Shown here piece by piece: positions 1 to 64,000 of a stretch of DNA of 64,000 nt. Every line of letters begins with the position of its first letter. Position 1 is the stretch's first letter. A program made the translations under genes and the position numbers. The notes beneath the pieces were generated by a model. That model was not told where the DNA came from and did no database searches. It was given only the letters and a program-made list of their open reading frames with translations. Source of the DNA: Methylophilus sp. QUAN (GTDB lineage: Bacteria > Pseudomonadota > Gammaproteobacteria > Burkholderiales > Methylophilaceae); contig NZ_JADKYT010000002.1 in NCBI RefSeq assembly GCF_015354445.1, forward strand, positions 62,001-126,000, in the 5' to 3' direction.

Positions 1-831
1 CAAGTGGTAAAGACGCTTGCGGTGGGTAAGGCCCCGGTCGGCGTGGCGGTAGATGCGCGTAATCAGCGCGTGTATATCAGCAACGTCGAGGGGCACTCGT
101 TGTCGGTCATTGATATGCAACGCCAGGCGGTGATACGCACCATCATGCTGCCAATTGCCCCTGTCGGCCTCACGGTCAACAACCGCGGTGACCGGCTGTA
201 TGTGGCGGACTGGTATCACGATAGCGTGCTGGTATTAGCGGCTGAAAGCGGGCATGTACTGGCGCAGATTCAAGTCGGGCAGGCGCCTGGCGGGCTGCAG
301 TTAAGTCACGATGATGCCATATTGTATGTGGCGAATCGTGATAGCAATGACGTGAGCGTGATCGATACCCGTGCCCACAAGGAACGGCAACGTATCCCGG
401 TTGGGCAGCATCCGTTTGGTTTGAATATCAGCCCGGATGGCAAGCAGTTATTTGTCGTGAATGTGTATTCAAACACGGTCAGTGTGGTGGATACCCATCG
501 TGATCAGGTGGTCGCGACGCTGGCGACGGGCGAACATCCTTATTGCGTAACGGCAGACAGCCGTGGGCAACGCTTGTTTGTCACCAATACCGGTGAAGAC
601 ACGGTAAGTGTCATTGATCTGGAAACACGGCAAACCATACGCAAGATTCGTGTGCCGGGTACGCCGGAAGGTATTGCTTTCGATGCTGAGCACCAGCAGG
701 TAGTGGTGGTCAGCTGGATGGATAACGTCATTGCCATCATCGACAGTGAGCGTTTGGCCGTCACCGCAACGGTGGCTGTCGGCGCGCAGCCGCGGGCGTT
801 TGGTCAGTTTGTCGGGAGAAAATCCCGATGA
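1..831 (+). CDS. YVTN-repeat beta-propeller protein (5' end outside window)
   Basis: The reading frame is open from the first base, so the N-terminus lies outside the window. The visible 276 residues are a run of about six YVTN/NHL-type blades with repeated motifs such as LYVANRDSNDVSVID and LFVTNTGEDTVSVID, each preceded by a VG-x-x-P-x-G turn. Such propellers are usually periplasmic binding or scaffold proteins; no catalytic site is recognisable. It precedes a second propeller protein and a MoxYX-like two-component pair, so a role linked to periplasmic PQQ-dependent oxidation is plausible but inferred. The stop codon lies inside a small hairpin (TCCCGAT/ATCGGGA, 821-837). Confidence 0.85.
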   Translation, partial: QVVKTLAVGKAPVGVAVDARNQRVYISNVEGHSLSVIDMQRQAVIRTIMLPIAPVGLTVNNRGDRLYVADWYHDSVLVLAAESGHVLAQIQVGQAPGGLQLSHDDAILYVANRDSNDVSVIDTRAHKERQRIPVGQHPFGLNISPDGKQLFVVNVYSNTVSVVDTHRDQVVATLATGEHPYCVTADSRGQRLFVTNTGEDTVSVIDLETRQTIRKIRVPGTPEGIAFDAEHQQVVVVSWMDNVIAIIDSERLAVTATVAVGAQPRAFGQFVGRKSR

Positions 832-983
832 AATCGGGAAGGCTGCCGCTATTGGGGCGGTCGCAGCATGCTTAATATGCAATTATCAATTTAAATGACT
901 TAATTTAATTGATTTGCATAAAGTATATCTCCATGTTCAGGCCAGTTGTTGCAGCAACTGGTCGATTTTTTGAAGGACACTCT

Positions 984-1946
984 ATGCAACGCACACTGCA
1001 ACAGCTTCTATTCACAGCGGCTTTGGCCACTACCTCTTTCTCAGCGTTCTCCCAATCTTTCGCGTATGTGCCCAATGAAAAAGATGGCACCGTGTCGGTC
1101 ATTGACACCCGTACCGATGAGGTGGTGAGGCGCCTGCCAGCCAAGGGCCAGTTCGGTAAAAAAGTTCAGGCAGCTGCCGTACACCTTGGCAATCCAAACT
1201 TGTATGTCGTGGTGCGCGATAAAAATGCGGTAGCTGTGGTAGATACCCAACAAGGCAAGCAAGTCGCCTTGATCAAGGTCGGCGATGAGCCTGAGGGCAT
1301 CGATATTTCGCCGGATGGCAAGCTGCTGGCGGCCTGCCTGGAGGAAGAAAATGCCGTGGCGCTGGTAGACCTGCAGGCCAACAAGGTGAAACACACGATT
1401 CATACCCAGGGCAGAAACCCCGAGCACTGTGTGTTTTCGCCGGATCAGCAGTGGTTATTGGCAAGCAACGAAGAAAGCAATAATGTGGACGTGATTAATC
1501 TGACATCACTCAAATCCGAACATGTGATTGCTGCCACCAAGCATCCACGTGGCGTGGGCTTTAGTCCAGATGGTCAATGGGCTTATGTCGCTAACGAAGC
1601 AGCAAATTTGCTGGAAATTGTCTCCAGCAGTGACTGGAAAGTGCAGGGCAATATCAAAGTCGGCTTGCGCTCTAATGGCGTCAAGGTCAATGCCGATGGC
1701 AGCCGCATTTATGTCAGCAATGGCGGCGACCATAATATTAGCGTGATTGATACTGCCAGCCGTCAGGTGATTGCCACTATCGCGGTGGGGCAACGGCCGT
1801 GGAATATGGCACTGACGCCAGATGGCAAAAAATTGTATGTCGCCAATGGCCGTAGTCACAGCGTGTCCGTGATTGATACGCAAACGAATCAGCGGTTAAA
1901 GGATATCCCGGTCGGCACCTTGCCTTGGGGTGTGGTGATTCGCTAG
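984..1946 (+). CDS. Periplasmic YVTN beta-propeller protein, PQQ-dependent-catabolism-associated type
   Basis: This encodes 320 residues. I place the start at 984 because a GAAGGA ribosome-binding site precedes it and it begins a clean signal peptide (cleavage near SAFSQS); an upstream in-frame ATG at 909 adds an unlikely 25-residue extension. The mature protein is a seven-blade-like series of FSPDG...AYVANE and ...ISVIDT repeats. It ends in LPWGVVIR, which resembles the C-terminus of the propeller family associated with PQQ-dependent alcohol catabolism. No enzyme motif is seen. Family assignment is from remembered sequence style and not from a profile search. It is followed by a terminator-like hairpin and then by the sensor kinase gene. 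Confidence 0.85.
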   Translation: MQRTLQQLLFTAALATTSFSAFSQSFAYVPNEKDGTVSVIDTRTDEVVRRLPAKGQFGKKVQAAAVHLGNPNLYVVVRDKNAVAVVDTQQGKQVALIKVGDEPEGIDISPDGKLLAACLEEENAVALVDLQANKVKHTIHTQGRNPEHCVFSPDQQWLLASNEESNNVDVINLTSLKSEHVIAATKHPRGVGFSPDGQWAYVANEAANLLEIVSSSDWKVQGNIKVGLRSNGVKVNADGSRIYVSNGGDHNISVIDTASRQVIATIAVGQRPWNMALTPDGKKLYVANGRSHSVSVIDTQTNQRLKDIPVGTLPWGVVIR

Positions 1947-1989
1947 TCCGCCTATAATGCGTGGTATCCCTGCATGCCAGGGGTATGAA

Positions 1990-2014
1990 TCGGGAAAAAT
2001 TCCCGACAGTTTTT
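1990..2014 (+). terminator. Probable intrinsic terminator after the beta-propeller gene
   Basis: A perfect 7-bp stem TCGGGAA-AAA-TTCCCGA is followed by CAG and five T residues. It lies between the propeller gene and the sensor kinase. The short stem makes it a modest terminator. Confidence 0.5.
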
Positions 2015-2042
2015 GGGCGATCGACTTTAAAATCCACACAGC

Positions 2043-3422
2043 ATGATGAAATCTCTCAGTCTTCAGTTCAAACTTAACCTGATCATTACCTTGTTATTGC
2101 TCGGCTTATTGCTGACCTGGGCAGTATCCGTGGTGAAGAATGCACGTGAAGACGTATTAGCAGAAGTAGATTCAAGTACCAACCTAGTGATTCATTTGCT
2201 GGATGCGGAAATTGCGCATTACATGACAGATTTTGGCTGGTTGAATCACAGTGAAAATGGTCAAACCAATCTGTTCAGGCTGGATGAGCTGACCAATATC
2301 CGCCATTTGAAGGTGGATTTTTTTGATATGAATGGCCGCTTGCGTGAGTCTAACCGCTCGACGCGATTGGTTCCTACCGGTGAAGAGCCCCCTGCGTGGT
2401 TTGTACGTCTGCTGGATATTTCCAGCGTGCTCAACGAACCCAAACGCAAGAATATTATTTTAAATGGGCGTTTTATCGGCGAGCTGGTGATTACGCCGGA
2501 CCCAAGTTTTGAGTTGCGCGAAATTTGGGATGACACCTCTGGTTTGCTGGCGATTGTCGGCCTGTTTGGTTTGAGTGTGTTGTTGTTTGTTTATTGGACG
2601 GTACGTGCGACGTTTAAACCGGTGAAGCAGATTATTCATGGCCTGAACCAGATTGAACGCGGCGAATATCAAAGCCGTTTGCCCGGGTTTGAGCAAGTGG
2701 AACTGAGTGAAATCAGTGATAAGTTCAACAGCATGGCCAGCACGCTGGAGCAAAGCATACGTAACAACCATCGTTTAACGCAGCAGATTATCCACTTGCA
2801 GGAAGAAGAACGTAAAAAGCTGGCGCGTGACCTGCATGATGAAATCGGCCAATACCTGACCGCCGTGCATGTAGATGCCAGTGCGCTGGTGGCAGCGAAA
2901 AAACTCAGCGTCGCACGTGAAAGCGCACAGGCAATTGCGCAGATCACACGGCAAATGATGGTGACTATTCAGGATATCCTGGCGCGTTTGCGCCCGCGTG
3001 TGCTGGATGAGTTGGGGCTTAGCCTGGCACTGGCCGAGTTGATTCATCACTGGCATGACCGTAACCGCGGCATCATGGTGGTGAATGCGATTTCAAACCA
3101 CCTGAGCCAACATGATGAGTCGGTGTCGGTGACGATCTACCGAATTTTGCAGGAATGCCTGACCAACATCAGCAAGCATGCCGCTGCGACACGCGTGACG
3201 ATAGAAGTGACTGAAAGTGAGCAGGGCTTGTATCTGCTGGTGGAGGATGACGGACGCGGGTTTGATACCAGTGTGCAAAGTCGCGGTTATGGTCTGGCGG
3301 GTATGCAGGAGCGGGTTGAGGGCTTGATGGGTAGCATGAACATTACGAGTGCGCCGGGCCAGGGCACGCGTATCGAAGTCCGTTTTCACACAACAGAAGG
3401 TTTTCAGGAAGCAGTGACATGA
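2043..3422 (+). CDS. MoxY-like membrane sensor histidine kinase
   Basis: This 459-residue kinase has transmembrane segments at about 11-31 and 167-188 flanking a periplasmic domain of about 135 residues. A HAMP region (188-240), a HisKA_3 dimerisation helix with phospho-acceptor His265 in ARDLHDEIGQ, and an HATPase domain (NISKHA N-box, VEDDGRGFD, GYGLAGMQERV) follow. Length and architecture match MoxY, the kinase controlling methanol oxidation in Paracoccus, whose periplasmic part belongs to the LapD/MoxY N-terminal family. That match is from general resemblance only. The stop overlaps the regulator gene by ATGA, so the two are translationally coupled. ATG codons at 2043 and 2046 are both possible starts. 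Confidence 0.88.
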   Translation: MMKSLSLQFKLNLIITLLLLGLLLTWAVSVVKNAREDVLAEVDSSTNLVIHLLDAEIAHYMTDFGWLNHSENGQTNLFRLDELTNIRHLKVDFFDMNGRLRESNRSTRLVPTGEEPPAWFVRLLDISSVLNEPKRKNIILNGRFIGELVITPDPSFELREIWDDTSGLLAIVGLFGLSVLLFVYWTVRATFKPVKQIIHGLNQIERGEYQSRLPGFEQVELSEISDKFNSMASTLEQSIRNNHRLTQQIIHLQEEERKKLARDLHDEIGQYLTAVHVDASALVAAKKLSVARESAQAIAQITRQMMVTIQDILARLRPRVLDELGLSLALAELIHHWHDRNRGIMVVNAISNHLSQHDESVSVTIYRILQECLTNISKHAAATRVTIEVTESEQGLYLLVEDDGRGFDTSVQSRGYGLAGMQERVEGLMGSMNITSAPGQGTRIEVRFHTTEGFQEAVT

Positions 3423-4057
3423 CAGTTAAAGTAGTGTTGGTGGATGACCACAGCGTGGTGCGTTCAGGGTTGCGTCGTTTGCTCGAAAGCCATAAGTCGA
3501 TTGAAATCGTGGCCGAGGCAGATACCGGGGAGTCGGCATATCAGGTGTACGGCGAGATTCTGCCAGATGTCATGCTGATGGATATTTCCATGCCCGGCAT
3601 GGGCGGCCTGGAAGCTGCCAAGCGTATTTTGCAGCGCTATCCGCAAGCCAGAATCGTGATTTTCTCCATGCACGAGGCGGTGTCGTTTGCCGCGCAGGCA
3701 CTTAAAACCGGTGTGAAGGGCTATGTGACTAAAACCGGTGTGGCAGAGGATTTGGTGCAGGCGGTGCTGGATGTGGCCAAAGGCCGCACCTTTTTGAGCC
3801 AGGATGTGGCACAGAAAGTCGCTTTGCAAACACTGATCGGCGACAGTAATCCTTTGCAGCAACTCACTTCGCGTGAGTTCGAAGTGTTCAGGCTGTTGGC
3901 CGAAGGCAAACGCGTGGAAGAGGTGGCCGATATGCTTAAAATCAGCCAGAAGACCGTGGCTAACTATTACACCCTAATCAAGCAGAAACTGTCGGTGAAC
4001 AGCCCGGTGGAAATGGTGCGGCTGGCCATGAAGCATGGCCTGATTGATGCCGCCTAG
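3419..4057 (+). CDS. NarL/LuxR-family response regulator (MoxX-like partner)
   Basis: This has 212 residues: an N-terminal receiver domain with acidic pair Asp9/Asp10, phospho-acceptor Asp55 (LMDISMPG) and a Lys in KGYVTK, then a C-terminal LuxR-type helix-turn-helix (LTSREFEVFRLLAEGK...QKTVANYYTLIKQKL). It overlaps the upstream kinase gene by four bases, so the two form one two-component system. Its targets cannot be read from the window; adjacency to PQQ-linked propellers and general likeness to MoxX suggest control of alcohol or methanol oxidation genes. The 3' end is only six bases from the convergent LysR gene, with no room for a terminator. Confidence 0.9.
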   Translation: MTVKVVLVDDHSVVRSGLRRLLESHKSIEIVAEADTGESAYQVYGEILPDVMLMDISMPGMGGLEAAKRILQRYPQARIVIFSMHEAVSFAAQALKTGVKGYVTKTGVAEDLVQAVLDVAKGRTFLSQDVAQKVALQTLIGDSNPLQQLTSREFEVFRLLAEGKRVEEVADMLKISQKTVANYYTLIKQKLSVNSPVEMVRLAMKHGLIDAA

Positions 4058-4063
4058 CCATTG

Positions 4064-4972
4064 TTAGAGCGTACGTGCCACTTCTTCAATTAATGACCGT
4101 AGCCAGCGATGCACCGGATCATGCCGGTATCTGACATGCCAGGCGATATCCACCGGGAAAGTGCCCAGGTCAACTGGCGTTGGCAATATTTTTAAGCGCG
4201 TATCATTGGCTAGGCGGCGGCAAATCTGGATCGGCAGTGTGGTGCAATAATCGGTGACGGAGATCACTTCTGGTACAGAAAGAAAATGCGTGACCGACAC
4301 CGCCACTTCACGTTTTAAGCCCTGCCGGTCCAACGCCTGAAACAACCCTGCGCGCATGCGTCCTGGTGGTAATACATTCACATGTTTTAGCTGCTCATAT
4401 TGCGCCTTGGTGATCTCATTGCCTATGGTCGGGTGGTCGGCGCGCACCACACAAGCCAGCCTGTCATCCATCAGGTGCTGCACAATCAGGTTGTCTGGCG
4501 GGTCGACGAAACGCCCCATGACCAGCGCCGTGCTGCCTGAAATCACCCCGGTTTCAGCAAGATCATTGCCGTAAGGAATAATGCGCAGCTTGATGCCTGG
4601 GGCCAGTACGCGCAGCTTGGCCACGACTGCCGGAATCAGCACATATTCGACATAACTATTAGGTGCAATCGTGAATAACAAATTGGCACTGGCTGGGTCA
4701 AAAGCTTGCTGCTCCAGTACGATTTCATCCAGTTGCCCAATGGCTTCCATAATCACTGGCGCCAACGCCTCCGCTTTCTGTGTCGGCTGCATGCCATAAC
4801 GTTCACGGATAAATAATGGATCCTGGAGGATCTCCCGCAGGCGGTTCAATGCATTCGACAATGCTGGCTGCGTGATGCCCAGCCGGTCAGCCGCACGCGT
4901 TACACTGCGCTCTTCCATTAAGGCGATAAATACTCGTAATAGATTCAGGTCGTAGCGCATTTTAATATTCAT
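4064..4972 (-). CDS. LysR-family transcriptional regulator
   Basis: The N-terminus is a winged helix-turn-helix typical of LysR regulators (NLLRVFIALMEERSVTRAA followed by LGITQPALSNALNRLR); the rest is a periplasmic-binding-protein-like effector domain. The start is uncertain. ATG at 4972 or 4960 gives the usual family length of about 300 residues. ATG at 5029 has a better ribosome-binding site (AGGTGAG) but adds a hydrophobic 19-residue extension atypical of the family. The gene is divergent from the DJ-1/PfpI operon at 5070, which is its likely target by the usual LysR arrangement. The effector is unknown. Confidence 0.85.
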   Translation of the reverse strand: MNIKMRYDLNLLRVFIALMEERSVTRAADRLGITQPALSNALNRLREILQDPLFIRERYGMQPTQKAEALAPVIMEAIGQLDEIVLEQQAFDPASANLLFTIAPNSYVEYVLIPAVVAKLRVLAPGIKLRIIPYGNDLAETGVISGSTALVMGRFVDPPDNLIVQHLMDDRLACVVRADHPTIGNEITKAQYEQLKHVNVLPPGRMRAGLFQALDRQGLKREVAVSVTHFLSVPEVISVTDYCTTLPIQICRRLANDTRLKILPTPVDLGTFPVDIAWHVRYRHDPVHRWLRSLIEEVARTL

Positions 4973-4981
4973 GTGGTGAAT
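4967..4981. promoter_or_regulatory. Possible LysR operator (T-N11-A palindrome)
   Basis: ATTCA-TGTGG-TGAAT is a perfect 5-bp inverted repeat with the T-N11-A spacing typical of LysR boxes, in the divergent region between the regulator and the DJ-1 gene. It overlaps the 4972 start codon, so if it is a real operator it favours the start at 4960. Short palindromes occur by chance. Confidence 0.25.
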
Positions 4982-5069
4982 AACTGAAATATACATAATA
5001 AATTTCAAAAATGGAATCAAAGCGTTCATGATGGACTCACCTGATCACTCAATCACTAAGGAGCTTTAA

Positions 5070-5762
5070 ATGAACATCCTGATCGTCCTCACCTCGCATG
5101 ACACCCTGGGTAATACCGGCTTCAAAACCGGCTTCTGGCTCGAAGAGCTGGCTGCGCCTTATTACGCGTTTAAGGCTGCGGGTGCGCAATTGACATTGGC
5201 ATCGCCTAAAGGTGGCCAGCCACCGCTGGATCCTAAAAGTAATGATCCCGCTTTTCAAACGGCGGATACCAAACGTTTTGAAGCTGATGCAGAAGCAGGC
5301 AAAGCCCTGGCGAATACCGTGTCCTTAAACTCGGTGTCACATAATGGTTTTGATGCGGTGTTTTATCCAGGTGGGCACGGGCCATTATGGGATCTGGCAG
5401 AGGACCGCGACTCCATTAGCTTGATTGAGTCGACATTGAATGCAGGTAAACCTGTCGCGCTGGTTTGTCATGCGCCTGGAGTATTGCGTCATGCCAAACA
5501 ACCAGATGGTCGCCCGCTGGTGGCTGGCAAGAAAGTCACTGGCTTCACTAATACCGAAGAAGAAGCTGTCGGCTTAACCAATGTCGTCCCTTTCCTGGTC
5601 GAAGATATGCTGGCCAATCATGGCGGTATTTTTTCAAAAGGCGCTGACTGGCAACCCTATGTGGTCGAGGATGGTTTGTTGATTACCGGGCAAAATCCAG
5701 CGTCATCTGCCTTAGCTGCACAGTCTCTTGTACAACGTCTGCAAGGTGCGCAAGCATCATGA
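5070..5762 (+). CDS. DJ-1/PfpI superfamily protein, Hsp31/glyoxalase III-like
   Basis: This is 230 residues with the class I amidotransferase-like fold of the DJ-1/PfpI superfamily. The nucleophile elbow is ALVCHAPG with Cys133 and His134; Glu25 (WLEE) is placed as in Hsp31-type members, and the PGGHGPLWDL loop is typical of that subgroup. Members act as chaperones, glyoxalases (methylglyoxal to lactate) or deglycases in the cytoplasm. A role in aldehyde detoxification would fit a methylotroph but is inference. It overlaps the next gene by ATGA and is divergent from the LysR gene, its likely regulator. Confidence 0.88.
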   Translation: MNILIVLTSHDTLGNTGFKTGFWLEELAAPYYAFKAAGAQLTLASPKGGQPPLDPKSNDPAFQTADTKRFEADAEAGKALANTVSLNSVSHNGFDAVFYPGGHGPLWDLAEDRDSISLIESTLNAGKPVALVCHAPGVLRHAKQPDGRPLVAGKKVTGFTNTEEEAVGLTNVVPFLVEDMLANHGGIFSKGADWQPYVVEDGLLITGQNPASSALAAQSLVQRLQGAQAS

Positions 5763-6052
5763 GTGCCTATGTGGTCATGATGCGTGAACAGACCACGGAT
5801 CAGGCCGCCATGGATACTTATGCCAGCCTGGCCCCTCTCGCCCGAGAGGGGCATGCGGTTACGCCGCTGGTGAGGTATGGCGCGCTCAATATCCTCGAAG
5901 GCCCGGCCTTTGAGGGGTGTTTGATCCATCGCTTTCCCACCGTCAAAGCGGCCGAAGCCTGGTACCACAGTCCGCAATATCAGCAGGCCGTTAGACATAG
6001 GCACCAGGGCGCACAATATCGGGTGTTTATTGTGGAGGGGATTGACGGCTGA
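5759..6052 (+). CDS. DUF1330 family protein
   Basis: This 97-residue protein has the alpha/beta-barrel-like DUF1330 pattern: an N-terminal YVVMMREQ strand, a central GALNILEGP segment, and the AEAWYHSPQYQQAVRHR motif near residue 70-80. The biochemical function of the family is not established to my knowledge. Its start overlaps the DJ-1 stop codon, so the two are co-translated and probably share a function. Confidence 0.82.
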   Translation: MSAYVVMMREQTTDQAAMDTYASLAPLAREGHAVTPLVRYGALNILEGPAFEGCLIHRFPTVKAAEAWYHSPQYQQAVRHRHQGAQYRVFIVEGIDG

Positions 6053-6118
6053 AGCGGACGCAGGCTATAACGGTTTGTTGTGTCACTTTTATATATTGAG
6101 CGGTTATAGAGAACTCGG

Positions 6119-6985
6119 ATGAATCACTTTAAAACTTATTTGATGGCCACCATGGCAGCGATTTTCTGGGGCGCCAATTTCAATCTGGCACGGCCAGTCA
6201 TTGCTGAAATGGGCCCTTATGTGGCGGGCGCAAGTCGCTATGTGCTGGCCGCAGCTGTCATGGTCTTGATTGCACAAATGCGAAAAGAGGCGATTCCTGC
6301 GCAGCATTGGAAAGCATATCTGACGCTAGGAGTGGTTGGCGTATTTGGCTTTAACCTGTTTTTCTTTCTGGGCATGGAAACCTCTTCTGCCATTAATGGT
6401 GCGTTAATTATGGCCTTGAATCCTTTGCTGACGGCCGTGCTGGGTTATGTGATTCTGCGTGACAAGCCAAGCAGGCAACAACTGATCGCATTCCCGATTG
6501 GTATTGCTGGTGTGGCGATCGTGGTGCTGGGTGCGGGCGCGCAACTGACAATTGCGGTTTGCGATATCTACATTCTGATTGCTTCCCTCAATTGGGCGCT
6601 TTATAACGTCTTGGTTAAAAAGATGCTGCCCAAACAGGTGGGTGGCATCGCCAATACTGCGGGCATCATGACGGTTGGCGCGATGGCGTTGACCATGGCT
6701 GCTGTCATTCACGGTGATCAGATGGTGGTGCCAACCATACATGCCGGGGCTGCGCTGCTGACGATGTCGCTAGGCGGCGGGGTGCTGGCTTATCTGTTTT
6801 GGAACGCGAGCATCTCCAACTTGGGGCCATCAAAAGCGGCGATCTTTATGAACCTCGTGCCAGTCACCACGATGGTGATTGCGGCGTTTGAGCATGTGCC
6901 GCCTAATCATGCGCAGTTGATCGGTGCCATGCTGGTGATCAGTGCGGTGACGTTTAGCTCGGTGTCGTTATCCAAAGCGGCTTAA
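6119..6985 (+). CDS. EamA/DMT-superfamily transporter (metabolite exporter)
   Basis: This is 288 residues with ten predicted hydrophobic segments forming two EamA repeats. The first begins with MAAIFWGANFNLARPV and the second with IASLNWALYNVLVKK, the family's recurrent W-x-x-N pattern. The conserved LNPLLTAVLGYVIL segment lies in the first repeat. Drug/metabolite transporters of this group export amino acids, nucleobases or toxic metabolites across the inner membrane; the substrate cannot be inferred. It is a single gene following the DUF1330 gene by 66 bases, convergent with umuC. Confidence 0.88.
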   Translation: MNHFKTYLMATMAAIFWGANFNLARPVIAEMGPYVAGASRYVLAAAVMVLIAQMRKEAIPAQHWKAYLTLGVVGVFGFNLFFFLGMETSSAINGALIMALNPLLTAVLGYVILRDKPSRQQLIAFPIGIAGVAIVVLGAGAQLTIAVCDIYILIASLNWALYNVLVKKMLPKQVGGIANTAGIMTVGAMALTMAAVIHGDQMVVPTIHAGAALLTMSLGGGVLAYLFWNASISNLGPSKAAIFMNLVPVTTMVIAAFEHVPPNHAQLIGAMLVISAVTFSSVSLSKAA

Positions 6986-6998
6986 CGCAGGCAGTGGT

Positions 6999-8315
6999 TT
7001 AGTCAACCGATAACAACCCATCCCAGCTGGTGGTGTAAGCAGGGCTTTTAAGCGCCTGCTTCATGCGCCAGGGTTGCTGGCGCTGTACTCCTTCGCTCGC
7101 CAGTTTGAGGGTGGCTCTGCCCATTTTTTGATTGATAGTGTCTAAGGCATGCATCAAGCGGTTTGCTTTCTCGTGCGAGTCCGTGGACTGGAACAAGTCT
7201 TGTTGCTGCGCCTCAGCTGTCACCAACTCGCCTAGTGATACACCTGCTTTCATATAGTCATAGCCTGGCCGGTAGATCTGCCGTAACGCCAGCAGGGCTG
7301 CCTGTACTAGTTGCAAGGTGTTGTTGGTGGCGATATGCAGTGGCAGGCGCAGGCTGTTATCGTATTGCTGTTGTGCATCGCGAAACGGGCTGGTGCGGAT
7401 ATAGACGTAGACACTGCCTGCATATAATCGGCGCTTGCGCAGCTTTTCGCCAGCGCGGGTTGTATATAGCGTGACGGCTTCAGCCAGGCTTTGCAAGTCA
7501 CGCACAGGATGGCCAAAGCTGCGCGTGCTCAGAATCTGCTGCTGTGGGCCGCGTATTTGTTCTAACTCAAGGCAAGTCGTGCCATTCAATTCGCGCACGG
7601 TTTTCTCCATCACCACGTTAAACCGCTGGCGCATGGTCGCCGCATCGCTCATCTTGAGGTCATAGGCCGTATGAATGTCTGCATCATGCATGTGCTTGCT
7701 CAAATTGCGGCCTATGCCCCAAACATTGCCGACGTCGATATCGCGCAAGGTATCGTCTACCGATGTGATTGGCATGGTGTTGAAGTTACAGACGCCATTC
7801 AACGTGATGTGTTGTTTGGCACAATGATTCGCCAGTTTTGCCAGCGTTTTGCTGCTGGCAATGCCCACACACACTGGCAAGCCCGTCGATTGCAGCACTG
7901 TTTGCCTGAGTTGCTGTGCATAGGCAGTCAGGTCTCGCCTGGAGAACGCAGTCAAGTCGAGAAATGACTCGTCAATTGAGTACACCTCCTGTGACGGGCT
8001 AAACTGCCGCAGCACCGACATCACACGGTTGCTCATGTCTGCGTACAAAGCATAATTTGACGAATAGGCAATCACACCCTCTTGCTCGGCATACTTGCGT
8101 ACCTTGAACCACGGCGCACCCATGGGGATGTCCAGCGCTTTGGCTTCTGCGCTACGGGAGATAATGCAACCATCGTTATTGCTGAGCACCACCACCGGGC
8201 GGTCACGCAGTTTGGGGTTAAACACACGTTCACAACTGACGTAAAAATTATTCACATCGACAAGCGCCATCGCCCTGATGGTAGGTTGATTGAATGCTGG
8301 CATATTTATTTGCAT
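6999..8315 (-). CDS. umuC: Y-family DNA polymerase V catalytic subunit UmuC
   Basis: This is 438 residues, close to the usual 420. It shows the Y-family palm motifs ALVDVNNFYVSCERVF near the N-terminus and YSIDESFLDL around residue 115-125, whose acidic residues bind catalytic metal, and VCVGIASSKTLAKLANHCAK. The C-terminal little finger and UmuC-specific tail are present. The start could be at 8315 or at an internal ATG (8270) preceding ALVDVNN. UmuC with processed UmuD carries out error-prone translesion synthesis. The gene is separated from umuD by 274 bases carrying a pqqA gene on the other strand, an unusual break of the normal umuDC operon. Confidence 0.93.
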   Translation of the reverse strand: MQINMPAFNQPTIRAMALVDVNNFYVSCERVFNPKLRDRPVVVLSNNDGCIISRSAEAKALDIPMGAPWFKVRKYAEQEGVIAYSSNYALYADMSNRVMSVLRQFSPSQEVYSIDESFLDLTAFSRRDLTAYAQQLRQTVLQSTGLPVCVGIASSKTLAKLANHCAKQHITLNGVCNFNTMPITSVDDTLRDIDVGNVWGIGRNLSKHMHDADIHTAYDLKMSDAATMRQRFNVVMEKTVRELNGTTCLELEQIRGPQQQILSTRSFGHPVRDLQSLAEAVTLYTTRAGEKLRKRRLYAGSVYVYIRTSPFRDAQQQYDNSLRLPLHIATNNTLQLVQAALLALRQIYRPGYDYMKAGVSLGELVTAEAQQQDLFQSTDSHEKANRLMHALDTINQKMGRATLKLASEGVQRQQPWRMKQALKSPAYTTSWDGLLSVD

Positions 8316-8448
8316 GAGGGGTGTTTCATGAAATTCCCTAAACGCTGTTCATGATCCGCAATAGCAGGATTGTTGCGGCATGGGCCGATAATACATTCAC
8401 ACGAGCCAGACATGGGGTCGGTTCGGGGAATCAAAAAAGGAGATCATT

Positions 8449-8520
8449 ATGTGGACTAAACCAGCTGCTACCGAAATGCGTTTCGGCTTTGAAGTAACCA
8501 TGTATGTCATGAACAAATAA
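8449..8520 (+). CDS. pqqA: Coenzyme PQQ precursor peptide PqqA, copy 1
   Basis: This 23-codon gene has a strong ribosome-binding site (AAAGGAG) seven bases before the ATG. The peptide carries the invariant Glu15-x3-Tyr19 pair (EVTMY) whose side chains are cross-linked by PqqE and become the PQQ skeleton, and the MWTKP start typical of short PqqA peptides. It is the precursor of pyrroloquinoline quinone, cofactor of methanol dehydrogenase. No pqqBCDE follows: it is an orphan copy with its own terminator, lying between umuD and umuC on the opposite strand. A second gene at 10214-10285 encodes the identical peptide using different synonymous codons. Confidence 0.95.
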   Translation: MWTKPAATEMRFGFEVTMYVMNK

Positions 8521-8540
8521 ATTTATCTGCGTTCATGAAA

Positions 8541-8576
8541 CCCGGTTGCCCATGATCAATGGGTGCCGGGTTTTTT
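8541..8576 (+). terminator. Intrinsic terminator of pqqA copy 1
   Basis: A hairpin CCCGG-TT-GCCCAT / ATGGGT-G-CCGGG with a short loop is followed by six T residues, 20 bases after the pqqA stop. It makes a transcript of roughly 150-200 nt likely and insulates the opposite-strand umuD 3' end. Confidence 0.85.
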
Positions 8577-8589
8577 ATTGCCCTTGATG

Positions 8590-9216
8590 CTACCGGAATC
8601 GCCTGAATGAGCCTATCACTACCCCCCAGACTTCAAACTGCATGGGCGCTTGAATCAGGATAGGGGGGTAGCGGCCAGACGAGTTTGCTGGCAACAATTT
8701 TGGTGTGCCATCTTGTTGTTTGGCCAGCGTTTTAATGGTGAACTCGCCATCTATCATTGCCAGCACAATATCGCCGACCACGGGTGATTTACCTTTATCT
8801 ACGACCGCTTTATCGCCTGGCATCAAGCCAGCTTCTATCATCGACTCACCCTGTATGGTGACAAAAAAAGTGGTGTCGGCCTGATCAATCAAATATGCGC
8901 TAGGATCCAGTCGCTGCTCAACATGATCATCAGCCGGGGAAGGAAACCCGGCGGGTATCTTGGATGCATAGAGCGGCACCGCCATCGGTTGCGCTGCACT
9001 GTCAGGAAACGCGAACACTTGCGGACTGTCCAGACTCCCCCTGTTTTGCCGTTGTTGCTGTTGTTTGGCATAGGCCGCCAGCAAGTCACCAATCACGGTT
9101 TTCTGGCTGACAGGCACACGCATCACGGTGGTGGCTTCCTGGTATAAGCCAGAGCCGAGTTTACGGCCCGCGCCCGCCCGTCTGCCACCTGCTTTTTTCA
9201 CATATTGATCGCTCAT
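8590..9216 (-). CDS. umuD: UmuD-like S24 family autoprotease
   Basis: This is 208 residues, longer than the about 140 of E. coli UmuD. The C-terminal part is a LexA/UmuD S24 domain: an Ala-Gly cleavage site in SKIPAGFPSP (near residue 88), the catalytic Ser in IQGESMIEAG (near 125) and catalytic Lys in EFTIKTL (near 160). The extra N-terminus (GGRRAGAGRK, then a VMRVPVSQ segment) is basic and could bind DNA or RNA. The protein would self-cleave on RecA filaments and activate UmuC. I see no clear SOS box upstream. It lies head-to-tail with umuC but separated from it by pqqA. Confidence 0.88.
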   Translation of the reverse strand: MSDQYVKKAGGRRAGAGRKLGSGLYQEATTVMRVPVSQKTVIGDLLAAYAKQQQQRQNRGSLDSPQVFAFPDSAAQPMAVPLYASKIPAGFPSPADDHVEQRLDPSAYLIDQADTTFFVTIQGESMIEAGLMPGDKAVVDKGKSPVVGDIVLAMIDGEFTIKTLAKQQDGTPKLLPANSSGRYPPILIQAPMQFEVWGVVIGSFRRFR

Positions 9217-9320
9217 TTGATTATTGTAACAAAAATTATTGCAGGCCAGCGTAAAGAAAAAGATGCAAATGGTGTTGAGTCAGCCGTTATACTGTTGCGC
9301 TTTCAACGGATGGGTGTCGC

Positions 9321-10136
9321 ATGGACTGGATACAGTTATTTATTGAGCAATATGCGCTGTTTTGCCTGATCGGCGTGGTGGTCGGCGTATTGTCTGGGTT
9401 GCTTGGCATTGGTGGCGGCATTGTGTTGGTGCCGATGTTGCATGCCATGCTGGTGGCCAAGGGCTTTTCGGCTGATGCGGCTTTTCATATGGCGCTGGCG
9501 ACCTCGATGGCCTGCATCGTGTTTACTTCCCTTTCCAGTATTTTGGCGCATCATAAAAACCAGAATATCGTCTGGCCGTATGTCTGGGCCATGGTGCCGA
9601 TGGCGTTTATTGGCTCTTTGCTGGCAACCCTGGTGGCGATTCACCTCGATGCGTTTTACTTGACGCTGTTTTTTGCCACGTTTACTTTTTTTGCGGCGAT
9701 CCAGTTATTCCTGGATCGCAAACCCACCCAGCACAAAGTACCGGGCAAGGTGGAAATCAGCCTGGTGTCATTGCTGATTGGTGTGATCTCTGCGCTGGTG
9801 TCCATTGGTGGTGGCACATTGACCGTACCTTACCTGGCAATGCGCAATGTGTCGGTGAAACAGGCGATCGGGACGTCGGCGGTACTAGGCTTCCCGATTG
9901 CATTGGCGAGCACAGTGAGTTATTTGCAAGACGCTGCCAGACAGGCGACACATGCGCCAGATACATTTGGCCTGCTCTATTTGCCTGCCATTATGCTGAT
10001 TACACCGCTTAGCGTGTTATTTGCCCCGGCAGGCGTGGCGCTGACCAAGCGTTTGCCGGTCAAGGTATTAAAACGTATTTTTGCCGTCTTTTTGATGGGT
10101 GTGAGCCTCAATTTGCTGTGGTCGCAGTTGGCTTGA
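9321..10136 (+). CDS. TauE/SafE (TSUP) family sulfite/anion exporter-like permease
   Basis: This is 271 residues with about eight hydrophobic segments in two homologous halves, each bearing the family's glycine-rich motif: LSGLLGIGGGIVLVPML near residue 30 and LVSIGGGTLTVPYL near residue 155, and the KQAIGTSAVLGFP motif. TSUP proteins move sulfite, sulfoacetate and related organic anions across the inner membrane; the particular substrate is not readable. A bidirectional terminator follows. It is monocistronic, transcribed away from umuD. Confidence 0.88.
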   Translation: MDWIQLFIEQYALFCLIGVVVGVLSGLLGIGGGIVLVPMLHAMLVAKGFSADAAFHMALATSMACIVFTSLSSILAHHKNQNIVWPYVWAMVPMAFIGSLLATLVAIHLDAFYLTLFFATFTFFAAIQLFLDRKPTQHKVPGKVEISLVSLLIGVISALVSIGGGTLTVPYLAMRNVSVKQAIGTSAVLGFPIALASTVSYLQDAARQATHAPDTFGLLYLPAIMLITPLSVLFAPAGVALTKRLPVKVLKRIFAVFLMGVSLNLLWSQLA

Positions 10137-10154
10137 GTCTACTGCTGCAGGCAA

Positions 10155-10186
10155 TAAAAAACCGCCGTATTCCGGCGGTTTTTTAT
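10155..10186. terminator. Bidirectional terminator between the TSUP gene and pqqA copy 2
   Basis: AAAAAACCGCCG-TATT-CCGGCGGTTTTTT is a hairpin of about six G/C pairs flanked by A and T tracts on both sides, so it can end the plus-strand permease transcript and the minus-strand pqqA transcript. Confidence 0.88.
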
Positions 10187-10213
10187 TCAATCTATCTGAA
10201 TAGATAAGACTGA

Positions 10214-10285
10214 TTATTTGTTCATGACGTACATAGTCACTTCAAAGCCAAAACGCATTTCAGTCGCAGCTGGTTTAGTCCACAT
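10214..10285 (-). CDS. pqqA: Coenzyme PQQ precursor peptide PqqA, copy 2
   Basis: This minus-strand 23-codon gene has a ribosome-binding site (AAAGGAG) before its ATG. The encoded peptide is identical at every residue to copy 1 at 8449-8520, including Glu15 and Tyr19, but six codons differ, all synonymously (for example GCT/GCG, ACC/ACT, TTC/TTT, GTA/GTG, TAT/TAC). The flanking sequences are not obviously related, so this is not a fresh segmental duplication; the peptide is held constant by selection. It is also an orphan copy without pqqBCDE, and ends at the bidirectional terminator 10155-10186. Confidence 0.95.
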   Translation of the reverse strand: MWTKPAATEMRFGFEVTMYVMNK

Positions 10286-10309
10286 GATAGTCTCCTTTAG
10301 TTGTTTGGT

Positions 10310-10331
10310 AGTACATCGTGCTTGATGTACT
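10310..10331 (-). promoter_or_regulatory. Inverted repeat in the leader of pqqA copy 2
   Basis: AGTACATC-GTGCTT-GATGTACT is a perfect 8-bp inverted repeat about 25 bases upstream of the pqqA start codon. It could be an operator or an RNA hairpin in the leader. It is absent upstream of copy 1, so the two copies may be controlled differently. Confidence 0.35.
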
Positions 10332-10493
10332 TGTATGACTGTCACTATACGCCAGTGTTTCAAAACCACCCTGAAGCCAATCCGTAAAAACGGCTCATGA
10401 TTTTACGTAGTTTTAGCGGCGCGATTTTGTTGTCGTTGTGCGCTGGCAGCGTAAAATGTAGTGACACAACAAGTCGGAAAACGAGGGTGTAAC

Positions 10494-11153
10494 ATGATGC
10501 AGCGCTTGCCTCGCTGGGTGGAGCTGGGCGGATTTTTACTGGCCATGAATGCGGGCTTCGTGAATGCCGTTGGCGTGCTGGGATTTCGTCATCAGGCAGT
10601 GTCGCACCTGACCGGCATTTCTACTTTTTTCTCGATTGAAATCATGCAAGGTGACGTCTTGCAAGTGCTGCATTTGCTGTGCGTGATGCTCTTTTTTGTG
10701 CTGGGCGCGATCATCAGTGGCATGGTCATTGGTCATGAGGCACTCAAGCTGGGCAGGCAATATCATCTTGCGTTGTGGATAGAGGCGGGGTTACTCACGG
10801 TGGCTGTGTTGTTGCTCAATCAGGGCTGGCTCAGCGGCCAGTGGCTGGCTTCCGCCGCTTGTGGATTGCAAAATGCGATGACCAGCACCTTTAGCGGGGC
10901 GGTGGTGCGCACAACGCATGTGTCTGGATTGTTTACGGATATCGGCATTGCATTCGGCCTGCGCTTGCGTGGTCAAGCAGTCGATAAAAGACGGCTAATG
11001 CTTTACTTAATCCTGATTGGCGGTTTTGTCACTGGTGGCGTGCTAGGTGCTTATGCTTTTATGCAGCAGCAATTTAACGCCTTATGGTGGCCAGTGTGTC
11101 ATCTCGTCGGCTTATCGGTGTTGTATTTCGGTATTGGCCATCGCGCCCGATAA
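10494..11153 (+). CDS. YoaK-type DUF1275 membrane protein
   Basis: This is about 219 residues. I use the ATG at 10494, which follows a GAGGGTG ribosome-binding site; the GTG at 10461 is in frame but lacks one. Six hydrophobic segments are seen, with the family motifs AMNAGFVNAVGVLGF at the N-terminus, VSHLTGISTFF, and LQNAMTSTFSGAVVRTTHVSGLFTDIGI near residue 135-160. DUF1275 proteins are inner-membrane proteins of unproven function, possibly transporters. It is a single gene upstream of pgm. Confidence 0.85.
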   Translation: MMQRLPRWVELGGFLLAMNAGFVNAVGVLGFRHQAVSHLTGISTFFSIEIMQGDVLQVLHLLCVMLFFVLGAIISGMVIGHEALKLGRQYHLALWIEAGLLTVAVLLLNQGWLSGQWLASAACGLQNAMTSTFSGAVVRTTHVSGLFTDIGIAFGLRLRGQAVDKRRLMLYLILIGGFVTGGVLGAYAFMQQQFNALWWPVCHLVGLSVLYFGIGHRAR

Positions 11154-11183
11154 ACCATGCATGTTTGACCAACCATCACATAA

Positions 11184-12878
<1,695 letters not shown>

Positions 12879-12910
12879 AAACAATAGAATAGCCGCGGGG
12901 AAATGGCTGC

Positions 12911-14470
12911 ATGACCATGATAAAAAAAAGTATTCTTTGCCCGGTGGTGTTGTCCGCAGGCTTGCTGGCCTGCGGTGTCAACCCGGTGACGAAAGAACGC
13001 GAGTTCCAGTTTGTCTCGCAAGACAAAGAGATTCAACTGGGCCAGCAAAATTATAGCCCTGCACGCCAGTCGCAAGGCGGTGATTACACCTTGGATGCAG
13101 AACTGACACGCTATGTGCAGCAAGTGGGGCAAAAACTGGCGGCGGTCTCTGACCGCCCGGATTTACCTTATGAGTTTGTGGTGCTGAATGACTCGGTGCC
13201 GAATGCCTGGGCGATGCCGGGCGGCAAAATCGCCTTTAACCGTGGCTTGCTTTACGAGTTGCACAGTGAGGCTGAGTTAGCTGCCGTGCTAGGCCATGAA
13301 ATTGTGCATGCGGCGGCGCGTCACGGTGCCAAAGGCATGGAGCGTGGCATGTTTATGCAAGGCGCTATGCTGGCGGTGGGACTGGCTACGCGTGATTCTA
13401 ATTATGCCAACCTGGTCGTCGGTGGCGCGCAGCTGGGCGGGCAGTTAATTACCAGTAAATATGGCCGCGATGCTGAGTCAGAGTCTGACCACTATGGCAT
13501 GAAGTATATGAAACTGGCTGGCTATGACCCGGCTGCGGCCGTCACCTTGCAAGAGACGTTTGTACGCCTGAGCGAAGGCAAACGGCAAGACTTTATTTCC
13601 GGCCTGTTTGCCAGCCATCCGCCGTCACAAGAGCGTGTGGATGATAACAAGAAAACGCTGGCAGAATTGGGCGCTGGCGGCGAGATGGGTAAAGACGTTT
13701 ATGCACAAAAAGTCGCCAAACTCATGGCGACGCGTGAAGCCTATAAAGCCTACGACGAAGGCAAGGAAGCATTGCAAAAAGGCGATGCCGAAAAGGCCAA
13801 AACGTTGGCCAAAAAAGCGATCAGTATCGAGCCGCACGAGGCGCGTTTCCAGGAGTTGTTGGGTGATATTGCCTTGACCAAGAAAAACACCACGGAAGCG
13901 CTGGCCTTTTACGACAAGGCGATTCAGATGCAGCCTGACTACTTCAAGCCCTACGTGCAAAGCGGGATTGCCTTATTTAATGATGGCAAAAAAGCGCAGG
14001 CCGAGCCTTTCCTGAAAAAAGCCAACACTTTGCTGCCAACAGCCCCTGGCTATGCCTTGCTCGGCCAGATTGCCGAAGGCCGCGGCGAGACCTCGTTGGC
14101 TTTGCAGCACTACCAACTCGCTGCCAGTTCGGATTCCGAGATCGGCAAAGAGGCCGCTGGCCGTGCCATGCGCATAGATTTACCACGCAACCCCGCGCGC
14201 TACCTGCCTTCTGGCCCGTTGGCAGATAACACCGGCATGGTGTATGCCGCGGTGCAGAACAATAGCAGCGTGCAGGTTGGCCGAGTGCAGGTGCGTATGT
14301 TGCAATACGATAACCGCGGGCGGTTGGTTGACCAGACGCGATCCATGCTGATTACGGGCGGTATCGCACCGGGCAAACGCGGCTCGGTGGCGACTGGCGT
14401 GCGTATCCAGGACCAGGCGGCATTGCAATTCTTCCGCGTCGTGGTTGAAGGTGCTGAGCTGGCAAATTAA
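12911..14470 (+). CDS. M48-family zinc metalloprotease lipoprotein with TPRs
   Basis: This is 519 residues. A lipoprotein signal ends in the lipobox LLAC (Cys21). The M48 catalytic domain has HEIVH at 129-133 and a third zinc ligand in AESESDHYGMKYM near 190. TPR-like repeats follow (about 260-420: EGKEALQKGDAEKAKTLAKK, LAFYDKAIQMQPDYFKPYV), then a C-terminal beta-rich domain. The architecture resembles BepA/YfgC-type outer-membrane quality-control proteases, which here would be anchored to the periplasmic face of an envelope membrane. The start ATG at 12911 could equally be the ATG two codons later. It lies 32 bases after pgm and 23 before a monooxygenase-fold gene. Confidence 0.9.
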   Translation: MTMIKKSILCPVVLSAGLLACGVNPVTKEREFQFVSQDKEIQLGQQNYSPARQSQGGDYTLDAELTRYVQQVGQKLAAVSDRPDLPYEFVVLNDSVPNAWAMPGGKIAFNRGLLYELHSEAELAAVLGHEIVHAAARHGAKGMERGMFMQGAMLAVGLATRDSNYANLVVGGAQLGGQLITSKYGRDAESESDHYGMKYMKLAGYDPAAAVTLQETFVRLSEGKRQDFISGLFASHPPSQERVDDNKKTLAELGAGGEMGKDVYAQKVAKLMATREAYKAYDEGKEALQKGDAEKAKTLAKKAISIEPHEARFQELLGDIALTKKNTTEALAFYDKAIQMQPDYFKPYVQSGIALFNDGKKAQAEPFLKKANTLLPTAPGYALLGQIAEGRGETSLALQHYQLAASSDSEIGKEAAGRAMRIDLPRNPARYLPSGPLADNTGMVYAAVQNNSSVQVGRVQVRMLQYDNRGRLVDQTRSMLITGGIAPGKRGSVATGVRIQDQAALQFFRVVVEGAELAN

Positions 14471-14493
14471 TAATTAAACAACGATAGTGCGCG

Positions 14494-14856
14494 ATGGCTA
14501 CCCAAGATACCTGCTGTTCTGTTTCCCCTTACTTTGAGATTCATCCTGGCAAAGCCGCTGCTTTTCGCGCCATCTGTGAGAAGTATGTGGAGTGGTCAGC
14601 GCGTGAGCCTGGCTGTTTGTATTATGGCTTTAGTTTTGATGGCGACCTCGCGCATTGCCGCGAAGGCTTTGAGAATGCGGCAGCCTTGTTAGCCCATCTT
14701 GAAAACCTGCGCCCGATTTTGCATGAGATGGGCGAGGTGTCTACGCTGGTGCGCATCGAAGTGCATGGGCCTGAGGCGGAATTGGCGACATTACGTGCGC
14801 CACTGGCCGGAATGAATCCGCAGTGGTTTGTGCTGCAATATGGCGTCAGGCGCTAG
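14494..14856 (+). CDS. Antibiotic biosynthesis monooxygenase (ABM)-fold protein
   Basis: This is 120 residues with the dimeric alpha/beta-barrel ABM pattern: YFEIHPGKAAAFRAICEKYVEWSAREPGCLYYGFSF-like strand-helix-strand order, then a second half with FENAAALLAHLENLRP. Members include quinol monooxygenases and stress-related small proteins; the substrate here is unknown. It is probably co-transcribed with the M48 protease 23 bases upstream. Confidence 0.75.
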   Translation: MATQDTCCSVSPYFEIHPGKAAAFRAICEKYVEWSAREPGCLYYGFSFDGDLAHCREGFENAAALLAHLENLRPILHEMGEVSTLVRIEVHGPEAELATLRAPLAGMNPQWFVLQYGVRR

Positions 14857-14950
14857 CTGTGTGCAACGCATGGCTTTGCTACGCAAAATCTGCTAATGTG
14901 GCGCCGGATTGGATTAACCAATCTTTACTTAATAATTTGAAAGAATAAGA

Positions 14951-15394
14951 ATGAATATCAAAAGAAGCGTTGCCAGCGCCCTGTTAGTGGCGTTAGCGAT
15001 GACTGCGGCTGGTTGCTCAACCATGCAAGATGTGGTCAAAGTGAAACAAAGCGGTGCTGAAGGCACTACCAAGAACTATGCCGTAACAGAAGCACAAGCC
15101 TGGGAAATTGCAAAAACCGTCTTCAGATGGGAAGGTGCGGATGCGATTGAAGAGCATAGAGACCAGCACTATATGCTCACGAGTAGCGGTGTTAATTTGG
15201 TTTCATGGGGCGCTGTGATGGGGGCCTGGGTGGAGCCAGTGAAAGACGACGACACCAAGGTCACTGTCGTGACCAAGCGCCGCGTCACAGTGAATGTCGC
15301 CACAACCTTAACTGAAACGACGTTCCATAAACGGTTTGCTCAGGCGGTGGCTATTGTCAAGCAAGGGAAACCATTACCAGCTGAGGCACCATAA
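14951..15394 (+). CDS. Small outer-envelope lipoprotein, function unknown
   Basis: This is 147 residues. A lipoprotein signal peptide runs to the lipobox TAAGC (Cys22). The mature part has no motif I recognise; it contains TEAQAWEIAKTVFRWEGADAIEE and a C-terminal TLTETTFHKRF segment, suggesting a compact alpha/beta domain seen in many proteobacterial lipoproteins. It has its own ribosome-binding site (GAAAGAA) and stands alone between an ABM-fold gene and a convergent protease gene. Confidence 0.8.
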   Translation: MNIKRSVASALLVALAMTAAGCSTMQDVVKVKQSGAEGTTKNYAVTEAQAWEIAKTVFRWEGADAIEEHRDQHYMLTSSGVNLVSWGAVMGAWVEPVKDDDTKVTVVTKRRVTVNVATTLTETTFHKRFAQAVAIVKQGKPLPAEAP

Positions 15395-15430
15395 TCGCTG
15401 GCGCGTGGGCAACCCGTGTGCTCACGCGTA

Positions 15431-15937
15431 CTACTCACCATCCCGTATCGTCATTACTCCACGATACAACCTCACATCCATTCTGCCTAAAAAGCTCATA
15501 CCAAGCAGGGCATCGCCTTCCAGCCCCGGTGAAATCGTCGCAGCGACATCATGCGCAACCACACCACCCAATTGCACAGTTTTCAACCGTACCAGGTAAG
15601 ACACCGCATTGCCGTTGGCCGTGTGCGTGTTAATGGCATCACGGCTGACCAGGCCCAAACGGTCAGCGACACTTTGCGAAATGGCCACGCCAGTGGCGCC
15701 AGTATCGACCAGCACGCGCACACGTTCGCCGTTAATCAGGGCTTCGGCGCTGTAGTGGCCGTCAGGGCCGCGTTTAAGGCTGACGACTTGTTGCTGACCG
15801 ATTTGTTCCAGGGTGTTCGGGTGCTGCACGCGGTCGACCAAAAACCAGACCAACGCGGCAAGACCCAGCCAGATCAGTGTGTAAAGCAGGCCGCGCCCGC
15901 GAGAGTAGAGTCGTTGTGTGGCATATCGCATGCTCAT
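15431..15937 (-). CDS. Membrane-anchored retropepsin-like (clan AA) aspartic protease
   Basis: This is 168 residues. One transmembrane segment is near residues 18-34, then a pepsin-half domain with catalytic motif VLVDTGATGVAIS and the second hydrophobic-hydrophobic-Gly segment ALLGMSFLGRMDV. This is the single-domain, dimer-forming aspartic protease family common in proteobacteria. Its catalytic domain would face the periplasm if the N-terminus is cytoplasmic. It is the last gene of an apparent operon iscX, phosphomannomutase, protease, with an 11-base spacer. Confidence 0.88.
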   Translation of the reverse strand: MSMRYATQRLYSRGRGLLYTLIWLGLAALVWFLVDRVQHPNTLEQIGQQQVVSLKRGPDGHYSAEALINGERVRVLVDTGATGVAISQSVADRLGLVSRDAINTHTANGNAVSYLVRLKTVQLGGVVAHDVAATISPGLEGDALLGMSFLGRMDVRLYRGVMTIRDGE

Positions 15938-15948
15938 TCAATGGTGGC

Positions 15949-17355
15949 TTAAAACGGAATTTTCAAGTCAGGATTGGCACAGCTGATGACTTGTTTAAAC
16001 GTTTGTTGAATGCGAGTTAATGCGGCGTCGCTATCCGCTTCAAAACGTAGCGTGAGTACGGGCGTGGTATTGGATGCGCGCACCAGGCCAAAGCCATCGG
16101 CATATTCCACACGTAGGCCATCAATGGTGATGATTTCAATCGCATCTGCGAATTGAGCCGATTGTTGCAACGTGGCAATCAAGGCGTGCGGTTCGCCTTC
16201 TTGCATGGCGATTTGCAGTTCGGGGGTGTTGACACTATCGGGCAGCGCTTCGAGCATGGCGCTGGCATCCGGGCTGCGGCTGATGATTTCCAACAGTCTG
16301 GCGGCACTATACAGGCCGTCATCAAAGCCAAACCAGCGTGGCTTACCTTGCTTGGCATCATTAAAAAACAGGTGGCCGGAAAGCTCACCGCCGATAGCGG
16401 CGCCGGTTTCCTTGATTTTGGCTTTCATCAGCGAGTGGCCGGTTTTCCAGATCACCGGTTTGCCGCCGTGCTCGCGTATAAACGGTGATAAATGGCGCGT
16501 GGATTTCACATCAAACACTACTTTGCTGCCTGGCTGTTGTTGCAGCACGTCTTCAACAAACAACATGAGTTGACGATCGCTGCGGATAATCTGGCCGGAC
16601 TTGGTGACCACGCCCAGACGGTCACCGTCACCATCAAAGGCAATGCCGATTTCTGCTTCGCCAGCCTGTAACGTGTGTATCACATCTTGCAGGTTCTTGG
16701 CCTCAACCGGGTCCGGGTGGTGGTTGGGAAAGTGGCCATCCACCTCGCAAAACAAGGATTCCACTTCGCAGCCCAGGGCTTTAAATAAGGCCGGTGCATA
16801 AGCACCAGCGACGCCATTGCCGCAGTCAATCACTACGCGTATGGGGTGCGCGAGCTGGATGTCTGACACAATGGCTTCTTGATAAGCTGGAAGAATATCG
16901 TGAAACGATTGCTTGCCTGGCCGGGACCTCTGTGTGAACTGCTGCTGGATAATCGATTGCTTGAGTGCCTGGATAGCTTCGCTGCTGAGGGTTTCGCCCG
17001 CAACCACCATTTTGAGGCCGTTGTATGCTGGCGGATTATGGCTGCCGGTGATCATGACGCCACTGCTGGTCTGCGTTAAGTAGTGCGCCGCAAAATACAG
17101 CATCGGGGTGGTGACCATGCCTAAGGCTATGACATTGATCCCCGTTTCTACGAGGCCTGTTGTAAGGGCGGCGGCCAGGGAGGGGCTGGATAAACGGCCA
17201 TCGTAGCCAACACACAGACTGTGCTCGCCGCGCTCTTGTGCCAGTGTGCCTAGTGCCAGTCCGATCTGGCACACAATGTCTTCTGTCAGCGTCTCACCGA
17301 CGATGCCGCGTATATCGTAGGCTTTGAAAATAGACGCTGGCAGGAAAGTGGTCAT
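15949..17355 (-). CDS. Phosphomannomutase/phosphoglucomutase (ManB/AlgC type)
   Basis: This is 468 residues of the alpha-D-phosphohexomutase superfamily. It begins FKAYDIRGIVGETL, carries the phosphoserine loop GVMITGSHNPPAYNGLK, the metal loop AFDGDGDRLGVV, the sugar loop GGELSGHLFFND, and a C-terminal RASNTTPVLTLRFE phosphate site. The length matches bifunctional AlgC-type enzymes of about 460 residues that make mannose 1-phosphate and glucose 1-phosphate for exopolysaccharide and LPS. It starts one base after iscX ends, implying translational coupling. Confidence 0.93.
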   Translation of the reverse strand: MTTFLPASIFKAYDIRGIVGETLTEDIVCQIGLALGTLAQERGEHSLCVGYDGRLSSPSLAAALTTGLVETGINVIALGMVTTPMLYFAAHYLTQTSSGVMITGSHNPPAYNGLKMVVAGETLSSEAIQALKQSIIQQQFTQRSRPGKQSFHDILPAYQEAIVSDIQLAHPIRVVIDCGNGVAGAYAPALFKALGCEVESLFCEVDGHFPNHHPDPVEAKNLQDVIHTLQAGEAEIGIAFDGDGDRLGVVTKSGQIIRSDRQLMLFVEDVLQQQPGSKVVFDVKSTRHLSPFIREHGGKPVIWKTGHSLMKAKIKETGAAIGGELSGHLFFNDAKQGKPRWFGFDDGLYSAARLLEIISRSPDASAMLEALPDSVNTPELQIAMQEGEPHALIATLQQSAQFADAIEIITIDGLRVEYADGFGLVRASNTTPVLTLRFEADSDAALTRIQQTFKQVISCANPDLKIPF

Positions 17356-17550
17356 TTACTCGGCTTCCTCAATCCAGGCCAGTTGAATCGCCTCGAGGAT
17401 TTTTTCGCCACAATGGGCTGGGTCGTCATTAAAGCCATCCAGTTCCAATACCCATTGCATCAGGTCGGTAAAGCGAATGGTTTTTGGGTCCACCTCGGGG
17501 AATTTGTCATACAGGTCTTCAGCAATACGCTGGCTATCGGTCCATTTCAT
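17356..17550 (-). CDS. iscX: Iron-sulfur cluster assembly accessory protein IscX
   Basis: This is 64 residues, the family's usual size. The acidic helical protein has W-x-D-x-x-x-IAEDLYDKFPEVDP and the C-terminal WIEEAE. IscX binds IscS and iron and modulates cluster assembly. In many bacteria it ends the isc operon; here it instead heads an operon with a phosphohexomutase and an aspartic protease, with no isc genes in the window. Confidence 0.93.
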   Translation of the reverse strand: MKWTDSQRIAEDLYDKFPEVDPKTIRFTDLMQWVLELDGFNDDPAHCGEKILEAIQLAWIEEAE

Positions 17551-17692
17551 TACAATCGGCTCCAGTATTTAAGGGTGTGTTTATATCTTCATTATAACTG
17601 ACAGCAGCAATTGCTTTGACAGAATCGGCCTACACGCGTGTCAGCCTCGGAGGACTAGCCAGGCCAGCTTATCATTGTCATCATGACAAGCT

Positions 17693-19711
17693 ATGAATGA
17701 GACTGAAATAACAACAAAAAAATCTGCAGCAGTCACCAGGTGGGTCGCCGGGACCTTGCTTGTGCTGGTGTTGGCCGTGATTGCCTGTGAAATCGCCGGG
17801 TGGCCGTTTCTGCGTCAGCCGTTGCAACAATTGCTGCAAGATAAATTGCACCGTTCAGTCGTGATTGAGCGCCCGTTCCGTTTGCAGTTGCTGGGCGGCA
17901 TTCGCCTGCAGGTGGGAGGGTTAAAACTATCGGCGCCAGAAGGCTTTGACGCGCCTTATTTTGTGGATGCACATGGTCTGGACCTGGCGTTGCGTTATCG
18001 CGATCTATGGTCGCTCAAAGAAACCGATCCTTATCGCATTGAAGCGATTCGTGCGGATCAGCTGAATGCCTACCTGTTGCGCCGCGCAGACAGGCATGCA
18101 AGTTGGGCGTTTGAGCTAGATGACAGCGGCCCACCGCGGCCTTTTCCGTTGATTGAGCAACTGGCGGTGAATCAGGGGCAGGCAAAAGTCGCTGACGCCG
18201 TCACAGATGCCCAACTGGCCGTGACTTTTTTTACCGAAGAAGGTGAACATCTCGCCACGCCGGAATCCCGCGTCAAGGTCAATGGCCAGTTTCGCAAGTT
18301 ACCGATACTGGGCGAGCTCGTCACACAAGGCTTTTTGCCAGTAGCCACACAGGGCAGCAAGTCTCCGCCGATTAACTCTCAAGGCTGGTTGAAATATGGC
18401 GCTGTCAATGCACAGTTTCGTGGTGCGGTATATGACTTGTTCGGCACCCAGCGCGTGAAAGGCAGGGTGGAGGTCAAGGGTGGGTCGCTGGCCGATGTGG
18501 GCGATCTGCTTGACCTGACGTTTCCACGTACCGCTGCGTTTAAAGTCAGTGCCGACATTGAAAAAGGCACTGATCAATGGCAAGTGAATATTTTTTCTGC
18601 GCACATTGGGCGTAGCCGTTTATCCGGGCAGTTTGTGTATGACTTTGCCCCTGAAACACCCATGCTGCGCGGGAAATTGCAAGGTACGCTACTTATGCTG
18701 GCTGATTTGGCTCCCGCCTTTGGCGCAACTCAGGGTAAAGCGCATCCAGGCAAACTCTTTCCGGACGAGTCACTGGATTTCACTACTTATGGCCGCATGA
18801 ATGCAGATATTGATGTGCATCTGGATGCGGTGGATTTAGGCAATGCCTTTAAACAGCGGATTTCACCTTTGAAGTTGCGCCTGACCCTGCTTAAACACAA
18901 ATTAAGCCTGGCTGAACTCGAAGCCAGTACCGCACAAGGTACGCTCACAGGCGCCCTGAGTATCGATGCGCATGATGCCAGCAATACTGACTTATCACCA
19001 CCGCCAGCACCCGAGTGGGATATCCAGTTGGCAGTGCGCGATATCCGTTTGGAGCAATGGCTGAAAGTGACGCCTGACACTAAAAAGTCATCAGACAAGC
19101 AACCGTCAGCCAACGCGGCACCGGCGTATATTTCAGGCAAGTTAAATGGCAAGGCCAGCTTGCAAGGACGTGGCCGCTCCACGGCGACTTTGCTTAAGTC
19201 GCTAGATGGTCAGCTGGCACTCATGGTGCGCGAAGGCGAGATTTCACACCTGGTGGTGGAAGCGGCAGGCCTGGATATTGCGCAAGCCGTGGGCGTGCTG
19301 ATGAAAGGCGATCAACCTTTACCCATGCAATGTGCGGCCATGGGCTGGCATGCCAAGCAGGGCGTGCTGACGCCAGAGGCTGCCATTATCGATACGCCGG
19401 TGACCACCGTGAACGTACTCGGTGATGTTAATTTGGGCCAGGAACAGCTTAACCTCAAGCTGCAAGCCAGCCCGAAAAACTTCTCACCATTAACGGTGCG
19501 CTCGCCCATCCTGGTCACCGGGCCGTTTGTCGATCCCAGGGTATCGCTGAGCCCAGGGCCGATTGCCGCGCGTGTTGCAGGTGGGGTGCTGTTGGCGTTG
19601 ATTAACCCATTTGCGGTGATACTGCCTTTTCTTGATCCTGGCAGTGCGTCAGATACGGCAGATGAAGGTTGCCAGAAAACGCTGCAACAACTGAAAGCGC
19701 GCAAGCATTAA
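17693..19711 (+). CDS. AsmA-family inner-membrane-anchored protein
   Basis: This is 672 residues. A single N-terminal transmembrane segment (about 17-36) precedes a long periplasmic beta-rich region. The C-terminal AsmA domain contains LKSLDGQLALMVREGEISHLVVEAAGLDIAQAVGVL and ends with a hydrophobic stretch LLALINPFAVILPFLDP. AsmA-like proteins are bridge-like proteins implicated in phospholipid transport between the membranes and in outer-membrane assembly. It is monocistronic; 383 bases without a protein gene separate it from glyA. Confidence 0.88.
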   Translation: MNETEITTKKSAAVTRWVAGTLLVLVLAVIACEIAGWPFLRQPLQQLLQDKLHRSVVIERPFRLQLLGGIRLQVGGLKLSAPEGFDAPYFVDAHGLDLALRYRDLWSLKETDPYRIEAIRADQLNAYLLRRADRHASWAFELDDSGPPRPFPLIEQLAVNQGQAKVADAVTDAQLAVTFFTEEGEHLATPESRVKVNGQFRKLPILGELVTQGFLPVATQGSKSPPINSQGWLKYGAVNAQFRGAVYDLFGTQRVKGRVEVKGGSLADVGDLLDLTFPRTAAFKVSADIEKGTDQWQVNIFSAHIGRSRLSGQFVYDFAPETPMLRGKLQGTLLMLADLAPAFGATQGKAHPGKLFPDESLDFTTYGRMNADIDVHLDAVDLGNAFKQRISPLKLRLTLLKHKLSLAELEASTAQGTLTGALSIDAHDASNTDLSPPPAPEWDIQLAVRDIRLEQWLKVTPDTKKSSDKQPSANAAPAYISGKLNGKASLQGRGRSTATLLKSLDGQLALMVREGEISHLVVEAAGLDIAQAVGVLMKGDQPLPMQCAAMGWHAKQGVLTPEAAIIDTPVTTVNVLGDVNLGQEQLNLKLQASPKNFSPLTVRSPILVTGPFVDPRVSLSPGPIAARVAGGVLLALINPFAVILPFLDPGSASDTADEGCQKTLQQLKARKH

Positions 19712-19733
19712 AGGCCTATTGTGGGCGATGACA

Positions 19734-19791
19734 AAAAAAGAACCCAACCGAAGTTGGGTTTAGGGAGCGATTTTGGAGATATACGCTTACG
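19734..19791 (-). ncRNA. Candidate tiny RNA ending in a UUCG-loop terminator
   Basis: Read on the minus strand, a sigma54-type -24/-12 element (19802-19817) is followed about 12 bases later by a predicted transcript of roughly 58 nt. It ends in a perfect 8-bp stem AACCCAAC-TTCG-GTTGGGTT, then C and seven T residues, a strong intrinsic terminator that no annotated gene uses. The unpaired 5' part contains two C-rich stretches (ATCTCC and GCTCCC) that could pair with Shine-Dalgarno sequences. There is no open reading frame of note. Start and function are inferred; the terminator is directly visible. Confidence 0.5.
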
Positions 19792-19801
19792 GTTATTAAT
19801 T

Positions 19802-19817
19802 AGCATAAGTTGTGCCA
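19802..19817 (-). promoter_or_regulatory. Putative sigma54 promoter for the tiny RNA
   Basis: On the minus strand the element is TGGCACAACTTATGCT. It has GG and GC separated by exactly ten bases and matches TGGCAC at -24 and four of five bases of TTGCT at -12. Confidence 0.45.
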
Positions 19818-20094
19818 AGTTTAATAATCCTATTTAAATCATATAGATAGTTTGTTTTTGTGTTTTTTCGGTCTGCTGCCAGTTCAGCAACTGTTGGATT
19901 GTGTGCACTTATTTGGTGCAGTTGTTGCCTTGTTGGCGCACTGAATGATTGCATCCACTATCTTGTGACTTGATGATGCGGTGTTTGAGCACAAAATCGG
20001 GGCGTCTTTGTCTGTGTGATGCTAAAGATGCATGCAGGGGTCGCCTCATGGTAAAATCACGCTTTATTTTTGTGAATACGGAAACTTGATCGTC
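19818..20094. other. Intergenic region upstream of glyA, no gene seen
   Basis: This is AT-rich, especially 19820-19870. It holds no supportable open reading frame. It must contain the glyA promoter and any upstream enhancer for the minus-strand RNA; I could not identify a convincing sigma70 promoter or a known riboswitch. Confidence 0.5.
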
Positions 20095-21342
20095 ATGTTT
20101 AGCTTTTCAAGAAACTTAAGCGTTGCAGACCCGGCGTTGGCCACAATGATTTCTTCTGAAGTAGAGCGTCAGCATCAGCATATCGAGCTGATTGCTTCAG
20201 AAAACTATACCAGCCCAGCGGTGATGGAAGCACAAGGCTCGCAACTGACTAACAAGTATGCAGAAGGTTATCCAGGCAAGCGTTTCTATGGCGGCTGTGA
20301 GTTTGTTGACCAAGTCGAGCAGTTGGCGATTGACCGCCTGAAAGCGCTCTACGGTGCCGAGTATGCCAACGTACAGCCACACTCCGGTTCACAAGCTAAC
20401 CAGGCTGTGTATTTCTCCATCCTGAAACCAGGCGATACCGTGATGGGGATGAACCTGGGCCACGGTGGTCACTTGACGCATGGTTCCCCGGCCAACCTGT
20501 CCGGTAAGTTGTTCAACATTGTGCCTTACGGTCTGAACGACAAAGAGGAAATTGACTACGACGAGATGGAGCGTATTGCTATCGAGTGCAAACCAAAGTT
20601 GCTGATTGGCGGCGCGTCTGCTTACGCCCTGCGTTTTGACTGGGCACGTATGGCCGAAATCGCTAAAAAAGTGGGCGCTTATTTCATGGTCGACATGGCG
20701 CACTACTCAGGCTTGATCGCCGCTGGTGTGTATCCTAACCCGGTGCCACATGCTGACTTCGTGACTTCTACTACGCACAAAACTCTGCGCGGCCCACGTG
20801 GCGGTATCATCATGGCTAAAGCCGAGTTTGAAAAATCCATCAACTCCAACGTGTTCCCAAGCTTGCAAGGTGGTCCGTTGATGCATGTCATCGCCGGTAA
20901 AGCGACCGCTTTCCTCGAAGCAGCACAACCTGAGTTCAAGGTGTATCAAGAGCAAGTGTTGAAAAACGCCAGCGTGATGGCCAAAACCCTGGCGGCACGT
21001 GGCCTGCGCATTATCTCTGGTCGTACTGAGTCACATGTGTTTTTGGTTGACCTGCGTCCTAAAGGTTTGACCGGTAAAGCAGCTGATGCATTCCTGGGCC
21101 AGGCGCATATTACCGTGAACAAAAACGCGATCCCTAACGATCCTGAGAGCCCATTCGTGACTTCCGGTATCCGCATCGGTTCACCAGCGATTACCACCCG
21201 TGGCTTTAAAGAAGCTGAGGCCGAGCAAGTGGCTAACCTGATCGCCGACGTGCTGGACAACCCGGAAAATGCAGAAGTGATTGCAACGGTGAAAGCCAAA
21301 GTACACGCCTTGACTGACAAATTCCCGGTGTACGGCAAGTAA
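20095..21342 (+). CDS. glyA: Serine hydroxymethyltransferase
   Basis: This 415-residue, PLP-dependent enzyme interconverts serine and glycine with tetrahydrofolate one-carbon transfer, central to C1 metabolism. The start at 20095 gives the canonical [14 protein letters not shown]-terminus; an upstream in-frame ATG at 20032 adds 21 unlikely residues. Seen motifs are [36 protein letters not shown], and the PLP lysine Lys229 in [14 protein letters not shown]. It is followed 21 bases later by nrdR, a pairing common in betaproteobacteria. Confidence 0.97.
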
Positions 21343-21363
21343 TTTCTACGGCCGTTTTTAGCC

Positions 21364-21828
21364 ATGAAATGTCCTTTTTGCGGTGCTGATGATACGCAGG
21401 TGGTGGATTCCCGACTCAATGAGGAGGGAAACTCTATCCGCAGGCGTCGTCGTTGCCAGGTCTGCGATAAGCGCTTTACCACCTATGAAACGGCAGAGTT
21501 GCATTTGCCGCAGGTGGTGAAGCAAAATGGCACGCGCGAAGAGTTCAAGCGCGAAAAATTGCGCGTGTCATTCACGCGCGCGCTGCACAAGCGTCCGGTG
21601 CCGACGGAGTATGTCGATAAGGCGCTGGACCGCATTATTCAAAAAGTGCTCGGTTTGGGCGTGCGCGAAGTGCCTGCGCGCCTGCTGGGTGAGACCGTGA
21701 TGCAAGAGTTAAAACAAATGGATCAGGTGGCGTATATCCGCTTTGCTTCGGTGTATAGAAGCTTTTCGGACGTGGATGATTTCCATAACGCTATCCGTGA
21801 CCTGGATGTAACCGATAGCGATACATAA
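21364..21828 (+). CDS. nrdR: Transcriptional repressor NrdR
   Basis: This is 154 residues, the family's normal size. An N-terminal zinc ribbon has Cys3/Cys6 (CPFC) and Cys31/Cys34 (CQVC), followed by an ATP-cone domain starting [20 protein letters not shown]. NrdR senses ATP/dATP and represses ribonucleotide reductase genes. It lies downstream of glyA in the same direction. Confidence 0.97.
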
Positions 21829-21847
21829 TCCGAAAGGTGGCGGGGGC

Positions 21848-22225
21848 ATGAAACTGATCAAGTTGTCTGCAATTGCGTTAGCGGTATTCACTGTCATTCT
21901 CACCATTGTGTTTTTTACTTGGTGGGCATTTAAAGACCAGGCGGTGTTTGGCAGTGACAAGTTTGACCAGACACGCTGGATGGAGCTTGCCAATACAGTG
22001 CAAAAAGAATGTCGCCGCGGTGACATGGCCTACGACCTGAAAAATCACATCCTTATCCGTGGCGCTAAAAAAGAAGCCGTCATGGCGTTGCTGGGGCGTC
22101 CTAGCCTGGAAGACGCTAATGCGCTGGAGTACGACCTTGGTAAGTGCATGCATGTTTACCATGCCCTGCGCATTTATTTTGACCAGGATGGGCGTTTAAC
22201 CCATAGCCAGATTTCTTCCCACTAA
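21848..22225 (+). CDS. Membrane-anchored protein of unknown function
   Basis: This is 125 residues. A single hydrophobic segment (about 7-28) is followed by a soluble domain with RGAKKEAVMALLGRPSLEDAN, which resembles the helix-turn region of BamE/SmpA-type small envelope proteins, but identity is weak. The LEYDLGKCMHVYHALRIYFDQDGRL segment fits the same fold. It has no lipobox. It follows nrdR by 19 bases, likely in the glyA-nrdR operon, and is convergent with serC. Confidence 0.7.
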   Translation: MKLIKLSAIALAVFTVILTIVFFTWWAFKDQAVFGSDKFDQTRWMELANTVQKECRRGDMAYDLKNHILIRGAKKEAVMALLGRPSLEDANALEYDLGKCMHVYHALRIYFDQDGRLTHSQISSH

Positions 22226-22237
22226 GCGTCCGGCCTG

Positions 22238-23377
22238 TTAAGCGTAAGCAGGTGACAGAACTGTAGTTTGTGTTGTCGCTTTATAACGCTTACGGAATGT
22301 CTGCATAAAGTCAGCCAGCTGTTCAGCGGCTGCTATCTCCAGGCCGTTGTAAATCGAAGCGCGGATACCGCCTATGCTGCGGTGACCATTCAAACCTGAA
22401 AATCCTGCCAGCTGCGCCTGTTGCAAAAACGCTTGTTCAATTTCGGCGTTAGGCAAGTTAAACACCACATTCATCTTCGAGCGGTCAGCGACGGCGGCGC
22501 GGCCACGGTAAAAGTCGGCGTGGTCATCCAACACTTGATACAAACAGTCCGCTTTTTGCTGATTGCGTTTGGCGATGTTGTGCAAACCACCGATTTCGTC
22601 CCGTAACCAGCGCGTGACCAGCAAGACGCTATAAATCGCAAACACTGGCGGTGTGTTGTAGATTGAATGCGCATCGGCTTGCGCGTGATAGTTGATAAAG
22701 CCAGGCAGGTCATCTGGCAGGCTATTCATAAAGTCATCCCGCAAAATCACCATGGTGACCCCGGCCGGGCCGATGTTTTTCTGTGCATGGGCGTAGATCA
22801 TGGCGTAGCGGTTAAAGTCCCCAGGTGTCGATAACAGGTCTGAGGACATATCACAGATGCGTGGCACATCGTCACGACCAGGCACGCGATGAAATTGCAG
22901 GCCTTCTACCGTTTCGTTGGAAATGTAGTGAAAATATGCCGCATCTTTGGATAACTGTAATTCGGCATCGTTGGGCAGGCGGCCAAACTGGTCCGCTTTA
23001 CCACTCCAGGCCAGTTGTAACTGGCCGGATTTCTCCGCCTCATGAATGGCCTTGCCGCTCCAGTAACCGCTGTGAATATAATCGGCAGATTGCCCATTGC
23101 GCAGCAAATTCATTGGCAACATGGAGAATTGCTGCGTGGCACCGCCTTGCATCATCAGCACGCGTGTGGATGCTGGCAAGCCCATGAGCTGGCGCATATT
23201 ATCTTCCAACTCATGCACCACTTGCGCAAACCATTCAGAGCGGTGGCTGATACCCAGAATCGACAGGCCGACTTCTGGTACACAGAGCATGGCAGTATGC
23301 AGTTGTTGCAATACGCTCTCGGGCAACGCCCCCGGGCCGCCAGAAAAATTCAGTTGATTGGCACTCAGTTTCATCAT
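22238..23377 (-). CDS. serC: 3-phosphoserine/phosphohydroxythreonine aminotransferase
   Basis: This is 379 residues, slightly longer than the typical 360. This PLP enzyme converts 3-phosphohydroxypyruvate to phosphoserine. Motifs: LNFSGGPGALPESVL at the N-terminus, the substrate loop SHRSEWF, QGGATQQFSMLPMNLL, YISNETVEGLQF, and the PLP lysine Lys200 in HAQKNIGPAGVTMVI. Its start codon overlaps the stop of the upstream metallopeptidase/ATP-grasp gene (ATGA), so the two are translationally coupled, an unexpected pairing. Confidence 0.96.
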   Translation of the reverse strand: MMKLSANQLNFSGGPGALPESVLQQLHTAMLCVPEVGLSILGISHRSEWFAQVVHELEDNMRQLMGLPASTRVLMMQGGATQQFSMLPMNLLRNGQSADYIHSGYWSGKAIHEAEKSGQLQLAWSGKADQFGRLPNDAELQLSKDAAYFHYISNETVEGLQFHRVPGRDDVPRICDMSSDLLSTPGDFNRYAMIYAHAQKNIGPAGVTMVILRDDFMNSLPDDLPGFINYHAQADAHSIYNTPPVFAIYSVLLVTRWLRDEIGGLHNIAKRNQQKADCLYQVLDDHADFYRGRAAVADRSKMNVVFNLPNAEIEQAFLQQAQLAGFSGLNGHRSIGGIRASIYNGLEIAAAEQLADFMQTFRKRYKATTQTTVLSPAYA

Positions 23378-25521
23378 GCGCTCTCCAGTAAAGGTTGCGG
23401 CTGTAATGCATATAAATATTGCTCAAAGGCCTGTTGTAGCTTGGCGATTTGCCCGGCTTTAAATGGGAACAGGCTTGCAGAGTCCATGGCATGGACGGCC
23501 ATGATGTGGTCAATTTCGAATACCAGCAATTTGCCGTCTTTGGTTTCTGCGCAATCGATACACAGATAGTCGAGCTGCAGGCGCTGGTAAATCGCCGCCA
23601 GTGCCGATTGGTGGCGGGCGGCAAAGCTGGCGAAGTTTTGCATAAACGCGCCTTCTTCGGCCCGTTTGTCGGCAGAGTCATACATACCGGCATTGACGTA
23701 ATGCACCATCCAGTCACTGGAAATTGCCATATGACAGATAAACGGCTGGCCGCGCAGCATGGCAATGCGGTATTTGCGGAACTGACCATCCTGGCTGCTG
23801 TAATCAACAAAACGCGATACAAAAAACGCAGTGCTTTGGACTTGTTTCAAATAGTCTGCCAGTTCAGTTGCCTGTGTGATTCTGGCCAGGTCGTTACCGG
23901 CTTGCGAGCCGACCGGGCGGATAATCAAGGGCAAGCTGGGCAGCGCATCGTGGTCGGTTGCTCCTGCGGGATGTTGCATGCTTAAGCGCGTAACAACCTG
24001 GCTACGGGTCAATCGGTGTGTGCGTGGCATATCCAGGCCGGAGATGCCTTGTAGCAGTTCACTTAATTGGTCACGGTTGACGTTGGGCAGCAGGTGTGGC
24101 GGATTAATCACTGGCTGTGCATGAGCAAGCAGGCTGGCTTGTACTGCCAGTAACAAGGCGCGGTTGGCCTGGCTATCTGAGAGCGCGACCATCACCGCGT
24201 CGTGTTCAGGCATGGGGGATGGCAAAGGCTGCTCGACGGATGCGTAGTAATACAGGAGTTCTACCGGGCTGTTTTCGAGCAGGCAATCAATCGGTGTGTT
24301 TTCAGATAAGTCGCCTGGGGTCATGATCATGAGCAGGCGGAAGCGTGGCGGCTGACAGTTTGCCGGGCGGCGATAGAGGCGTTGCAAAGACAAGGCTTGC
24401 TCCTGAATCGCCAGGCCCATGTCACGCATTTTGAGGCATAAAAAGCCAGTGGACAGGTTCATCCACAAAATGGCATTCTCCTGGTCCTGATTGGCTTGTA
24501 CCAACAGTGATTGCGCATGTGACCGCAAATCTGCACCACTCAGGCTCATACGCAGAAAGGGCGCCAGCCCCTGGAAAGTATGGCTTGCGTTATTGTGCGC
24601 CAATGCTTCAAGTAGATTACGCATATAACGCTTTTTTTCGCTGGCACGGGCCGACGCCCAGAAGTCATCACTGCGATAGACCGGATTGCCGTCTATCGTC
24701 ACCTGCATGTGGTAAGGCTGCCCCAGTAATTCTGTATGCACATAGGTGGCAAAGCACTCGGCAAAGTCTTCTTGTACATCCATGCTGGCGTACAAGCTGG
24801 GAAACGATGTTCTCGCCAGGTCACGGTATAAGTCCAATGCCTGGCTGGCATGCAGGGTCGGCTGGCGATAGAAGCTGATCTTCTCACGGTGAGGGAAGTT
24901 CTGTTCTGGCCGGATCGCCTTGCTGCCACTGGTTTGCCAGCTCAGTTTGCTAAAGTGACCTGCCAGCTTAGGTAATGAGAATGACCAGTCCTGGGGGCAG
25001 AGGTCAGTCATGGTGGCCAGTATGTGGCCGAATTCATGCAATAGCAGAAAACGCAGTGCCTGTATGCGATGGTCGTTTTCCGGCGTTGTGATTTCTACGC
25101 TGATTTGCACCTGCGGGTCTGCAATGAACGCTGAATTTTCTTTCCAGCTGGCCCAGGCGTTTGCCGATGGTTGGCTAAATGCCTGGCTGTCGAGCACAAT
25201 CACAAAGCCGATATTGTTACTGCCATCCCCCAGTGCGACCATATCAGTAAAACCGGAGGCATCCAGGCCCGTTGCAAAGAAAATACCCAGTATGGATTTA
25301 CCCAGCGTATCCAGTAGGCTCTCAGGGAGTGGTGCCAGTGCCTGCGCGAGGGTATCCTGCCAGTCTATGCTTGTGTCCAGGCGCACAGTCTCTGGTAATC
25401 CGTGCGTGCGGCCATACTCGGATAAGAAATCCTGCAAGTCTGCGGTGGGCGGTGTTAGGCGCGTATGCAGTGGTTGTGCATACAGGGCCAGCCATGGATT
25501 GGGATCGGCGATATAAATCAT
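23374..25521 (-). CDS. Fusion of HExxH metallopeptidase-like, TPR-like and ATP-grasp-like regions
   Basis: This 715-residue protein has no signal peptide. The N-terminal part (about 1-300) contains a zincin-like motif LLHEFGHILA with HEFGH at 162-166 and an acidic helix EDFAECFATYVH at 251-262 that could give the third zinc ligand. A helical TPR-like stretch follows (about 340-380), then a variable region. The C-terminal part (about 530-710) looks like an ATP-grasp ligase: PLIIRPVGSQAGNDL as the glycine-rich ATP loop, FVSRFVDY, FRKYRIAMLRGQPFICHMAIS, and LLVFEIDHIMAVHAMD as the metal-binding strand. Substrate is unknown; a peptide or amino-acid ligase is possible. It is coupled to serC by ATGA. 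The domain reading is from motifs only. Confidence 0.7.
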   Translation of the reverse strand: MIYIADPNPWLALYAQPLHTRLTPPTADLQDFLSEYGRTHGLPETVRLDTSIDWQDTLAQALAPLPESLLDTLGKSILGIFFATGLDASGFTDMVALGDGSNNIGFVIVLDSQAFSQPSANAWASWKENSAFIADPQVQISVEITTPENDHRIQALRFLLLHEFGHILATMTDLCPQDWSFSLPKLAGHFSKLSWQTSGSKAIRPEQNFPHREKISFYRQPTLHASQALDLYRDLARTSFPSLYASMDVQEDFAECFATYVHTELLGQPYHMQVTIDGNPVYRSDDFWASARASEKKRYMRNLLEALAHNNASHTFQGLAPFLRMSLSGADLRSHAQSLLVQANQDQENAILWMNLSTGFLCLKMRDMGLAIQEQALSLQRLYRRPANCQPPRFRLLMIMTPGDLSENTPIDCLLENSPVELLYYYASVEQPLPSPMPEHDAVMVALSDSQANRALLLAVQASLLAHAQPVINPPHLLPNVNRDQLSELLQGISGLDMPRTHRLTRSQVVTRLSMQHPAGATDHDALPSLPLIIRPVGSQAGNDLARITQATELADYLKQVQSTAFFVSRFVDYSSQDGQFRKYRIAMLRGQPFICHMAISSDWMVHYVNAGMYDSADKRAEEGAFMQNFASFAARHQSALAAIYQRLQLDYLCIDCAETKDGKLLVFEIDHIMAVHAMDSASLFPFKAGQIAKLQQAFEQYLYALQPQPLLESA

Positions 25522-25633
25522 AGCCCAGTGTAGCGCTCTTACGCGCGCGGGCTAACCTTAAAAAAACTGGCAAATACCACTGTATTCGGCAGTTCGCACT
25601 TGGGCGTGATATCCCGTGCTGGAAAGGAGGCTT

Positions 25634-26788
<1,155 letters not shown>

Positions 26789-26794
26789 TCTTTT

Positions 26795-27595
26795 ATGTTA
26801 ATAGACACCCATTGCCATCTTGATGCCAGCGAGTTCGATGCAGATCGAGACCAAGTGTGGCAAGAGGCGAAAGCGCAAGGCGTACGTGCCGTGGTGATTC
26901 CGGCCGTCACGCAGGCAACGTTTCAACCCATTATGCAGTGGTGCGCACAACATCCGCAGGCTGGCTTTGCGCTGGGTTGGCATCCCATGTATGTGGCGCA
27001 AGCGCCGGATGACGCCTTGCAGCAATTGCAGGAGATTGTCGCGGAGGTACTGGCCGGACCACAGGCGCATCAATTATTGGCGATTGGTGAGATCGGCCTT
27101 GATTTTTACCTGACGCGTGAGAATGAAGCCAAACAGATTGCTTTGTTTGAAGGGCAGCTACAGATTGCTAAACAATTTGAGTTACCCGTCATCCTGCATG
27201 TGCGCAGTGCGATAGACAGCATACTCAAATACCTGCGCAAGCATCGCGTACATGGCGGCATTGCCCATGCGTTTAATGGCAGCATGCAGCAAGCGGCGGT
27301 TTTTGGGCAGTTAGGATTCAAATTAGGCTTCGGTGGGGCCATGACCTGGCCACGCGCATTAAAAATCCGGCAACTGGCCGCTGAATTGCCGCTGGAACTG
27401 CTGGTTTTGGAGACCGATGCGCCTGATATTCCTCCGGTTTGGATCGGTCACCAGGGGCGAAACAGCCCTGTTCAATTAAAAAGAATAGCGGAGGAATTGT
27501 GCCTAATTCGTGGCTTGGAAACTTCGCAACTCATTGAAATGATAGGCAAAAATTCTACGCAAGTTTTACCGAAATTAGCCCATTTATGCACATGA
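26795..27595 (+). CDS. TatD-family metal-dependent hydrolase
   Basis: This is 266 residues. The amidohydrolase-like TIM barrel has the first metal motif LIDTHCHLDA, AIGEIGLDFY, a His in PVILHVRSA, the GIAHAFNGS segment and the terminal LETDAPDIPP metal site. TatD proteins are 3'-5' DNA exonucleases or D-aminoacyl-tRNA deacylase-like hydrolases in the cytoplasm. It probably shares a transcript with ribD. A non-coding region of 271 bases follows. Confidence 0.92.
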   Translation: MLIDTHCHLDASEFDADRDQVWQEAKAQGVRAVVIPAVTQATFQPIMQWCAQHPQAGFALGWHPMYVAQAPDDALQQLQEIVAEVLAGPQAHQLLAIGEIGLDFYLTRENEAKQIALFEGQLQIAKQFELPVILHVRSAIDSILKYLRKHRVHGGIAHAFNGSMQQAAVFGQLGFKLGFGGAMTWPRALKIRQLAAELPLELLVLETDAPDIPPVWIGHQGRNSPVQLKRIAEELCLIRGLETSQLIEMIGKNSTQVLPKLAHLCT

Positions 27596-27603
27596 CTTAA
27601 AGT

Positions 27604-27622
27604 GACACATTAAGAATGTGTC
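27604..27622. repeat. Inverted repeat after the TatD-family gene
   Basis: GACACATT-AAG-AATGTGTC is a perfect 8-bp inverted repeat nine bases after the TatD-family stop. No T-tract follows, so it is a poor intrinsic terminator; it could be an operator or an RNA 3' end hairpin. Confidence 0.5.
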
Positions 27623-27746
27623 GAAAGTGTTTCAATTATAGTGGTGCGTTGTAAGTTATTGATTTTATTGAGTAAAAAAATAGATTAAAAAATGAACTTT
27701 TGGAAAAAGTCCTTTTAAATTGGTAAGTTACGGAATTAAGACACAG

Positions 27747-27781
27747 CAATCCACAAAGTTATCCACAGATTTTGTGGATGG
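27747..27781. promoter_or_regulatory. DnaA-box cluster with palindromic arrangement
   Basis: A perfect DnaA box TTATCCACA at 27759-27767 is flanked by two boxes sharing the ATCCACA core, at 27747-27755 (plus) and 27773-27781 (minus). The outer pair forms a perfect 9-bp inverted repeat ATCCACAAA / TTTGTGGAT. The adjacent 27630-27740 is very AT-rich. No dnaA, dnaN or parAB genes are nearby. It may be a DnaA titration or regulatory site, or less likely an origin. Confidence 0.6.
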
Positions 27782-27866
27782 AAAAATACGGTGTTTGTCC
27801 TACAGGAAAAGCAAGGCCTTTTACAACTTTTACAATTAATGACTACTCGTCAGCAGATTTCTTTTT

Positions 27867-28934
27867 ATGCGTATCAAACAACAACATTTTCGTACCATCT
27901 GGCAACAAGCGGAGGCTGTCTGCCTGATTGATCAGACCCGCTTACCGTTTGAGTTTGTGACGGTGGAAGTGACTACCCTGGCGCAAATGTGTCATGCCAT
28001 TCGCAGTATGCAAGTGCGGGGTGCACCTTTGATTGGCGCTGCCGCTGCTTACGGCGTTGCGCTAGGCGTTCAGCAAACCGCCAGTGATGCACAGGTGCAG
28101 AATGTGGTCACGCAATTGTGTGCTACCCGGCCAACGGCAGTAAATTTGGCGTGGGCGGCGCAACGCATGCAGCAAGCCTTGCTGGCTTTACCAGAATCTG
28201 CCCGCGCGGTGGCGGCCTGGCAGCTGGCGCAAGCGATTGCCGATGAAGATGTGACACAGAACCTGGCGCTGGGTCAGCATGGTAAAGCGCTCATTGCCGC
28301 CAGGGGCTCGGTTAATCCGCAGCAGATCGTGAATGTCCTCACCCATTGCAACGCGGGCTGGCTGGCGACCGTAGATGGCGGCACTGCGCTGGCACCGATT
28401 TATGCGGCATATGATGCGGGCCTGAAGGTGCATGTCTGGGTAGATGAAACGCGGCCGCGTAACCAGGGGGCGAGTTTAACTGCCTGGGAACTGGCGCAAC
28501 ATGGCGTGCCGCATACGGTGATTGTCGATAATGCCGGCGGGCATTTGATGCAGCACGGGCAAGTGGATATGGTGATTGTGGGCGCTGATCGCGTGACACG
28601 TGGCGGGGACGTGTGTAACAAGATAGGCACTTATTTAAAAGCGCTAGCCGCGTTTGACCAAAACGTGCCTTTTTATGCGGCGGTACCTACACCAACGATA
28701 GATTGGCAGCTGGCACGTGGTGCGGATATTGAAATTGAAATGCGCGACGCAGACGAGGTGGCTTATATGCAAGGGCAGGGCGCAGACGGCCGGGTGCAAC
28801 GCATCCGCGTGATTCCGCATGAAAGCGCGGCGCTCAATCCGGCGTTTGATGTCACGCCTGCCCGGCTGGTCACGGGCATCATTACTGAACGCGGCGTGTT
28901 TACGCCAGCCCAGTTACACACGCTGGCCGTTTAA
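27867..28934 (+). CDS. mtnA: S-methyl-5-thioribose-1-phosphate isomerase
   Basis: This is 355 residues, typical of the family. Motifs: MQVRGAPLIGAAAAYG, LTHCNAGWLATVDGGTAL with the active-site Cys, the WVDETRPRNQG segment, and the catalytic Asp region VGADRVTRGGDVCNKIGTY. It converts 5-methylthioribose 1-phosphate to the ribulose form in methionine or 5-deoxyadenosine salvage. It is followed nine bases later by a class II aldolase gene, the arrangement expected for the DHAP shunt. Confidence 0.95.
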   Translation: MRIKQQHFRTIWQQAEAVCLIDQTRLPFEFVTVEVTTLAQMCHAIRSMQVRGAPLIGAAAAYGVALGVQQTASDAQVQNVVTQLCATRPTAVNLAWAAQRMQQALLALPESARAVAAWQLAQAIADEDVTQNLALGQHGKALIAARGSVNPQQIVNVLTHCNAGWLATVDGGTALAPIYAAYDAGLKVHVWVDETRPRNQGASLTAWELAQHGVPHTVIVDNAGGHLMQHGQVDMVIVGADRVTRGGDVCNKIGTYLKALAAFDQNVPFYAAVPTPTIDWQLARGADIEIEMRDADEVAYMQGQGADGRVQRIRVIPHESAALNPAFDVTPARLVTGIITERGVFTPAQLHTLAV

Positions 28935-28943
28935 AGGGAAACA

Positions 28944-29600
28944 ATGTCTATCTCAACAATGACCACCGCCACGCCCGCACAACAATTATTGCAGACCGCC
29001 CAGCAGATGGTGCACACCGGACTCAACAAGGGCACTTCTGGTAATGCCAGTATCCGGCTGGACGATGGTTTCTTGATTACCCCCTCAGGCGTGCCTGCCG
29101 AACAGCTCAGCACACAGAGTATGGTGTATATGGATTGGACGGGACAGGCGGAGGCTGGTAAAAAGCCTTCTAGCGAGTGGTATTTTCACCGTGATATTTT
29201 GCAGTCACGTCCTGAGGTAAATGCGGTGGTGCATTGTCATAGCATGTTTGCCACCACCATTGCCTGTATGGCGCGTGATGTGCCGCCGTTTCATTATATG
29301 ATTGCCACGGTGGGTGGCGACAACATCCGCTGCGCGCCTTATGCCTTGTTTGGCACGCAGGCACTATCCGATGTGGCAGTGAGTGCATTGCATGACCGCA
29401 AAGCCTGTTTGCTGGCACACCATGGCATGATCGCTTTAGGTAAAAACCTGGCGCAGGCACTGGCTATCGCGGTTGAGGTAGAGAATTTGTGCGAGCAGTA
29501 TTGGCGCTTATTGCAACTTGGGGAGCCTGCGTTGTTAACGCCTGAGCAGATGCGTGAGGTGCACGCCCAGTTTAAAGGCTATGGGCAGTGGGACAAGTAG
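28944..29600 (+). CDS. Class II aldolase (candidate 5-methylthioribulose/5-deoxyribulose 1-phosphate aldolase)
   Basis: This is 218 residues of the class II aldolase/adducin family. It has the phosphate loop NKGTSGNASIR, the catalytic Glu in KPSSEWYFH, zinc ligands in VVHCHSMFAT and CLLAHHGMIAL, as in L-fuculose-1-phosphate aldolase. In other bacteria a FucA-like aldolase beside mtnA cleaves methylthioribulose or deoxyribulose 1-phosphate to DHAP and an aldehyde (DHAP shunt). The neighbour supports that reading over the MtnB dehydratase, but the same family includes both. No kinase or phosphorylase partner gene lies in the window. Confidence 0.85.
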   Translation: MSISTMTTATPAQQLLQTAQQMVHTGLNKGTSGNASIRLDDGFLITPSGVPAEQLSTQSMVYMDWTGQAEAGKKPSSEWYFHRDILQSRPEVNAVVHCHSMFATTIACMARDVPPFHYMIATVGGDNIRCAPYALFGTQALSDVAVSALHDRKACLLAHHGMIALGKNLAQALAIAVEVENLCEQYWRLLQLGEPALLTPEQMREVHAQFKGYGQWDK

Positions 29601-29611
29601 GGCAGGTAGGC

Positions 29612-30106
29612 CTACAACTTGGGAAACAACGCCAAGGTGCTCAAACGCAATAAGTATGTTGGGTCACATATAAACACATTGTTTTCTATGGCCAGAATGG
29701 CCTCCGGTGGCGCATAGCACTTGAGCAGCACGCCACCAGACTCTACTGCATTAAGGCCTTTGGCATAAGTGATTGCAATGTCTTCAGAGGTGGTCCAGCA
29801 AAAGCCGATCTGGTCGTTGTCAAATAAAAACCAGCTTTCGCCACGGTATAAAGTAAAGCCCTCGCCGTGGTAACCAGGGAGTGCTTTTTTGAGTACTTTT
29901 AGCACTAGGGCGTCGTCTTTTATTTTGGCACGCAGGTCACCGCCGTATTGCGCCCACAGTGTTGCAAGCTGACCTTTTTGAAACACAGAGTCATCTTTGA
30001 GTCTGGCCATATAGTCGAAGGTGTCGCGCCAGAGCATGGCATCTACGGCATTGACATACACCCCCAGACAAAACTGCCTGGCGAGCGACTGCGCGGTGTA
30101 TTTCAT
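29612..30106 (-). CDS. Uncharacterised protein with possible ADP-ribosyltransferase-like fold
   Basis: This is 164 residues with no signal peptide. The C-terminal half shows a pattern reminiscent of ADP-ribosyltransferases: Arg88 in TLYRGES, a W-T-T-S strand (Trp104-Ser107) followed by the helix EDIAITYAKGL, and GGVLLKCYAPPEAILAI with a later ICDPTYLL. The expected final catalytic Glu is not clear, so activity is doubtful. The N-terminal half is helical. It starts one base after bpt ends and so belongs to the aat-bpt operon. I do not recognise the gene by name. Confidence 0.6.
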   Translation of the reverse strand: MKYTAQSLARQFCLGVYVNAVDAMLWRDTFDYMARLKDDSVFQKGQLATLWAQYGGDLRAKIKDDALVLKVLKKALPGYHGEGFTLYRGESWFLFDNDQIGFCWTTSEDIAITYAKGLNAVESGGVLLKCYAPPEAILAIENNVFICDPTYLLRLSTLALFPKL

Positions 30107-30107
30107 G

Positions 30108-30848
30108 TTATGGCTGAGGACTGGCTATCCATTCGCCATCCACTAGTTTTTCCTGTGGTTGGAACTGCTGTTTATAGGCCATTTTCTGGCTGTCGGCGAT
30201 CCAGTAGCCTAAATACAAATAGGGGAGCCCTAGCTGTTTGGCCCAGGCGATTTGCCACAGGATACTATAAGTGCCATAGCTAGCTTTATCGGCCGTGTCG
30301 TAAAAGGTGTAGACCGCAGACAAACCATCCGCCACGATGTCGATCACGCTGACCATTTTGAGCGCGCCGTAAGCATCGCGGAACTCAACCATAATGCTTT
30401 CCACATTGCTCTGACACAAAAATTGCTGGTACTGCGCGGCCTCGTCCTCAAGGTCTGCAATATGGTCTGGACCGTGGTGATGGCGCTGTTGCTGGTAAGC
30501 CTGGTAAAGCTCGAAGTGTTCAGCGTCGTAATTGGCTTCGACTATTGTCACTTGCAGGTCAGCATGTTTTTTAAAGGCGCGTTGCTGGCTACGCGTGATT
30601 TGAAAGGCATTGACTGGCAAGCGTACTGAAATGCAGGCATTGCAGTGTTCGCAGTGCGGGCGGTAGGCAAATTTACCACTCCGTCTGAACCCTTGCTGGA
30701 TCAGGCCGCTATAGACTGGCCCGTCGACCAGGTTTTGCGGGGTGGCAATCAGGCTTTGTGCCAGCTTTTTGGGCAGGTAGCCACACGGATAGGCAGTGGT
30801 GACATAAAACTGCAGCTTTTGCAGCGGAGCATCATTAGGTAACGTCAT
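30108..30848 (-). CDS. bpt: Aspartate/glutamate leucyltransferase (Bpt)
   Basis: This is 246 residues, the usual Bpt size. The N-terminal part has CGYLPKKLAQSL and the cysteine cluster YRPHCEHCNACISVRLPV; the C-terminal GNAT-like part contains VSVIDIVADGLSAVYTFYD and LPYLYLGYWIADSQKMAYK. It attaches leucine to proteins with N-terminal Asp or Glu, creating an N-degron for ClpS/ClpAP. Its start overlaps the upstream aat gene by 14 bases, joining both N-degron transferases in one operon. Confidence 0.94.
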   Translation of the reverse strand: MTLPNDAPLQKLQFYVTTAYPCGYLPKKLAQSLIATPQNLVDGPVYSGLIQQGFRRSGKFAYRPHCEHCNACISVRLPVNAFQITRSQQRAFKKHADLQVTIVEANYDAEHFELYQAYQQQRHHHGPDHIADLEDEAAQYQQFLCQSNVESIMVEFRDAYGALKMVSVIDIVADGLSAVYTFYDTADKASYGTYSILWQIAWAKQLGLPYLYLGYWIADSQKMAYKQQFQPQEKLVDGEWIASPQP

Positions 30849-31533
30849 ATTGCACCAAATCGTTCAATTGCGCGATAAACCGGTCTCGAGGGATTTCATA
30901 CGCGCCAAAGCTTGCCAGCAGCGGCGTATACATCTGACAATCAATCATACCGACTTGTTGCGCGTTTAACCATTGCACCAAGTGGGCAAATGCCACTTTA
31001 GAGGCATTGCTGACATGATGAAACATGCTTTCGCCATAAAACATGCGGCCAATTTTCACGCCGTAGCACCCACCCACCAACTGATCGTTTTGCCAGGCTT
31101 CTGCGCTGTGCGCATAGCCCAGCACATGCAATCTCTGATAAGCGGCAATCATATCGTCAGAGATCCAGGTGCCGGGTTGCCCGGGCCGTGGCGTAGCTGC
31201 GCAGGCGCTGATGACGCTATTGAAGGCAGTATTAAAGCGGATCTCGAACGGTTGTTGCTGAATGACCTTGCGTAATGAGCGGCTGATATTCAAGGCTGGC
31301 GGAAACAAGACCATGCGTGGGTCAGGGCTCCACCACAGAATCGGTTCGCCAGGGCTAAACCAGGGGAATATCCCTTGCCGGTAAGCAGCCAGTAACCTGT
31401 CTGCGGTTAAGTCGCCGCCAATGGCAATGAGTCCATTGGGCTCGGTCAATGCCTGCTGCAATGGCGGAAAAGGCGTTTTTGTGTCCAGAATGAGTACTGG
31501 CCCGCCCGGCAGCGGGTAGTAGTGTTCGTGCAT
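30835..31533 (-). CDS. aat: Leucyl/phenylalanyl-tRNA-protein transferase
   Basis: This is 232 residues. Family motifs FPPLQQALTEPNGLIAIGGDLT, LLAAYRQGIFPWFSPGEPILWWSPDPRMVLFP and HVLGYAHSAEAWQNDQLVGGCYGV are all present, ending with IDCQMYTPLLASFGAYEIPRDRF. It transfers Leu or Phe to N-terminal Lys or Arg, marking proteins for ClpS/ClpAP degradation. First gene of the aat-bpt-orf operon. Confidence 0.96.
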   Translation of the reverse strand: MHEHYYPLPGGPVLILDTKTPFPPLQQALTEPNGLIAIGGDLTADRLLAAYRQGIFPWFSPGEPILWWSPDPRMVLFPPALNISRSLRKVIQQQPFEIRFNTAFNSVISACAATPRPGQPGTWISDDMIAAYQRLHVLGYAHSAEAWQNDQLVGGCYGVKIGRMFYGESMFHHVSNASKVAFAHLVQWLNAQQVGMIDCQMYTPLLASFGAYEIPRDRFIAQLNDLVQYDVT

Positions 31534-31538
31534 AAACG

Positions 31539-34325
31539 TCAGTTAAATTGGTAGGGGTCGTGCCTGCCTGCCCATTCTATAACCTTGTTGCCCGGCATGC
31601 CACGCGAAATACCAAAGCCTTGTGCATAATCGCAGCCTAATTCCGCCAGTAGCTGTGCCTGCTCTGCTTTTTCTACGCCTTCTGCTACTACTTTACGGCC
31701 AAACTCGCGACAAAGCATGACCACGCCTCGAATCACTGCCAGGTCTTCCTGGTTGCTCAGCATATTGTGTATAAAAGACTGGTCGATTTTGATGATATCA
31801 ACCGGCAGGCGGCGTAAATAAATCAGTGACGAGTAACCCGAGCCAAAATCATCAATAGAAAAAGCCACGCCCAGCGACTGGCATTGTTGAATGACACGGT
31901 TGACGCGGGCAAAGTCACTGATGGCGGCGCTTTCGGTGATCTCGATATGCAGTTGCTGCGGATTGATATTGGGATATTTTTTAAACAGGCTGGCCAGGTG
32001 GTCACTAAACTGTTTATGCATCAGGTGTTGTGCAGCAATATTGACAGAGACCTGTGTGTGTAAGCCGTGGTCCTGCCATTCCGTGAGTTGTCGCAGGCTC
32101 TCTTCAATCACCCAGTTGCCAATATCGATAATCAGGCTGGTATGCTCGACCGCGTTGAGAAAGTCATTCGGATAAAGCAGGCCACGCAAGGGGTGTTGCC
32201 AGCGTAACAAGGCTTCAAAGCAAAACAGTTTGCCTGATTGCATGCACACCTGCGGTTGGTAAACCAGTTTGATATGACTGTTCTGGATGCCATTCAGCAG
32301 GTCGCGTAACAGCAGTTGCTGTTGTTGCGACTGTTGTGCCGAGGCCAGGTCAAACAGGTGAAACTGGTGCCCGCCATGCGTTTTGGCATGGTACATGGCA
32401 TGGTCGGCATGGCGCAGCAGGGTATCAGGCGGGTTATGGTCAATCGGGTAAAGCGTGTAGCCGATGCTGGCGGAAATCGAGAACTTGAATTTATCAATCG
32501 CAAACGGCTTTTCAATCGCCGCCAGCAGTTTTTTGAGTAAGCGCGTGTATTCGGTTTGTGTGCGGCCGCCACACAATAACATGGCAAACTCATCGCCACC
32601 CAGGCGGGCCAGCGTATCTTGCGGTTTTAGGATGCTGTTCAGACGGCTGGCCAGTTGCATGAGCAGCTTGTCACCAAACTCGTGACCATACTGGTCATTC
32701 ACAATTTTAAAGTCATCGAGGTCTATATAGCAGATGGCGACTAGTGATTGCTGGCGCTCGGCTTCCAGCAGGGCTTGCTGCAAACGGCTGGAAAACAGCA
32801 CGCGGTTGGGCAACTGCGTTAATACATCGTGATACGCCAGGTGTTCCAGCATGTTCTGCTGTTCTTTGGCACGGGTGATGTCGGAGAATAGTCCGACATA
32901 GTGCTGGAACTCGCCCGCCTGGTTCATGACTGGCGACAGTTCTAGCTCCACCAGGTAATCATGCCCCTGGTGATGGCGGTTCCACACTTCGCCTTGCCAT
33001 TCTTGAAAGGCCTGCGCGCCTTCATACAAGGTTTGAAAGAAATCCGGTTGCTCGCAGGCAATGCCCAGGGCGGTCGGGGATTGGCCAATGGCCTCTGCCT
33101 GCGTATAGCCGGTGACGACACTGAACGAGGGGTTGCATTGCACAATCAGACCATGTTCATCGGTAATAAAAATGGCGTCATGCGCATGGTCAAACACACT
33201 CGCAGAGACTTTGAGCCGGTTGGCACTGGCTTGTATCTGGCTCACCATTTCACGCAGACGGCGCCGCATTTTGACCATGTTGGCGATCAGGGTGTCCGGC
33301 GTGGCTGTAATATGGTCTTCAGCAAAATCGCCACTTTCAATGCGCATCAGCAGCAGTTTTGCCGTTTCCGGCTCACCACCCAGGGGGTTCAAAACAAAAC
33401 GCTGCAAGCCGCTGATGACCACCATTAACACCACTAGCGTCAGGATCAGTGCAATGATCATGACCGGTGACAGCGCGCCCAGCGCCGACCAGTAAGCCTC
33501 ATTGATGGGATACAGGATGTTAATCTGGAAATCCCATTCCGGCACTTCTTTGCTGACTTTTTTCCAGCGCTGCTGCTTGTCTTCCATGGCGTCTAGCGCC
33601 TGCTGCTTGCTGATACCACCGGTGAGGAAACGAATCTTGCCACGGCCATCGGTAATGGCAACGAAGCCTTTTTCTAGAAACCCCCATTGGCGGATTGCCT
33701 GGTCAATGGCGTTAAAATCCAGTTTGTAACCAACATACCAGGCGCCAATCAAACGACCCTGGTCGTCGTGCATGGGTTCGTAGCGTGACAGATAGGCCTC
33801 GCCCAGGATATCAACCACGCCGTAGAACGTTTCGTTCTTTTGCAGCTTTTCAATCACCTTGCCATAGGGGTTCAGTTCGGTGCCAAAGGCATTGCTGCCA
33901 TCGGCTTTTTTTACATTGGTGGCAATACGTAGAAACTGCTGGCCGCGTTTGACAAAAATGGTGGCAGTGCCACTGCCGATGCGGGTAACAGAGTCGACCA
34001 GGATGGTCCTGCCGGTTTGCGGGCTGTCGCCAAAGCGCAGGTTAGGCACCTGTGTCCCCAGCATATCGGTGACGCCGTGAATATTGGGCTGGCCTTCAAC
34101 CGAGGCATATTGTTTCAGCAGCGCCATGCTGGAAAGCACATGTTCACTGACCAGTGTTCTGGCGGTGACTAACAGGTTGGCGAGTTTTTGTGTTTCCTCG
34201 TTGGCCTTGGTTTCAATATTATTCAGGTGATGATTGAAAATAAAGGCAAATGAAATGAACCCGATTAACAGGCCAAAGGCTGCCAAGGGTAATAAAATCT
34301 TTTTAAATAGCGTGTAATGCTTCAT
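31539..34325 (-). CDS. Membrane cyclic-di-GMP protein: Cache, PAS, GGDEF and EAL domains
   Basis: This is about 928 residues from the chosen start MKHYTLFKK (34325); a start at 34403 adds 26 residues. Transmembrane segments near the N-terminus and about residue 285-310 flank a periplasmic Cache-like sensor domain (about 35-280, with TGRTILVDSVTRIGSGTATIFV). A HAMP-like linker, a PAS domain, an intact GGDEF motif (RLGGDEFAML) and an EAL domain with EALLRW and DDFGSGYSS follow. Both synthase and phosphodiesterase activity are possible. It is divergent from ygiQ and lies downstream of nothing co-oriented. Confidence 0.92.
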   Translation of the reverse strand: MKHYTLFKKILLPLAAFGLLIGFISFAFIFNHHLNNIETKANEETQKLANLLVTARTLVSEHVLSSMALLKQYASVEGQPNIHGVTDMLGTQVPNLRFGDSPQTGRTILVDSVTRIGSGTATIFVKRGQQFLRIATNVKKADGSNAFGTELNPYGKVIEKLQKNETFYGVVDILGEAYLSRYEPMHDDQGRLIGAWYVGYKLDFNAIDQAIRQWGFLEKGFVAITDGRGKIRFLTGGISKQQALDAMEDKQQRWKKVSKEVPEWDFQINILYPINEAYWSALGALSPVMIIALILTLVVLMVVISGLQRFVLNPLGGEPETAKLLLMRIESGDFAEDHITATPDTLIANMVKMRRRLREMVSQIQASANRLKVSASVFDHAHDAIFITDEHGLIVQCNPSFSVVTGYTQAEAIGQSPTALGIACEQPDFFQTLYEGAQAFQEWQGEVWNRHHQGHDYLVELELSPVMNQAGEFQHYVGLFSDITRAKEQQNMLEHLAYHDVLTQLPNRVLFSSRLQQALLEAERQQSLVAICYIDLDDFKIVNDQYGHEFGDKLLMQLASRLNSILKPQDTLARLGGDEFAMLLCGGRTQTEYTRLLKKLLAAIEKPFAIDKFKFSISASIGYTLYPIDHNPPDTLLRHADHAMYHAKTHGGHQFHLFDLASAQQSQQQQLLLRDLLNGIQNSHIKLVYQPQVCMQSGKLFCFEALLRWQHPLRGLLYPNDFLNAVEHTSLIIDIGNWVIEESLRQLTEWQDHGLHTQVSVNIAAQHLMHKQFSDHLASLFKKYPNINPQQLHIEITESAAISDFARVNRVIQQCQSLGVAFSIDDFGSGYSSLIYLRRLPVDIIKIDQSFIHNMLSNQEDLAVIRGVVMLCREFGRKVVAEGVEKAEQAQLLAELGCDYAQGFGISRGMPGNKVIEWAGRHDPYQFN

Positions 34326-34592
34326 TGTTAATTTAATAATTATTATGTAAAAAAATACCCCACTCTTGATCATGGTTATACAGGGCTTTAACAACTGCCG
34401 CAATCATAAATACACCTGTTAACGGCGAATGCCTGTCTTTTCGCGCTGAGCGTCTGATTCAGCACACAGTTTGTTTTGCGTGGGGGCTTTTCTTTGTGCG
34501 AGGCCGGATTCTGTCATCCGCGTGCTTGTGACGGTAAAAACACCTCATTTTTTTAAGAAAAATGATTTCAAATCAATCAATTAACGCGTAAA

Positions 34593-36818
34593 ATGCGCAA
34601 CTCTCAAGCATTGCTGGTCACCCGCGTGGAAATCTACACCTCCCTTATTGCCAAACCTGTTAACAGCTATCGTCCTTATTGGGCCAAGCGCTTTGGTACT
34701 GCGCCTATGCTGCCGATGAGCCGCGCCGAAATGGATGCGCTGGGCTGGGATAGTTGCGACATTATTCTGGTGAGTGGGGATGCTTATATCGACCACCCCA
34801 GTTTTGGCGTGGCGCTCATCGGCCGCTTGCTGGAAGCACAGGGGTTCCGCGTCGGCATTATTGCGCAGCCAGATTGGCAATCTGCCGCTGCCTTTAAAGT
34901 GTTGGGCAAACCCAACCTCTATTTTGGCGTGACTGCCGGCAATATGGATAGTATGGTCAACCGCTACACGGCAGACCGTAAAATCCGTTCTGACGATGCT
35001 TATACGCCTAATGCTGAAGCCAACAAACGCCCGGACCGGGCCGTCTTGGTGTATTCACAACGCTGTAAAGAGGCTTATTCAGATGTGCCGCTGGTCATCG
35101 GCAGTATCGAAGCCAGCCTGCGCCGCATTGCACATTACGACTACTGGTCGGATAAAGTACGCCGTTCTATCCTCATCGACTCCAAAGCTGACATTCTGTT
35201 GTATGGCAATGCGGAGCGTGCCATTGTGGAACTGTCGCATCGTATTGCGCGCGGTGAGCCTGTGCATGAGATCCAGGATATCCGCGGCACGGCATTTATC
35301 CGTAAACAGGTGCCGGATGACTTTTTAGAAGTGCCTTCAACGCGGCTAGACAGGCCTGGCGTAATCGACAAACACGAAGACCCGTATGCCATGAAAATGG
35401 GCAAGGGCGATGCCAGTTGCGCGACCGATGATAAAGGCAGCGAGGCGACTGCCGCCGCGCCGACTATCAGCCTGCCGCTACCGCTCAAAGCCAGCAAAGT
35501 GCCGCGTGACCGCCAGGTCATCCGCATGCCCTCGTATGAAGAGGTGGTGAGTGATCCGGTGATGTATGCGCACGCCTCACGCGTGCTGCATCTGGAAGCT
35601 AACCCCGGCAATGCGCGGGCACTGGTGCAAAGACATGGTAACCGCGAAGTGTGGCTGAATGCGCCGCCGATTCCGCTCACCACTAAAGAGATGGATTACG
35701 TTTACGACTTGCCCTACGCGCGCAAGCCGCATCCAGCTTATGAAGGTGCCAATATCCCGGCTTGGGAAATGATCCGTTTCTCAGTCAACATTATGCGAGG
35801 CTGTTTTGGCGGCTGTACCTTCTGCTCGATCACCGAGCATGAAGGCCGCATTATCCAGAGCCGTTCCGAAGATTCCATTCTGCGCGAGATTGAAGAAATC
35901 CGTGACAAGGTGGATGGTTTCACTGGCGTGATTTCTGACCTCGGCGGGCCAACGGCCAATATGTATCGCTTGTCTTGCAAGTCTGAAGAAATCGAGAAAA
36001 ACTGCCGCAAACTGTCTTGTGTTTATCCAGGCGTGTGCGAAAACCTCAACACCGACCATTCGGCGCTGATCCAGCTTTACCGCAAGGCGCGTAACCTGCG
36101 TGGCGTGAAAAAAATCCTGATTGGTTCAGGCCTGCGTTATGACCTCGCCGTGAAATCACCAGAATACGTTAAAGAGCTGGTGCAGCATCATGTGGGCGGA
36201 TACCTGAAAATTGCCCCTGAGCACTCAGAAGAAAACGTGCTGAGTAAAATGATGAAACCGGGCATGGGCGCCTATGATGAATTCAAGCGCATGTTTGAGA
36301 AATTCAGTGCCGAGGCAGGCAAAAAACAGTATTTGATTCCATACTTTATTGCTGCGCATCCTGGCACCACAGATGACGATATGATTAACCTGGCATTGTG
36401 GCTCAAGCGCAATGATTTCCGTCTTGACCAGGTGCAGACGTTCACGCCGACACCGATGGCGATGGCAACCGCCATGTATCACAGTGGCAAAAACCCTTTG
36501 CGCAAAGTCACGCCAGACTCTGAAAACGTGCCGGTCGCTAAAACCGGCACCATCCGCAAATTGCAAAAAGCGTTTATCCGCTACCATGACCCGCAAAACT
36601 GGCCCATGCTGCGTGAAGCGCTCAAGAAGATGGGTCGCGCCGATTTAATTGGCAACGGTAAAAAGCATTTGGTGCCCGCTTATCAGCCTGCGGTATTGCA
36701 GCAAATCGTGCAATCTGATGGCAGCCGTTTTCAGGCCAAACCCATGCCTAAAGGCTTTAACCAGACCAAGAATCCTGCTTACAAGCATAAAGCCAGAAAA
36801 CCTGGCGCAGGCCGTTAA
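34593..36818 (+). CDS. ygiQ: YgiQ-family radical SAM protein
   Basis: This is 741 residues, the usual YgiQ length. An N-terminal B12-binding-like/UPF0313 domain precedes the radical SAM core, whose iron-sulfur ligands are Cys404, Cys408 and Cys411 in [12 protein letters not shown]. The C-terminal DUF3362 region has basic residues. The family's reaction is not established. The gene ends four bases past the end of the convergent PhoD-like gene, so the 3' ends overlap. Confidence 0.94.
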
Positions 36819-38458
36819 TAAGGCAAACCCAGCACTTGATAACCGAGTGTTAGGCCAAGCAGCTTTTGCGCTCCGACCGCCAGGTCATTCGCATGCGGGA
36901 AATCAATGGTTTCATAATGCCAGTTGACCCACACCTTGTGGTCGCTGCCTTCATGCATGCAGGCATAGTTGCGGTGGAATAAAAAGCGATTGCCAGCCCC
37001 GTCTTTGCGTAGCGTGGCGGATAAGACGCAGCCACCACCGAGGTCAATATCCGGCTGTGTGACGCTGGAAGCCAGCCGGATCACGGATTGTTCCATGCTC
37101 AGTGGCGGCGGGTGCACAATGCCAGAGGAAATCAGTTGTACGATATTCCCCGTGCCAGATTGTTCACGATAGCTACCGCTGGCTGCCACATGCACATCGC
37201 CGGAAATGATAAAGACTTTGGTTGGCGTGTTGGCTTGCAAGGCGGCTTGAAACTGCAGCAAGCGTTGCAAAATACTGCACATTTCATCGTAATGCGTGCT
37301 GAATCGCCAGTGGTCCGCCATATCGTCATAAGCATCAAACTGGATGCTGAGACGGATATTGCGATCGCTTTCAGAAAAATGCCGGTAAAGAAAAGGTACG
37401 CCACTCAGTATCAGCAACTTCTGACCAGCTTGCCAGTCTGCCTGTAAGTCGGCCAATCCCTGAATGAAGTCTTGTTTACCACTACCCATAATGTTGTGCA
37501 AAGTGCGCTGACTGCGGTTGTCCATGACCAGCAGACCGTAATCGCGAAAACGCAGCGTCATGCCAAAATGCGTGGGTGCCGTGTTGCGTTGCTGCAAGGC
37601 GCGGTTGTTGGTCCCTCGCAATTGAAACAGCGTGAAATACTTTTTTGCACTATCAAACATGGCCTGGTAGGTCGGGCTGGTTTCCAGGCGATAGGGTTGT
37701 GAGCCCCAACCATCAATAATGTCATGGTCATCCCACATCATGACGCTGGGAATACTGGCCAGGCAGTAGCGTAAGGCCGACGATTGCGTCCAGCTTCTGA
37801 TATACGTGTCGAAGTAGAACGTATCGATACGCTGCCTGAGCGTGTCAGAGACTGGTGCGGTCAATTGATCTTTCAATGGCTTTTGTGACCAGGCATACAA
37901 GGGCTGCTTTTCATTGAAGATGGCATCTGCATAAATCTGGTCGCCGCCCATGATCAGGGCCGCATAAGGCGCATTGACGACCTCTGTATAAGGCATAGCC
38001 GCCATATGTGCGGCCTGTTGTTGTTGCATGCGTTGCCACAGATAGTCGATCGGCGCCGGATGTTGTGTGCGTACCTTATCTGATGAAAATCCATTGCATG
38101 ACGCGAATGCCAGTTGTACCTGCTGCTTGGCTGCCGGGCAGAAAAATGACCAGTCAGTGACCAGATTGTTGCGCGTTTGTGCATAACTGGCCGGTTGCGC
38201 ATCAATTAAAATCTGGTAATCACAGACCTGGTCTAGCTGTGTCACTGGAATGGCGATTTCTGCGCGCCAGAACTTGCCGCGTTCCAGGCTGCTGATCAGG
38301 GTGAATTCGCTACGCAAGCTTTGCTTGGCGATGCGATAAGCAAGGGTAGCGGCGCTGACGTCGTTTTCTGAGAGAAAGCAAACACTGTAAATGGTGGCTT
38401 TTTCGTGCTCACCTTCCAGCCCCAGCAAGGGCCCTAATACAATATTGTGTAATGACAT
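36815..38458 (-). CDS. PhoD-like metallophosphatase
   Basis: This is 547 residues. The calcineurin-like core of the PhoD group is visible: [30 protein letters not shown] with the metal-binding DDHD, and [14 protein letters not shown] near the C-terminus. No signal peptide or Tat motif is seen, unlike secreted PhoD, so it probably acts in the cytoplasm or at the inner membrane face. Substrate is unknown, likely a phosphodiester or phosphomonoester. It follows the patatin gene by 24 bases in one operon, which suggests a joint role in lipid or phospholipid turnover. Confidence 0.88.
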
Positions 38459-38482
38459 GCGTGCTCCGTATGTTGATATGGC

Positions 38483-40957
38483 TTAAGTCGCAGTATCCAG
38501 CAGGCCTGGTAATAGCGTTTGTATCTGCTCGGCCACTATTTTATCCGGATGACTGGCTGGCAGTTTAAGGTTTTGTGCAATATGTTCGCCCAGTCTGCGA
38601 TAACTCTCAAACTGCGATTCACTGAAAAACTGGTCTACCGTACTGTGGTGCGGAAAGCTCGGTTCCTGCAATTTGAAATTAATCAGGTCGCTGGGCTCAT
38701 CGCCCGTCAGCGAGCTTTTGATATACACCAGGTAGCCCATATGTGCCGGATCGCCATCGCCCAGGTAGTCAATGCTGCCAATCGCAAAGTGCTGTGAGCC
38801 GCATTTAAACAAGCCATATTTGCAATCATTGACCGGCAATAATGGATTGATATCTAGCCTGATGGTGATGCCGAAATCCACTTTGCATTTACGGATCGCA
38901 TTACCCAGGTCTTCAAATTCATAGCAGCCATCAGCCCCGGCATCGACAGCAACGATCAGTTTGCACCGCCTGCGTACCAGTTCATAAATACCCAGGTTTT
39001 CAAAGTGGCCACCGTCGGACAAGTATAAATAGCCAGAGGTCGAACCGGTGTTGGTGATTAACTCTTTGATCAGGTAAAACAGGTTCCAGAAGGGTGATTG
39101 CCGTTGTGGCGGGTTGCGCAGCCGCAGTTTGCAGTTAAATCGCATCAGCAGCCTGTTAAAGTAATTCTCATGCAAGGGATTGCCAAACCAGCGCCCAAGA
39201 CGCGCATTGAAAATAGTCATGATAAAGCCCATGACCGGATTGGTGTGATAACCCATATTAGGGCTGGCTGCTGCCCCGCTGGTGGATACCAAGCTACCCA
39301 GTTCCGGGCCGCCTTCGCCAGTATAGTGATAGGTGTCATACCAGACTTCGTTATCGGGTAATTTAAAACCGCAGTAATAAGGGCTAAACATAAACGAAGC
39401 CGCCTGACGCTGTTGCCAGGCCAGTTGTGAGCCATCGCTGATGTTGACAGCGGTATTCACAATATGCGTAGGCCGTTGTCCGCGCAACGAGGACATGGCG
39501 ACATCATCATTATTATCAAAGCCGGTAAAACTGTTGGGTTTACGGTGATTGTTGGTGGCACCCAGATAGCAGCGCGTCAGGCGGTTACGGTAAAAATTGT
39601 GCAATGAAAACACGTTGATATCAATGCGCCAGCTGCCGAGCACGACGATCAACAAAGCAGCCGCAAACCACAGGCCGCGATGCGGCGAAAGATACAAGCT
39701 GAAACTCAGGTAGCCAGAGACCAGCAGGATGAGTGCCACCACGATATAGGGCAGGGCTGTGGTGAATTTGCCTTTCAGGCTGTTGGGTGGCTCCGCTCCT
39801 GTCGTGCGGCTTTTACCTAGTCTGGCGGTGAAAAAAGCCAGTAACCATGAGCCAACGCCGGTCAGGCTTTTTTCCGTGGTCCCCAGACTGCCCAGCCAGT
39901 GATGAATCAGCACCGGAATATAAAGTGCGCAAGCGAACAGCGCCAGCCAGATGACACAAAACCCAATATTAATGCCGCCGATACGATGCCACCATTCACG
40001 CGTACTGACGTCTAACAGGCGTCCACTGAGACCCATGATGGCGACCAGCCCGGCAGAAATCAGGAGTGAAATCACCGGCACGCCCAAGCCTATCCAGTAG
40101 TTTGGCTGGATATGATTTGCCTCGTCATCGACCGCATACGTGGTGAATAGCTGTTGCCAGCTGGATGGTGGAATGGCCCACAGCAGCAGGCTAAATCCTA
40201 CCACCCCACACAGAAATGCCGCCACCGGGTAAAGTGCGTGGGCGCTGCCGAGGCAGTTGCGGCGACTGAAGTAGAATGAGCTGGCCAGGCTGATTAATGC
40301 CAGGACGATGCCTGTTTTACCCGTGACCGTTTGTGCGGTATTTGCAAACAGTTGTCGTAACAGCTCGCTATCCAGTGTGAATGCGGGTAGCAAGGTGCCC
40401 TGTATGTCTGAGTGGCTGAAAAAGATCACAGACATCATCAAGACGATGAGCACGCAGAGTAGCAGCACCTGGTTGAGCAGCGTATTAGCCATCCATTGTG
40501 CGAGGGCAGCCAGGGTGTCGCCCGTGAATAAACCGGTTTTGGGTGTCAGGTAGTTGCTATAACTGCGTAACCAGAGAATCGCTTTTTCAGTGGCAGTGAG
40601 CTGGCGCGCGACGGGACTTTGCGGCTGTGTGGATAACACCAGTTCGGCCTGTACAGTATTGACATGATTACTGTGTTTGATCAGGCTGGAAAACCAGGCG
40701 CCAATATATCCACCGCCAGAGACGGTTGAAAGATAGTCGAATTTGTTGAGCAGGCCTTTTTTTGCCAGGCCCTGCAGGATACCGAGGTTGAGCGTGGCAC
40801 TGCGGATGCCCCCACCAGAAAAGGCCAGGCCAATCAGGTTTTCACGATGAATGTCCTGGCGCAAATGTGCCATGCCCCGCATTTCCGCATCCAGCACGGC
40901 TTCAAAAGAATGCGTTTTATGCGGGTCGGTTTCTGCTGCCTGGTCGGTCGGGTGCAT
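38483..40957 (-). CDS. Multi-spanning patatin-like phospholipase
   Basis: This is about 824 residues. The start at 40957 has a good AGGGAG ribosome-binding site; in-frame codons further upstream lack one. The patatin oxyanion loop is GGGIRS (48-53), the nucleophile Ser80 lies in STVSGGGYIG, and the catalytic Asp648 is in LSDGGHFENLGIYEL. Between Ser and Asp lie about eight hydrophobic segments (roughly residues 145-480), so the hydrolase fold would have to assemble around a large membrane domain. Substrate is presumably a membrane lipid. Operon with the PhoD-like gene. Confidence 0.88.
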   Translation of the reverse strand: MHPTDQAAETDPHKTHSFEAVLDAEMRGMAHLRQDIHRENLIGLAFSGGGIRSATLNLGILQGLAKKGLLNKFDYLSTVSGGGYIGAWFSSLIKHSNHVNTVQAELVLSTQPQSPVARQLTATEKAILWLRSYSNYLTPKTGLFTGDTLAALAQWMANTLLNQVLLLCVLIVLMMSVIFFSHSDIQGTLLPAFTLDSELLRQLFANTAQTVTGKTGIVLALISLASSFYFSRRNCLGSAHALYPVAAFLCGVVGFSLLLWAIPPSSWQQLFTTYAVDDEANHIQPNYWIGLGVPVISLLISAGLVAIMGLSGRLLDVSTREWWHRIGGINIGFCVIWLALFACALYIPVLIHHWLGSLGTTEKSLTGVGSWLLAFFTARLGKSRTTGAEPPNSLKGKFTTALPYIVVALILLVSGYLSFSLYLSPHRGLWFAAALLIVVLGSWRIDINVFSLHNFYRNRLTRCYLGATNNHRKPNSFTGFDNNDDVAMSSLRGQRPTHIVNTAVNISDGSQLAWQQRQAASFMFSPYYCGFKLPDNEVWYDTYHYTGEGGPELGSLVSTSGAAASPNMGYHTNPVMGFIMTIFNARLGRWFGNPLHENYFNRLLMRFNCKLRLRNPPQRQSPFWNLFYLIKELITNTGSTSGYLYLSDGGHFENLGIYELVRRRCKLIVAVDAGADGCYEFEDLGNAIRKCKVDFGITIRLDINPLLPVNDCKYGLFKCGSQHFAIGSIDYLGDGDPAHMGYLVYIKSSLTGDEPSDLINFKLQEPSFPHHSTVDQFFSESQFESYRRLGEHIAQNLKLPASHPDKIVAEQIQTLLPGLLDTAT

Positions 40958-41124
40958 GGCAATCTCCCTGAGCATCTTGTTGATATTATTTAACACATGG
41001 TATCTCCGTATCAAATAAGTGACAACACCTGGTCGATGGCATGTATCGACGATAGGTGAAATTGGCATGGGCGTTGTAATTTATGAGAGGATGTCGGCTG
41101 ATAGGTAATTAGGAGTGGTGGCTG

Positions 41125-42003
41125 ATGTGGATGAATAAAGCGATGAAGTGCCTGACGCGCGGGCTATGGCTGAGTGCCACGGTGTTTTTATGGCTGGGCC
41201 AGCAGGCCTGTGCTGCCGAAAAAAGCTTGTTCTGGCAGCTCGAGTCCCCAGCCGGGCAGGTGAGTTACCTGTTTGGGACCATGCACACAGACGACAATCG
41301 TGTCACGGATTTCTCCCCTGCGGTGTTGCAGGCGCTTAAACAGGTGGATGCGTTTATGCTCGAAGTAGCAGATGCACCACCAGCATCTTTGTTGCAATTG
41401 CCACAGGGTAGCCTGAAACAATACTTGTCAGAAGCTGAGCTGGATAAAGTCGCCAGTCTGGCCGAAATGCATGTGATCCCGATGGAGCGGGTCCTCAACA
41501 TGAAGCCGTGGTTGCTGGCGGTGATGTTTGACCTGCCCAAGCCACAAACACCGTTCGCGCAGGACTTTTTACTCAAAGCCAAGGCGGAAGAACTGGATAA
41601 ACAGGTGTTGGGCCTGGAAAGTGCACAAGAGCATTTTGGCGTCATGGATGGCATGACGCTGGACGAGCAATTGTTGATGTTACGTGCGGTGCTCAAACGT
41701 AGCCAGAAGCAAAAGGAGAGTGATTTTGAACGGTTGATGAAGGCTTACTTGGCTGGAGATGCCGACCAGGTGGCCAATATGGATGACGCCATGACACGCG
41801 GCATCTTGCCTGCGGCATTGTGGCAGCGTATGCGGGTGAAGTTGCTGGATGAGCGCAATGTGGTGATGGCCGCACGCAGTATCGACCAGGCCAGGCAGCG
41901 CCCGGTATTTATTGCCGTTGGCGCAGCGCATCTGGCCGGGCAGAATGGCTTGTTGCAAGCGTTTAAACAAGCCGGGTTTAAACTCACATCGTTGAAGAAA
42001 TAA
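41125..42003 (+). CDS. TraB/GumN family protein
   Basis: This is 292 residues with a signal peptide (cleavage near QACAAEK). The TraB/GumN (ChaN-like, Tiki) motifs are SYLFGTMHTDD near residue 45 and the terminal FIAVGAAHLAGQNGLLQAF. Related eukaryotic Tiki proteins are metalloproteases; bacterial members are poorly studied. It has an AGGAG ribosome-binding site and is periplasmic by prediction. It is divergent from the patatin operon. Confidence 0.88.
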   Translation: MWMNKAMKCLTRGLWLSATVFLWLGQQACAAEKSLFWQLESPAGQVSYLFGTMHTDDNRVTDFSPAVLQALKQVDAFMLEVADAPPASLLQLPQGSLKQYLSEAELDKVASLAEMHVIPMERVLNMKPWLLAVMFDLPKPQTPFAQDFLLKAKAEELDKQVLGLESAQEHFGVMDGMTLDEQLLMLRAVLKRSQKQKESDFERLMKAYLAGDADQVANMDDAMTRGILPAALWQRMRVKLLDERNVVMAARSIDQARQRPVFIAVGAAHLAGQNGLLQAFKQAGFKLTSLKK

Positions 42004-42026
42004 GGCAGTTGCAATCCCACGCGGCT

Positions 42027-42503
42027 TTACGTACGGTGAGGGCTGGCCTCTTGTGCAATACGCGTAATGTGCGCGACGAAATCTGCATCTTCACCAACCA
42101 GTAACCGCGGTAAATGCTGGCGGAAATCTTCACGCAGGCACCACTCGCGCATATAGTCCTCCCAGGACATCCAGCGCCGCAGGCGCTTGCCGCGCATGTC
42201 GGGGTCATAAGTGAGCAAATAGGCGCGTTCAAACAGTGAAATCAGGATTTCAAATAGCACCAGTTTGCGCTCTTCCTGGTCTGCCGTCATGGGCATGGGG
42301 TCTCTTTGTGAGCGTAATTGCAGGTCAGGATAGGCCATGACCAGTTTAAGGAAGTCAGTATAGTTATCTGCCAGCAATTGGTAGACTTCTTCATCTTCAT
42401 TTTCACGTTCTTTACGCTGTTCCAGCACAAAGGTGAGAATGGCGAGTGGCAAACCGACGACGGTGACGATGTAGCTCAGTAATTCCCAGGTAGCGATGGT
42501 CAT
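42027..42503 (-). CDS. Membrane-anchored protein of unknown function
   Basis: This is 158 residues. One N-terminal transmembrane segment (about 7-26) is followed by a charged helical domain with RKERENEDEEVYQLL, FERAYLLTYDP and RWMSWEDYMREWCLREDFRQHLP. The pattern is common in small proteobacterial membrane proteins but has no established function. It lies 25 bases downstream of the CheY-like regulator gene in the same direction and may be co-transcribed. Confidence 0.7.
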   Translation of the reverse strand: MTIATWELLSYIVTVVGLPLAILTFVLEQRKERENEDEEVYQLLADNYTDFLKLVMAYPDLQLRSQRDPMPMTADQEERKLVLFEILISLFERAYLLTYDPDMRGKRLRRWMSWEDYMREWCLREDFRQHLPRLLVGEDADFVAHITRIAQEASPHRT

Positions 42504-42528
42504 GTCGGTTTGCGAGAGGAGATGAGGG

Positions 42529-42909
42529 TTAGTTCAACGCATTTGCATGTTGCTGGATCACATCCATGCACTCATCAAATTGCAGGGACTTGTCAAAAAA
42601 GTACTCAACGCCCATGTTATGCGCCAGGTTGCGGTAATAGCTATTGCCGTGGTTGGTCAGCATAACGATGTCAGGGGCTTTAAACGGATAGCCCTGCTGG
42701 CGGGTGTGGCGCACCACATCAAAGCCCGTGCCTTTGGCTAACTCAATGTCTAGCACGATCATGTCGTATTGCCTTGCATTGAGCAAATCAATGGCTTCGT
42801 CACTGGTGGTGGCGATATCCCTGACATCCAGTTGGTCACAGTCATGCAACATCTCGACGATGACATCACGAATCAGTGCGGAATCTTCAACTAACAATAA
42901 TCTATACAT
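42529..42909 (-). CDS. Single-domain response regulator (CheY-like)
   Basis: This is 126 residues consisting only of a receiver domain: acidic residues in LLVEDSALIRD, phospho-acceptor Asp54 (IVLDIELAKG), Thr in VMLTNHG and the Lys in FFDKSLQ. It has no output domain, so it would act by protein contact. It lies between a NarL-type regulator gene and a membrane-protein gene, all minus strand, and could share the CHASE3 kinase at 44912. Confidence 0.9.
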   Translation of the reverse strand: MYRLLLVEDSALIRDVIVEMLHDCDQLDVRDIATTSDEAIDLLNARQYDMIVLDIELAKGTGFDVVRHTRQQGYPFKAPDIVMLTNHGNSYYRNLAHNMGVEYFFDKSLQFDECMDVIQQHANALN

Positions 42910-42993
42910 GACGGTTTAACCAGTGACTGATGTCCAATAAAGGGTTAACACAGGCTGCTTGGCGGTTATATTCATGCGTTCAATCGTATCGGC

Positions 42994-43626
42994 TTAATTA
43001 AGCAAACCGTATTTGATGGCATAGTAGGTCAAGTCAGCATTCGATTTCATGGCCATTTTTTCCAGGATGCGGCTACGGTAAGTGCTTACCGTTTTAATAC
43101 TGATAAATAATTCATCTGCAATCGCGGTTGGCGTTTGGCCGGTGGCCAGTTTAACGAAGACCTGGAACTCACGGTCAGACAAGGTCTCGTGCAATTGCTT
43201 CTCTGAGGGGTGGCTGAGTTCGTTGGTCATCAGCTCGGCCAGTTCAGCGGAAATGTAGCGCTTGCCGGCAGAGACGGTGCGAATCGCCAGGATAATCTCA
43301 TCCGAGTCTGCATTTTTGGTTAAATAGCCCTTGCAACCATTACGCATTAAATTCAAGGCATATTGATCCTCTGCATAACCACTCAGTACCAGCACGGGTA
43401 GGTTGGGGGCCACATGTTTCAATTCATGCAGGGTATCCACCCCGTTTTTGTCCGGCATGGAAATATCGAGCACCATGGCATCATATTCGTTTTTGCGTAC
43501 CAACTGGATCGCTTCTGCCCCGGATGAGGCTTCCCCCGTCACTTGCAGATCCGTTTCCAGCTCGATCAGGTTACGTAAACCATCACGTACAATGCTGTGA
43601 TCATCTACCAAAAGAATTCTTTTCAT
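42994..43626 (-). CDS. NarL/LuxR-family response regulator
   Basis: This is 210 residues. The receiver domain has Asp8/Asp9, phospho-acceptor Asp54 (VLDISMPDKNG) and KGYLTKNADSDE; the C-terminal LuxR helix-turn-helix is TLSDREFQVFVKLATGQ...KTVSTYRSRILEKM. It likely pairs with the HisKA_3 kinase at 44912-46342, which is encoded on the other side of two membrane-protein genes. Probable targets include the adjacent stress-type genes (inference). Confidence 0.92.
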   Translation of the reverse strand: MKRILLVDDHSIVRDGLRNLIELETDLQVTGEASSGAEAIQLVRKNEYDAMVLDISMPDKNGVDTLHELKHVAPNLPVLVLSGYAEDQYALNLMRNGCKGYLTKNADSDEIILAIRTVSAGKRYISAELAELMTNELSHPSEKQLHETLSDREFQVFVKLATGQTPTAIADELFISIKTVSTYRSRILEKMAMKSNADLTYYAIKYGLLN

Positions 43627-43662
43627 GCGGTTCTCTTAAACTTATTAGTCAGGGTTAAGGGT

Positions 43663-44145
43663 TTAATTTGCAGGTTTTGCGCCATCATTGTCTGGCGCGG
43701 CAGCCGCGTCTGTTTGTTCTGCGGGTGCCATTTCTTTTCTAAACAACCGCCAGTCCTGGCTAATCATGGCCAGGGAGTCTGCAAACAGCGGTTTTTTGTG
43801 CCAGATGGCACGTACGGAAATAAAAGCAATCGTACCGATAATGGTTGGCACCAGCATGGCCAGGCCAAGAATCAAGGAGCGGTGTGGATGCTCCCACAAG
43901 AGGGAAAACAGCCACATCAAGCCAAGTAAACCGGTGAAAATGAACATGCTAAACACCACCAGCATGCCTACCATGCTGGTGGCTAAGCGTTCAGTTTCCT
44001 CGAGAAAGTCCTGTTTTAATTGTTGCGCACGATCTTCCGTGTAATCGGCCACGTGATGACGCAGATTGAAAAAACTACCTTTCAATGCGCTCACTTTGCG
44101 ATTTAAAAACAAAACAGCGGCAAATTTCAAGAGGTTTACCCACAT
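43663..44145 (-). CDS. Phage-holin-superfamily / YqjE-like membrane protein
   Basis: This is 160 residues. Two adjacent transmembrane segments (about residues 58-82 and 88-112) are preceded by a helical segment with ADYTEDRAQQLKQDFLEETERLA. This fits the YqjE/holin 3-6 superfamily, whose members in proteobacteria usually lie next to ElaB/YqjD genes, as here (12 bases downstream of one). Despite the family name there is no sign of a prophage. Likely an inner-membrane stress-related protein. Confidence 0.82.
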   Translation of the reverse strand: MWVNLLKFAAVLFLNRKVSALKGSFFNLRHHVADYTEDRAQQLKQDFLEETERLATSMVGMLVVFSMFIFTGLLGLMWLFSLLWEHPHRSLILGLAMLVPTIIGTIAFISVRAIWHKKPLFADSLAMISQDWRLFRKEMAPAEQTDAAAAPDNDGAKPAN

Positions 44146-44157
44146 AGCTTTCCTTGC

Positions 44158-44574
44158 TTATTCACGACGTTTGGTGCCCAACAGGTATCCTATCAGCAAA
44201 CCGACACCAGCGGCTACCAGCACGGTGCCCAATGGATGCTCCTGCACGGTATCTGCGGTCTTGTCTTTGATGGAGTGATAAGTGTCGCTGACTTCGCGCT
44301 GCACCTGCTCTTTGACACGGCTCGCTTTTGAACTCAAGTTAGAGGCCAGTGCCGCGGCATTTTCTTCATTGGTTAAGCGGTCAATATTGCTTTTCAAGGT
44401 ATGAATCAGTTCCTTTGCCTTGTCCTGTGTATTGTCTGCGGTGTCATTGACGGCATCCAGCAACTCATTGGCAGTTGATTTTACCTGCGCAGCGATTTGC
44501 TCAATGGCCTGGTCAGAGTGTTTGGCCAAACGATCGGTCGTGTTCTCAACATTGTCTTTTGAAAAATTAAACAT
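44158..44574 (-). CDS. ElaB/YqjD/DUF883 family membrane-anchored protein
   Basis: This is 138 residues. A long amphipathic helical region (residues about 1-108) ends in a C-terminal anchor LGTVLVAAGVGLLIGYLLG, the hallmark of ElaB/YqjD proteins. In E. coli these tail-anchored proteins bind stationary-phase ribosomes at the inner membrane and are stress induced. It is the first gene of the pair with the holin-superfamily gene, and has an AGGAGT ribosome-binding site. Confidence 0.88.
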   Translation of the reverse strand: MFNFSKDNVENTTDRLAKHSDQAIEQIAAQVKSTANELLDAVNDTADNTQDKAKELIHTLKSNIDRLTNEENAAALASNLSSKASRVKEQVQREVSDTYHSIKDKTADTVQEHPLGTVLVAAGVGLLIGYLLGTKRRE

Positions 44575-44911
44575 TTTGAAACTCCTTTTTTAAATCGTGG
44601 TTTAAATACCTATTTACAGTGTCGTCTTCAGAATCACAAATAAACCGTGATGACTGATTGGACAGTTGATTAAACGAAAAGTGTTTTCAACATGTGGCTA
44701 TCTTACCCAACAGGCCTGTCATCTCCCTATCGGCCAGCCACCGATATCAAAGTCAGAATTCTCTGACAGTACATAAATTGGTGCGTCAACACATCTTTAC
44801 GTTGCTGTTAACTCGCAACACCGCTATGATGCGACTGATGCATTGTGAACAATGCATGCAAAAAACGTTACGCCGGATTGCCTGATTTTTCAATCTTTTC
44901 ACTCAACCGCC
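44575..44911. other. Divergent control region between the ElaB-like gene and the CHASE3 kinase
   Basis: These 337 bases hold no convincing gene; open frames here lack ribosome-binding sites and recognisable products. The notable element is the palindrome at 44838-44857. Promoters for both flanking genes must lie here, but I could not assign -35/-10 boxes confidently. Confidence 0.5.
44838..44857. promoter_or_regulatory. Near-continuous palindrome upstream of the CHASE3 kinase gene
   Basis: ATGCATTGT-GA-ACAATGCAT is a perfect 9-bp inverted repeat with a 2-base centre, 55 bases before the likely start at 44912. It has operator symmetry for a dimeric regulator. It overlaps the alternative start at 44852, which argues for the later start. 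Confidence 0.45.
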
Positions 44912-46342
44912 ATGCAAAAAGTCAGAACCACCCTTATCGCCCTGCTTGATCGACTGGAGAAAATCAGTGATACCTTTGGCGGTAACACGGTGGCTTTGCT
45001 CACGGTGAGCCTGATGCTGGCAGCGGCCATGCTGGTGGTGAATGACCGTTTTATCGTCACCACGCGTGAAAAAACCGATGTGTTAGCCATGCTAGACCAG
45101 TTGCTGTTCGAAACTTCGAAAACCCAGTCTGACCTGGCCATCGCTGAAAGTGCGCAGCGCGGTTACCTGCTGACACGCTCGGAACATTATTTCCAGCCGT
45201 ATGATGATGCCACCAAGCAAATGGGCCAGCATTTACGCAATATTAATAAGTTGCTCAACCATACCAACCTGGTCAAGCATCCGGTGATACAAAACACCAT
45301 GAGCGAGCTGGTGAACAGTATTGTCAAAAAATCCGCCGAAATGAATGTGACCATTGATTTCGCCAAAAAACGCCAGTTTGATAAAGCATTGGCGGTCGTC
45401 AAGCTGGATTCAGGGGTCAAGGAAAGCCGGAATATTGAAGTCTTGTCCCGCCAGTTTGAAAAGCTGGTGCTGGATTACCGTGACGAAGTGGCCGATACGC
45501 GGGATACCACGCGCAAACTGATGCGCTGGTTTGTCATGGCTTGCCCGCTGATTTTTGTCTCATTGGTGGTGCTGGTGATTCGCCGCTTGTTACGCGAGCT
45601 GGCGGAAAAGGCCAATTTATATGTACGCCTCACCGATGAGAACGCCGAGTATGAACGCAATATCCAGCGCCTGACCACGACGGTGCAGGGCCAGGCGTTG
45701 CAGGCACAAACCAATATTGAGCATGAGCGCTATCAATTATCCCGCGAGTTGCATGACGAACTGGGCTCTTTGCTGACGGCGATCAAGATGGATATTTCGT
45801 GGGCCATCAAGCATTTGAAGGATCAGTTACCGCAAGTGACTGAAAAACTGAAGAAAACCAATCAGTATCTCGATCGTAGTATTAACTTTAAACGTGAAAT
45901 CGTACAAAACCTGCATCCGGCCATGATCAAGAGTTTTGGCCTGATTGCTTCGTTGCAGAACCTGATTGACGAGGCGAGGGTACGTAACCAGTGGCAAATG
46001 GATATCATCATGCCTGAGCAGGAAATGGCGATTAACGAGACGGTGAGCCTGATTGTCTATCGGTTGGTGCAGGAGAGTTTGAATAACTGCAGCAAATATG
46101 CCAAGGCAACTGAAGTCTCTGTGCATTTAATGCATGACGAGCAGCATATCAAATTGGAGATTGTCGATAACGGCATCGGCTTTGACCCGGAAAAACTCAC
46201 CAATAGCACGCATGGTATCAGCGGCATGTGTAACCGTGTGGAGTCGATTGGCGGGCATTATGAAATCTCCAGCGCCCCGCAACAAGGCGCCAGCACGCGT
46301 GTGCTTTTGCCTTATCTCAAGAGTGATCCTGCAGCTGCCTAA
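44912..46342 (+). CDS. CHASE3-domain sensor histidine kinase (HisKA_3 type)
   Basis: This is 476 residues from the start at 44912 (an ATG at 44852 adds 20). Transmembrane segments are near residues 26-44 and 205-223. Between them is a CHASE3 domain (LAIAESAQRGYLLTRSEHYF... LLNHTNLVKHPV), an extracytoplasmic helical sensor. The cytoplasmic part has a coiled-coil linker, phospho-acceptor His281 (LSRELHDELGSLL) and an HATPase domain (NCSKYAKA, VDNGIGFDPE, HGISGMCNRVES). The likely partner is the NarL-type regulator at 42994-43626. The signal is unknown. Confidence 0.92.
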   Translation: MQKVRTTLIALLDRLEKISDTFGGNTVALLTVSLMLAAAMLVVNDRFIVTTREKTDVLAMLDQLLFETSKTQSDLAIAESAQRGYLLTRSEHYFQPYDDATKQMGQHLRNINKLLNHTNLVKHPVIQNTMSELVNSIVKKSAEMNVTIDFAKKRQFDKALAVVKLDSGVKESRNIEVLSRQFEKLVLDYRDEVADTRDTTRKLMRWFVMACPLIFVSLVVLVIRRLLRELAEKANLYVRLTDENAEYERNIQRLTTTVQGQALQAQTNIEHERYQLSRELHDELGSLLTAIKMDISWAIKHLKDQLPQVTEKLKKTNQYLDRSINFKREIVQNLHPAMIKSFGLIASLQNLIDEARVRNQWQMDIIMPEQEMAINETVSLIVYRLVQESLNNCSKYAKATEVSVHLMHDEQHIKLEIVDNGIGFDPEKLTNSTHGISGMCNRVESIGGHYEISSAPQQGASTRVLLPYLKSDPAAA

Positions 46343-46481
46343 GTGCAGCCCAGCCTCAATGTAGGCCTATTCTGACATGACATTCAGTCGTTGGACGACT
46401 GACCTGACACACGTGGCTGATTAATATGGCAACACAAGACAGCAGAACTGTTTTGTGTAACGCGTGAAAAAGGAGACGCTC

Positions 46482-46997
46482 ATGTTAATGTCAAAATACA
46501 CACAAGCAACAATCTTTGGCGGCCTGTTGGCGACAACCATCACACTCAATGCTTTCGCATTCGATCTACAGGAAGTCCAGAATGGTGAAAAACCTTACCT
46601 GGAAGAGTTTAATACCCTGGACAAGAATGCCAATAACTCACTTACCTGGTCTGAAGTGCAGCAGGACAAAGGGGTTAAGCAACCAGATTTTAAAGCCTAT
46701 GACCATGATAAGGATGGTAGTTTGAGCTACGAAGAATATGCAGAGCTCAAAACACAGACTGGTCAAAAAGCGATTAAAGGCGCGATGTCAGATAGCTGGA
46801 TTACCACTAAAGTGAAAGCGCGCTTGCTGGAAGAAGAATCTTTGAAGTCGCTCAAAATCAGTGTCGAAACGCACAAAGGTGAAGTGCTGATTAGCGGTTT
46901 TGTTGCTGACTCAGCCCTTAAAACCAAGGCCGAGCAACTGGTGGCCAGCGTTGAAGGCGTGAAATCTGTGAAAAACGCTATCGTGGTAAAAGGCTAA
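46482..46997 (+). CDS. Periplasmic EF-hand plus BON domain protein
   Basis: This is 171 residues from the ATG at 46482, which is preceded by AAAAAGGAG; the GTG at 46464 is upstream of that site. A signal peptide (cleavage near NAFAF) is followed by two canonical EF-hand loops, DKNANNSLTWSE and DHDKDGSLSYEE, with calcium-ligand residues at loop positions 1, 3, 5, 7, 9 and 12. A BON domain follows (about 92-171: DSWITTKVKARLL...GEVLISGFVAD...VKSVKNAIVV), a phospholipid-binding fold of envelope stress proteins such as OsmY and DolP. Calcium-controlled envelope binding is an inference. Confidence 0.88.
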   Translation: MLMSKYTQATIFGGLLATTITLNAFAFDLQEVQNGEKPYLEEFNTLDKNANNSLTWSEVQQDKGVKQPDFKAYDHDKDGSLSYEEYAELKTQTGQKAIKGAMSDSWITTKVKARLLEEESLKSLKISVETHKGEVLISGFVADSALKTKAEQLVASVEGVKSVKNAIVVKG

Positions 46998-47010
46998 TAA
47001 ACACCCCCTC

Positions 47011-47052
47011 GCAAGCTACATATCCTCTCCCAAGTGCGTAGCTTGCTTTTTT
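47011..47052 (+). terminator. Intrinsic terminator after the EF-hand/BON gene
   Basis: A perfect 9-bp stem GCAAGCTAC / GTAGCTTGC with an 18-base loop is followed by six T residues. Confidence 0.8.
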
Positions 47053-47143
47053 CTTGCGGCGGGTTGTTCTTTCATGTGTTGACTGATTCATCCTCTGTAC
47101 AACTTGAACAACTCGCCACCTTATGCAACAGAAAGGAAACATC

Positions 47144-47581
47144 ATGAATAAGATGAACCGATATCTGGCAATGAGTACGATGATTGCATTATTAATGGGC
47201 GGTAGTGCCAATGCACTGGCTGCGGGTGTGCTAGCCAAAGCTGAGCCTATGTACAATTTTCTGCCTAGCGACACCGTGGTTGATAATGTGAAAAACACCT
47301 TGCAAACCAATGGTGTGGATGTGTCCAATATTCAGGTCGATGCCGATGCGCAAGGTGTAGTGCAGTTGAGCGGTGAAGTGGCCTCCAAGCAGGATGTGGA
47401 AACGGTCACCAAACTGGCCAAGCAGGCCGATGGCGTGTATGCGGTATTAGGCGCATTGCGCTATAGCACGGGTGAAGTCGTGCCAGCGCCTGTGCCAGCA
47501 GGGTTGGATCCTGTGATGGATGCGCCCGCGGCCGGGCCTGAAAGTGAGCAGCCAGAAAGCAAACAGATAGACGCGCAATGA
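47144..47581 (+). CDS. Periplasmic BON domain protein
   Basis: This is 145 residues from the ATG at 47144, preceded by AAAGGAAA. A signal peptide (cleavage near ANALAAG) leads into one BON domain (about 38-105: DTVVDNVKNTLQTNGVDVSN...GVVQLSGEVASKQDVETVTKLAKQADGVYAV), then a Pro/Ala/Glu-rich tail (PAPVPAGLDPVMDAPAAGPE). BON domains bind phospholipids and occur in osmotic-stress proteins. It is the second BON gene in a row, separated from the first by a terminator, so it has its own promoter. Confidence 0.87.
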   Translation: MNKMNRYLAMSTMIALLMGGSANALAAGVLAKAEPMYNFLPSDTVVDNVKNTLQTNGVDVSNIQVDADAQGVVQLSGEVASKQDVETVTKLAKQADGVYAVLGALRYSTGEVVPAPVPAGLDPVMDAPAAGPESEQPESKQIDAQ

Positions 47582-47586
47582 ACAGA

Positions 47587-47608
47587 GCGGGAGGGGCAGC
47601 CCTCCCGC
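47587..47608. terminator. GC-rich hairpin between convergent genes
   Basis: GCGGGAGGG-GCAG-CCCTCCCGC is a perfect 9-bp stem six bases after the BON gene stop and before the convergent lipocalin gene. It lacks a T-tract on either strand, so it may block read-through or protect the RNA 3' end and need not act as a classical terminator. Confidence 0.55.
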
Positions 47609-47641
47609 GCGTTGATCTCCAGTGGATTGACGCGGCAGGAG

Positions 47642-48244
47642 TTAGTGATGCTGGGGCATCACATGTCGACCGGATTCGTACTCAACCTGGTTGGACTGGC
47701 GGATGAACAATAACTGGTCAGTGGCAAATCCCAGCTCTTTGGCTTTGGCCATCAGGTGCTGTTTGATGGGGTAGGTGAGTTGCGGTGTGCGTGACAGTAT
47801 CCATAAGTAGTCACGACCACTGCTTACCAGGGCATAGTTGTAATAAGGCTGGTCTACTTCGAGAATGTTGTAATCGCCATAAAACGGCCCGAAGAACGAT
47901 ACCTTGAGGCGGCCAGTACGGCTGCCATCTGCATTGGCCGGATCGACAAACTTGGCTTTGCCTATGGCTTCGCTCCAGTCGTTTTTCTCTGGACTAAATC
48001 CACGGTTAACCACTTTGAGTGTGCCATCCGGCTCAATGCTGTAGTTGGCAGTCACCTGTTCCAGCCCCTTTTCAAATGTGTTGTCCAATCTGGCGATTTC
48101 ATACCAGGTGCCCACATATTGGGTCGGGTCAAAACGTTTTACAACGGCCTGTGCTGCTTGTGGTGGTAAAGGGGCTGAGCAGGCGGTTAAGGTCAGCGCA
48201 AGCAAAGGGCAAAGCAGCAGTGATAAACGGGTAGCTGGCATCAT
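47642..48244 (-). CDS. blc: Outer-membrane lipocalin lipoprotein (Blc-like)
   Basis: This is 200 residues from the ATG at 48244; a TTG at 48277 extends the frame but is unlikely. The lipobox LALTLTAC places the acylated Cys near residue 22. The lipocalin signature VKRFDPTQYVGTWYEIARLDN is intact, followed by TANYSIEPDGTLKVVNRGF and the C-terminal DYLWILSRTPQL strand. Bacterial lipocalins bind lysophospholipids or fatty acids and are often induced in stationary phase, in keeping with the surrounding stress genes. Confidence 0.93.
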   Translation of the reverse strand: MMPATRLSLLLCPLLALTLTACSAPLPPQAAQAVVKRFDPTQYVGTWYEIARLDNTFEKGLEQVTANYSIEPDGTLKVVNRGFSPEKNDWSEAIGKAKFVDPANADGSRTGRLKVSFFGPFYGDYNILEVDQPYYNYALVSSGRDYLWILSRTPQLTYPIKQHLMAKAKELGFATDQLLFIRQSNQVEYESGRHVMPQHH

Positions 48245-48387
48245 GTCAGTGAGTCGGTTGGGAATATTAAAAAACAAGATATTAAAAGCAATGCTGTCTG
48301 AGAGGACAGTTTAAAATAACATAAATTCAAACGATAAAATTAATCAAGGCAACATTCAAGCAAGTAGTTATTCAGACAAGGGAAGAT

Positions 48388-48834
48388 ATGAAATTTTTAA
48401 ATATGTGCAAGGTATGGGGTGTATTGGCATTGTTATCGACAACCGCCATGGCGGATAATCTGGAAACCGGGTTGGGCGGTGGCGTAGGCGCCGCTGCAGG
48501 CACTGCGGTAGGTAGCGTACTCGGTGGCAGCACGGGTGAAGTGATTGGTGGCGCTGTAGGTGGTGGCCTGGGAGGTGCGGCGACGACTGGCCGTTCAGGT
48601 CGTACAGGCGCTATTTTGGGTGGTGCCGCTGGCGGCGCAACCGGTGCGATTGTTGGTCGTAAGGTGAGCGGAACCACGACTGGTGCGGTGGTTGGCGCAG
48701 GAGTAGGTGGTGCTGGCGGCGCAGTGGTTGGTAAAGTGATTGACGAACCTGATCCATACCAGAGAAGTTACCGTGGTAAAAAAGGTAAAAAACATGGCCA
48801 CCATCATGGCCGTGGTCATCATGATCATGATTAA
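48388..48834 (+). CDS. Glycine-zipper protein with His-rich tail
   Basis: This is 148 residues. A signal peptide (cleavage near TAMAD) leads into a long glycine-zipper region (GGGVGAAAGTAVGSVLGGS and following repeats to residue about 122) with G-x-x-x-G periodicity, which forms membrane-inserted or amyloid-like helical packing. The tail is basic and His-rich (KKGKKHGHHHGRGHHDHD), a possible metal-binding end. The function of such proteins is mostly unknown. A related gene follows 42 bases later. Confidence 0.8.
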   Translation: MKFLNMCKVWGVLALLSTTAMADNLETGLGGGVGAAAGTAVGSVLGGSTGEVIGGAVGGGLGGAATTGRSGRTGAILGGAAGGATGAIVGRKVSGTTTGAVVGAGVGGAGGAVVGKVIDEPDPYQRSYRGKKGKKHGHHHGRGHHDHD

Positions 48835-48876
48835 CTCCCAATCATCACGCATGGGCATTTAGCCTGGAGGATCTGT

Positions 48877-49317
48877 ATGAGAATCTGGAGATTATCTGTC
48901 AGCCTGTTATGCCTGAGTCATGTTGCGCAGGCGCAAAGTTGCAACAATCAGGCCGTCGGTGCCAGTGGCGTCGGTGGCCTGGCTGGTTCAGCGATTGGTG
49001 CAGTCATGCTGGGCCCAGCCGGTGAGATATTGGGCGGGGCAGTCGGTGGCGCCGTTGGTAGCGTGGTTGCCAATGGTGGCAAGACGCAGCCTCATACCAT
49101 GCTGGGTGGGGCGGTCGGCGGTGCCGGCGGCGCGATTCTCGGCCGCGGCTTGGGTGGCGGCCGATTACTGGCCGTGATCGGCGCTGGTCTGGGCAGTGCC
49201 GGTGGTGCCTGTGTGGCACAACAGGCCGGGTCCGGAAAAAATCACCATGCGGTCAGCGCTAAAAAACGTTCGGCCAATAACGCCACGGCCAAAGCGCAAA
49301 AATTGCTGGGTAGTTAA
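48877..49317 (+). CDS. Glycine-zipper envelope protein
   Basis: This is 146 residues with a signal peptide (cleavage near HVAQAQS), a Cys pair region (SCNNQAVGASG), then glycine-zipper repeats (VGGLAGSAIGAVMLGPAGE, GGAVGGAVGSVVAN) and a basic C-terminus with KKRSANNATAKAQ. It is related in design to the preceding glycine-zipper gene and probably co-transcribed with it. Confidence 0.8.
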   Translation: MRIWRLSVSLLCLSHVAQAQSCNNQAVGASGVGGLAGSAIGAVMLGPAGEILGGAVGGAVGSVVANGGKTQPHTMLGGAVGGAGGAILGRGLGGGRLLAVIGAGLGSAGGACVAQQAGSGKNHHAVSAKKRSANNATAKAQKLLGS

Positions 49318-49338
49318 GCTGGTCCCCGTCCATTCAAG

Positions 49339-50346
49339 TCATTTAATGGCGGGGTGAGGCTGGTGTAACAACGCGGTAGATTTTTTGCGTTGATACATCA
49401 GTGCATCGCCTTCCACCAGCAGTTGCTCAACGGATTTTGGCAGTTGTGGGTCGAACTCGACGATGCCTTGCGCAAACGAGAGTTGGTATGGTTGACGTTG
49501 CTGCTGTCTGACCGTATCCAGGTACGTCGTTAAGCGGTCTACATAAATGTGTGCTTCGTGCTGGCGGGCATTCGCTAGCAATATGACAAACTCGTCTCCA
49601 CCCAGCCGGGCAAAAATATCTGAGCTGCGGCCCACCAGTTTCAATCCCTTGCCAAAAGCCTGCAAGGCCCGGTCGCCTTCGTCATGACCATAAGTGTCAT
49701 TAATCGGTTTAAATCCGTTCAAGTCCAGAAAGACCAGCGTGGCAAACACGTGGTGGCGGGTGAAGTAGTTCAGGTATTTCTCAGTGAGCATGATGAATCC
49801 ACGCCGATTACTTAAATCGGTCAGTTCATCCATGGTTGCCATTTCAATCGCAGCCAGCTCATTTTCCACCATCACGGCCAGATCGTTCAGGTCCGCGAGA
49901 TCCTCGGCGTCAAAGACGCGTGGCTTGGAGTCTATCAGGCATAAGGTGCCAATTTTAAAGCCACGCATCGTGCGTATCGGCCTGCCTGCATAAAAGCGGA
50001 TATGCGGTGCAGCCGTCACCAGGGGATTGTCCAGAAAACGCGGGTCTTTTGAGGCATCATTGATGACAAAAGTGTCATTGCCCAAAATGGCATGACCGCA
50101 AAAGGAAATGTCTCTGGGCGTTTCCAGTACAGGCAAACCCATGCACGACTTGAACCACTGGCGGTTGGTATCCACTAGGCTGACCAGCGCAATCGGCACA
50201 TCGAACATGCGCGTTGCAATCCTGGTCAGGCGGTCAAAACGTTCTTCTGCCTGGGTGTCGAGAATAGCCAGTGCATGTAATACATGCAGGCGCTCTATTT
50301 CATTGGCCGGGATGGCGGGAGGTTGCAAAATACTCGCTCCAGTCAA
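49339..50346 (-). CDS. GAF-GGDEF diguanylate cyclase
   Basis: This is 335 residues. An N-terminal GAF domain (about 20-165) contains FDVPIALVSLVDTNRQWFKS and ISFCGHAIL, a common cytoplasmic sensor pattern. The C-terminal GGDEF domain has LVFLDLNGFKPINDTYGHDEGD and the catalytic RLGGDEFVILL. An RxxD inhibitory site is not obvious. It would make cyclic-di-GMP in the cytoplasm. It is monocistronic and convergent with the glycine-zipper genes. Confidence 0.92.
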   Translation of the reverse strand: MTGASILQPPAIPANEIERLHVLHALAILDTQAEERFDRLTRIATRMFDVPIALVSLVDTNRQWFKSCMGLPVLETPRDISFCGHAILGNDTFVINDASKDPRFLDNPLVTAAPHIRFYAGRPIRTMRGFKIGTLCLIDSKPRVFDAEDLADLNDLAVMVENELAAIEMATMDELTDLSNRRGFIMLTEKYLNYFTRHHVFATLVFLDLNGFKPINDTYGHDEGDRALQAFGKGLKLVGRSSDIFARLGGDEFVILLANARQHEAHIYVDRLTTYLDTVRQQQRQPYQLSFAQGIVEFDPQLPKSVEQLLVEGDALMYQRKKSTALLHQPHPAIK

Positions 50347-50447
50347 ACGATGGTGTCATGATCATACCGCTTTTTTGCGTGCGGATACAAAAAAATACAC
50401 TTGTTTCCCCCGTCTGTTTTGACGGTCTTTGCTTGAAGGCCGCGTGA

Positions 50448-50771
50448 TTAAGTCTGCGAGGTGGCGAGTTTAAGTCCGATAATTCCTGCCATAATCAAGC
50501 ACAAACTGATGATGCGTAGTGCAGAAACCGGTTCATTAAACAGCCAGATTCCGCCAATTACCGTACCAACGGCGCCTATGCCCACCCACACGGCATAAGC
50601 TGTGCCTACGGGCAAAGACTTGACGCACAGACCCAATAACCAGACGCTGATCACCATGGCCAGAATGGTCCAGAATGATGGCCAGAAGCGGGTGAATCCA
50701 TCCGTATATTTCAAGCCTATGGCCCAGGCCGTTTCAAACAAGCCAGCAATTACCAGGGTTAGCCACGTCAT
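50448..50771 (-). CDS. sugE: SMR-family transporter, SugE/Gdx type
   Basis: This is 107 residues with four transmembrane helices. The membrane-embedded Glu of the small multidrug resistance family is in [17 protein letters not shown] (Glu13), and the [14 protein letters not shown] loop is typical of the SugE/Gdx branch, which exports guanidinium ions as dimers. No guanidine riboswitch is visible in the 38 bases separating it from the pseudouridine synthase gene, and the two genes may share a transcript. Confidence 0.92.
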
Positions 50772-50809
50772 AGAATTTCCTTGTGAGTGATGTGATTACA
50801 AGGCGCACA

Positions 50810-51526
50810 TTAAGACTGGACAGCAATTAAATCTTCAGCCGTCAGCCAGCGCCATTCGCCTGCCGCCAATGAGTCAGGCAGGGTTAGTTGGCCAATTTGA
50901 ATGCGTTTCAACGCATCAACACGGTTGCCAATTGCAGCAATCATGCGTTTGACCTGGTGGTATTTTCCTTCCGCCAGCGTCATGTGGATCACCGTTGCCG
51001 ACACGCTGGTCACCGCCAGTGCCGCAATGGTTTCCTCTTCGTCAATCAGTTTAACGCCGGTCAGCAAATGCTCAAGGTCAGCCGCACTCAAGGCGTGTTT
51101 GCAAGTCACCTCATATACCTTGGGCACGTGGTGCTTGGGCGAGCTGACTTTATGGATAAACTGTCCATCATCCGACAGTAAAATCAAACCTGTCGTATCT
51201 TCGTCCAGGCGGCCTATACATTGAATGCCGCGTTCCACCAGCGGCTCGGGCAGCAAGGTATAAATGGTTGGGTGGAACTGGGTTTTGTGCGTGCATTCAT
51301 AATGCGCAGGTTTGTGCATTAGTAGATAACTATGTTCGCGATATTGCCAGGCTTCGCCACTCACGGTGAAGTGAAGTGTGTCGTCCAGGGCAAATTTGGC
51401 GTCCGGGTCATCGCATATTTCACCGTTGACGGTGACTTCTTCGTTGATGATTAAAATGCGGCACATCTTGCGTGTGCCAAAACCCTGGCGATGCAGGATA
51501 CGTTCTAGATCTAATGTTTTTGCCAT
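50810..51526 (-). CDS. rsuA: 16S rRNA pseudouridine synthase, RsuA family
   Basis: This is 238 residues. An N-terminal S4 RNA-binding domain (LERILHRQGFGTRKMCRILI) precedes the RsuA/RluB catalytic domain with the conserved Asp in GRLDEDTTGLILLSDDG and the KVYEV strand and YHQVKRMIAAIGNRV motif. It makes a pseudouridine in 16S rRNA (position 516 in E. coli). It is monocistronic or paired with sugE downstream. The adjacent 118 bases 5' of it carry no gene, then an inverted-repeat element. Confidence 0.92.
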   Translation of the reverse strand: MAKTLDLERILHRQGFGTRKMCRILIINEEVTVNGEICDDPDAKFALDDTLHFTVSGEAWQYREHSYLLMHKPAHYECTHKTQFHPTIYTLLPEPLVERGIQCIGRLDEDTTGLILLSDDGQFIHKVSSPKHHVPKVYEVTCKHALSAADLEHLLTGVKLIDEEETIAALAVTSVSATVIHMTLAEGKYHQVKRMIAAIGNRVDALKRIQIGQLTLPDSLAAGEWRWLTAEDLIAVQS

Positions 51527-51644
51527 GATGGGATTATACGTGAATTGGGAGGGGGCTTTGGGGTGACTGGTTTTTTGATGTACTAGAAAGTGATTCTTGG
51601 ATTGGTTGGCATGTTAGGGAGCGTGTGGATTGGGTTGTCAGAAT

Positions 51645-52198
51645 CCTTTTCGCCCTTTCGGCGAGTCACTTTCTGATGCTTGCCCCTCAGAAAGTAACCA
51701 AAGAGGAGGGCACCCAGCCATCACGGCCTAAAGGCTCCCTTGCGTTGCTCAACAAAATAAGCCGGTCACGAAACTCAACCTGGCAGCTCACACAAAACGT
51801 GAGCTGCTGCGGGATTCGGACAGTCGCTCCCTCTACTCTTATTTTGTCTCCGCTACTCAGCGTGATGGGATGGGACTTATCTCGCCAAACTTACAGCATA
51901 GAAGCTTGAACGGTTAAAAAACCAGATTGGTTTGTTAAGAGCACTAATGGTGGTGTTCATCTGGGTTTCGGGGTCCCCATCTGCCGCGCCGAGCAACGCA
52001 GGGTTGACGGGAGTTTTCGGCCATCGACTGTCCGAGTTCCGCAACAAGCCACGTTCTGTGTGGCTTGTCAGGGCGAGTTTCGATGGATGCCCGGCAAGCC
52101 GAGTAGCACAGGATACAAGCGGAAGCTGGGGTGCATTTCTTTTGGTTACTTATTCTTTGTGCAAGCAAAGAAAAGTAACTCGCCTAAGGGCGAAAAAG
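51645..52198. repeat. 554-bp imperfect inverted-repeat element
   Basis: The outer arms (about 51645-51702 and 52141-52198) are inverted copies: each, read inward, has CTTTTCGCCCTT, GGCGAGT, TGCTTGC and AGTAACCAAA with scattered mismatches. The similarity continues inward; for example ATTCGGACAGTCG at about 51814 matches the reverse complement of the segment at 52024-52036, and each side carries a small hairpin (CAGCTCAC-N7-GTGAGCTG on the left, CAAGCCAC/GTGGCTTG on the right). No transposase or convincing gene is inside; the open frames here are artefacts of the repeat. The bases 51527-51644 and 52199-52293 hold nothing I can identify. Confidence 0.7.
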
Positions 52199-52293
52199 AA
52201 CCTAGCCTAAATTCATCATCCAAAATACAAAAGAATCCTTTTTCCAGCCAATCCCAAATCAGCGACCTAACCAATTCACGTATAATCCCACTC

Positions 52294-53088
52294 ATGGCTT
52301 TCAAACACATCACCTCTCGCGATAATCCCGTTTTTAAACAGCTACGCAAACTGCTCGATCAGTCGCGCGAGCGTAAAAAAACAGCGTCAACGTTGCTCGA
52401 GGGCGTGCATTTAATCGAGGCGTATTGCCAAACCTATGGCGAGCCGCGTTTGCTGATTATCCCGGAAGGGCATAGCACGGTAGAGGCGACTGGGTTGATT
52501 CAGCGGTTGTCTGATGTGGATACCATGTTGCTGCCGACCTTGATGTTTGCCGAACTGGCGCCGGTGGCGTCTAGCAGTGGCGTGATGGCACTGGTGGATA
52601 TTCCTGAGCCAGCTTTACCTGAGAGCGTGGATTTTGCCTTGCTGATTGAGGATATCCAAGACCCGGGTAATTTGGGCAGTATGTTACGCACGGCGGCGGC
52701 GGCCGGGGTGCAGGTGGCTTATTTGAGCAAGGGCTGTACTGATGCCTGGTCGCCCAAGGCGTTGCGTGGCGGGCAGGGCGCGCAGTTTGTGTTGCCGGTG
52801 GTGGAAGGGGTTGATGCGGTAGAAGTCGTTGATGCGTTTGCCGGTAAAACCCTGGCGCTGACCATGCAGGGTGACAGCTTGTATCAGCAAGCCTTGCGTG
52901 AGCCGGTGCTGTTTGCTGTGGGCAATGAAGGCGCGGGAATTTCAGCCGCCTTGCAATCTGCCGTGAGCACCTGTATTACCATCCCGATGGCGCATCAGGG
53001 GACATTGGCGCTGGAGTCACTGAATGCCGCGGCGGCCACGGCGGTGGCGCTGTTTGAGTGTCAGCGCCAACGCTTGCTGGCGGATTAA
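52294..53088 (+). CDS. SpoU/TrmH-family RNA 2'-O-methyltransferase
   Basis: This is 264 residues from the ATG at 52294; the open frame extends into the upstream repeat element, which is not coding. An N-terminal L30e-like RNA-binding region (ITSRDNPVFKQLRKLL... KTASTLLEGVHLIEAY) precedes the knotted SPOUT domain with FALLIEDIQDPGNLGSMLRTA, LFAVGNEGAGIS and IPMAHQGTLALESLNAAAA. It would methylate a ribose in 23S rRNA or tRNA; the target base is not readable. It is convergent with hslO. Confidence 0.93.
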   Translation: MAFKHITSRDNPVFKQLRKLLDQSRERKKTASTLLEGVHLIEAYCQTYGEPRLLIIPEGHSTVEATGLIQRLSDVDTMLLPTLMFAELAPVASSSGVMALVDIPEPALPESVDFALLIEDIQDPGNLGSMLRTAAAAGVQVAYLSKGCTDAWSPKALRGGQGAQFVLPVVEGVDAVEVVDAFAGKTLALTMQGDSLYQQALREPVLFAVGNEGAGISAALQSAVSTCITIPMAHQGTLALESLNAAAATAVALFECQRQRLLAD

Positions 53089-53094
53089 CTGTTT

Positions 53095-53967
53095 TTAGTG
53101 CGTGACCTCGTGGTCATCGTCTTCGTCAAATAAGGCCAGCGCTTCCTGCTCGTCGACCACATAGTGCTTGTTGCAGAAGTCACATTGAATCTGCACGCTG
53201 CCTTGTTCTTCAATGATGCTGCGTACTTCGGCCATGCCCAGCATTTGCAGCATATTGGTGACGCTGGTTTGTGAGCAACTGCAAAAGGCCTGCACTTCAC
53301 GGCCACTGAACAAGCGCACATCTTCTTCTACAAACAGGCGTTGCAGCAGCGTGACGGTGTCCAGGTTTAACAATTCCTGATCGGTGACGGTGCCTGCCAG
53401 GTGTTGCACGCGGTTCCAGCAATCCAGGTCACTTTCTTGTTGTTGCGGCAACTTTTGCAGTAGCAAGCCTGAGGCGCGTTCACCATCTGAGGCTAGCCAC
53501 AAACGCGTATCAATTTGTTGCGAGCGCAACATGTAGTTTTCCAGCATGCTGGCAATGCTGTCGCCTTCTAGCGGCACAATGCCCTGATAGGGCTCGCCTT
53601 CTTCTGGCATTAAGGTAATCACTAATTGTCCTTGTTTGAGCCAGGCCGTGAGGTGGTCGCCATGCAATTCGCCGCTGACTTTGGCTGTGGCGCGGATATT
53701 CAACCCGGACGTGCATTCCACCACCAGTAATTGCAATGCGCCCTGGCTTTGCAATTGCAAAATCAGCTTGCCTTGCATTTTGAGGGTGGCGGTCAGCAGC
53801 ACGCTGGCGGCGGTAAACTCGCCGATGGCTTTTTTCAAGGCCGGTGGCAATGTCTGGTGCTCAAGCGCGGTCGACAGGCTTTGGTCTAATTGGACACAGT
53901 TGCCACGCACGGCAGACTGCTCAAAAATAAACGGGTGTAATTGGTCTTGGTTGCGATCTTGGTTCAT
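53095..53967 (-). CDS. hslO: Redox-regulated chaperone Hsp33
   Basis: This is 290 residues. The N-terminal holdase domain is followed by a C-terminal zinc switch with four cysteines arranged CxC (FCSCSQTSV) and CxxC (QCDFCNKHY). Oxidative stress plus heat forms disulfides and activates the chaperone in the cytoplasm. It is the first gene read in the minus direction after the convergent methyltransferase; the C-terminal tail is acidic (EEDDDHEVTH). Confidence 0.95.
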   Translation of the reverse strand: MNQDRNQDQLHPFIFEQSAVRGNCVQLDQSLSTALEHQTLPPALKKAIGEFTAASVLLTATLKMQGKLILQLQSQGALQLLVVECTSGLNIRATAKVSGELHGDHLTAWLKQGQLVITLMPEEGEPYQGIVPLEGDSIASMLENYMLRSQQIDTRLWLASDGERASGLLLQKLPQQQESDLDCWNRVQHLAGTVTDQELLNLDTVTLLQRLFVEEDVRLFSGREVQAFCSCSQTSVTNMLQMLGMAEVRSIIEEQGSVQIQCDFCNKHYVVDEQEALALFDEDDDHEVTH

Positions 53968-54002
53968 ACCGCTATTTTACCATTTGGATGACGCCCTAAT
54001 TG

Positions 54003-54875
54003 TTAATCGCTGGTAACTTTCGGCAGTTGCCAGTGGGCGATGGCCCATTGCCACAAGTTTGCCAGTGGCAATGACAGGGCATTATCCGGTAATCGTTGTT
54101 GCAGAAAAGTGAGGGCTGCGACCAGTGTCGCGACGACATTATCGTCTGGTAATGCAGTGGCCAATGTCTGTTTGCTTAGTTTTTGGCCGTCGGCATTGAG
54201 TACCAACGGAATGTGGGCGTAAACCGGCGTTGGGTAGCCCAGTAACTGTTGCAGGTAAATTTGCCGCGTGGTGGAGTTGAGCAAGTCAGCCCCGCGCACC
54301 ACATGTGTCACGCCTTGCAATGCGTCATCTGCCACTACGGCTAATTGATAACTGAACAGCCCATCGGCGCGTTTCACGACGAAGTCACCAATGTCGCTGG
54401 CCATCTGGTGTTGCTGCTGGCCTTGAATCTGGTCTGCAAAGGCAATGGTTTGCGTGTCTGTTTTGATGCGCCAGGCAGTTGCGGCGCCAGGTTTGGTGGC
54501 ATGTTGCAAACAGGTGCCCGGGTAAATGGCGCCTTCTATGCCGAGCAGTGTGCTGGAATCGGCAATCTCTTTGCGTGAGCAGGTGCAGGGGTAGGCCAGG
54601 CCACGCTGGTGCAGTTGCTCCAAGGCGGTTTGGTAGTGTGTACTGCGCTGGCTTTGGTAAACAATGTCGCCATCCCACACAAAGCCGTAGCGTTGCAGGG
54701 TATTAATAATCTCTTCGCTGGCGCCCGCAACATATCGGGTTTGATCCACGTCTTCAATGCGCAATAGCCATTGTCCGCCACGATTTTTTGCATCGCAATA
54801 ACTGGCGACCGCAGCGACCAGTGAGCCAAAATGCAAGGGCCCGGTGGGTGAGGGAGCAAAGCGGCCGACGACCAT
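54003..54875 (-). CDS. gluQ: Glutamyl-Q tRNA(Asp) synthetase
   Basis: This is 290 residues from the ATG at 54875; a TTG at 54920 opens the frame earlier but overlaps the upstream gene and is less likely. The class I synthetase HIGH-like motif is FAPSPTGPLHFGSLVAA, the KMSKS-like loop is GQKLSKQTL, and the enzyme lacks the anticodon-binding domain of GltX, as expected. A zinc site is visible in CTCSRKEI. It glutamylates queuosine in tRNA(Asp). It is downstream of a DUF3301 gene. Confidence 0.94.
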   Translation of the reverse strand: MVVGRFAPSPTGPLHFGSLVAAVASYCDAKNRGGQWLLRIEDVDQTRYVAGASEEIINTLQRYGFVWDGDIVYQSQRSTHYQTALEQLHQRGLAYPCTCSRKEIADSSTLLGIEGAIYPGTCLQHATKPGAATAWRIKTDTQTIAFADQIQGQQQHQMASDIGDFVVKRADGLFSYQLAVVADDALQGVTHVVRGADLLNSTTRQIYLQQLLGYPTPVYAHIPLVLNADGQKLSKQTLATALPDDNVVATLVAALTFLQQRLPDNALSLPLANLWQWAIAHWQLPKVTSD

Positions 54876-54889
54876 ATGTTGAGGGAGTG

Positions 54890-55198
54890 TTATTGTGCTG
54901 CGTAGGGCGGAATATGCCAAGCCACCAGTTGCGCGCCGCGTAGTTGCAAATGACAGGCCATGCGCTCCACGCCCTGGCTGGAGACGTCAAAAGTATAAGT
55001 GCGCTGCAGTTGCATGCGGCCATTGCCGTCGCGAGCAAAGCCGACGCGCGAGCAGGCGACAGTTTCATCTAAAAACTGCAACTGGCAACGCTCTGCCAGT
55101 TGACGGCCTATCTTTAAGGCCGCTTCGCGTTTGGCGACAGAGTCCATCCAAAACCATGCGCCAGCAATTAAAATGGCTAATAAAGCCCATTCAGCCAT
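54890..55198 (-). CDS. DUF3301 family protein
   Basis: This is 102 residues. One N-terminal hydrophobic segment (about 4-20: WALLAILIAGAWFWMDS) is followed by a basic, Cys-containing domain (LAERCQLQFLDETVACSRVGFARD) and RTYTFDVSSQGVERMACHLQLRG. This fits DUF3301, small membrane-anchored proteins of proteobacteria with unknown function, often near gluQ or dksA. It lies 14 bases upstream of gluQ and is likely co-transcribed. Confidence 0.85.
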   Translation of the reverse strand: MAEWALLAILIAGAWFWMDSVAKREAALKIGRQLAERCQLQFLDETVACSRVGFARDGNGRMQLQRTYTFDVSSQGVERMACHLQLRGAQLVAWHIPPYAAQ

Positions 55199-55278
55199 TG
55201 TTGTTCTCCCGTAAAGCGATCATATGTTTCAGTGTATGATGTTTCAAGTTCATATTCCTAATATCAGTGCAGCCTGTT

Positions 55279-55953
55279 ATGAGTTCAAGTCGCGAAGCAG
55301 ACGCTATTCAAGCTTATTATAATTTATTGCATGGTAAGGGGGCGGATGACGCCATTATGGCGCAGCGCGATGCCTTGCTGGCAGAGTTAAGCCCCCTACT
55401 GGCAGACCTGGAGTGTACCAGCACCGCTTACCGCCAGGCGGTTGACGATTGCCTGGCCGATAAACCGGCACCACGCTGGCCTGAGTTGCTCACCATTATC
55501 CGCGAGTTCTACCCGTTTTGGCGTGGCGATGTCAAAGCTGTCATGCAGTATGCAGACACGGTTGGTTTTGAGTTGCACCCCATCAGTTGGCAACCGGCCG
55601 TCATCGACTTGCAGTCCGTCTGGCCAGCCTTGCAGTCTGAGAAGTTTGAAACCTCAGAGCTATGGGCGCTCAACGGTTATGTCAAAGCGCTTAAGTCCAT
55701 GGAGCATAAGCAGGAGATGGACATTGAGCTGCGCACACGCATGGCAAAACTGATGTTACTGCGTTTGCGTGAAGCACCGATGACAGAGAAAAATGCTTTC
55801 CGCATCACCGCCGATGCGACCTTACCTTTATTTAACCTCAAAAATACCCGCCACCTGTTTTTAAACGCCGTGCGTGAGTTTTACTATTTTTGGGCAGCGC
55901 ATCCTGATGCAGTGGAAATGCTCAAACAACTGCAACCACCTGAAATTATGTAA
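55279..55953 (+). CDS. Uncharacterised protein, helical
   Basis: This is 224 residues from the ATG at 55279 (a GTG at 55267 adds four). No signal peptide or membrane segment is seen. It is mostly helical with AYYNLLHGKGADDAIMAQRDALLAEL, LTIIREFYPFWRGDVKAVMQ, and a C-terminal AVREFYYFWAAHPDAVEMLKQ. I recognise no known domain. It ends immediately before the NtrC-like site upstream of amtB, so it is the last gene before that control region. Confidence 0.7.
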   Translation: MSSSREADAIQAYYNLLHGKGADDAIMAQRDALLAELSPLLADLECTSTAYRQAVDDCLADKPAPRWPELLTIIREFYPFWRGDVKAVMQYADTVGFELHPISWQPAVIDLQSVWPALQSEKFETSELWALNGYVKALKSMEHKQEMDIELRTRMAKLMLLRLREAPMTEKNAFRITADATLPLFNLKNTRHLFLNAVREFYYFWAAHPDAVEMLKQLQPPEIM

Positions 55954-55956
55954 AAA

Positions 55957-55973
55957 TGCACTTAAAATGTGCA
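55957..55973. promoter_or_regulatory. Putative NtrC-binding site upstream of amtB
   Basis: TGCACTTAAAATGTGCA is a 17-bp inverted repeat with the spacing of NtrC sites (compare TGCACTAAAATGGTGCA of E. coli glnA). It lies about 110 bases upstream of the predicted amtB start of transcription, the normal enhancer distance. A second inverted repeat of GTGCATTTT / AAAATGCAC type, at 55999-56027, contains the same half-site core and may add a second NtrC dimer or a hairpin. Confidence 0.6.
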
Positions 55974-56053
55974 ATGCACTTTAGTGTGTTCGTTTTTGGT
56001 GCATTTTGGCGATAGCCTAAAATGCACTTCCTTTAAAATCAACCACATATAAA

Positions 56054-56069
56054 TGGTCTGATATTTGCT
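56054..56069 (+). promoter_or_regulatory. Putative sigma54 promoter of amtB
   Basis: TGGTCTGATATTTGCT has GG-N10-GC spacing and matches TGG at -24 and TTGCT at -12, with weaker agreement at the CAC positions. Transcription would begin about 66 bases before the amtB ATG. The upstream NtrC-type site supports it. Confidence 0.55.
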
Positions 56070-56146
56070 TTCCCCATGCGCATAAAAAATAAGGCGTGCC
56101 TGCAAGGCAAACGCCCATGTATATAAAACGATAGTTGGAGAGCGAA

Positions 56147-57337
56147 ATGGAAGCATTAGTGTCAGCGAATGACGTCTTGTTTGTATTGCTGGGAGCCATC
56201 ATGGTGCTGGCAATGCATGCCGGGTTTGCCTTTTTGGAAGTCGGCACCGTGCGTCAAAAAAATCAGGTCAATGCCCTGGTCAAAATCATGGTGGATTTTT
56301 GTGTGTCTACCATTGCCTATTTTTTCATTGGTTACAGCATTGCCTATGGCATCAACTTTTTTAGCGGCGCGGATGTCCTCGCAGCGAAAAGTGGCTACGA
56401 CCTGGTGAAATTCTTTTTCCTGCTCACATTTGCGGCTGCGATTCCGGCCATCGTGTCCGGCGGCATTGCCGAGCGTGCCAAATTTAACCCGCAAATGGCC
56501 GCAACCTTCCTGATTGTCGGGTTTGTTTACCCGTTTTTTGAAGGCATTGCCTGGAATAACCATTTCGGTTTTCAAGACTGGCTGAAAGCCAGCTTTGGCG
56601 CAGGTTTTCATGACTTCGCGGGTTCTGTGGTGGTGCATGCCATGGGTGGCTGGATTGCATTGGCCGCTGTCATCCTGCTGGGTGCACGTAATGGCCGCTA
56701 TACCAAGGATGGCCGCCTGCATGCCTATCCGCCTTCGAATATTCCTTTCCTCGCTTTAGGCGCCTGGATACTCACGGTCGGCTGGTTTGGCTTTAACGTC
56801 ATGTCTGCACAATCGATTCAAAATATCTCCGGCCTGGTGGCGGTTAATTCCCTCATGGCGCTGGTAGGCGGCACGTTGGCGGCGCTGGTGCTGGGTAAAA
56901 ATGACCCGGGTTTTGTACACAACGGCCCATTAGCCGGCCTGGTTGCGGTGTGCGCGGGCTCAGACGTGATGCACCCGCTAGGCGCACTAGTCACTGGTGC
57001 AGTGGCAGGCAGCCTGTTTGTGTGGGCATTCACGGTGACCCAAAGCCGCCTCAAAATCGATGACGTATTAGGTGTCTGGCCATTGCACGGCTTGTGCGGC
57101 GCCTGGGGCGGCATTGCAGCGGGTATTTTTGGCTGCAGCGCACTGGGCGGTATGGGCGGCGTGAGCTTTGTCAGCCAATTGATAGGCACATTGACCGGTG
57201 TAGTGATTGCCGTGATAGGCGGAACCGTCGTGTATGGCTTGTTGAAAAAGCTGGTCGGTATTCGGCTTGACGCTGAGTCTGAGTTTGATGGTGCTGATTT
57301 AAGTATTCATAAAATTCCGTCTGTGTCTGGTGATTAG
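56147..57337 (+). CDS. amtB: Ammonium transporter (Amt/MEP family)
   Basis: This is 396 residues from the ATG at 56147, preceded by GGAG. About 11 transmembrane helices are seen with the Amt signatures FFLLTFAAAIPAIVSGGIAERA and FAGSVVVHAMGGWIALA (first pore His), and HGLCGAWGGIAAG with the second pore His. It takes up ammonium across the inner membrane under nitrogen limitation. No glnK gene is adjacent, unlike the usual glnK-amtB operon. The NtrC and sigma54 elements upstream explain its regulation. A strong terminator follows. Confidence 0.95.
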   Translation: MEALVSANDVLFVLLGAIMVLAMHAGFAFLEVGTVRQKNQVNALVKIMVDFCVSTIAYFFIGYSIAYGINFFSGADVLAAKSGYDLVKFFFLLTFAAAIPAIVSGGIAERAKFNPQMAATFLIVGFVYPFFEGIAWNNHFGFQDWLKASFGAGFHDFAGSVVVHAMGGWIALAAVILLGARNGRYTKDGRLHAYPPSNIPFLALGAWILTVGWFGFNVMSAQSIQNISGLVAVNSLMALVGGTLAALVLGKNDPGFVHNGPLAGLVAVCAGSDVMHPLGALVTGAVAGSLFVWAFTVTQSRLKIDDVLGVWPLHGLCGAWGGIAAGIFGCSALGGMGGVSFVSQLIGTLTGVVIAVIGGTVVYGLLKKLVGIRLDAESEFDGADLSIHKIPSVSGD

Positions 57338-57384
57338 CTACATAGTGTGATGACGTATATCGCTCAGTTCTTGAGAGATTGATT

Positions 57385-57418
57385 AAAAAGGCCCTGAACC
57401 AACGTTTAGGGCCTTTTT
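57385..57418 (+). terminator. Intrinsic terminator after amtB
   Basis: AAAAAGGCCCT / AGGGCCTTTTT forms a long perfect stem with an 11-base loop region and T-tract. Confidence 0.9.
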
Positions 57419-57855
57419 GCTTTTGGCATTTGCTTTAAGTATTTGTGCGAACTCAGTCTTCTATTGCCATGCGTGCTGCGATGTATTTTGCAGCACTGCT
57501 TCATACCAGTCACCTGTGAAGTGGTGATTGCATAGCAACATTCCCGCTTCCGCAACACACCTTGATTTTAGATAAAACAAGGACTGTTGCGGTTGTCTGG
57601 CATATATATTGCGAATTAGTCACTTGTAAATGAATGATTTTGCCGGGGTGGATCGGGCCTTTATGGGCCATAAAGCATCCATGCGCCAACTTGCTATTCA
57701 TTCACATCAAAAGTAATGAAATTTCAGAATGTTTTAACTGTTAATTTACAAACAGTATGTTTGTACTGAGACAAAAAAATGCGCATGAATAAACATTGCT
57801 TTTTTTAAAAGAAATTCAATTGCAAATCAAAACTAAAGAATAAAGCGCAGGTGAC
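57419..57855. other. AT-rich intergenic region with a possible structured transcript
   Basis: No convincing protein gene lies here. It holds a sigma54-like element at 57598-57613. Downstream, at about 57630-57700, is a nested set of complementary segments: AATGAAT / ATTCATT, TGGAT / ATCCA, and CTTTAT-GGGCC-ATAAAG, that would fold into an extended stem. It may be a leader of the following HTH gene or a separate small RNA. The composition is more AT-rich than the flanking operons. Confidence 0.45.
57598..57613 (+). promoter_or_regulatory. Putative sigma54 promoter upstream of the HTH gene
   Basis: TGGCATATATATTGCG has GG-N10-GC spacing and matches TGGCA at -24 and TTGC at -12. It would give a leader of about 230 nt before the HTH gene at 57856. 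Confidence 0.5.
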
Positions 57856-58287
57856 ATGGTGGATGACCAAGAATACGAAAAACTCAAAATAACGGCTTAC
57901 CAAATTATAAAAGAGTCAAAAAATGTAGATCAAATTAAGCAGGCTTTAGCGTTTATCTTGCCTACAGCGCATCAAATGGATATCGATGAGACAGCCAAGG
58001 TATTGGGCTTTTCTAATAATTGGGTATCGCAGTTGCGCTCCAGGTTTTTACATGGGAAACCCTTGAAACATGCGTCTCGAGGGGGGAGGCACCATGTGGT
58101 GATGAGTGCTGAGCAAGAAATTCAGTTTGTCGCACAGTTTAGAGAAAAATATCAATTAAACAATGAGATAGATGCGAAGGTATTAAAGGAGGAACTTGAG
58201 AAGTACCTGGCAAAAAAGATTTCAACATCGTATGTGTATACCTTTATACGACGCCATAAAAGTCTGTTGAAGGCGAACAAAAATTAA
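57856..58287 (+). CDS. Small helix-turn-helix protein resembling transposase N-terminal domains
   Basis: This is 143 residues, highly charged, AT-rich in codon use. A homeodomain-like HTH (MDIDETAKVLGFSNNWVSQLRSRFLHG, about 38-66) is followed by a second winged-helix-like part (NEIDAKVLKEELEKYLAKKISTSYVYTFIRRH). This two-HTH layout is like the DNA-binding part of IS630-type transposases, but no catalytic DDE domain follows, so it is a stand-alone DNA-binding protein or remnant. It precedes the sigma54-controlled receptor operon and could regulate it. Function is not established. Confidence 0.65.
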   Translation: MVDDQEYEKLKITAYQIIKESKNVDQIKQALAFILPTAHQMDIDETAKVLGFSNNWVSQLRSRFLHGKPLKHASRGGRHHVVMSAEQEIQFVAQFREKYQLNNEIDAKVLKEELEKYLAKKISTSYVYTFIRRHKSLLKANKN

Positions 58288-58349
58288 TCATGTTTTTAGC
58301 CGCGCCTGGAGACATTCTTTTTGATTTGTAATTTGCTTTAAAAAATGTC

Positions 58350-58365
58350 TGGCACGTGAATTGCC
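58350..58365 (+). promoter_or_regulatory. Near-consensus sigma54 promoter of the TonB receptor operon
   Basis: TGGCACGTGAATTGCC matches all seven bases of the -24 consensus TGGCACG and four of five at -12 (TTGC), with exact spacing. Transcription would begin near 58376, giving a leader of about 64 nt. The needed enhancer-binding activator is not encoded in the window. Confidence 0.8.
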
Positions 58366-58439
58366 ATCTCCCTTATCAAAATTAAGGCAATTGGAAAAAT
58401 TGCAATCGTCAGTTTTATAAAACGTAATAAGGGAAGAGC

Positions 58440-61136
58440 ATGTCAGTTAAGAAGAGGCGTTCAATCGCATTCAAGCAGTTAATTACCGGTGCAACCATTT
58501 TTAATTTTATCGCCACAACCAGTACATTTGCCGAGGTGCAGGACACAGCAGAAACCAATATTAATGAAGCCGCCAGTCAGCAGCCAGTAGCGTTAAACAG
58601 CGAAGGCATTGACGAGGACACGGCGAGTGCAGAATCAGATAGCGAGTTAGGCGCGGTTGTTGTGAAGCGCAAGCGGCTAAAAACCGTTTTACCCACAAGA
58701 CCGAGCTCGTCAGTCTACGGCACTGAAACAACAGTATTAGATACTACACGCTCAGTCTCTCAGATTTCAGCAGAGCAACTGGAACGAGATCCGATCAAAA
58801 CCGCGGATGATATGGTGAAGTATGCACCAGGAATCACCAGGAACGGCGGCCAGAATGTGTCGATTGCGCCGTTAATCCGTGGCCAGAACTCAGAAATATT
58901 CCAGGATGGCCAACGTACTTACAATGTGCGTCATCCGTTCAACCTGAATGCATTTGAGTCCGTCGATATTGTGGCTGGTCCGCCTTCACAAGTGTTTGGG
59001 CCGAGTTCACGTAGTGGCGGTTATGCCAACTACATCAGCAAGAAACCGGACTTTGACAAGCAGCGTAGCCAAATCAACGTGCAACTCGGCACCTTGATTC
59101 CGAGTGGTGATTCATATTTTTCGGGACGGGTTACCTATGACACCACCGGCCCGATCAATGACAAGGTGGCTTACCGCGTCAGTATTACGCCGCAACGGTC
59201 GAATGATTATTACAAGAATGTCAGCAATGACTTTAATGCCGTCTACGGTGCCCTGGCTTTCAAACCAACTGATAATGTGCGTATTGACTGGAACGCCAGT
59301 TACGATGACTACTATGATTTTAACGTCACGCATGGCTGGAACCGGGCGACCCAAGAGTTAATTGATAGTGGCAAGTATTACGCTGGCCGTGCCACACCTA
59401 TTATCAGCAAGGTTGTTGGTGGGGTGACGCAATATTACTCACCTGTTTACGCCAATGGCAGTTATAACTCACAAGTCATCGGCTGGCAGCAACGTACACG
59501 AAATGCGCAAGGCCAGTTTATCGCCGGAGCAACCGTTGCCGCGCCGTTCACGACGCCAGGACAGGCAGGCACCGTACGCGGCTGGGTATATGATCCAACG
59601 CTTGCTGGTAATGGCCTCACCTCAGTCTCCAGAAATGACTTCTCAAACCCGAATGATGAAAACACCGCCAAACGTGGTACCTCACAATTAAAGATAGCGG
59701 TAGACCTCAATCCGAACTGGTCTATTGTCAATAGTAGTTTCTTTCAATACTCAAAAGACACGACCAATTCCATCGGGAGTTTCCTGGCGCAATTTGAAGA
59801 CAAGATTTTTGATAACCGTTTTGAGTTGCGTGGAAAAACCAATTTCAACTTGTTTGGTTTGGACATTCAGGACAATAGCAATACCGGCTTTGCGATTCGT
59901 CACGAGCGCTTTAAAACACTGGCTGCCAATAACAGCTTCACGGTGGCTCCCTATGATTTAACGGCGCCGCTATCGCTTAAAACGCCTGCCGGTTTATATG
60001 GCTTGCCGGTGACTGGTGATTCTGGCTCATGGATTGGTACGGCAGGTGTGCCTCAACTGTCTAGCTATTTTGGCTATTTGAACTTGCCAAGAATGTATCC
60101 GGCTGGTGATGGTTTGTATGCCGAAGTAGGGGGCTCTCCTGCCAGTGGTGGTGCGGTGTATACCGGTGAAGGCAGTTGGACCAGCAGCTCCTTTTTTACA
60201 CAGCAAAATATCGCCATTAATCAACGGGTCGGATTTAACTTGGGCTTAAACACTACCCATATTAATGCCAAGATCAAGAACCCGCTGGTGGTCGCTGCCG
60301 GTCAGGAGCGCAGTGATGAGCAAAACTTCTGGCTGCCTAGCGTGCAAGCTTCGGCTTATTTCAAGCCGCTGGAGAACACCACCATTTATTACACCTATGA
60401 TCACTCCTATGCATTAAATACCGGTGGTTTTGCCGATGTGCTTACATGGGCGCCTTCTGGCAACACCTTGAATCCATTGGCTTTCCACAGCTTAAGTGAG
60501 CTGCGTGAAGTTGGGATTAAGTCTGAGCCTATCCCCAACAGACTGTTCATCTCATTGGCTGGCTATCGTCAGACACGTGACCTGAGTCCGGACACCACAG
60601 GCAAAATGACTTACCTGGAAGTGAAAGGGCTGGAATCTGCTATACGCTTCCAAGCGACAGATCGCTTAAGCTCGGGTGCAAACCTATCAACGATTAATGC
60701 CAAATATAGCAATATTTCGTACCCTTCAGGCTTCTTCTCGCCAGTCGGGTTTGTGGCTGACAATGCAACCGTGTTTGCAGATGGCAACTCGCTGACCAGG
60801 GCGGCGGCGCCAGGCTCCATCACTGCGCCTGCCATTCCCAAATACTCTGTGAATGCATTTCTGGATTATCGCCTGCCTTCTGGCTTGGGCGCTGAGCTTG
60901 CAGGCTGGTGGACCAGTAGCTGGTATACCAATATTGCACGTACCGTCAAAGTGCCGAATGAATACAACCTGAATCTGACGGTGTATTACCGCCAGCCTAA
61001 ATGGGATGGTTCTATCAGGTTCTTGAATATCACTAATCAAAAGAATTATGTCACTGGCTTAACTGGCGGCACCTCCGAGTTTATTACCCCAACAGCCCCC
61101 TTCGCGATTCAGGCGACTTATGCATACCGTTTTTAA
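58440..61136 (+). CDS. TonB-dependent outer-membrane receptor
   Basis: This is 898 residues with a signal peptide (cleavage near STFAEVQ). An N-terminal periplasmic extension (about 33-85) is followed by a plug domain with ADDMVKYAPGITRNGG and IRGQNSEIFQDGQRTYN, then a beta-barrel ending in aromatic YAYRF, the barrel-closing Phe. It imports a substrate using the TonB system. The downstream monooxygenase and binding protein suggest an organosulfur or similar nutrient in place of a siderophore. The upstream ribosome-binding site is GGGAAG. It is probably the first gene of a sigma54 operon. Confidence 0.92.
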   Translation: MSVKKRRSIAFKQLITGATIFNFIATTSTFAEVQDTAETNINEAASQQPVALNSEGIDEDTASAESDSELGAVVVKRKRLKTVLPTRPSSSVYGTETTVLDTTRSVSQISAEQLERDPIKTADDMVKYAPGITRNGGQNVSIAPLIRGQNSEIFQDGQRTYNVRHPFNLNAFESVDIVAGPPSQVFGPSSRSGGYANYISKKPDFDKQRSQINVQLGTLIPSGDSYFSGRVTYDTTGPINDKVAYRVSITPQRSNDYYKNVSNDFNAVYGALAFKPTDNVRIDWNASYDDYYDFNVTHGWNRATQELIDSGKYYAGRATPIISKVVGGVTQYYSPVYANGSYNSQVIGWQQRTRNAQGQFIAGATVAAPFTTPGQAGTVRGWVYDPTLAGNGLTSVSRNDFSNPNDENTAKRGTSQLKIAVDLNPNWSIVNSSFFQYSKDTTNSIGSFLAQFEDKIFDNRFELRGKTNFNLFGLDIQDNSNTGFAIRHERFKTLAANNSFTVAPYDLTAPLSLKTPAGLYGLPVTGDSGSWIGTAGVPQLSSYFGYLNLPRMYPAGDGLYAEVGGSPASGGAVYTGEGSWTSSSFFTQQNIAINQRVGFNLGLNTTHINAKIKNPLVVAAGQERSDEQNFWLPSVQASAYFKPLENTTIYYTYDHSYALNTGGFADVLTWAPSGNTLNPLAFHSLSELREVGIKSEPIPNRLFISLAGYRQTRDLSPDTTGKMTYLEVKGLESAIRFQATDRLSSGANLSTINAKYSNISYPSGFFSPVGFVADNATVFADGNSLTRAAAPGSITAPAIPKYSVNAFLDYRLPSGLGAELAGWWTSSWYTNIARTVKVPNEYNLNLTVYYRQPKWDGSIRFLNITNQKNYVTGLTGGTSEFITPTAPFAIQATYAYRF

Positions 61137-61196
61137 GGTTGCGCCAAGGTCAATATGGATTGTGAATGATTTATTAGCTAAGTAAGAGGAATACAA

Positions 61197-62420
61197 ATGG
61201 CAGTCAAAATTTTATGGTATCTCACCGCTCCTGATGGTCCCGTGCCATGGGAGGCAGATGGGCGCTGGAACACCGGGTTCGAGCACTTGCAACAGTTGGC
61301 AAGCACCATTGATAAATTAGGGTTTTACGGGGCATTGCTTGCCACCGGGCAAGATGAGGTGCATACCTTAACCGCCTCTATGCTGGCGACCACCAAGCGC
61401 ATGAAATTTGTCGCTGCCGTGCATCCTGGCCTGATCGCCCCTGCCAAGCTGGCCCAAATCGCACAGACTATAGACCGCTTCTCCGGCGGACGCCTGATTT
61501 ACAACGTGATTAATGGCAACGACGGTGTGCTGCCCTCTCTGGGATTTCATATCAAACATGATGAACGCTACTTGTTTAGCTATGAGTACTGGGATGCTTT
61601 CAGCAAAGTGTATGCGGGCGATAGTAGTGGCTATGACGGCAAATATATCAAGATTGCGCCCAAGCCATCGCCGCTGGTGACGCCTAACCGCGGCCAGCTC
61701 ACCCAGCACTTGCCTAGTATTCCGTTGTGGGGAGCGGGTACCTCCGCACCTGGCGTGGAGCAAGCGGCCAAGTTGCTGGATGTATACCTCAGCTTTGCCG
61801 ACAAACCGCCTGCATTATGCGAGAAGTTTAAAAGGGTGGGCGCAGAAGCAGAGAAATTGGGCCGAAAACTCACTTTTGGCACACGGTTGCAAATTATCGT
61901 ACGCGAAACCGAAGAAGAGGCCTGGGAGTATGCGCAATATTTAGTTGACCGCACCTCAGTGCAGTACGCTAAGGATTGCATTATCAGGCAACTGCCGCCG
62001 GGCGAAACTTTTGAAACCTTCAAGAGTGACAATCCTCAGGTACAAAAAAATATTGAGGCGGTCAGAGCAGGGTATCTGCCCAAAGCCAAAGATTACGAAA
62101 TCTATCCCAATGTGTGGACTGGGCCTGCCTTGCATGGCTTTAACATCGTTGCGCCACTATCGGGTACGACGCTGGTCGGCAGCGCAAAGAATGTGGCGGC
62201 CAGGATTAAAGAGTTTGAGGCAAATGGCACCCACGCCTTCATTTTGTCCGGCTGGCCATTAATTGAAGAGGCCCATCGCGTGGCCGATTTGCTGTTCCCG
62301 CTTCTGGACCTGGATCATGGTTTTGAAGTGCCGGTGTTATCACCGGTGCGTAAAGAAAACTATCCATTGCGAGGCGTACGTCCGGAAGATGTTCATGTGA
62401 ATCAGCAGGAGGCCGCGTAA
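61197..62420 (+). CDS. SsuD-like FMNH2-dependent (LLM-class) monooxygenase
   Basis: This is 407 residues of the luciferase-like (LLM) flavin monooxygenase family, most like alkanesulfonate monooxygenase SsuD. Seen are ILWYLTAPDGPVPWE at the N-terminus, ASTIDKLGFYGALLATG, AAVHPGLIAPAKLAQIAQTIDRFSGGR and YNVINGND, and a late SGWPLIEEAHRVADLLFP. These enzymes cleave C-S bonds with reduced flavin, releasing sulfite and an aldehyde. The N-terminal Ala-Val-Lys-Ile start follows AAGAGGAAT. Exact substrate is not determinable. The stop overlaps the start of the next gene by one base (TAATG). Confidence 0.88.
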   Translation: MAVKILWYLTAPDGPVPWEADGRWNTGFEHLQQLASTIDKLGFYGALLATGQDEVHTLTASMLATTKRMKFVAAVHPGLIAPAKLAQIAQTIDRFSGGRLIYNVINGNDGVLPSLGFHIKHDERYLFSYEYWDAFSKVYAGDSSGYDGKYIKIAPKPSPLVTPNRGQLTQHLPSIPLWGAGTSAPGVEQAAKLLDVYLSFADKPPALCEKFKRVGAEAEKLGRKLTFGTRLQIIVRETEEEAWEYAQYLVDRTSVQYAKDCIIRQLPPGETFETFKSDNPQVQKNIEAVRAGYLPKAKDYEIYPNVWTGPALHGFNIVAPLSGTTLVGSAKNVAARIKEFEANGTHAFILSGWPLIEEAHRVADLLFPLLDLDHGFEVPVLSPVRKENYPLRGVRPEDVHVNQQEAA

Positions 62421-64000
62421 TGAGCAGCGAATTATCAAGAAGAGGCTTTCTCATCAGAGGCGCTGCCATTGGCGGTAGTTTGCTCTTGGGTGGAGGTTTG
62501 CTATCTGGATGCAGAGATGAGCAGGCATCTACCGCTCAAGGCGTCTCTACGCAATCAAGTACACCAAAATATGGTGGCAGGCTACGCATGGGCATTATTG
62601 ATGGCAGTAAGGCAGGGGATTTGGATGCGCATAAGCCTACCACTGCCAGTGCCATCATTCGTGGTTTTGCGTTGTACAGCAAACTGTGGGAATGGAGCGA
62701 GCACATGACGCCAGACCTGGCGTTAGCTGAGGAAGTTGAAGTCAATGATGATGCGACATTGTGGACTATTCGTCTTAAAAAAGACCTGGAGTTTCATAAT
62801 GGTAAAACCATTACCGCAGACGATCTGATTTTCTCAACCCGTCGGCTGTCCGACCCTGAACTGGCGTCGCCTTACTTAGGCTACGTGAAGTGGATTGATA
62901 GGGATAACTTAGTCAAACTGGATGATCGTACCGTACAAATCCCGATTAGAGGTGGTACGGGATTACTCTCTTTACCAGATGCCTGGGTGAACTTTGGCGG
63001 CATTGTGCCAGTGGATTATCACCCAGTGACCAATCCCGTGGGAGCAGGACCGTTTAAGCTCAAAGAGTTTGTGCCTGGACAACGCTCTGTTTTTACCCGC
63101 TTCGCTAATTTCTACAAGTCTGGTCAGCCTTATCCAGATGAATTGGAGATTATTGATTTTAAAGATGAGTATGCACGTATTTCCGCGCTATTAAGCGGTC
63201 AGATTGATATGGCAAACGGCGTTGCGCCTGAGCAAGTCACTGCGCTCAATCGCAACCAAAATATCCAGGTCATTACCAATCAGACGCATGGTTTCCAATC
63301 GATAGATTTAAACCTGAGTGTGGAGCCTTTTAAAGATGACCGTGTAAGGCAGGCTTTCAGGTTAATGATTGATCGGCAAGAGGTGATTGATCGTGCGTTG
63401 GCAGGTCAGGGCAGAGTCGCTAATGATATTTACTCGCCTTTGGATCCCACTTTTAACAGCGCGATCCCACAACGGCCATATGACCCTGAGCAGGCGAGAT
63501 CACTCATTAAGCAGGCGGGCTATGAAGGGTTGACCGTGGAGCTCACCGTAGGGCCTGGACTTTCTGCTGTGGCCGGTGGTTCGCCAGTAGCGCAAGTGTT
63601 TGCCGCTCAAGCGAAAAAAGCTGGCGTGAATATTAAAATCAACCAGGTGGATGCGGCGACATTTGGTGGCCCTAAACGTGCAGATTGGCAATTGAGCTGC
63701 AATAGCAAACTGGGTGGTAGCTTTTTACATACAGCATCTACCGTGGACAGCTTTCTTTCCAGTGCCAATAAAACACATTTTGCAGATGAGCGGTTCGACA
63801 CCTTGTTCAGGCAGGCGATTTCTACCAAAGACCTTGAGAAGCGTACGCCTTTGGTCCATGAGGCACAGCAGATCCAGCATGACAAAGGTGGCTTAATCAT
63901 ATGGTCCTTTGTGAATACGCTGGACCTGGCTTCTCAATCTGTTGGCGGCCTGAAGCCCGAGCGTTCACATTTCCCAACCTGGCGTTTTGACAAGTTATGG
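62420..64000 (+). CDS. Tat-exported lipoprotein, family 5 extracellular solute-binding protein (3' end outside window)
   Basis: The 527 visible codons run off the right edge, so the C-terminus is missing. The N-terminus has a twin-arginine motif (SRRGFLIRG) and lipobox LLSGC, a Tat-dependent lipoprotein. The family 5 (oligopeptide/nickel/opine) binding protein pattern follows: YGGRLRMGI, WEWSEHMTPDLALAEEVEV, LWTIRLKKDLEFHNGKTITADDLIFS, and GAGPFKLKEF. The start follows AGGAGG seven bases upstream and overlaps the monooxygenase stop. It would deliver the substrate to an ABC permease, probably encoded beyond the window. Confidence 0.9.
   Translation, partial: MSSELSRRGFLIRGAAIGGSLLLGGGLLSGCRDEQASTAQGVSTQSSTPKYGGRLRMGIIDGSKAGDLDAHKPTTASAIIRGFALYSKLWEWSEHMTPDLALAEEVEVNDDATLWTIRLKKDLEFHNGKTITADDLIFSTRRLSDPELASPYLGYVKWIDRDNLVKLDDRTVQIPIRGGTGLLSLPDAWVNFGGIVPVDYHPVTNPVGAGPFKLKEFVPGQRSVFTRFANFYKSGQPYPDELEIIDFKDEYARISALLSGQIDMANGVAPEQVTALNRNQNIQVITNQTHGFQSIDLNLSVEPFKDDRVRQAFRLMIDRQEVIDRALAGQGRVANDIYSPLDPTFNSAIPQRPYDPEQARSLIKQAGYEGLTVELTVGPGLSAVAGGSPVAQVFAAQAKKAGVNIKINQVDAATFGGPKRADWQLSCNSKLGGSFLHTASTVDSFLSSANKTHFADERFDTLFRQAISTKDLEKRTPLVHEAQQIQHDKGGLIIWSFVNTLDLASQSVGGLKPERSHFPTWRFDKLW

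What the first reader, a model, noticed from the sequence alone, without database searches (positions are those of the whole stretch)
8449..10285. Two orphan pqqA genes encode the identical peptide with different codons
Genes at 8449-8520 (plus) and 10214-10285 (minus) encode the same 23-residue PqqA. The six codon differences are all synonymous and the flanks look unrelated, so the pair is old and the peptide is under strong selection. Neither is next to pqqBCDE. Multiple pqqA copies are, to my recollection, reported in Methylovorus, so the phenomenon is known, but this pair 1.7 kb apart, with distinct leaders (only copy 2 has an inverted repeat), suggests gene dosage or differential control of PQQ precursor supply.
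Basis: partly seen in the sequence, partly recalled or inferred. Interest (0 to 1): 0.7.

Follow-up and report, generated by a model that had tools for sequence, protein, structure and literature searches.

The report
Scattered PQQ-precursor genes sharing one switch
This methanol-eating bacterium (a Methylophilus) keeps five scattered genes for one identical 23-residue peptide, the raw material of the cofactor PQQ; many copies are already known in its family, but most copies examined in the genus carry a similar DNA motif at about the same distance upstream, a motif also found before PQQ genes in related bacteria, which may be the binding site of a shared regulator.

Summary
In detail: 8449-8520 (+) and 10214-10285 (-) encode the identical PqqA with six synonymous differences. 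They are two of five identical copies in this 3.15-Mb Methylophilus genome, none beside its single pqqBCDE. Multi-copy pqqA with one pqqBCDE is published for Methylophilaceae (3-12 copies, PMC4109929), so the phenomenon is known.

New, by comparison: (1) in 15 of 21 Methylophilus genomes with pqqB, no pqqA precedes pqqB. (2) The convergent pair is kept in 14 of 17 genomes examined; copy 2 is homogenised with a copy 490 kb away. (3) Most copies carry TCATGA repeats about 120 nt upstream. The exact palindrome TCATGA-WDW-TCATGA occurs 54 times in 22 genomes (reversed pattern 0): 21 before pqqA, 13 before pqqB, 13 before xoxJ-like genes, 7 elsewhere. It recurs before pqqA in other betaproteobacterial families, but in none of 27 loci outside the order. 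(4) There, 14 of 15 longer box-bearing loci hold a LuxR-type response regulator whose relative exists in this genome. Six literature searches showed no report of the box. Binding by that regulator is inference.

The parts
8449..8520 (+). pqqA copy 1 (23 aa)
   Evidence: one of five identical copies in the genome
10214..10285 (-). pqqA copy 2 (23 aa)
8326..8354 (+). operator of copy 1: TCATGA at offsets 0 and 23, middle site degenerate; starts 123 nt before the ATG
   Evidence: same form in 13 of 14 orthologs, not in G017
10381..10409 (-). operator of copy 2: TACGTAAAATCATGAG..., middle TCATGA intact, outer sites degenerate; starts 124 nt before the ATG
   Evidence: TCATGA kept in 15 of 15 orthologous copies (14 genomes)
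8387..8394 (+). -10-like GATAATAC of copy 1
   Evidence: by inspection of orthologs; not listed by the sigma-70 scan
10343..10351 (-). -10-like CGTATAGTG of copy 2
   Evidence: by inspection; not listed
8402..8425 (+). inverted repeat in the leader of copy 1
   Evidence: alifold -7.9, 1 of 100 column shuffles as low; 1 of 8 pairs with a double change
10311..10330 (-). inverted repeat in the leader of copy 2 (GTACATC...GATGTAC)
   Evidence: alifold -2.29, 0 of 100 shuffles as low; 1 of 6 pairs with a double change
8541..8576 (+). terminator-like hairpin and T run after copy 1
   Evidence: sequence; one search lists part of it
10154..10186 (-). terminator-like hairpin after copy 2, apparently shared with the convergent TauE gene
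   Evidence: sequence; one search lists it on the + strand only

Best explanation
The pair belongs to a dispersed set of five stand-alone pqqA mini-genes (operator, -10, short leader, 23-codon gene, terminator) that together are the only pqqA found in this genome, because pqqBCDE has none. Shown by sequence: five identical copies, absence from the operon, conservation of the loci, and a shared box upstream of pqqA, before pqqB, and between xoxF-like and xoxJ-like genes.
For: Five copies. One pqqBCDE, without pqqA; no pqqA within 330 nt before pqqB in 15 of 21 genomes of the genus with pqqB. Box with at most 3 mismatches in the last 190 nt in 72 of 107 copies against 20 of 856 control windows; TCATGA in 100 of 107 against 45 of 856. 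Exact palindrome 1-4 times per genome in 22 of 22 genomes, reversed control 0 in all: of 54 places 21 before pqqA, 13 before pqqB, 13 of 13 remaining core-clade intergenic sites before a xoxJ-like gene, 7 elsewhere. Other Methylophilaceae genera: 29 of 30 loci (at most 3 mismatches; reversed 0 of 30, control windows 6 of 150). Other families of the order: 16 of 25 loci (at most 2; reversed 0 of 25, controls 2 of 125), 18 of 25 after two misplaced starts were corrected. Linked response regulator in 14 of 15 longer loci with the box and 1 of 5 without, that one having a 1-mismatch box. These regulators are 61.7-72.2% identical to the one at C1:1479074 and share SP(R/S)T(V/I)GTHLYN in the DNA-binding helix.
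Against: No binding or expression data. In this genome the regulator is not linked to a pqqA and has no exact box within the 8 kb fetched; none of 30 loci of other Methylophilaceae genera showed it within 1.5 kb. The boxes of copies 1 and 2 score poorly as palindromes (3 and 4 mismatches). 35 of 107 copies have 4 or more mismatches, 7 lack TCATGA. One box locus (L348) shows no such regulator in 11 kb. In the AT-rich streamlined genus the reversed pattern also occurs (7 places in 6 of 21 genomes, against 13 places in 11 of 21). The genome has 15 matches to the LuxR DNA-binding domain, so other regulators are possible. Related genomes are not independent.
Confidence: 0.65

Rival explanations
1. 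Differential control: each copy answers a different signal, the shared box being only one input.
For: Boxes differ by locus (copy 1 has sites 0 and 23, copy 2 has site 9, the C1:231198 copy both halves). [quoted passage not shown] 2015 as cited in PMC6520949).
Against: Same kind of box at a similar position in most copies.
Confidence: 0.4
2. The box is bound by another regulator: the MoxX-like response regulator in this window (3419-4057), another LuxR-type regulator, or a Fur-family protein (one box, TAATGATAATCATTA, looks like the Fur consensus, which is recalled).
For: The window pair lies between the mxa cluster and the pqqA pair; the second of two LuxR-type regulators in the streamlined genome G022 resembles it (41%).
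Against: 15 of 16 response regulators found by my signature in the 20 longer loci of other families are of the other type, closer to C1:1479074 than to the window one. Fur was not tested.
Confidence: 0.25
3. Redundant duplicates maintained by gene conversion with no advantage of dosage.
For: Copy 2 and the C2:562282 copy are more alike within genomes than permuted (flanks 0.840 against 0.770, 0 of 5000; codon differences 1.90 against 2.66, 5 of 2000).
Against: 15 of 21 genomes have no operonic copy, loci are kept across the genus, and boxes are kept while flanks drift.
Confidence: 0.1
4. Some orphan PqqA serves another role, such as lanthanide uptake.
For: PMC11317620 raises this for orphan pqqA of Methylorubrum; boxes lie before xoxJ-like genes.
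Against: The peptide is identical in all five copies, so separate roles would have to come from expression alone.
Confidence: 0.05

Closest known systems
Multi-copy pqqA in Methylophilaceae (PMC4109929, table and text passages read)
   Same: Several pqqA copies (3 to 12 in nine genomes), usually one set of the other pqq genes.
   Different: The passages read do not mention a shared operator, loss of the operonic copy or homogenisation.
Five pqqA of Methylovorus sp. MP688 (Ge et al. 2015; not read, seen only as cited in PMC11317620, PMC9851590, PMC6520949)
   Same: Five copies; PqqA supply limiting; copies respond differently.
   Different: Whether a shared operator was described there is unknown to me; the paper is not in the library searched.
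Five-copy strain FJNU-6/A26 (PMC9851590, passages)
   Same: Five pqqA copies, unequally expressed.
   Different: Two of its copies sit in operons (pqqABCDE, pqqADE); here none does.
AgmR/ErbR control of pqq genes in Pseudomonas (PMC12997753, passages)
   Same: A response regulator thought to control the pqq operon.
   Different: The terms for a binding motif that I searched in that paper were absent; the box was found before pqqA in 0 of 14 loci of other orders of the class.
Orphan pqqA of Methylorubrum and of Beijerinckiaceae RH AL1 (PMC11317620, PMC10848612, passages)
   Same: Several or orphan pqqA copies whose expression changes with lanthanides.
   Different: The box was found in 0 of 13 loci from other classes; these strains themselves were not checked.

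Membership tests
PqqA (TIGR02107 / PF08042) | Score above the curated cut-off | tested here: met
PqqA (TIGR02107 / PF08042) | Glu and Tyr to be cross-linked, E-x3-Y (spacing recalled) | tested here: met
   EVTMY in both copies
PqqA (TIGR02107 / PF08042) | Processed to PQQ | not testable with these tools
   needs mutants or mass spectrometry; pqqBCDE present
Classic pqqABCDE operon | pqqA directly before pqqB | tested here: not met
   pqqB is preceded by a box but no pqqA
Multi-copy pqqA of Methylophilaceae | Several pqqA, one pqqBCDE | tested here: met
Two-component PQQ regulon | Common operator before several pqq genes | tested here: met
   copies 1 and 2 have degenerate forms
Two-component PQQ regulon | Regulator linked to box-bearing pqqA | tested here: inconclusive
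   14 of 15 longer loci of other families; not linked in this genome nor in 30 loci of other genera of its family
Two-component PQQ regulon | Regulator binds the box | not testable with these tools
   needs a binding assay

The most novel reading that the evidence does not exclude
A PQQ box, TCATGA-W3-TCATGA with a further half-site at offset 23, is the operator of an old betaproteobacterial PQQ regulon run by one conserved histidine kinase and LuxR-type response regulator. In Methylophilus it drives dispersed pqqA cassettes, pqqBCDE and xoxJ, which ties cofactor supply to methanol oxidation and lets pqqA leave its operon and multiply.
Probability: 0.55. Interest if true: 0.65.

Novelty: new variant of a known kind. 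Interest (0 to 1): 0.5.

Why it matters
How cells match PQQ supply to the demand of methanol dehydrogenases is, to my knowledge, poorly understood, and no operator for pqq genes turned up in my searches. If box and regulator hold, one deletion strain and one binding assay would test PQQ control across many betaproteobacteria, including streamlined relatives with 1.3-Mb genomes, and would explain how dispersed copies can replace the operonic gene.

Tried and rejected
Recent duplication of the two window copies: rejected, flanks unrelated and the pair conserved. A known leader RNA family: Rfam gave nothing at gathering score in the window, and 13 matches, all below their gathering scores, around the five copies. 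Leader hairpin as a universal feature: not supported, the C1:231198 locus has none and covariation is weak. General concerted evolution of codons: only slight (4.74 against 5.02 differences, 0 of 2000 permutations as low), clear only for copy 2 with the C2:562282 copy. mxaF promoter: I saw no box in the 280 nt printed around the start used. Plasmid origin: no match. An exact box elsewhere in the window: none; at up to 3 mismatches 9 hits against 5.5 expected, one of them the operator of copy 1.

Full report
What was claimed and checked. Two 23-codon genes, 8449-8520 (+) and 10214-10285 (-), encode the same peptide MWTKPAATEMRFGFEVTMYVMNK, above the cut-offs of TIGR02107 and PF08042. Six codons differ, all silently. 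Copy 1 lies between a umuC-like gene (6999-8315, -) and a umuD-like gene (8590-9216, -); copy 2 converges on a TauE-type gene (9321-10136, +).

The whole genome. The window is C2:62001-126000 of a 3.15-Mb assembly; five copies encode the identical peptide: C2:70449, C2:72217, C2:562282, C1:231130 and C1:765341. One locus passes the PqqE cut-off and one the PqqB cut-off; the ORFs at C2:639943-643177 match PqqB, PqqC, PqqD and PqqE. No pqqA lies before pqqB. The six named relatives found with the TauE protein of the window are all Methylophilus.

The genus. All 22 genomes hold 4 to 10 matches to the peptide, some of them partial. pqqB was found in 21 of 22. In six of these 21 (G009, G012, G013, G014, G019, G020) a pqqA, in G014 partly masked, lies directly before pqqB; in 15 none lies within 330 nt (for four of the six the script failed and I used the coordinates). 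I took 107 copies from 17 genomes, leaving out G013, G014, G018, G019 and G021 as fragmented or less complete. By flanking sequence they fall into 15 groups, the pair counted as one: the pair in 14 genomes, always convergent, starts 1.1 to 4.3 kb apart; the C1:231198 locus in 17 of 17; the C1:765341 locus in 13; the C2:562350 locus in 11. 86 of 107 peptides equal the window one. In three genomes of the other subclade (G009, G012, G020) residue 4 is Thr or Ala in every copy, also at the locus shared by both subclades.

Copy 2 and its sibling. Copy 2 and the C2:562282 copy share 128 nt upstream and about 60 nt downstream. Over these flanks the two loci are more alike within a genome (mean 0.840 over 11 genomes) than when genomes are permuted (0.770; 0 of 5000). 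In this genome the figure is 0.96, above the closest ortholog of copy 2 (0.91); the same holds in 5 of 11 genomes, not in the other 6. This points to occasional gene conversion between these loci. The pair in the window shows no such likeness.

The box. Reading orthologous upstream regions side by side showed TCATGA repeats about 120 nt before the ATG in loci whose flanks are otherwise unrelated. In 190-nt windows a TCATGA-W3-TCATGA match with at most 3 mismatches occurs in 72 of 107 copies and in 20 of 856 control windows further upstream; at least one TCATGA in 100 of 107 and 45 of 856. The copies are related, so these are not independent counts. Weighted by locus (101 of 107 copies placed), positions just outside the searched pattern (C before, G after) and a further module at offsets 20 to 30 are also conserved; columns 0 to 14 of that table are inflated by the choice of register. 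Copy 1 has half-sites at offsets 0 and 23, copy 2 at offset 9.

The box as a genome feature. The exact palindrome (spacer W-D-W) occurs at three places in this genome. All 22 genomes of the genus have 1 to 4 places, 54 in all, with 0 for the reversed pattern. By coordinates 21 lie before a pqqA and 13 before pqqB. Thirteen more, one each in the 13 genomes that also have an exact box at pqqB, lie before a xoxJ-like (MoxJ-related) gene; in 12 a PQQ-dependent methanol/ethanol-type dehydrogenase gene, read as xoxF, precedes it, and in G021 the contig ends. The Xox names are inference; the dehydrogenase ORF is partial in the stretches. The remaining seven lie elsewhere: G005 (one), G009 (two), G012, G013 (two), G020.

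Beyond the genus. All 121 Methylophilaceae genomes searched (at least 90% complete) have pqqA, 1 to 12 matches each. For 30 loci of other genera the box lies within 200 nt with at most 3 mismatches in 29, exact in 16; the reversed pattern gives 0 of 30 and control windows 6 of 150. In the streamlined genus (1.3 Mb) the form TMATGA-W3-TCATKA occurs at 13 places in 11 of 21 genomes, but the reversed pattern also at 7 places in 6 genomes; 8 of the 11 places fetched precede pqqA at a distance of about 100 nt. Further pqqA copies there have boxes of 3 to 5 mismatches. In the order, 29 of 120 genomes have pqqA. Of the 25 loci outside the family, one per genome, 16 have at most 2 mismatches, against 0 of 25 reversed and 2 of 125 control windows (for 13 of 25 the start was assumed). 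A recheck placed two of the misses properly and found boxes (L256 exact, L259 one mismatch), giving 18 of 25; L271 could not be placed. Outside the order, 0 of 14 loci of other orders of the class and 0 of 13 of other classes have 4 mismatches or fewer within 250 nt.

The regulator. A LuxR-type response regulator lies within 1.5 kb of pqqA in 6 of these 25 loci and in 0 of 30 loci of other Methylophilaceae genera (by signature). I then fetched 20 longer loci: 13 with two pqqA about 5 kb apart (in five of them the regulator had already been seen) and seven for contrast. Fifteen have a box (T[AC]ATGA-W3-TCAT[GT]A), and 14 of these hold a regulator of this type; of five without, one has it, and that locus has a 1-mismatch box (Fisher 0.005, relatedness ignored). 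These 20 loci hold 25 boxes in 230,920 bp and no reversed match. The 15 regulators are 61.7 to 72.2% identical to the one at C1:1479074 of this genome and 44 to 50% to the MoxX-like one in this window; the DNA-binding helix reads SPRT(V/I)GTHLYN in 14 and SPSTVGTHLYN in one. The kinase before it in this genome has HAMP, HisKA_3 and HATPase_c domains and a sub-threshold LapD/MoxY match. Four streamlined genomes keep two or three LuxR-type domain matches each, one of this type in each.

How it likely works. Shown: gene set, box, positions, linkage in other families. Inferred: activation by the regulator, because the box starts about 60 nt upstream of the -10-like element; dosage as the reason for copies, from the stoichiometric use of PqqA (general knowledge) and from reports on Methylovorus (as cited).

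Literature. Multi-copy pqqA is in print (PMC4109929 passages). For a pqqA operator or regulator I searched, and for MoxX/MoxY, and saw no such report; only listings were seen, except passages of PMC12997753 and PMC5120137. Subscription papers are mostly not held, so absence is weak evidence.

Noticed in passing
window 2043-4057: MoxY/MoxX-like histidine kinase and LuxR-type response regulator, preceded by two YVTN beta-propeller genes (4-831, 909-1946); an mxa cluster (mxaF, mxaJ, mxaG by model; followers by recall) ends about 1 kb before the window (L123).
   Followed up: partly
window 6999-9216: pqqA copy 1 sits in opposite orientation between umuC-like and umuD-like genes, splitting what would be a umuDC operon.
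   Followed up: no
L049 (G001:C4:12413-): A diverged pqqA-like gene (MWAKPAATEMRFGLEATLYLMNKSCALRE) with a poor box, at the locus where other genomes have a normal copy; perhaps a decaying copy.
   Followed up: no
L233, L234, L235, L237, L238: In the streamlined genus two pqqA copies lie in tandem about 200 nt apart, with different peptides (MWTKP..MNK and MWTQP..CNK/R) and poor boxes.
   Followed up: no
L330-L332, L335-L344: In other betaproteobacterial families two divergent pqqA genes about 5 kb apart flank a response regulator (and, in the three read in full, its kinase), with TonB-receptor-like ORFs next to some.
   Followed up: partly
L219, L222, L230, L362: In four genomes of the second subclade an exact box lies beside a gene for a 225-231-aa secreted-looking protein of unknown role.
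   Followed up: no
L223, L360: In two genomes an exact box lies about 400 nt upstream of a ThiG-like ORF (name by recall).
   Followed up: no
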